DNA of 17,788 nt from Spirochaetia bacterium (GTDB taxonomy: Bacteria; Spirochaetota; Spirochaetia; Treponematales; Breznakiellaceae): assembly GCA_026002025.1 (NCBI GenBank), contig BOAU01000042.1:1-17788 (forward strand), written 5' to 3'. Position 1 is the first letter of the stretch. The number at the start of each line of letters is the position of its first letter. A model generated the notes under the pieces. It was not told the DNA's origin. It searched no databases and worked only from the letters and a program-made list of their open reading frames with translations. Of the stretch, positions 1 to 17,788 are shown piece after piece. The position numbers were made by a program, and so were the translations under genes.

Positions 1-859
1 ATACCGGGTGGTTTCTGTTAACCTTGGCTCGGCCACGGCGGACCTTTCCCGTTTGGCGGAAGAATTTGCGCGGTGGAAGGGTGTGGATCTTGTCGCCGCC
101 TATCATCACCCGGAATTGGGGCTTCTGGCGGCAAACCCCAAAAATTCAAGCCAGCTGGCCTGTTTCGGCCCTTTGCAAAAGCGGGAGCTTCTGGTGATCT
201 ATGCCGGCAAAGGTTCAGGAGCCGCCGATGAAAGCTGCCTCAGGGCGGCAAAACTTGCCGCCGCCCTGTTTGAGGGTGGAAAGGTATCGGGCCAACGGTC
301 CGCAGTCCCGGCGGAACTGCTGCGGGGAAATTTTACCGTAAAAAAATTGAAGAAAACCCTTGTCAAAACGGACACGAAGCCGGTAAAACCGCGAAAGGTA
401 AAGATTGCGGCGTCGGTAAAACCACGAAGGAACCTTTCCCGGATGGTCCGTGGACCGAAAAATGCCGCCGCCGTTGCTGTCAAAGAGGCGCCCAGGCCCG
501 CTGTTCCCACCATTGCCAAAGTTCCGGTGCGGATGACCCCCCGGTATTCGGTGATCGTTACCAACGAACTTTTTCATAATGGGAATGTGGAAGCCTGGAA
601 GCGGATTATCGCAAGCTATAAGGCCAAATACCCGGAATTACAGGTGTTCATCTATTACGAGGGAGAGCGGATTCTGGACATTAATTCCCTCTTTGTGTGG
701 GGGAAGGTTAAACACGGGGTTTCCATTCAGTTTGCCGTTGCGGGAAACGGTATCAGGGACGTGGCAAAATTGCAGCGCTACCTGGCCCAGGGGGCAAGCA
801 ATCAGTTTGAAGTATTCATCCGCAATGCGGCGGATACTGTTTTAAGGCTTTTCGGCTAG
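1..859 (+). CDS. Tandem degenerate HPr-like domain protein (5' end cut by window)
   Basis: The reading frame is open to the window edge, so the GTG at 8 is probably internal and the gene starts upstream. Numbering from that GTG, residues 1-91 and about 179-263 each follow the HPr pattern: a short strand, a loop, an amphipathic helix, strands, then a segment like the HPr N-A-K-S-I..L..L stretch, a G/K turn, I-x-F/I-x-A-G, and a closing helix. Neither copy keeps the canonical H-A-R-P phosphorylation loop. The first has G-S-A-T-A-D there; the second has F-H-N-G-N with a histidine (190) near the expected place. A Lys/Pro/Ala-rich basic linker (about 95-178) separates them. The next gene, 14 bp downstream, is PPDK-like, which fits a PEP phosphorelay partner. 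The HPr assignment comes from pattern comparison by eye; the protein could instead be an unrelated alpha/beta fold. Confidence 0.55.
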   Translation, partial: YRVVSVNLGSATADLSRLAEEFARWKGVDLVAAYHHPELGLLAANPKNSSQLACFGPLQKRELLVIYAGKGSGAADESCLRAAKLAAALFEGGKVSGQRSAVPAELLRGNFTVKKLKKTLVKTDTKPVKPRKVKIAASVKPRRNLSRMVRGPKNAAAVAVKEAPRPAVPTIAKVPVRMTPRYSVIVTNELFHNGNVEAWKRIIASYKAKYPELQVFIYYEGERILDINSLFVWGKVKHGVSIQFAVAGNGIRDVAKLQRYLAQGASNQFEVFIRNAADTVLRLFG

Positions 860-873
860 GTTAAGGACAAGAA

Positions 874-3501
874 ATGAATCGGCACATACATTTTTTCAGT
901 CAAAAAGACGGTATTTCCGGGAAGATTGACGCCGGGCTTTTAGGTGTCTGGGGGCGGGAACTCAATGATCTGGCGGAATTGGGATTTCCCATTCTGCCGG
1001 GCTTCATTCTGGATGCGGAAATTGCCTCTGGAATTGACGCCGAGGCTATTAAAAAGGATATAAAAGCTCTTTTGGACAGATGCGCCCTCATTGCGGGCAA
1101 AAAGTACGGGGATGCGGAGAATCCCCTGCTCCTCAAGGTGCTTGTTTCAGGGAACATGGCGGTGAGCGCCTATCCTGCGCTGCATAACTTCGGCCTGGTA
1201 CGGCCTACTATTGAAGGGTTTGCCAAATTGGCCGGTAAGGATTCCGCCGCCAGGGAGACGCTTTTTCTGATCCGGGGGATGCTCAAGGTTGAGGAGCGCA
1301 TCAGGGAAATGGAAGGGAAAACCAGGACGCGGGATGAGATAAGCGCCCATCTGAAAATTCTGGATCGGACTTTGGGCATTGCCCCGCCTTCCAATGAGTT
1401 GGGCGGAAGGGAAAAGCCCCTCAAAATTGACAAAAGCGCTGAAGCCTACATTGACGAGTATGCAAAATATTTTCCCGCCGGTTTTTTTGACAGCGCCGAA
1501 GATCAGCTTTTTATCGCCTTAAGCGAAATTTCCAAAATGCTCAGGCTGGAGCCTCTGACAGGGGAAAAGGATACGGCCCTGTTAATCCAGCCCATGGTAT
1601 ACAGCTATGGCAGGGATTCCTGTATCGGGACCTGTTTCAGCAGGAATGTATTTACGGGTGAGAAAAAGCTTCAGGGCGAATTCTGCCGGGGTTCATCCAA
1701 TGAAGCCGGAGCGCAGGGTATCGAAAAGATCAACGGCAAGCATCTCAAGGAACTGCAAAGGATCGCCTGGACACTGGAAGATCGATTCAGGGACATCCGG
1801 CAGCTGCGGTTTGCCGTGGAAAATGGGAAGCTTTGGCTGATTGAACAGGGTCCGGCGGGGCAGAAGTCCGTCAGGGCGGATATCAAATTGCTGCTGGATC
1901 TGGAAAAACGTAAAATTGTGGATAAGGTCTATGCGGTAAAGGCCGTTGAGCCCCGGCGGCTCAACGAAATCCTCCATCCCCTTATTGATACCCCCAGCGT
2001 CAAAGGGCTTAAATACCGGAAGGGCGGAATTGCCGGAGCTCCGGGGGCCGCTGTCGGCAGGGCTTACTTCAGTACCGACCGGCTCCTGAAGGCCCGCACC
2101 CTGGCCCGGCAGAAGGGGGAGGACGACCGGTTTATCCTGGTGCTGGAATCATCCTTTGCGGAGGATGTTAAGGCCATTGAAGTAAGCGCCGGGGTCCTCA
2201 CTTCGCAAGGGGGCTATGCCGCCCACGCTTCGGTGATTGCCCGCCAGTACGGCAAGGTGTCTCTGGTGGCTCCGGACCTCAAAATCAAGGGTAAAAAGGC
2301 CAATTTGGGAAATTTTACCTTTTCCGAAGGGGATTACCTCACTCTCGATGTGCCTTTTTACACTGAGCCTGTTGTGTATGCGGGGGCGGCAAAACTTATC
2401 GAACCGGACCCCACAGAATCGGGGCTGTTGGAATTTATTTCCCTGGTGTCGGACCTGCGCACTGAGCTTTTTGCCAGGACGGCCGAAAACGGCGCGGGCC
2501 GCAGGGCCGGAAGCCGCCGGTTTCAGGTCCGGGCAAACGCGGAAAGCCCTCGAGACGCGGCGCTGGCCCTGTCCTTTGGGGCCGAGGGGATCGGGCTCTG
2601 CCGCACGGAACACATGTTCTTTCAGGCGGAACGGCTCAAGGTATTCCAAAAGATGCTTCTTGGCAACGAAAAGGAGCGGAAACAGGCCCTGGCAAAGCTT
2701 TTGGTCATGCAGCGCTCTGATTTTTTCAGGCTTTTCAAGGTAATGGCGGGGAAGGACCTCTGCATCCGGCTGCTGGACGCCCCGCTCCACGAGTTTATCC
2801 CCGATGCTTTTCATGAGTCCAACCCCATGCTGGGCCGCCGGGGCTGCCGTATCGCCGTGTCCTTTCCCGAAATTTACGCCATGCAGGTGCAGGCTATCTT
2901 TGAAGCGGCCTATAAATTGCAAAAAGAAAAAATTGAAGTCCGCCTGGAAATCATGGTCCCCATGGTGATGAACGCCGCGGAATTAAGGCTCATCGCCTAC
3001 GGCAAGAACATTGAGGGGGCCGCCTATGCGGGGATCGCGGATATCGAGGAAGATCTGCGGCAGGGACAAAAGGCCCGGCCCCTGGACTACCACATCGGCG
3101 CCATGATCGAGCTTCCCGCCGCGGCTCTGGGAGCCGGAGAAATCGCCCGGTACGCCCGCTTTTTCAGTTTCGGCACCAACGATCTGACCCAAACTGCCCT
3201 GGGTATTTCACGGGATGATTTTACCGGTTTTATGGGCGACTACACCCGCTTCGATCTGATCCCCCGCAACCCCTTCAGCGTTTTGGACGGGCGTGTTAAG
3301 GAGCTGATTGCCCTGGCTGTGGAGCGGGGACGGCTTACCCGGCCGGATCTGATCTGCGGTCTCTGCGGCGAGCATGGGGCCAATGCCGAAAACCTGGAAT
3401 TCTGTATGGACGCCGGGCTTGACTATGTGTCCTGTTCGCCCTATGCCGTGCCTGTCGCACTGCTGGCCGCGGCACAGGCGGAAATTACGAGGGAAAAGTA
3501 A
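874..3501 (+). CDS. Pyruvate,phosphate dikinase-like PEP-utilising protein with eroded ATP domain
   Basis: The 875 residues match the usual length of bacterial PPDK. The C-terminal half is well conserved: the phosphohistidine motif Q-G-G-Y-A-A-H-A-S-V-I-A-R (His451), then the PEP/pyruvate barrel with R-A-N-A-E (about 553), G-I-G-L-C-R-T-E-H-M-F (about 572-582), L-L-D-A-P-L-H-E-F (633-641), N-P-M-L-G-R-R-G-C-R (650-659), Mg ligands E746 and D770, S-F-G-T-N-D-L-T-Q, and the catalytic-type Cys831 in G-L-C-G-E-H-G. The N-terminal ATP-grasp half is degenerate: G-G-K-G-A-N-L is replaced by G-V-W-G-R-E-L, the V-R-S-G-A arginine segment by L-K-V-L-V-S-G, and the Q-T-R-x-G-K-R-T end by E-Q-G-P-A-G-Q-K-S. 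It may therefore transfer phosphate from PEP without normal ATP/Pi chemistry, much as Enzyme I does. Start: ATG with AAGGA at 863-867. It probably forms an operon with the HPr-like gene. Confidence 0.85.
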   Translation: MNRHIHFFSQKDGISGKIDAGLLGVWGRELNDLAELGFPILPGFILDAEIASGIDAEAIKKDIKALLDRCALIAGKKYGDAENPLLLKVLVSGNMAVSAYPALHNFGLVRPTIEGFAKLAGKDSAARETLFLIRGMLKVEERIREMEGKTRTRDEISAHLKILDRTLGIAPPSNELGGREKPLKIDKSAEAYIDEYAKYFPAGFFDSAEDQLFIALSEISKMLRLEPLTGEKDTALLIQPMVYSYGRDSCIGTCFSRNVFTGEKKLQGEFCRGSSNEAGAQGIEKINGKHLKELQRIAWTLEDRFRDIRQLRFAVENGKLWLIEQGPAGQKSVRADIKLLLDLEKRKIVDKVYAVKAVEPRRLNEILHPLIDTPSVKGLKYRKGGIAGAPGAAVGRAYFSTDRLLKARTLARQKGEDDRFILVLESSFAEDVKAIEVSAGVLTSQGGYAAHASVIARQYGKVSLVAPDLKIKGKKANLGNFTFSEGDYLTLDVPFYTEPVVYAGAAKLIEPDPTESGLLEFISLVSDLRTELFARTAENGAGRRAGSRRFQVRANAESPRDAALALSFGAEGIGLCRTEHMFFQAERLKVFQKMLLGNEKERKQALAKLLVMQRSDFFRLFKVMAGKDLCIRLLDAPLHEFIPDAFHESNPMLGRRGCRIAVSFPEIYAMQVQAIFEAAYKLQKEKIEVRLEIMVPMVMNAAELRLIAYGKNIEGAAYAGIADIEEDLRQGQKARPLDYHIGAMIELPAAALGAGEIARYARFFSFGTNDLTQTALGISRDDFTGFMGDYTRFDLIPRNPFSVLDGRVKELIALAVERGRLTRPDLICGLCGEHGANAENLEFCMDAGLDYVSCSPYAVPVALLAAAQAEITREK

Positions 3502-3504
3502 GGA

Positions 3505-4065
3505 TTACGCGTATTGGTTCTTAAAGCCCATGGTCTTTTGGATGATGGTGGCGGCTTCTTTGGCAAATTTTTTTGCGTCCGCCTGGGGAATTGCCCCATC
3601 CTGATTAAAGCTCCGCTCGAAAAACAGGGCCATGGTGGCGTAGATATCCGGATGATTAAAGAATACAAAGGAGATATTGAAGCCCCGGGATTTTGTGACC
3701 GTAAAGGAAGTCAGGGATTCGATGGGCTCTTTGGCGATCAGGGCCTTAATCTGGTTTTTTGAGGTAAGTATTTCAAGCTCCTTGAACCGGAGGGGGATCT
3801 GTTCACCGGCAGGGCGAAGGTAGGGCTCGGTGCCCTTGTGCGGATAGGAAGCGGGTTCGATAAGGATGTACAGTTTTTTGCCCTGGGACTGGAATGTCAG
3901 CCCGTCTCCCTCGGTATATATGGCCTTTACCCCGGAATAGGAAATTATCTCATACCTCGTATAACCGGTATTTATATTGACAAAGGATGAAACGAGATAG
4001 GCCTGATCCTTCGGCAGCTTGTTCTGATTGTAGGCATCGAATAAATCCAGCGCTTTTATTGCCAT
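3505..4065 (-). CDS. Unrecognised 186-residue protein
   Basis: I do not recognise this family. The start is an ATG preceded by AGGGGG six bases upstream, and a TATAAT box lies about 27 bases before the ATG, so it looks expressed. The protein is soluble-looking, with no signal peptide and no membrane segment. The first half is strand-rich with an aromatic pattern (Y-L-V-S-S-F-V-N-I, K-K-L-Y-I-L-I-E-P). The C-terminal third ends in a probable helix (about residues 160-182) containing A-K-K-F-A-K-E-A-A-T-I-I. It is convergent with the PPDK-like gene, with three bases between the stop codons, and has its own promoter, so it is probably not cotranscribed with the lacI-type gene upstream of it. Base composition resembles the neighbours. 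Confidence 0.7.
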   Translation of the reverse strand: MAIKALDLFDAYNQNKLPKDQAYLVSSFVNINTGYTRYEIISYSGVKAIYTEGDGLTFQSQGKKLYILIEPASYPHKGTEPYLRPAGEQIPLRFKELEILTSKNQIKALIAKEPIESLTSFTVTKSRGFNISFVFFNHPDIYATMALFFERSFNQDGAIPQADAKKFAKEAATIIQKTMGFKNQYA

Positions 4066-4091
4066 TATTTCCCCCTGATTTGCTTCTTCTA

Positions 4092-4119
4092 ATTATATGC
4101 AATTTTTCAAAACCGGCAA
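4092..4119 (-). promoter_or_regulatory. Sigma70-type promoter of the 186-residue protein gene
   Basis: On the minus strand TTGCCG (4114-4119) and a perfect TATAAT (4092-4097) are separated by 16 bp, placing the transcription start about 20 bases upstream of the ATG at 4065. The -35 box lies inside the small hairpin that follows the lacI-type gene, so the terminator and the promoter share DNA. Confidence 0.5.
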
Positions 4120-4126
4120 CCGGTTT
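4110..4126 (-). terminator. Weak hairpin at the 3' end of the GH3-lacI operon
   Basis: A perfect 7-bp stem, AAACCGG / CCGGTTT with a 3-base loop, overlaps the stop codon of the LacI-type gene. On the minus strand only four T residues run through the end of the stem before TGAAAAATT, so termination would be weak. Confidence 0.4.
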
Positions 4127-5168
4127 ACTCGCGGTTAAGGGCGGCGATACTCTGCCGTTCCCTAAGGATACAGGGAAACAGCCGTTGGGTTAGTTCCGCA
4201 TACCGCCCGTCCAGTCTGGCGGTAAGCTGGGTAACAACCGCGTCCATCAGGGTGTGAATGTCCATCTCAAAGGTGGTAATCTGGGGCAGAAAAAATGCCG
4301 CTGCTCCTTCGGAAGAAACGATTGACACGATTGATACATCTTCGGGGATACGGAGCCCCCGTTTTTCCACACCCCTGATAAGCCCCGGCAGGGCCTTGTC
4401 ATTCATCACCACAAATGCGCTGGTGGCGCTGTGATCCACAAGAAATGCCTCCGTAACCGCGCAGGTTTGTATTGGATTGGAATCGCAGAAGAGCTCTGTC
4501 CCGTCCATGTCAAAGTTGCGGCACAAATAGGTAAAGGCCTCATGAACGCGCACCACCGGTCCGTAGCCGGAGCTATATGACTGTTTTGACTGGTTGATGA
4601 AAACCAGATGCCGGTGTCCCAGGCCCTTGAGATAGGAGATGCACTGCATCATGGTGGCAAAGAAGTCAATGTCGATAAAGGGCTCCACGGGAATTTCCGC
4701 ATCCCTGCCCATGAGGATGAAGGGAATGCCGAAGCGCTTGAGAATGCCGATGCGCCGGTCCGCGGTGTGTACCTCCATCAGGATTACCCCATCCACCAGC
4801 TCCTGCTGAATGAGCCGCAGGAGTTCCGCTTCCTCATCGGTTTGAAGGGTCCAGATGACCAGATGATAGCCCTGGCTGGTGGCGCTTCTGGCGGCCTGTA
4901 TAATGAGTTCCGTCTCGGAGATGCCGATACCGTGTTCCACCGGGGGAAAGAGAAGGGCGATGATATGGGTCCGCTTGCTGGCGAGGCTGCGGGCGATGGC
5001 ATTGGGCTGGTAGTGCAGCTTTTGCATCGCCTCGGTGATACACTGTTTTTTCTCAACGGAAATCGGCCGCCTGCCGCTGATGGCGTAGGAAACGGTGCTC
5101 ACCGAAACCCCCGCCAGTTCCGCCACATCCTTGATGGAGCTTTTTCTTTCCGCCTTTCCCCCGGCCAA
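4125..5168 (-). CDS. LacI-family transcriptional repressor of the adjacent glycosidase/transport genes
   Basis: The 347 residues match the LacI/GalR family. The N-terminal helix-turn-helix (about 11-30) reads S-I-K-D-V-A-E-L-A-G-V-S-V-S-T-V-S-Y-A-I-S-G, followed by the hinge helix with Y-Q-P-N-A-I-A-R-S-L (about 53-62) and a periplasmic-binding-protein-like sugar-sensing domain. The start is TTG: AAAGGA lies 8 bases upstream, the helix-turn-helix begins right after it, and the next in-frame ATG falls after the DNA-binding motif. The TTG lies 3 bases after the GH3 stop codon, so translation is probably coupled. LacI-type operators at the promoter of its own operon and at the divergent transporter promoter imply autoregulation and control of the transporter. 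The inducer is unknown; a sugar related to the GH3 substrate is likely. Confidence 0.92.
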   Translation of the reverse strand: MAGGKAERKSSIKDVAELAGVSVSTVSYAISGRRPISVEKKQCITEAMQKLHYQPNAIARSLASKRTHIIALLFPPVEHGIGISETELIIQAARSATSQGYHLVIWTLQTDEEAELLRLIQQELVDGVILMEVHTADRRIGILKRFGIPFILMGRDAEIPVEPFIDIDFFATMMQCISYLKGLGHRHLVFINQSKQSYSSGYGPVVRVHEAFTYLCRNFDMDGTELFCDSNPIQTCAVTEAFLVDHSATSAFVVMNDKALPGLIRGVEKRGLRIPEDVSIVSIVSSEGAAAFFLPQITTFEMDIHTLMDAVVTQLTARLDGRYAELTQRLFPCILRERQSIAALNRE

Positions 5169-5171
5169 TCG

Positions 5172-7619
5172 TCAGATCCTTTCCAGGGTTTGTTCCCCCC
5201 GGATATCCGCGGAACTGGCGCCGATCATAAAGGTATAGCCCTGGTGATCAAGCGCAAAGGCGTTGGCGCCTTCATCGTAGTAGGCAAGTTCGTCAAGAGG
5301 AACGGTAAAGGAAAGGCGCTTTTCCTCGCCGGCGCAGAGGTGTATCCGTTGGAAGGCGCAGAGCTGCCTGCAAGGCCGGGGCACATCGGTACGTTTCGAG
5401 GCGAAGTAAAGCTGGGGCACCTCGTCACCGTCAAGGGAACCGGTATTCTTTAGAGTCACCGATGCCTCAATGTTTTTCCCCTGTTGCGCAACGGAAAAGC
5501 CGCTATACGAAAAGGCCGTATAACTTAGGCCAAAGCCGAAGGGATGCAGAACCGGTTTATCATAATAGAGATAGGTAACCTTGTTTTTGATGATGTCGTA
5601 GTCGTTGATGTCGGGAAGATCCTGGCCGTCGGCGTACCATGTCTGGGAGAGCCGCCCCGCAGGGGAAAAGTCCCCGGCCAGGGCTTCGGCAAGGGCGGTT
5701 CCCACTTCCTGCATCCCATGGGCCGTGTACAGTACAGAGCGGGCGATCCCTTCCTGGGGACCCAGGGCATAGGGCAGGCCGGCAATAACCGTGAGGACCG
5801 TGTTCCGGTTCCTGTGGGACACCCCCTCAAGGAGGGCCGCCATGCGGGGCGGCAGATCAAGGGTCTCGCGGTCAATACATTCCCGCGCGCCGATGAGGGC
5901 ATGGTTCCCCACAACCACCACCGCCGCGTCCGCGCCCTTTGCCGCTTCAACGGCTTCCTCAAGGCCGTCTTTCAGGCGCACAATCGAGAGGTCCGCTAGG
6001 ACGGCGTTCACCTTTTCTACCGCCCCCGGCGCGTAGGGTTTGTTGTAGACACTGTTTCCCTGCCGCATGGCCACCCCAATAGCATTGGATGATTGCAGCG
6101 CCACGTCGGGCAGGAAGCGGTCGGGAATCTGGCCCGCCGGGCCCTCGCAGAAGAACAGTTCCCGCACAAACCAGCCCCATATGGCCCCTGATGTACAGAG
6201 AAGCCTGCCGTCACTATCGGTGGTAAGATATTTTTGGCTTTCAATGTGTAAAAAGCCGAAGCCGCCGTATCCCCAATCGGATACACGGAATACGGCGCGG
6301 TTTTCTTCGGTCCCATCAAGCACAGTAGAACCATCAGGCAAAACCCGCAGCCAGGCCTTGTTTTTTTTGCTCTGGAAGGCGCAGGTATCACAGCCGTCTG
6401 CATAGACCACTTCGCTTTGGGCAAAGGTTTTTTTGATGCCTGAAAGGGGCGTTACTTCGTAGGGAGGATTGCCGGAGTACCAGTCGCTCATGTTCTCATT
6501 GCCCAACTGCCCGATGACGGCGATTTTTTTTGTACCTTCCCGTTTCAGCGGCAGGAACCCGTCATTCTTCAATAAGACAACCGCTTCCCGCGCCGCCTGC
6601 CGGGCAAGGGCGCTGTTTTTTTCGGAACAGAGCGCGGCCCTGGTAATGGCGGCATAGGGGTTTTTGGAAGCATCCGCGTCAAACTGCCCCAGCCGGAACC
6701 GGACCCGCAGGGTGTAATAAATAGCGCGGTCAATATCAGCCTCGGTGATGAGCTTTTGTTCCAGGGCCTCTTGGGCCGCATTTTTTACCAGGTCCGCCTC
6801 ATCCAGAAACACATTCATCCCCGCCTTGATCGCCAGGGCAAGGGATTCCGCGTGGGTGGCGCAGTACTTATGTTCAGTCACCACCTGCTTGTAGGCGCCG
6901 CCGTCTGTCACGAAGTAACCCTCGCAGCCCCACTGTTCGCGGAGTACCGTATTCAGTTCAGGGTTGAGCATCCCCGGTATGCCGTTCACCTTGTTGTAGG
7001 CGGTCATCAGGGACAGGGCCTTGCCGTCCTTAAAGGCGTAGGAAAAAACCCGAAGGTAGTATTCCTGTTTGGTGCGTATTGTTAAAACGGAATTGGTGAA
7101 TGAGCGGTCCCTTTCAAAGTTATTGGCATAGAAATGTTTCGGCGATGCTATTGCCTGCACATAGAAGGGATCCTCTCCCTGTATACCCTGTATGAGGGAT
7201 GCGGCGAGTTTCCCCGCAAGGAAGGGATCTTCACCGTAGGCTTCCTCGTTGCGGCCCCAGCGGGGGTCCCGTTCCATATCAATGGTAGGGCAGAAGAGGC
7301 TCAAAAAGGAGCGGTGACCCACGGCATCGTAGAAGGCCCGGGCTTCCTCTCCGATTACGGCTCCCACTTCATGCAGCAGGGCGCGGTCCCAGGTACAGCT
7401 CAGGCCCAGGGGCTGGGGGAACACCGTGGCTTTTCCGCCCGCACGGTCCACCACCCCGTGGGCGCCTTCCGCGCCGGCGTGGTACTCCTCAATGCCCAGG
7501 CGCGGTATGGCCTCCTGGTGTGAGGGCAGAAAGCCGATTTTTTCCGCAAGGGTCAAGCGCCCGAGCAAATCCTGTACGCGGTTCTCCAGAGACGCCGCAC
7601 TGTCCTGAAACGCAATCAT
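5172..7619 (-). CDS. Glycoside hydrolase family 3 (beta-glucosidase/xylosidase-like), intracellular
   Basis: The layout is that of a long bacterial GH3 enzyme. Numbering from the ATG at 7619, the N-terminal barrel contains R-D-P-R-W-G-R-N-E-E-A-Y-G-E-D-P (117-132), K-H-F-Y-A-N-N (161-167) and the nucleophile region G-Y-F-V-T-D-G-G with Asp239. The second alpha/beta sandwich begins near A-R-E-A-V-V-L-L-K-N-D-G (about 343-354). It is interrupted by an insert (about 410-500) rich in aromatic and Gly residues, including F-R-V-S-D-W-G and W-G-W-F-V-R-E-L-F, which resembles a fascin-like beta-trefoil module. A fibronectin-III-like C-terminal domain follows (about 715-805). There is no signal peptide, so it acts in the cytoplasm on imported oligosaccharides. 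I prefer the ATG at 7619 because GGGGG lies 5 bases upstream; the ATG at 7631 (4 residues longer) has no ribosome-binding site. Exact sugar specificity cannot be read from sequence. Confidence 0.92.
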   Translation of the reverse strand: MIAFQDSAASLENRVQDLLGRLTLAEKIGFLPSHQEAIPRLGIEEYHAGAEGAHGVVDRAGGKATVFPQPLGLSCTWDRALLHEVGAVIGEEARAFYDAVGHRSFLSLFCPTIDMERDPRWGRNEEAYGEDPFLAGKLAASLIQGIQGEDPFYVQAIASPKHFYANNFERDRSFTNSVLTIRTKQEYYLRVFSYAFKDGKALSLMTAYNKVNGIPGMLNPELNTVLREQWGCEGYFVTDGGAYKQVVTEHKYCATHAESLALAIKAGMNVFLDEADLVKNAAQEALEQKLITEADIDRAIYYTLRVRFRLGQFDADASKNPYAAITRAALCSEKNSALARQAAREAVVLLKNDGFLPLKREGTKKIAVIGQLGNENMSDWYSGNPPYEVTPLSGIKKTFAQSEVVYADGCDTCAFQSKKNKAWLRVLPDGSTVLDGTEENRAVFRVSDWGYGGFGFLHIESQKYLTTDSDGRLLCTSGAIWGWFVRELFFCEGPAGQIPDRFLPDVALQSSNAIGVAMRQGNSVYNKPYAPGAVEKVNAVLADLSIVRLKDGLEEAVEAAKGADAAVVVVGNHALIGARECIDRETLDLPPRMAALLEGVSHRNRNTVLTVIAGLPYALGPQEGIARSVLYTAHGMQEVGTALAEALAGDFSPAGRLSQTWYADGQDLPDINDYDIIKNKVTYLYYDKPVLHPFGFGLSYTAFSYSGFSVAQQGKNIEASVTLKNTGSLDGDEVPQLYFASKRTDVPRPCRQLCAFQRIHLCAGEEKRLSFTVPLDELAYYDEGANAFALDHQGYTFMIGASSADIRGEQTLERI

Positions 7620-7640
7620 ATCCACCCCCATCGAAATATA

Positions 7641-7660
7641 TTATCGAAATGATTCGATAA
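7641..7660. promoter_or_regulatory. LacI-type operator at the GH3-lacI promoter
   Basis: TTATCGAAATGATTCGATAA is a 20-bp imperfect palindrome with half-sites ATCGAA/TTCGAT. It covers the predicted transcription start of the GH3 promoter, 3 bp from the -10 box. An additional ATCGAA half-site lies at 7630-7635. Its 16-bp core differs at one base from the site at 8003-8018. Confidence 0.75.
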
Positions 7661-7663
7661 CAC

Positions 7664-7693
7664 ATCATACAGTTACCGGCAAGAATCTGTCAA
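7664..7693 (-). promoter_or_regulatory. Sigma70 promoter of the GH3-lacI operon
   Basis: On the minus strand a perfect TTGACA (7688-7693) is followed after 18 bp by TATGAT (7664-7669). The predicted transcription start, near 7657, falls inside the operator. Confidence 0.7.
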
Positions 7694-7728
7694 ATAAAAA
7701 ACGAATCATGTTGAAAAACACTTTTTTT

Positions 7729-7962
7729 GCATTTTTTTCCACGACAAACGCATGAAAAAAATTATTCACGAATTTTCACTGATTAAGATAGGATTCTTTA
7801 GGATTTAAACCACGAACGACACAAACCCCACGAAAAAGCACAAAATTGCACAAAAATGTTCGTGTCTTTCGCGTGGTTCGTGGTTAAATTCTTAAATTTA
7901 TCCGTTTTTTGGGGATCAGATGGTTAAGAAATTCTTTCATGCGTTTGTCGTGCATTTTTTTC
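7729..7962. mobile_element. MITE-like inverted-repeat element between the divergent promoters
   Basis: A perfect 17-bp terminal inverted repeat (ACGACAAACGCATGAAA at 7741-7757; its complement at 7935-7951) bounds about 212 bp with no coding capacity. An 11-bp direct repeat, GCATTTTTTTC, flanks it at 7729-7739 and 7952-7962 and looks like a target-site duplication. Inside are further inverted arms (AACCACGAAC at 7808-7817 and its complement at 7876-7885) and a short direct repeat GCACAAAA (7838, 7848) near the centre. The whole could fold into a long imperfect hairpin. The gap between the GH3 and transporter genes otherwise holds only promoters and operators. The T-rich flanks weaken the target-duplication reading. 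Confidence 0.5.
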
Positions 7963-7992
7963 TTGACAGTGTTTAAAAAAGGGGGTTATCAT
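7963..7992 (+). promoter_or_regulatory. Sigma70 promoter of the sugar ABC transporter operon
   Basis: A perfect TTGACA (7963-7968), an 18-bp spacer and TATCAT (7987-7992). The transcription start should be near 7999, just before the operator. The -35 box directly abuts the right flank of the inverted-repeat element. Confidence 0.65.
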
Positions 7993-8002
7993 AAATCATT
8001 CA

Positions 8003-8018
8003 ATCGAAACGATTCGAT
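8003..8018. promoter_or_regulatory. LacI-type operator at the transporter promoter
   Basis: ATCGAAACGATTCGAT, an imperfect palindrome with a central CG typical of LacI-family operators. It lies just downstream of the predicted transcription start and upstream of the ribosome-binding site AAAGGAGG (8021-8028). It matches the core of the GH3-side operator at 15 of 16 positions in the same orientation on the plus strand. Confidence 0.75.
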
Positions 8019-8033
8019 GAAAAGGAGGCCTTC

Positions 8034-8966
8034 ATGGTATCGGTTCACCGGCCTTTATTGAAACGCCATATACAGCGCATAATTGATCAGCGGTATCTTT
8101 TGCTGCTCTCACTGCCCTTTGTTATCTGGCTGATCATCTTCAGGTACATCCCCCTGGTGGGGTGGACCATGGCTTTTCAGGATTATAAGCCCCAATTCAG
8201 CTTTTTTTCCCAAACCTGGGTGGGGTTCAAGCACTTTGCCGCGCTTTTTAAGGCGCCCATGTTCTATCAGGCCCTGCAAAATACCCTGGGGATGAGTATT
8301 TTGGGGCTGGTATTCGGTTTTACCACATCCATTACCTTTGCGGTGCTGATGAATGAACTGCGGGTTCTGCACTTTAAGCGTTTTACCCAGACCGTTTCCT
8401 ACCTGCCCCATTTTGTCTCCTGGGTGATCGTGGCGAATATTGTCACCACCATCCTTTCCCCTACGGGGCCGATCAATGAACTCCTGGTCCAACTGGGCAT
8501 ACTCAAGGAGCCCTTTAACTTTATGATCCAGAAGAACCTGTTCTGGTGGATCGTGGTCATTTCGGACATCTGGAAGGAGACCGGCTGGAACGCCATCATC
8601 TATCTGGCTGCAATAACCGGCATTGATGCGGCCATTTACGAGGCTGCGGAGATTGACGGGGTAAACCGTATGCAAAAAATATGGTACATCACCCTGCCGG
8701 GCATCAAATCCACCATCGTCATTCTGCTGATCATGAGCGTCGGGAACATGATCAACATCGGCTTTGAAAAACAGATGCTTCTGGGCAACAGCGTGGTAGG
8801 CACCAAGTCCCTGGTTTTGGACAAATACGCCCTGGACTACGGCATCGGCCTGTTCCGCTATTCCTATGGGACCGCCATCGGCATCTTTAAGTCGGTGGTG
8901 AGTATCATTCTGCTGATTGCCGCGAATACCGTAGCCAAACGGGTCGGCGATGAACGGCTTATATAG
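8034..8966 (+). CDS. Carbohydrate ABC transporter permease, LplB-like
   Basis: Inner-membrane permease of the CUT1 carbohydrate importer class, 310 residues. It shows hydrophobic segments at about 21-45, 85-107, 122-141, 170-192, 225-245 and 283-300. The EAA loop that contacts the ATPase is at about 203-223 (E-A-A-E-I-D-G-V-N ... I-T-L-P-G). The N-terminal pattern (Y-L-L-L-L-S-L-P-F-V then F-R-Y-I-P-L-V-G-W-T-M-A-F-Q-D-Y-K-P) is characteristic of LplB/YteP-type permeases for complex oligosaccharides. Start: ATG with AAAGGAGG five bases upstream. It is first in a three-gene operon and would pair with the next permease; no ATPase is encoded nearby. Its expression is probably controlled by the operator at 8003. 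Confidence 0.93.
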   Translation: MVSVHRPLLKRHIQRIIDQRYLLLLSLPFVIWLIIFRYIPLVGWTMAFQDYKPQFSFFSQTWVGFKHFAALFKAPMFYQALQNTLGMSILGLVFGFTTSITFAVLMNELRVLHFKRFTQTVSYLPHFVSWVIVANIVTTILSPTGPINELLVQLGILKEPFNFMIQKNLFWWIVVISDIWKETGWNAIIYLAAITGIDAAIYEAAEIDGVNRMQKIWYITLPGIKSTIVILLIMSVGNMINIGFEKQMLLGNSVVGTKSLVLDKYALDYGIGLFRYSYGTAIGIFKSVVSIILLIAANTVAKRVGDERLI

Positions 8967-8975
8967 GAGCGCAAA

Positions 8976-9872
8976 ATGACCATAAAACAATCGAAGGCCG
9001 CCAATACCGCCGCTGACGCTGTCATCGTCCTGATAATGTGCTTCATCATCGTGATAACCCTCTATCCCTTCCTGAACGTGGTGGCAAAATCCTTTAACGA
9101 CCCCATTGATACGGTAAAAGGCGGTATTCATATCTGGCCCCGCTCCCCCACGCTGGATAACTACGCCGACCTCTTTTCTGCGGGGAGCAATTTGCCCGCG
9201 GCCTTCCGTATGTCCGTACTCCGTACCGTGGTGGGCACCATCACCGGGGTCCTCTGCTGTTCAATGTTCGCCTTTAGCCTGTCCCGGCGGGACTTCATGT
9301 TCCGGAAGGCCTTTACCACCCTGCTGGTTGTCACCATGTATGTGGGGGGCGGCATGATCCCGGAATACATGCTGATCCGTAACCTGGGCCTTATCAACAA
9401 CTTCTGGGTCTATATTATCCCCGGCCTGGTGAGCGCCTTTAACGTGATTATCATCAGGACATTCATCGAAGGTATACCGATTTCACTGCAGGAATCGGCG
9501 AAGATCGACGGCGCCAACGATATCCACATCTTTTTTACGATTATTCTGCCCCTCTGTATGCCGGTGCTGGCAACGGTGGCGCTCTTTGTCGCGGTGGGCC
9601 AGTGGAACAGTTGGTTCGACACCTACCTCTACGCCCGGGCGAATAAATTTTTGTCTACCCTGCAATTTGAGTTGATGAAGGTGCTGGACAGCGCCCAGAA
9701 CGTCAGTTCCAGCGCCGATGTCTATTCCGAAGGCCTGCGCAATGCCAAGCGCAACCCCGAGGCCCTCAAGATGGCAATTACGGTGGTTGCCACCGTACCG
9801 ATTTTGGCGGTGTATCCCTTCCTGCAGCGTTACTTTGTATCGGGGATGACCATCGGATCGGTAAAAGAGTAG
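8976..9872 (+). CDS. Carbohydrate ABC transporter permease, LplC/YtcP-like
   Basis: Second CUT1 permease, 298 residues, starting 9 bases after the stop of the first one; AGGAG overlaps that stop codon, so translation is probably coupled. Membrane segments are visible at about 13-35, 82-102, 111-130, 141-161, 185-209 and 267-285. The EAA-type loop is at about 173-193 (E-S-A-K-I-D-G-A-N-D ... I-I-L-P-L). The extracytoplasmic part contains I-W-P-R-S-P-T-L-D-N-Y, common in LplC/YtcP relatives. With the LplB-like protein it should form the heterodimeric channel that accepts substrate from the lipoprotein encoded next. Confidence 0.93.
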   Translation: MTIKQSKAANTAADAVIVLIMCFIIVITLYPFLNVVAKSFNDPIDTVKGGIHIWPRSPTLDNYADLFSAGSNLPAAFRMSVLRTVVGTITGVLCCSMFAFSLSRRDFMFRKAFTTLLVVTMYVGGGMIPEYMLIRNLGLINNFWVYIIPGLVSAFNVIIIRTFIEGIPISLQESAKIDGANDIHIFFTIILPLCMPVLATVALFVAVGQWNSWFDTYLYARANKFLSTLQFELMKVLDSAQNVSSSADVYSEGLRNAKRNPEALKMAITVVATVPILAVYPFLQRYFVSGMTIGSVKE

Positions 9873-9879
9873 TTCCTTT

Positions 9880-9896
9880 AGGGAGCGTTGCTCCCT
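9880..9896 (+). other. Intercistronic hairpin between permease and binding-protein genes
   Basis: AGGGAGC-GTT-GCTCCCT forms a perfect 7-bp stem 7 bases after the permease stop codon. No T-run follows, so it is more likely an mRNA-stabilising or processing structure than a terminator. Confidence 0.5.
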
Positions 9897-9924
9897 GGAG
9901 ATATAGTTTAAGAAGGAGTATTTA

Positions 9925-11589
9925 ATGAAGAAGCTGACAAAACAAATGCTGCCGGCGGCAGCGGTACTGCTCTGCGTAATGGCCCTTGCCTCATGCGGCG
10001 GGAAGAAGACCAATGCCGTAAAGGCAACCACGGCGGGGACGAAGACCCCAATCACCTTTACGTTCTTTAACGCGGACGCGACAGAGGATATGCCCTTTAC
10101 CGATCCGGTGGCGCAGAAGATCACCGAACTTACCGGTGTAACCCTGGAAGTTGACCGCGCGGTGGGGGGTGATACCCAGGCGATTCCGCTGATGATCGCC
10201 TCAGGGGAGTATCCCGACATCATTTACGCCAAAGGGGACCTGACCATGCTGATCGAATCCGGGGCGATTATTCCGCTGGATGATTTAATCGAAAAATATG
10301 GTAAAAACATGAAGGAACTCTACGGCGACCAACTGGTGCGCCTCCGGAACTCCCAGGCTGATCCTCAGATTTACCATGCGGGGACCTACGGCGTAAAGAC
10401 CGCGCTCTGGTCAACCGAAGGGCCGCTGCAGATTCAGCACGCCGTGTTGAAGGAACAGGGCTATCCCCGGATGCGTACCCTTGATGATTATGAGAAGGCG
10501 CTGAAAACATATCTGGCCAGGCATCCGACAATCAACGGGCAAAAGACCCTGGGCCTCTCCCTGCTGATCGATACCTGGCAGTGGTATATCGACTTGTCCA
10601 ATCCGGCGAACTACCTTATCGGGTACCCGGATGACGGTCAGTGGATTATCAATCAGGATACCCTGGAAGCGACCTACAAATTCCTGTATCCGGGCATGGA
10701 TGCCTATTATAAGTGGCTGAACCGCATGAACGCCGAAGGTATTCTGGACCCTGAATCCTTTACCCAGAAAGAGGATGTATGGAAGGCCAAAATTGCATCG
10801 GGCCGGGTACTCGGTATCGGCTATCCCCTCTGGGGTTATGGTGATGCCCGGACATCCCTTATCAAAGACGGAATGCCGGAGCGTACCTACGCTTATCCGC
10901 CTTTGACCATAAATGAAAACTATAGCTCCGCCATGCTTAAGGACTTCGGCTTTGGCGGCGGCTGGGGTATTGCCATCACCTCGACCTGCAAGGACCCTGA
11001 ACGGGCCTTTGAGTTCATTGACTGGATGTGCTCTGAACAGGCCCAGACCCTGACCAACTGGGGCCTTGAAGGGATCAATTATGATGTCATTAACGGTAAG
11101 CGGGTACAGAAGGCCAGCGACCGGGTACAGCAGGATACCGACCCCGACTACGGCAAAAAGACCGGTGTCGGCCGCTGGGCCTATCCCTTCCCCCAGCGTG
11201 GGGATGGCTATATTGATTCAACGGGCAACTACAATACCAAAAACAGCCCCGAAAATATCGTGGCGAATTATCTGCCGGTTGAAAAGGAAACCCTTGCCGC
11301 CTACGGCGCTACCATGTGGATAGACCTGTACCCGACCACCGAATCCCTTGGGGTATCCCGGCACGGGCAGGCATGGCAATATACCCTGCCGCCGGATGTG
11401 AACGCCAAGATCACCGAGGCCGATGAACTGGTAAAAGGCGCCCTTGCCAACATGATACTCGGCCCGCCTTCCGCCTTTGACGCCGCCTGGCAAAAAATGC
11501 TTTCCGACCTCCGCTCCATCGGTATTGAGGATGCGAACAAGGCGCTGACCGCGCTGGTGAAAGAAAAAATTACCATGTGGAACAATTAA
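9925..11589 (+). CDS. Extracellular sugar-binding lipoprotein, LplA-like
   Basis: Solute-binding protein of the carbohydrate importer, 554 residues, in the size range of LplA/YtcQ-type proteins, which are longer than typical sugar-binding proteins. The N-terminus is a lipoprotein signal: a positively charged start, a hydrophobic stretch and the lipobox L-A-S-C with Cys24 as the lipidated residue, then a Lys/Thr-rich linker (about 25-41). The mature part opens with I-T-F-T-F-F-N-A-D and contains I-A-S-G-E-Y-P-D-I-I-Y-A-K-G-D, the usual signature near the first lobe. It would capture the sugar outside the inner membrane and deliver it to the two permeases. Start: ATG with AAGGAG at 9913-9918. 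Being last in the operon, after a hairpin, is less common than being first. The ligand is unknown. Confidence 0.93.
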   Translation: MKKLTKQMLPAAAVLLCVMALASCGGKKTNAVKATTAGTKTPITFTFFNADATEDMPFTDPVAQKITELTGVTLEVDRAVGGDTQAIPLMIASGEYPDIIYAKGDLTMLIESGAIIPLDDLIEKYGKNMKELYGDQLVRLRNSQADPQIYHAGTYGVKTALWSTEGPLQIQHAVLKEQGYPRMRTLDDYEKALKTYLARHPTINGQKTLGLSLLIDTWQWYIDLSNPANYLIGYPDDGQWIINQDTLEATYKFLYPGMDAYYKWLNRMNAEGILDPESFTQKEDVWKAKIASGRVLGIGYPLWGYGDARTSLIKDGMPERTYAYPPLTINENYSSAMLKDFGFGGGWGIAITSTCKDPERAFEFIDWMCSEQAQTLTNWGLEGINYDVINGKRVQKASDRVQQDTDPDYGKKTGVGRWAYPFPQRGDGYIDSTGNYNTKNSPENIVANYLPVEKETLAAYGATMWIDLYPTTESLGVSRHGQAWQYTLPPDVNAKITEADELVKGALANMILGPPSAFDAAWQKMLSDLRSIGIEDANKALTALVKEKITMWNN

Positions 11590-11600
11590 AAAGAGACTCC

Positions 11601-11637
11601 GGGGCTGTCCGCCAAGCAGGATAGCCCCATTTTTTTT
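11601..11637 (+). terminator. Intrinsic terminator of the transporter operon
   Basis: A 10-bp stem (11601-11610 with 11619-11628; one G-U pair) with an 8-base loop, followed by A and eight T residues. It lies 11 bases after the binding-protein stop codon. The convergent TPR gene ends just beyond it; on the other strand the T-rich tail is poor. Confidence 0.9.
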
Positions 11638-11645
11638 GTACGGTA

Positions 11646-13787
11646 CTAGTTTTTCCGCTTTTTCGCCTCGTATTCATAACGATGAACGCTTTCCATTTCC
11701 CCCTTGTTCCGGGCGATCGTTGCCATCCACTGCCAGGGCCGGGGGTCCCTGGGGGCCCGTGCGGCGGCTTCCCGCAGGCAGTCGAAGGCCTTTTCCAAAT
11801 TTTTTTCCCGATAACGGAGGATGCCCAGGCTCAGGGGAATCTCCGCCGATGCGGTGAACAGGGGCATGGCCTTTTCCAGCACCGCGGCGGCATAAACACC
11901 GGCCCCGGCCCGTTCCAGGCAGCCCGAATATTCCAGCAGCAGGTTGATGTCCCGGGGCTTCTCCTTGAGCAGGGATTTAAGGAATACCGCCGCCTCCCGG
12001 TAGCGGGTGGTTTTGCGGTAGCCATAGGCCAGGACCCGGCGGAGGCTGGGGTTTGAGGGCTCCCATGACAGCAGGGTCTCCAGTTCCCTTACCGCCTCCT
12101 CATATTCAAAGGTATGGACAAGGTAGAGCGCCCGATCCCGGCGGATGCTGTAGTTATCCGGCCAGCGTTGTACATAGCGGTCATAGGCAGCCCGGAGTTC
12201 AACGGCCCATTGCTCTGCGGCGCGCTGTTCCGCGGCCTGAATTTTCCTGAGCCGTTCCCCGGCGGCAAGGATATCGGGATACCTGTTCACCGCTGTTACG
12301 GCCGCGGCAGGGGGAGTTTCACAGAGGGCTTCCAGTGCGGCAATTTCCCCCAGCCGGGCCCGCTCGTGGTCTTCCTGCACCTGGTATGTCTTGCGGAACC
12401 AGCCGAGGGATTCGGGAATAAGCCCCAGTTTGAGGTAACACTCAGCCAGATCGTACATCAGTTCCGGTTCCGGCCCCAGGGTGCGGACCGCTTCCTGCAA
12501 AAGCCCCAGAAGCTCCCGATCGTCTGTTTCGGTTTTGATCCGGTAGAGGAGGGTGAAGCGCCTGATCAGGGCCGGGTCGCCCTTCAAGGTCCTGATCCTG
12601 CCAAGGGCCTTGTTCAGGGCCTGCCAGTTTTCCCCCTCCCAGGCCACTAAAAGCCTTTCATACTGAATTTGGACTTCATCCCCCTGCATTTTGGCCGCAC
12701 GGTCAAGGTGATTCAGGGCAGATTTATAATCCTTAAGGTTCCGCAGGGCTTCGGCGTACATGGTGTGGACCAGGGAGCTCCGGCGTCCGGCATCATTGGC
12801 ATTTGGCTCCCGGCCTTGATTGCCGCTGCCGTGGGCCTTGAGCCAATTACGGCAGGCATCGGCGGCCCGCCGCCATTCTTCGTTTTCCAGAAAGGACCGG
12901 ATCATGAAGAAGTCCACGGTTTCGCTGTTCCAGTCCTGATTCGGGAGGCCCGCGTCCACGGAACGGATCTCTTCGATTTCCCGCAGGGCCTCGGCGCTAT
13001 GCCCCAGGGCCATGAGGATCGAGGCCCGGTACCAGCGGATGCGGAGGTCCTGGGGGGCATAACTTAAAGCCTGGGTATAATGTTCCAGGGCATCTTCAAA
13101 CCGCCCCAGTTCCCGGCAGGCCCGGCCCAGTTCCAGCCGGAGCAGGGTGATATTCCTGACACCCTCCGGGCCGTTATTCATGACAAAGCGGAGCATCTGG
13201 CTGCCGAGTTCGTAATTTTCGCTCCGGCAAAGCCTGATTCCCCGGATAAAGAGGGCGTTGATATAGGCGCGGTAGACCCGCTGCTGTTCGCTTTTGGGAA
13301 ACTCCTGTTCCGCCGCGATTTCCACCGCCTGTTGAAGGATATCCGCCGCATGCCCGGAATGGCGGGACTTGAGCCAGGCGGCGCCCAGCATGGCCATGGC
13401 CGGTACATTTTTGGGGGTCAGGTTCAGTGTTTTTTTGAGAAGGGGAACCGCCTTATTCGGCATCCCCAGGGCAAGATAGGTACGGCCCGCAAAGAAATAA
13501 CCCTGGCCGGACCGGGGCTTCAGCCTGATAAAGTCGTTAAAAGCCGCCAGCGCCCGTGAATAATCCTTGAGGGCGTGGAGAGAACGGCCCAGAAAAAGAT
13601 AGGCCTCGGGCGGCGCGTCAGGGCCGGCCAGAATCCCCATAAGGATACGGACCGCTTCCCGGTAATCCCGCCTGCTCCCCGCCCAGATGGCCTCTTCCAG
13701 ACCGCGGGCAGAGCCGGGGCCGGCCTTTCCAGTATCAGCCTTGCCGGTTCCGGCGGAGCCAGGGCCGGAATTCCTGGTTTTGCCCAC
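11646..13787 (-). CDS. Tetratricopeptide-repeat protein, cytoplasmic
   Basis: A 713-residue protein built almost entirely of TPR helical hairpins. Clear units start near residues 61 (A-Y-L-F-L-G-R-S-L-H-A-L), 95 (G-Y-F-F-A-G-R-T-Y-L-A-L) and 129 (P-A-M-A-M-L-G-A-A-W-L-K), with more around L-G-R-A-C-R-E-L-G-R-F-E-D-A-L and throughout the C-terminal half. Residues 3-29 are a Gly/Lys/Ala-rich disordered stretch. No signal peptide or membrane segment is seen, so it is probably a cytoplasmic scaffold. The start is GTG; AGGA overlaps the stop codon of pta and lies 4 bases from it, so expression is coupled to phosphotransacetylase. TPR proteins bind other proteins; no specific partner can be named. 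The gene converges on the transporter operon. Confidence 0.88.
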   Translation of the reverse strand: MGKTRNSGPGSAGTGKADTGKAGPGSARGLEEAIWAGSRRDYREAVRILMGILAGPDAPPEAYLFLGRSLHALKDYSRALAAFNDFIRLKPRSGQGYFFAGRTYLALGMPNKAVPLLKKTLNLTPKNVPAMAMLGAAWLKSRHSGHAADILQQAVEIAAEQEFPKSEQQRVYRAYINALFIRGIRLCRSENYELGSQMLRFVMNNGPEGVRNITLLRLELGRACRELGRFEDALEHYTQALSYAPQDLRIRWYRASILMALGHSAEALREIEEIRSVDAGLPNQDWNSETVDFFMIRSFLENEEWRRAADACRNWLKAHGSGNQGREPNANDAGRRSSLVHTMYAEALRNLKDYKSALNHLDRAAKMQGDEVQIQYERLLVAWEGENWQALNKALGRIRTLKGDPALIRRFTLLYRIKTETDDRELLGLLQEAVRTLGPEPELMYDLAECYLKLGLIPESLGWFRKTYQVQEDHERARLGEIAALEALCETPPAAAVTAVNRYPDILAAGERLRKIQAAEQRAAEQWAVELRAAYDRYVQRWPDNYSIRRDRALYLVHTFEYEEAVRELETLLSWEPSNPSLRRVLAYGYRKTTRYREAAVFLKSLLKEKPRDINLLLEYSGCLERAGAGVYAAAVLEKAMPLFTASAEIPLSLGILRYREKNLEKAFDCLREAAARAPRDPRPWQWMATIARNKGEMESVHRYEYEAKKRKN

Positions 13788-13793
13788 TTTTTC

Positions 13794-14831
13794 CTATTTT
13801 GAACGGGACAGGGTAACCGCGGCGGTGGTCACGATATCATCCACCGAAGCGCCCCGTGAAAGATCGCTGATGGGCTTCGCAAAGCCCTGGAGGAAGGGAC
13901 CGAAGGCTTCGGCCTTGCCCAGACGCTGGACCAGTTTGTAGCCGATATTGCCTGCCCCAAGATCGGGGAACACCAGGGTGTTGACCTTGCCCTTGATGGG
14001 GCTGCCCGGGGCCTTTTTGTCGGTCACCGAGGGCACCAGGGCGGCATCGGCCTGGAGTTCGCCGTCCACCACGAGGTCCGGGGCCCTGGCCTTTACCAGG
14101 GACAGGGCTTCCTGGACTTTTTTGACATCGGGATGATCCCCGCCGGAACCCTTGGAAGAGAAGGAGAGGAGGGCCACCGCAGGCTCTGCGCCGAGGAATT
14201 CCCGGCAGGACTGGGCGGCGCTGACGGCGATTTCCGCAAGCTGTTCCGCCGTGGGGTCCGGGACCACCGCGCAGTCGGAGAAGATAAGGGCCCCGTCCTT
14301 GCCCCAGTTTTTATCGGCGGTCTGCACCACAAAGCAGGATGATGCGGTCTTTGAGCCGGGAACCGTCCCGATAATGGCAAGCCCCGCCCTCAGCACATCC
14401 GCGGTGGTGCTTTCCGCCCCGGCAACCATGGCGTCCGCGTCTCCCAGGTGGACCATCATGGCCCCCCAGCGCAGGAAGTGGGTTATATCCTTCTTTGCCT
14501 TATCAAGGGTGATGGGTTTGTCGATGCTCTGCCCTTTTTTGATCTTTGCATCCTCTTTTGCCTTGAGGATATCAAAATAGGTTTGGGCATATTTTTCCGC
14601 CAGGGGGGAAGACTGGGGATCAATGACGTTGATGCCCCCCAAATCGACCCCTTCCCGATCGGCCGCAGCCTTGACCTCCGATCCTTTGCCCACCAGACTG
14701 ACCGAAGCCGCCAGTTTTTCATCAACGATGATCCGGGCAGCCTTAATGGTCCGGGGCTCGGTCCCCTCGGGGAGGACCAGCTTCTTCTGCAGTGATTTGG
14801 CCTTGGCCCGCATGTCTTTTACAAAATCCAT
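13794..14831 (-). CDS. pta: Phosphate acetyltransferase
   Basis: Interconverts acetyl-CoA plus phosphate with acetyl phosphate plus CoA, the first step of acetate formation with ATP yield in fermenters. The 345 residues are the short, stand-alone PTA_PTB enzyme without the N-terminal regulatory domains of the long E. coli form. Recognisable segments are [16 protein letters not shown] (17-32), [38 protein letters not shown] and, near the end, [14 protein letters not shown] (about 286-299). I place the start at the ATG at 14831, with AAGGAG 7 bases upstream; an in-frame ATG at 14867 would add 12 residues from the hairpin region and has no ribosome-binding site. An acetate kinase gene is not in the window. 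The TPR gene follows after 6 bases. Confidence 0.95.
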
Positions 14832-14841
14832 ATGTAACTCC

Positions 14842-14898
14842 TTATAATTGTGCGGCGGCTGCCGCACTGTATAATCGAAGCGGAACGAAGTTCCGCAT
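14842..14898 (-). CDS. Possible 18-codon leader ORF upstream of pta
   Basis: ATG at 14898 follows AAGGAG (spacing only 2 bases) and encodes [18 protein letters not shown], ending in a TAA that overlaps the ribosome-binding site of pta. The five consecutive Ala codons sit in the second hairpin. It could be a leader peptide that couples translation to pta, or a chance ORF; the short spacing argues against efficient initiation. Confidence 0.25.
14850..14867 (-). other. Hairpin in the pta 5' leader (proximal)
   Basis: GTGCGGC-GGCT-GCCGCAC on the plus strand, a perfect 7-bp GC-rich stem ending about 8 bases from the pta ribosome-binding site. There is no U-run, so it is more likely a translational or stability element than a terminator. 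Confidence 0.5.
14880..14896 (-). other. Hairpin in the pta 5' leader (distal)
   Basis: GCGGAAC-GAA-GTTCCGC on the plus strand, a perfect 7-bp stem with a 3-base loop, 12 bp upstream of the proximal hairpin. It would sequester the start of the 18-codon leader ORF. Confidence 0.5.
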
Positions 14899-15034
14899 AA
14901 CTCCTTGTGTTGAGATTTAAATTAAGCAATAATACAAAGCATACCCTGTTCAGGGGACCGGCGCAAGATATAGGCGCCGCAAAAACCGGCATGGGGCTTT
15001 ACACACCCGCCCATCTCCTATAAACTGGATCATT

Positions 15035-15229
15035 ATGATATTCCCCCTGCAAGAATTGATCGAATACGATAAGAACATGTATGAAATTACCTCCGCCGCC
15101 TCCCGCCGTTCCTATCAGCTTTCCATGCTGAAGGACCCTGAGATTGAGGACAATGACGGCAAGGTGGTGTCCCTGGCTGCCCGGCAGGTGTTTACCGAAG
15201 AAATCGAATTCCGTCTGGACGTTCAATAA
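15035..15229 (+). CDS. rpoZ: Probable RNA polymerase omega subunit
   Basis: A 64-residue protein whose core, N-M-Y-E-I-T-S-A-A-S-R-R-S-Y-Q-L (about 14-29), fits the omega motif N-x-Y-E-L-x-x-x-A-A-x-R-A-x-Q-L, followed by G-K-V-V-S-L-A-A-R-Q-V-F-T-E-E-I-E-F-R-L, which matches the omega segment in which a short strand leads into a closing helix. Omega helps assemble and stabilise RNA polymerase by binding beta-prime. The ribosome-binding site is weak (GGA a few bases upstream). A TATAAA at 15019-15024 with TTTACA 15 bp before it could be the promoter, which would give a very short leader. miaA begins 14 bases downstream, so the two are likely cotranscribed. The family is short and divergent, hence the moderate confidence. 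Confidence 0.7.
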   Translation: MIFPLQELIEYDKNMYEITSAASRRSYQLSMLKDPEIEDNDGKVVSLAARQVFTEEIEFRLDVQ

Positions 15230-15242
15230 GCTTTTGCCCTCA

Positions 15243-16274
15243 ATGTCCCCCATCCCGGTCCTGATCCTCTTTGGCCCTACGGCGTCGGGGAAAACTGAGA
15301 TCCTTAAGCGTCTATTTGACGCACAGTTTTTTTCCGCCGGCGCTCCCTTCAAGGCGGAGATCGTTTCCGCCGATTCCATGCAGGTCTACCGGGGGATGGA
15401 TATCGGCACCGCCAAGCCTTCCCCGGCGGAACGGGCCCGAATTTCCCATCATCTTATTGATATCCGCAACCCCGATGAACAGTTCCATGCCGGGGATTTT
15501 GTCCGCCTGGCGGACCTTTGTTGCGCCGAAATCGCCGGCCGGGGCGCGCTGCCCGTGATTTCCGGGGGCACGGGCTTTTACCTCAAGAATTTTATTCTGG
15601 GCCTCCCCGCCGCGCCCCCTTCGGACGCCGGGATACGGGACGCCTTAAAAGAGGAATTGCAAAGCCGGGGCGCCTCCGCCCTGATGGAAGAACTGGCCCG
15701 CTGCGACCCGGTGAGCGCCCACAGAATCCACATTAACGATGAATACCGCATCCTGCGGGCTCTGGAAGTGTTCCGGCTTTCCGGGAAGCCCCTCAGCTCA
15801 TACTCCGTGTCAGGGGGCGCAGGCGGCGCCCCGGAAGGCGAGTCTGTAGAAGGCCTTGCCGCCGAAGGCGGCCCTTCACGAAAAGGGCGCTATCGGTTCC
15901 TCATCATCGGCCTTGAATGGGAACGGGGGGAACTCTATAGCCGGATTAATCTGCGCAGCGCGGAAATGTTCCGGGCAGGACTTCCAACCGAGGTACAGCG
16001 GCTGCGGGAACAGGGTTATAGCCCGGATGATCCGGGGCTTAAGGCCATCGGTTACAGGGAATTTTTCATCGAAGATACGCCGGGGCACTACCGTTTTGCG
16101 GAGGATCCGGCGGGGATGGAAACCCTGGTTGCCCAAAACAGCCGCCATTACGCCAAGCGGCAGATCACTTTTTTTGCATCCATACCGGAAGTTAAGTGGG
16201 TGGTTATGGGAGACCATGGCGGCGACAATCCGGTCAGCCGAATTCGCCGGGAGTTGGAGGAGTTTTTAAAGTGA
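15243..16274 (+). CDS. miaA: tRNA dimethylallyltransferase
   Basis: Transfers a dimethylallyl group to A37 of tRNAs reading U-starting codons. At 343 residues it is slightly longer than typical MiaA. Motifs: P-loop G-P-T-A-S-G-K-T (11-18), S-A-D-S-M-Q-V-Y-R-G-M-D-I-G-T-A-K-P (42-59), H-H-L-I-D-I (69-74), V-I-S-G-G-T-G-F-Y-L (105-114), the D-E-Y-R-I-L-R-A-L-E-V segment (166-176), and R-H-Y-A-K-R-Q (301-307) near the C-terminus. Residues 190-214 are a Gly/Glu/Ala/Ser-rich insert before the strand R-Y-R-F-L-I-I-G-L-E. I chose the ATG at 15243 because the P-loop follows it directly; a longer frame opening at 15144 would overlap the omega gene with low-quality sequence. No strong ribosome-binding site is seen, so coupling to the omega gene is likely. 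Its last 9 bases overlap the 3' end of the antitoxin gene tail to tail. Confidence 0.95.
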   Translation: MSPIPVLILFGPTASGKTEILKRLFDAQFFSAGAPFKAEIVSADSMQVYRGMDIGTAKPSPAERARISHHLIDIRNPDEQFHAGDFVRLADLCCAEIAGRGALPVISGGTGFYLKNFILGLPAAPPSDAGIRDALKEELQSRGASALMEELARCDPVSAHRIHINDEYRILRALEVFRLSGKPLSSYSVSGGAGGAPEGESVEGLAAEGGPSRKGRYRFLIIGLEWERGELYSRINLRSAEMFRAGLPTEVQRLREQGYSPDDPGLKAIGYREFFIEDTPGHYRFAEDPAGMETLVAQNSRHYAKRQITFFASIPEVKWVVMGDHGGDNPVSRIRRELEEFLK

Positions 16275-16553
16275 GTGGAGCATTGCCTCCCGCAAGATAG
16301 CGTTCATCCGGGTTTGATAGCCCTTTCCGGTCTTTTTCAGCCATGCCACCACATCCGCGTCCAGCTTGCAGTTAACCGGAACCTTGACCGGTCGATATAA
16401 ATCCCGGTCTTTCCAAAGATGAAAACCTGAAAAATCTGTTATTTCAGGCATATCCGAACAATCGATGTCTTCATCCTTAATACTGTCCAGCCGTTCCCAA
16501 TCTTCCTTAGTGGGTTTTGGAACGGTTTCCAAAGTATAAGTTACCATTGCCAT
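16266..16553 (-). CDS. brnA: BrnA antitoxin, ribbon-helix-helix DNA-binding
   Basis: Antitoxin and autorepressor of a type II toxin-antitoxin pair, 95 residues. It carries the BrnA signature: D-E-D-I-D-C-S-D-M-P-E-I-T-D-F-S-G (mid-protein), Y-R-P-V-K-V-P-V, then L-D-A-D-V-V-A-W-L-K-K-T-G-K-G-Y-Q-T-R-M-N-A-I-L-R, the DNA-binding ribbon-helix-helix region at the C-terminus. I chose the ATG at 16553 because AAGGAGG lies 6 bases upstream; an upstream ATG at 16658 lies inside the toxin gene and would add 35 unrelated residues. The ATG two codons later (16547) is an alternative. The gene overlaps the end of the toxin gene by 47 bp and miaA by 9 bp. Confidence 0.93.
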   Translation of the reverse strand: MAMVTYTLETVPKPTKEDWERLDSIKDEDIDCSDMPEITDFSGFHLWKDRDLYRPVKVPVNCKLDADVVAWLKKTGKGYQTRMNAILREAMLHSL

Positions 16554-16815
16554 AATAATCCTCCTTTTCCCATTTTTTTGCAGGCCTGGCCGAAATAATC
16601 CTTGTGGTGTCCGGGGCTGTTTCTGTTGCGGCCACATACAGAATACGGCCATCCGCATTACCGATGAGGATATGCCGGTCCTCGTTTACGCTATGCCTGG
16701 TATCATACTGGTCCCAAAGCATTTCATCATTAAAAACAAGGACCGCCTGTTCAAAGCTAACCTTATGCTTTTTGATATTGGCCTTGTTTTTCCGCTTATC
16801 CCAGGTGAATTTCAT
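16507..16815 (-). CDS. brnT: BrnT toxin, RelE-like ribonuclease fold
   Basis: Toxin of the BrnT/BrnA pair; family members inhibit translation by RNA cleavage. The 102 residues begin F-T-W-D-K-R-K-N-K-A-N-I-K-K-H-K-V-S-F-E-Q-A-V, the N-terminal BrnT motif, followed by I-L-I-G-N-A-D-G-R-I-L-Y-V and T-R-I-I-S-A-R-P-A-K-K-W-E, the C-terminal strand and catalytic-type Arg/Lys segment. The last ~15 residues (Y-Y-G-N-G-N-L-Y-F-G-N-R) are read through the antitoxin ribosome-binding site and start and look like a tail added by the overlap. Start: ATG with AGGGGG five bases upstream. Toxin first, antitoxin second is the usual BrnTA order. Confidence 0.93.
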   Translation of the reverse strand: MKFTWDKRKNKANIKKHKVSFEQAVLVFNDEMLWDQYDTRHSVNEDRHILIGNADGRILYVAATETAPDTTRIISARPAKKWEKEDYYGNGNLYFGNRSKTH

Positions 16816-16840
16816 GTTTTCCCCCTGGAACTATAAAGAA

Positions 16841-16869
16841 AGTATAGATGAAAATATCTACATTGTCAA
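16841..16869 (-). promoter_or_regulatory. Consensus sigma70 promoter of brnTA
   Basis: On the minus strand a perfect TTGACA (16864-16869) and TATACT (16841-16846) are separated by exactly 17 bp. The strong promoter fits a module held down by autorepression. Confidence 0.8.
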
Positions 16870-16876
16870 GTGTAGA
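16845..16876. promoter_or_regulatory. Probable BrnA operator dyads
   Basis: Two inverted repeats overlap the promoter: TAGAT-6 bp-ATCTA (16845-16860), touching the -10 box, and TCTACA-8 bp-TGTAGA (16857-16876), spanning the -35 box. BrnA proteins repress their own promoters, so these are likely binding sites; the assignment is by position only. Confidence 0.5.
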
Positions 16877-16969
16877 CTTTTCCCGAATTTGACATGAAAT
16901 CGGCGTAAATTTTGTTGTTGTTTTCATAATATATATAGGACATCAGGATGGATGGCGCTTTAATCGGCA

Positions 16970-16990
16970 GGTGAATTTTTCAAATTCACC
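16970..16990 (+). other. Hairpin in the leader of the bS22-like gene
   Basis: GGTGAATTT-TTC-AAATTCACC is a perfect 9-bp stem, 94 bases before the start codon. The sequence after it is C-rich, then T-rich (CCCTTGATCTTTTATTTTC), without an immediate T-run. It could be an attenuator, an autoregulatory site or a weak terminator. No convincing promoter with correct spacing was found in the AT-rich stretch at 16905-16940. Confidence 0.4.
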
Positions 16991-17084
16991 CCTTGATCTT
17001 TTATTTTCTCTGTTTCATACTATGAAAACTTTCCTGGGAGTTTTGGTACAACCGGGGATATTCTTTTTATAAGGAGACGCCGAA

Positions 17085-17174
17085 GTGCCCTGCGGAAGAA
17101 AACGCAAACTGAGAAAGATTGCGACCCATAAACGTAAGAAGAAGCTGCGGAAGAATCGACATAAGAATAAGTAA
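17085..17174 (+). CDS. Small basic ribosomal protein, bS22 / AURKAIP1-COX24 family
   Basis: A 29-residue, extremely basic protein that begins M-P-C-G-R-K-R-K and contains K-I-A-T-H-K-R-K-K-K-L-R-K-N-R-H-K. This matches the bacterial AURKAIP1/COX24-domain proteins known from Bacteroidetes and spirochaetes, related to mitochondrial mS38 and mycobacterial bS22, which sit on the small ribosomal subunit near its RNA core. The start is GTG, with AAGGAG (17071-17076) 8 bases upstream. Its neighbour downstream is dxs. It is easily missed by gene finders because of its size. A longer protein is excluded by upstream sequence without a matching frame or start. Confidence 0.87.
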   Translation: MPCGRKRKLRKIATHKRKKKLRKNRHKNK

Positions 17175-17194
17175 ATCGGGATGCCCTGGGGTTA

Positions 17195-17216
17195 AAAGAC
17201 CCTAAAAGGTGTCTTT
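17195..17216 (+). terminator. Possible weak terminator after the bS22-like gene
   Basis: AAAGACCCT-AAA-AGG(T)GTCTTT forms a 9-bp stem with one bulged T, 20 bases after the stop codon. It ends in TTT then ATC, so U-run support is poor. A second hairpin, GGCCC-TTTC-GGGCC (17234-17247), follows without a T-run. The stretch 17175-17358 shows no convincing gene. Confidence 0.3.
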
Positions 17217-17358
17217 ATCAAGAGGGAATCTTCGGCCCTTTCGGGCCTTGATTGAGGAACAAGAGCCGTTTTTGAGAGTTAAGCCCGTTATGATCATAAA
17301 AGGCGGGTCTTTCAAAGGCGGCTTATTCTTTTTTTGCGGTAGAAAATTTAAGTCTTTA

Positions 17359-17788
17359 ATGCAAGAAACCGAATCCCTGTTATCCCATATCCGCGGTCCT
17401 GAGGACGTAAAACGCTTAGGTTTGCCGGAATTGAACCGTCTTGCCGCCGAGCTTCGGGAGACCATTGTGTCTACCGTGAGCCGGAACGGGGGGCATCTGG
17501 CTTCAAATTTAGGGGTGGTGGAGCTTACCATCGCCCTGCACCGGGTTTTTAACTCTCCAAAAGATAAAATTGTCTGGGATGTGGGGCACCAGTGTTATGC
17601 CCATAAACTCCTGACCGGCCGCCTTGACGCTTTCTCCGGCCTGCGGCGGATGGGGGGGCTTGCGGGTTTCCCCAAGGGTTCCGAAAGTCCCCACGATGCC
17701 TTTAACACCGGCCACGCATCCACTTCAATCTCCGCCGCCCTGGGGCTCCTTGCGGGGGAACGCCTGCGGGGAGGGGATGGGATGGCGG
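17359..17788 (+). CDS. dxs: 1-deoxy-D-xylulose-5-phosphate synthase (3' end beyond window)
   Basis: Makes DXP from pyruvate and glyceraldehyde 3-phosphate with thiamine diphosphate, the first step of the MEP isoprenoid pathway. Only the first ~143 residues are present. The N-terminal Dxs signatures are clear: [14 protein letters not shown] (44-57), [20 protein letters not shown] (64-83, including the thiamine-diphosphate-binding His) and [12 protein letters not shown] (118-129). I placed the start at the ATG at 17359, which gives the usual family N-terminus (helix then [12 protein letters not shown]); the frame is open further upstream to an ATG at 17290, and neither has a good ribosome-binding site. 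The product supplies the dimethylallyl precursor that MiaA uses, although the two genes are separated by the toxin-antitoxin pair. Confidence 0.95.

Follow-up and report, generated by a model that had tools for sequence, protein, structure and literature searches.

The gene pair

The window (the whole 17,788-nucleotide stretch of spirochaete DNA analysed here) opens with two genes on the same strand:

2..859, + strand: HPr-like partner, N-terminus lost at the window edge; homologues carry the precomputed Pfam accession PF27497
874..3501, + strand: 875-aa paralogue of pyruvate phosphate dikinase (PPDK); relatives bear the annotation 'pyruvate, phosphate dikinase'

The PPDK-like frame begins 14 bp past the end of the upstream one (859), and both coordinates given in a preliminary description of this DNA are confirmed. 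For the upstream frame the spacing stands but completeness does not, its start lying off the window edge. In a Breznakiella homologue, 70 residues precede the one that matches the window's first, and homologues (the best 120 of 2872) are 267-377 aa long. A literature search that included accession PF27497 found no paper naming that family.

The HPr-like partner

The upstream protein consists of two HPr-like domains, as judged from predicted fold and structural matches:

2..283, + strand: first HPr-fold domain; window residues 1-94 correspond to Breznakiella residues 71-164
533..802, + strand: second HPr-fold domain; residues 5-94 of a structure model of 521-856
575..577, + strand: codon of His192 in the NELFHNGNVEAWK motif, a candidate phosphorylation site from the homologue alignment

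The preliminary description had proposed two HPr-like domains and a check of their fold. Structure prediction gives an HPr-like fold for both, but sequence profiles do not bear the assignment out: the 15 Pfam families listed at E up to 10 for 43 HPr-like members do not include PF00381 (HPr), no Pfam or NCBIfam model reached its cut-off when the partner was scanned, and hhalign yielded no significant score, either for both domains against nine spirochaete HPr sequences or for the two domains against each other.

A histidine resembling His15 of HPr, placed to within a residue or so from the ranges of the structural matches, is confined to the second domain; the first has no conserved histidine at that place. 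The residue had been called H190, which is the right histidine under the wrong number, as counting from base 2 makes it His192. It is histidine in 43/43 aligned members and in 120/120 homologues, the latter being close relatives because they are the best-scoring of 2872. The rows of a third alignment (A3) were picked by a motif pattern that contains the histidine, so that its invariance there proves nothing, and A3 is excluded from these counts. Few stretches of the protein are as well conserved as this motif. The loop reads HNGNV where HPr has HARPA, and Arg17 is absent.

Loss of the nucleotide site

The N-terminal part of the PPDK-like protein departs from PPDK at the following features:

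874..1893, + strand: degenerate nucleotide (ATP-grasp-like) domain, residues 1-340, by identity to canonical PPDK
949..951, + strand: Trp26 at the position of PPDK Lys22; 29 of the 30 aligned paralogues have Arg there
1141..1143, + strand: Leu90 at the position of PPDK Arg92; Val in 28/30
1843..1851, + strand: Glu324-Gln325-Gly326 at PPDK Gln335-Thr-Arg337, by alignment to canonical PPDK

Three nucleotide-domain segments had been described as gone, and this pattern is lineage-wide and no accident: it holds in 30/30 paralogues, whereas the segments are intact in 5/5 canonical PPDKs. In the window protein GGKG is replaced by GVWG, VRSGA by VLVSG and QTRxGKR by EQGPAGQK. The positions of Lys22, Arg92, Glu323 and Gln335 (numbered from the alignment to the PDB PPDK match), which we take to be ATP-site residues of PPDK, are replaced in 30/30 paralogues and kept in 5/5 canonical PPDKs. 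Mean identity to canonical PPDK is 23.0% in the nucleotide domain versus 49.8% in the PEP domain. Pfam PPDK_N matches residues 283-327 only, at 16.4 bits against a cut-off of 27, and the TIGR01828 (PPDK) cut-off of 843.45 bits is missed by the window protein (570.6) and by five relatives (609-675); three canonical PPDKs score 1300-1341. One genome (G256) has a 586-aa paralogue that lacks the entire nucleotide domain. The remainder is kept beside the HPr-like gene, which it overlaps by 4 bp, on a contig of 4.06 Mb.

The PPDK-like paralogue is very probably not a dikinase. It could be a genuine pyruvate phosphate dikinase with an unusual nucleotide site, as annotated for TP0746 of Treponema pallidum; full-length PPDK architecture in 30 of the 31 tree rows is consistent with this, as is an Arg retained at the Arg337 column in 18/30 paralogues. 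The available part of PMC10013896 likewise reads TP0746 as glycolytic and most likely forming ATP from PEP, AMP and diphosphate, and in that of PMC8525777 the protein is used for inferring pyruvate and PEP metabolism in T. pallidum. Such a dikinase is nevertheless highly improbable, given the replaced ATP-site positions, the TIGR01828 scores, the G256 form and the separate canonical-type PPDK frame that most of the genomes examined contain (see below).

Retention of the PEP-site residues

The remainder of the protein is conserved:

2026..2373, + strand: phosphohistidine domain, residues 385-500; PF00391 at 33.4 bits, over cut-off
2224..2226, + strand: His451, phosphohistidine position; H in 30/30
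2506..3489, + strand: PEP-binding barrel, residues 545-872; PF02896 at 215.4 bits, over cut-off
2788..2829, + strand: HEF...NPM loop; 8 residues in the window protein and 2 close relatives
3364..3366, + strand: Cys831, catalytic cysteine position; C in 30/30

The phosphohistidine, PEP/Mg and Cys positions of PPDK are occupied by His451, Arg577, Arg632, Glu746, Asn769, Asp770 and Cys831, all of them kept in 30/30 aligned paralogues, in agreement with the earlier observation of an intact phosphohistidine, Mg ligands, barrel arginines and Cys831. The HEF...NPM loop numbers 32 residues in five PPDKs and 11 in the three Enzymes I that show the pattern; in the 28 remaining paralogues it runs to 37-40. 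Among the paralogues themselves, mean identity is 67.7% in the PEP domain versus 48.2% in the nucleotide-like domain. The PPDK-like protein probably retains the PEP half-reaction. A decayed pseudogene was rejected, since the PEP and His residues are kept in 30/30 and the paralogues form one old group in the tree. The N-terminal HPr-docking domain of Enzyme I, which we take PF05524 (PEP-utilisers N) to represent, was not found in the protein (three Pfam families at E up to 10).

Genomic linkage to cfpA

Among 394 Spirochaetia genomes, CfpA, the protein of the cytoplasmic filament, occurs in 155, the HPr-like protein in 155 and both in 152. Conservation of the gene pair had been proposed as a check, and the HPr-like gene proved to lie immediately upstream of the paralogue, on the same strand, in 136/136 genomes with both on one contig; in the 12 of 148 paralogue genomes outside this count the HPr-like gene is on other contigs (5) or not listed (7). 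cfpA (NF040882 match) lies <2 kb upstream of the pair, on the same strand, in 121/123 genomes with both on one contig, the other 25 of the 148 having cfpA on other contigs (15) or not listed (10). Distances were counted first without regard to strand and with one copy per genome; a recount with strands and all listed copies again gave 121/123. In the source window cfpA would fall left of base 1, and the linkage is known from relatives. The order cfpA - HPr-like - PPDK-like was seen in 19/20 hand-picked loci, the 20th being a canonical PPDK, and in 9/11 further loci, the other two beginning at contig edges. In genomes G256 and G389 cfpA is elsewhere and the pair is still together.

Paralogues were called at a cut-off of 770 bits, set by eye, with no more than two candidates scored in each genome; among canonical-type copies the highest score listed is 753.5 bits, cut paralogue fragments go down to 770.1, and whole copies exceed 1200. 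Nine genomes with cfpA and the HPr-like gene had no scored paralogue. They were rejected as true exceptions and are assembly cuts: the paralogue runs into a contig end in G024, G049, G220, G223, G299 and G311, a run of N lies inside it in G184, the contig stops within the HPr-like gene in G209, and the cfpA contig of G217 stops ~100 bp past cfpA. Single loci show other peculiarities: at L105 the HPr-like gene is broken into two frames, at L093 its overlap with the PPDK-like gene is due to the chosen start codon, a stray HPr-like copy at L114 adjoins TPR and DUF2341 genes, and the copy at L118 adjoins a CBM9/GH26 gene, neighbours that gave no clue to function.

The co-occurrence and adjacency counts across the 394 genomes reject a chance neighbourhood of the pair and cfpA, and it is likely that the pair has a filament-linked function. 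A 2004 tomography study, to go by its title, reportedly concerns 'novel bridging and anchoring components' of treponemal cytoplasmic filaments, and that title would suit a filament-bound pseudoenzyme, in which both proteins would bridge or anchor the CfpA ribbon as structural components, PEP being at most an allosteric ligand and no phosphate passing to the partner. The cfpA linkage, the altered HPr loop without its Arg and the lack of an Enzyme I docking domain all fit such a scaffold, as does cofractionation with CfpA: in the T. denticola envelope fraction of 16 major proteins, as given in the available part of PMC3931704, the 'PPDK' TDE0844 is band 1 and CfpA is band 3. However, all 30 members keep the catalytic Cys together with the phosphohistidine and the PEP and Mg residues, which exceeds the needs of a scaffold, and the PEP domain is better conserved than the nucleotide-like one, so that a purely structural role is rather unlikely. 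The filament literature searched, in the parts of it available, reports no role of PEP or of an HPr-like or PPDK-like protein.

Coexistence with PPDK, Enzyme I and HPr

In the tree, 31 paralogues form one side of a branch with support 98/100, away from canonical PPDK and Enzyme I. The paralogue is present in 9/9 genomes examined, with a canonical-PPDK-type frame in 8/9 and Enzyme-I-size frames in 7/9, so it is not simply a replacement of either. Genuine HPr was detected in 9/9; with these HPr and Enzyme I counts, a substitute for an absent PTS was rejected. In the genome assigned to T. pallidum the paralogue is the sole PPDK-type protein, and the annotated Ppdk of this species is therefore unlikely to be a dikinase.

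A proposed PEP relay

The best reading, to which we give slightly less than an even chance, is a PEP-driven, Enzyme-I-like relay serving CfpA filaments. At the level of sequence its basis is the loss of nucleotide residues, retention of phosphohistidine and PEP residues, and linkage both to cfpA and to a predicted HPr fold. In T. denticola the joint repression of TDE0842-0844, given in the accessible portion of PMC3914990, counts in its favour as well, as does the envelope cofractionation of TDE0844 with CfpA. Within the spirochaetes, a duplicated PPDK would have given up the ATP/Pi chemistry and retained the PEP half. As in Enzyme I and PPDK, His451 would be reversibly phosphorylated by PEP with release of pyruvate, and the swivelling His domain could then pass the phosphate to His192 of the partner's second HPr-like domain, an acceptor role that we rate as an even chance. 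The HPr-like protein, phosphorylated or bare and bound to the PPDK-like protein, might determine how the CfpA filament assembles, is bridged or is anchored to the membrane, in step with the PEP/pyruvate state. Because it usually lies directly behind the filament gene, the pair may couple fuel level to the cell skeleton.

The preliminary description had suggested conversion of a PPDK paralogue to an Enzyme-I-like phosphodonor. This is supported in part: nucleotide-site loss, the HPr-fold neighbour, the invariant His, the conserved pair and the G256 form argue for it, and two findings that could have refuted it, on the fold and on the pair, came out in its favour, but the HPr-site Arg and the Enzyme I docking domain are missing. 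Its sensor of the PEP/pyruvate ratio was too general, since the genetic link and the published fractionation indicate the CfpA filament.

The phosphate of the PPDK-like protein could instead go to another acceptor (CfpA, genuine HPr or canonical PPDK), leaving the HPr-like protein as an adaptor. Genuine HPr is present in all nine genomes examined for it, cfpA is the usual neighbour, and the first HPr-like domain, without a conserved histidine, implies that HPr folds here can serve unphosphorylated. Set against these, the histidine motif is among the partner's most conserved stretches and the pair is intact where cfpA is elsewhere, which makes such an acceptor improbable.

In its widest form the relay to the HPr-like partner would be a second, non-sugar PEP relay, derived from a dikinase, that writes the PEP/pyruvate level as phosphohistidine on a filament partner and thereby sets the state of an intermediate-filament-like cytoskeleton, so that fuel supply would bear on how filaments assemble, how the chromosome is compacted and how the cell divides; we regard this as speculative and, on balance, unlikely. 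If the relay reading is right, a bacterial cytoskeleton would receive a metabolic signal via a PEP relay, a link absent from the literature searched, in the parts available; pyruvate phosphate dikinase (TP0746) would drop out of T. pallidum energy metabolism; and the pair would be candidates for the components that bridge and anchor treponemal filaments.

Comparison with known systems

PPDK of Clostridium symbiosum (1GGO/1KBL) provides the best PDB matches of the PPDK-like protein, which shares with PPDK (TIGR01828) its domain order, length, phosphohistidine, PEP/Mg residues and Cys831, but differs in its replaced nucleotide-site residues, sub-cut-off score and linkage to cfpA and an HPr-like gene. 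The pair resembles PTS Enzyme I and HPr in setting a PEP barrel and phosphohistidine domain beside a predicted HPr fold with a histidine near the active-site place, and the short G256 paralogue is like Enzyme I in size. Unlike Enzyme I (TIGR01417), however, the paralogue groups with PPDK and scores 97.8 bits against a cut-off of 341.7, and unlike HPr (PF00381) the partner has two domains, HNGNV rather than HARPA and no HPr profile match.

In the nitrogen PTS (PtsP-NPr), as in other PTS chains of the regulatory type, a PEP relay serves regulation instead of sugar uptake; the present pair has another donor family, another partner architecture and another genomic setting. Crh, a paralogue of HPr, has the HPr fold without the phosphohistidine. 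The first HPr-like domain resembles it in this respect, and the structural matches include Crh chains, but that domain is fused to a second one that keeps the histidine, and the Ser46 place varies (S/T/A). CfpA (NF040882) is the filament itself, and the PPDK-like/HPr-like pair are its downstream neighbours in the 121/123 genomes with both on one contig.

Residues kept and lost in the PPDK-like protein

The PPDK-like ORF begins 14 bp beyond the preceding ORF, that of the HPr-like protein, whose end lies at 859; the closest relatives of both products are Spirochaetia bacterium sequences (80-93% identity), and the window belongs to a spirochaete of treponeme-like kind. Features of the window are as follows.

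874-3501, + strand: PPDK-like ORF (875 aa)
3505-4065, - strand: convergent neighbour of the PPDK-like gene (186 aa)
4125-11589: LacI-type regulator, GH3 glycosidase and ABC-transporter genes
16269-16815, - strand: BrnT toxin/BrnA antitoxin pair (PF04365, 83.8 bits; PF14384, 58.9 bits)

In the PPDK-like protein, Pfam matches reach 215.4 bits for the PEP barrel and 33.4 bits for the phosphohistidine domain, but the PPDK nucleotide domain leaves only a trace (16.4 bits, below the 27-bit cut-off). Its top PDB matches are PPDKs; against the NCBIfam PPDK equivalog it scores 570.6 bits, below the cut-off of 843, and three canonical PPDK copies score 1300-1341 bits with TIGR01828.

Thirty paralogues were aligned with five canonical PPDKs from spirochaetes, residue positions being set by alignment of the PPDK-like protein with PDB PPDKs. 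The preliminary description had a PPDK-like protein that keeps its phosphohistidine, PEP-site residues and Cys831 and loses nucleotide-domain segments, and this is confirmed: His451, Arg577, Arg632, Glu746, Asn769, Asp770 and Cys831 of the window protein are kept in 30/30 paralogues, and Lys22, Arg92, Glu323 and Gln335 of PPDK are replaced. The Lys22 position holds Arg in 29 paralogues and Trp in the window; that of Arg92, Val in 28 and Leu in two, including the window; that of Glu323, Arg in 26, Gly in two and Lys in two; and that of Gln335, Glu in 23, Asp in six and Asn in one. The loss is not complete, however, as Arg is retained at the Arg337 position in 18 of the 30 (Gly in the window). 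Set against canonical PPDK, the paralogues are on average 23.0% identical over the nucleotide-like part and 49.8% over the PEP domain; among themselves the averages are 48.2% and 67.7%, respectively. The loop past the PEP arginine is shortened to eight residues in the window protein and two close relatives; it has 32 in the five PPDKs, 37-40 in the other 28 paralogues, and 11 in the three Enzymes I that match the search pattern, which misses the other seven.

Origin and a natural deletion

In a maximum-likelihood tree (46 rows) the paralogues connect to canonical PPDK, and the 10 Enzymes I are distant. Because a branch with 98/100 support sets the 31 paralogues apart, they look like the outcome of a single old conversion rather than of repeated decay; the support is that of the paralogue branch, and the tree does not settle the five canonical PPDKs as one group. 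Across nine compared genomes, the paralogue and HPr are present in all, a canonical-type PPDK frame in eight (exception G006) and Enzyme-I-size frames in seven (exceptions G002 and G006). G006 has two paralogue frames on separate contigs (L020 and L028), and neither a canonical PPDK nor an Enzyme I frame was found there.

In genome G256 (contig of 4,059,867 bases) the paralogue is 586 aa long and starts within the linker, so that the nucleotide domain is absent and the phosphohistidine and PEP domains are retained. Read from its first start codon, it shares 4 bp with the HPr-like gene; since the HPr-like gene occupies the position of the nucleotide domain, the short form is not merely a matter of start-codon choice. 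Misassembly is a possible explanation. In the tree the short form stands on a long branch beside Breznakiella and Treponema sp. paralogues; the genome also has another frame of PPDK size, which matches PPDK_N. Of all single observations, G256 hints most strongly that the pair can do its work without a nucleotide domain.

Linkage to cfpA

A gene of 658-698 aa precedes the pair in nine of the 11 loci first compared, the other two starting at contig edges. The same holds for 19 of another 20 loci, chosen by hand; the exception (L107) is a canonical PPDK. The Breznakiella copy scores 1215 bits against NF040882, cytoplasmic filament protein CfpA. Of 394 Spirochaetia genomes, 155 have CfpA, 155 have the HPr-like protein and 152 have both; the paralogue, counted at >= 770 bits, occurs in 148, and all three in 143. 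A count that takes strand into account places the HPr-like gene immediately upstream of the paralogue in 136/136 genomes with both on one contig; cfpA is found on the same strand, no more than 2 kb upstream, in 121/123. In the two exceptions, G389 and G256, cfpA is elsewhere and the HPr-like and PPDK-like genes are still together. The earlier interpretation, an Enzyme I-like phosphodonor with a modified HPr partner, is supported in part and redirected: instead of a free-standing sensor, the pair is a constant neighbour of the gene for the cytoplasmic filament.

In nine genomes that have cfpA and the HPr-like gene, no paralogue was scored; all nine turned out to be cases of a cut in the assembly, not real absences. 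Eight others have just one or two of the trio (G128, G132, G141, G193, G199, G211, G249, G357), several matches sitting at contig ends. At L112 (G334) cfpA and the HPr-like gene are kept and the PPDK-like gene apparently falls into two frames, 652 and 250 aa long, possibly a broken copy or a sequencing error. Second cfpA copies (L115, L116, L117 and L119, in G359, G150, G134 and G044) have no HPr-like or PPDK-like partners in the examined stretch. The HPr-like protein also occurs beside TPR/DUF2341 genes (L114) and beside a CBM9/GH26 gene at a contig end (L118), with no PPDK-like gene in the stretch examined.

On the other side, the 186-aa convergent neighbour has no Pfam or NCBIfam match and has relatives in 7/10 compared loci. 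The genes at 4125-11589 separate it from TPR and Pta genes in the window; in L002, L006 and L010 these come straight after it.

Treponema pallidum and T. denticola

In genome G086 the paralogue spans 810737-813367 and CfpA spans 814710-816533. We take this genome as T. pallidum because these places and lengths agree with the positions reported for TP0746 variants (nt 810772 and 811414; PMC10013896) and with the reported sizes of TP0746 (901 aa) and TP0748 CfpA (678 aa; PMC3373638). No PPDK_N match was found in G086 (present in nine other genomes scanned), and its only two PEP-barrel matches are the paralogue and a frame grouping with Enzyme I. TP0746 is described as "most likely" forming ATP from PEP, AMP and diphosphate (PMC10013896), against which its sequence speaks; the sequence also weakens the inference of pyruvate and PEP metabolism from its transcript (PMC8525777).

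The 16 major envelope-fraction proteins reported for T. denticola include TDE0844 'pyruvate phosphate dikinase' (band 1) and TDE0842 CfpA (band 3), the presence of the latter being attributed to inner-membrane anchoring (PMC3931704). We would not expect a soluble glycolytic enzyme in that set. TDE0842, 0843 and 0844, equated with the trio by gene order and names, are reported as all repressed in the same co-incubations (PMC3914990). A T. denticola cfpA mutant is described as lacking filaments and showing chromosome condensation and filamentation (PMC3398590).

Proposed relay

The proposal is grounded in sequence and model data: the architecture, the residues kept and lost, the fold models and the linkage. 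PEP would phosphorylate His451, the phosphate would move to His192 of the HPr-like protein, and the state of the pair would act on CfpA. The main rival makes the PPDK-like protein a filament-bound pseudoenzyme. In the open-licence papers searched, we met none directly tying PEP, the HPr-like and PPDK-like proteins and filaments. The PTS has an Arg at the HPr site and an Enzyme I docking domain; both are missing in the pair, and the phosphorelay, if it exists, would therefore dock and catalyse unlike the PTS.
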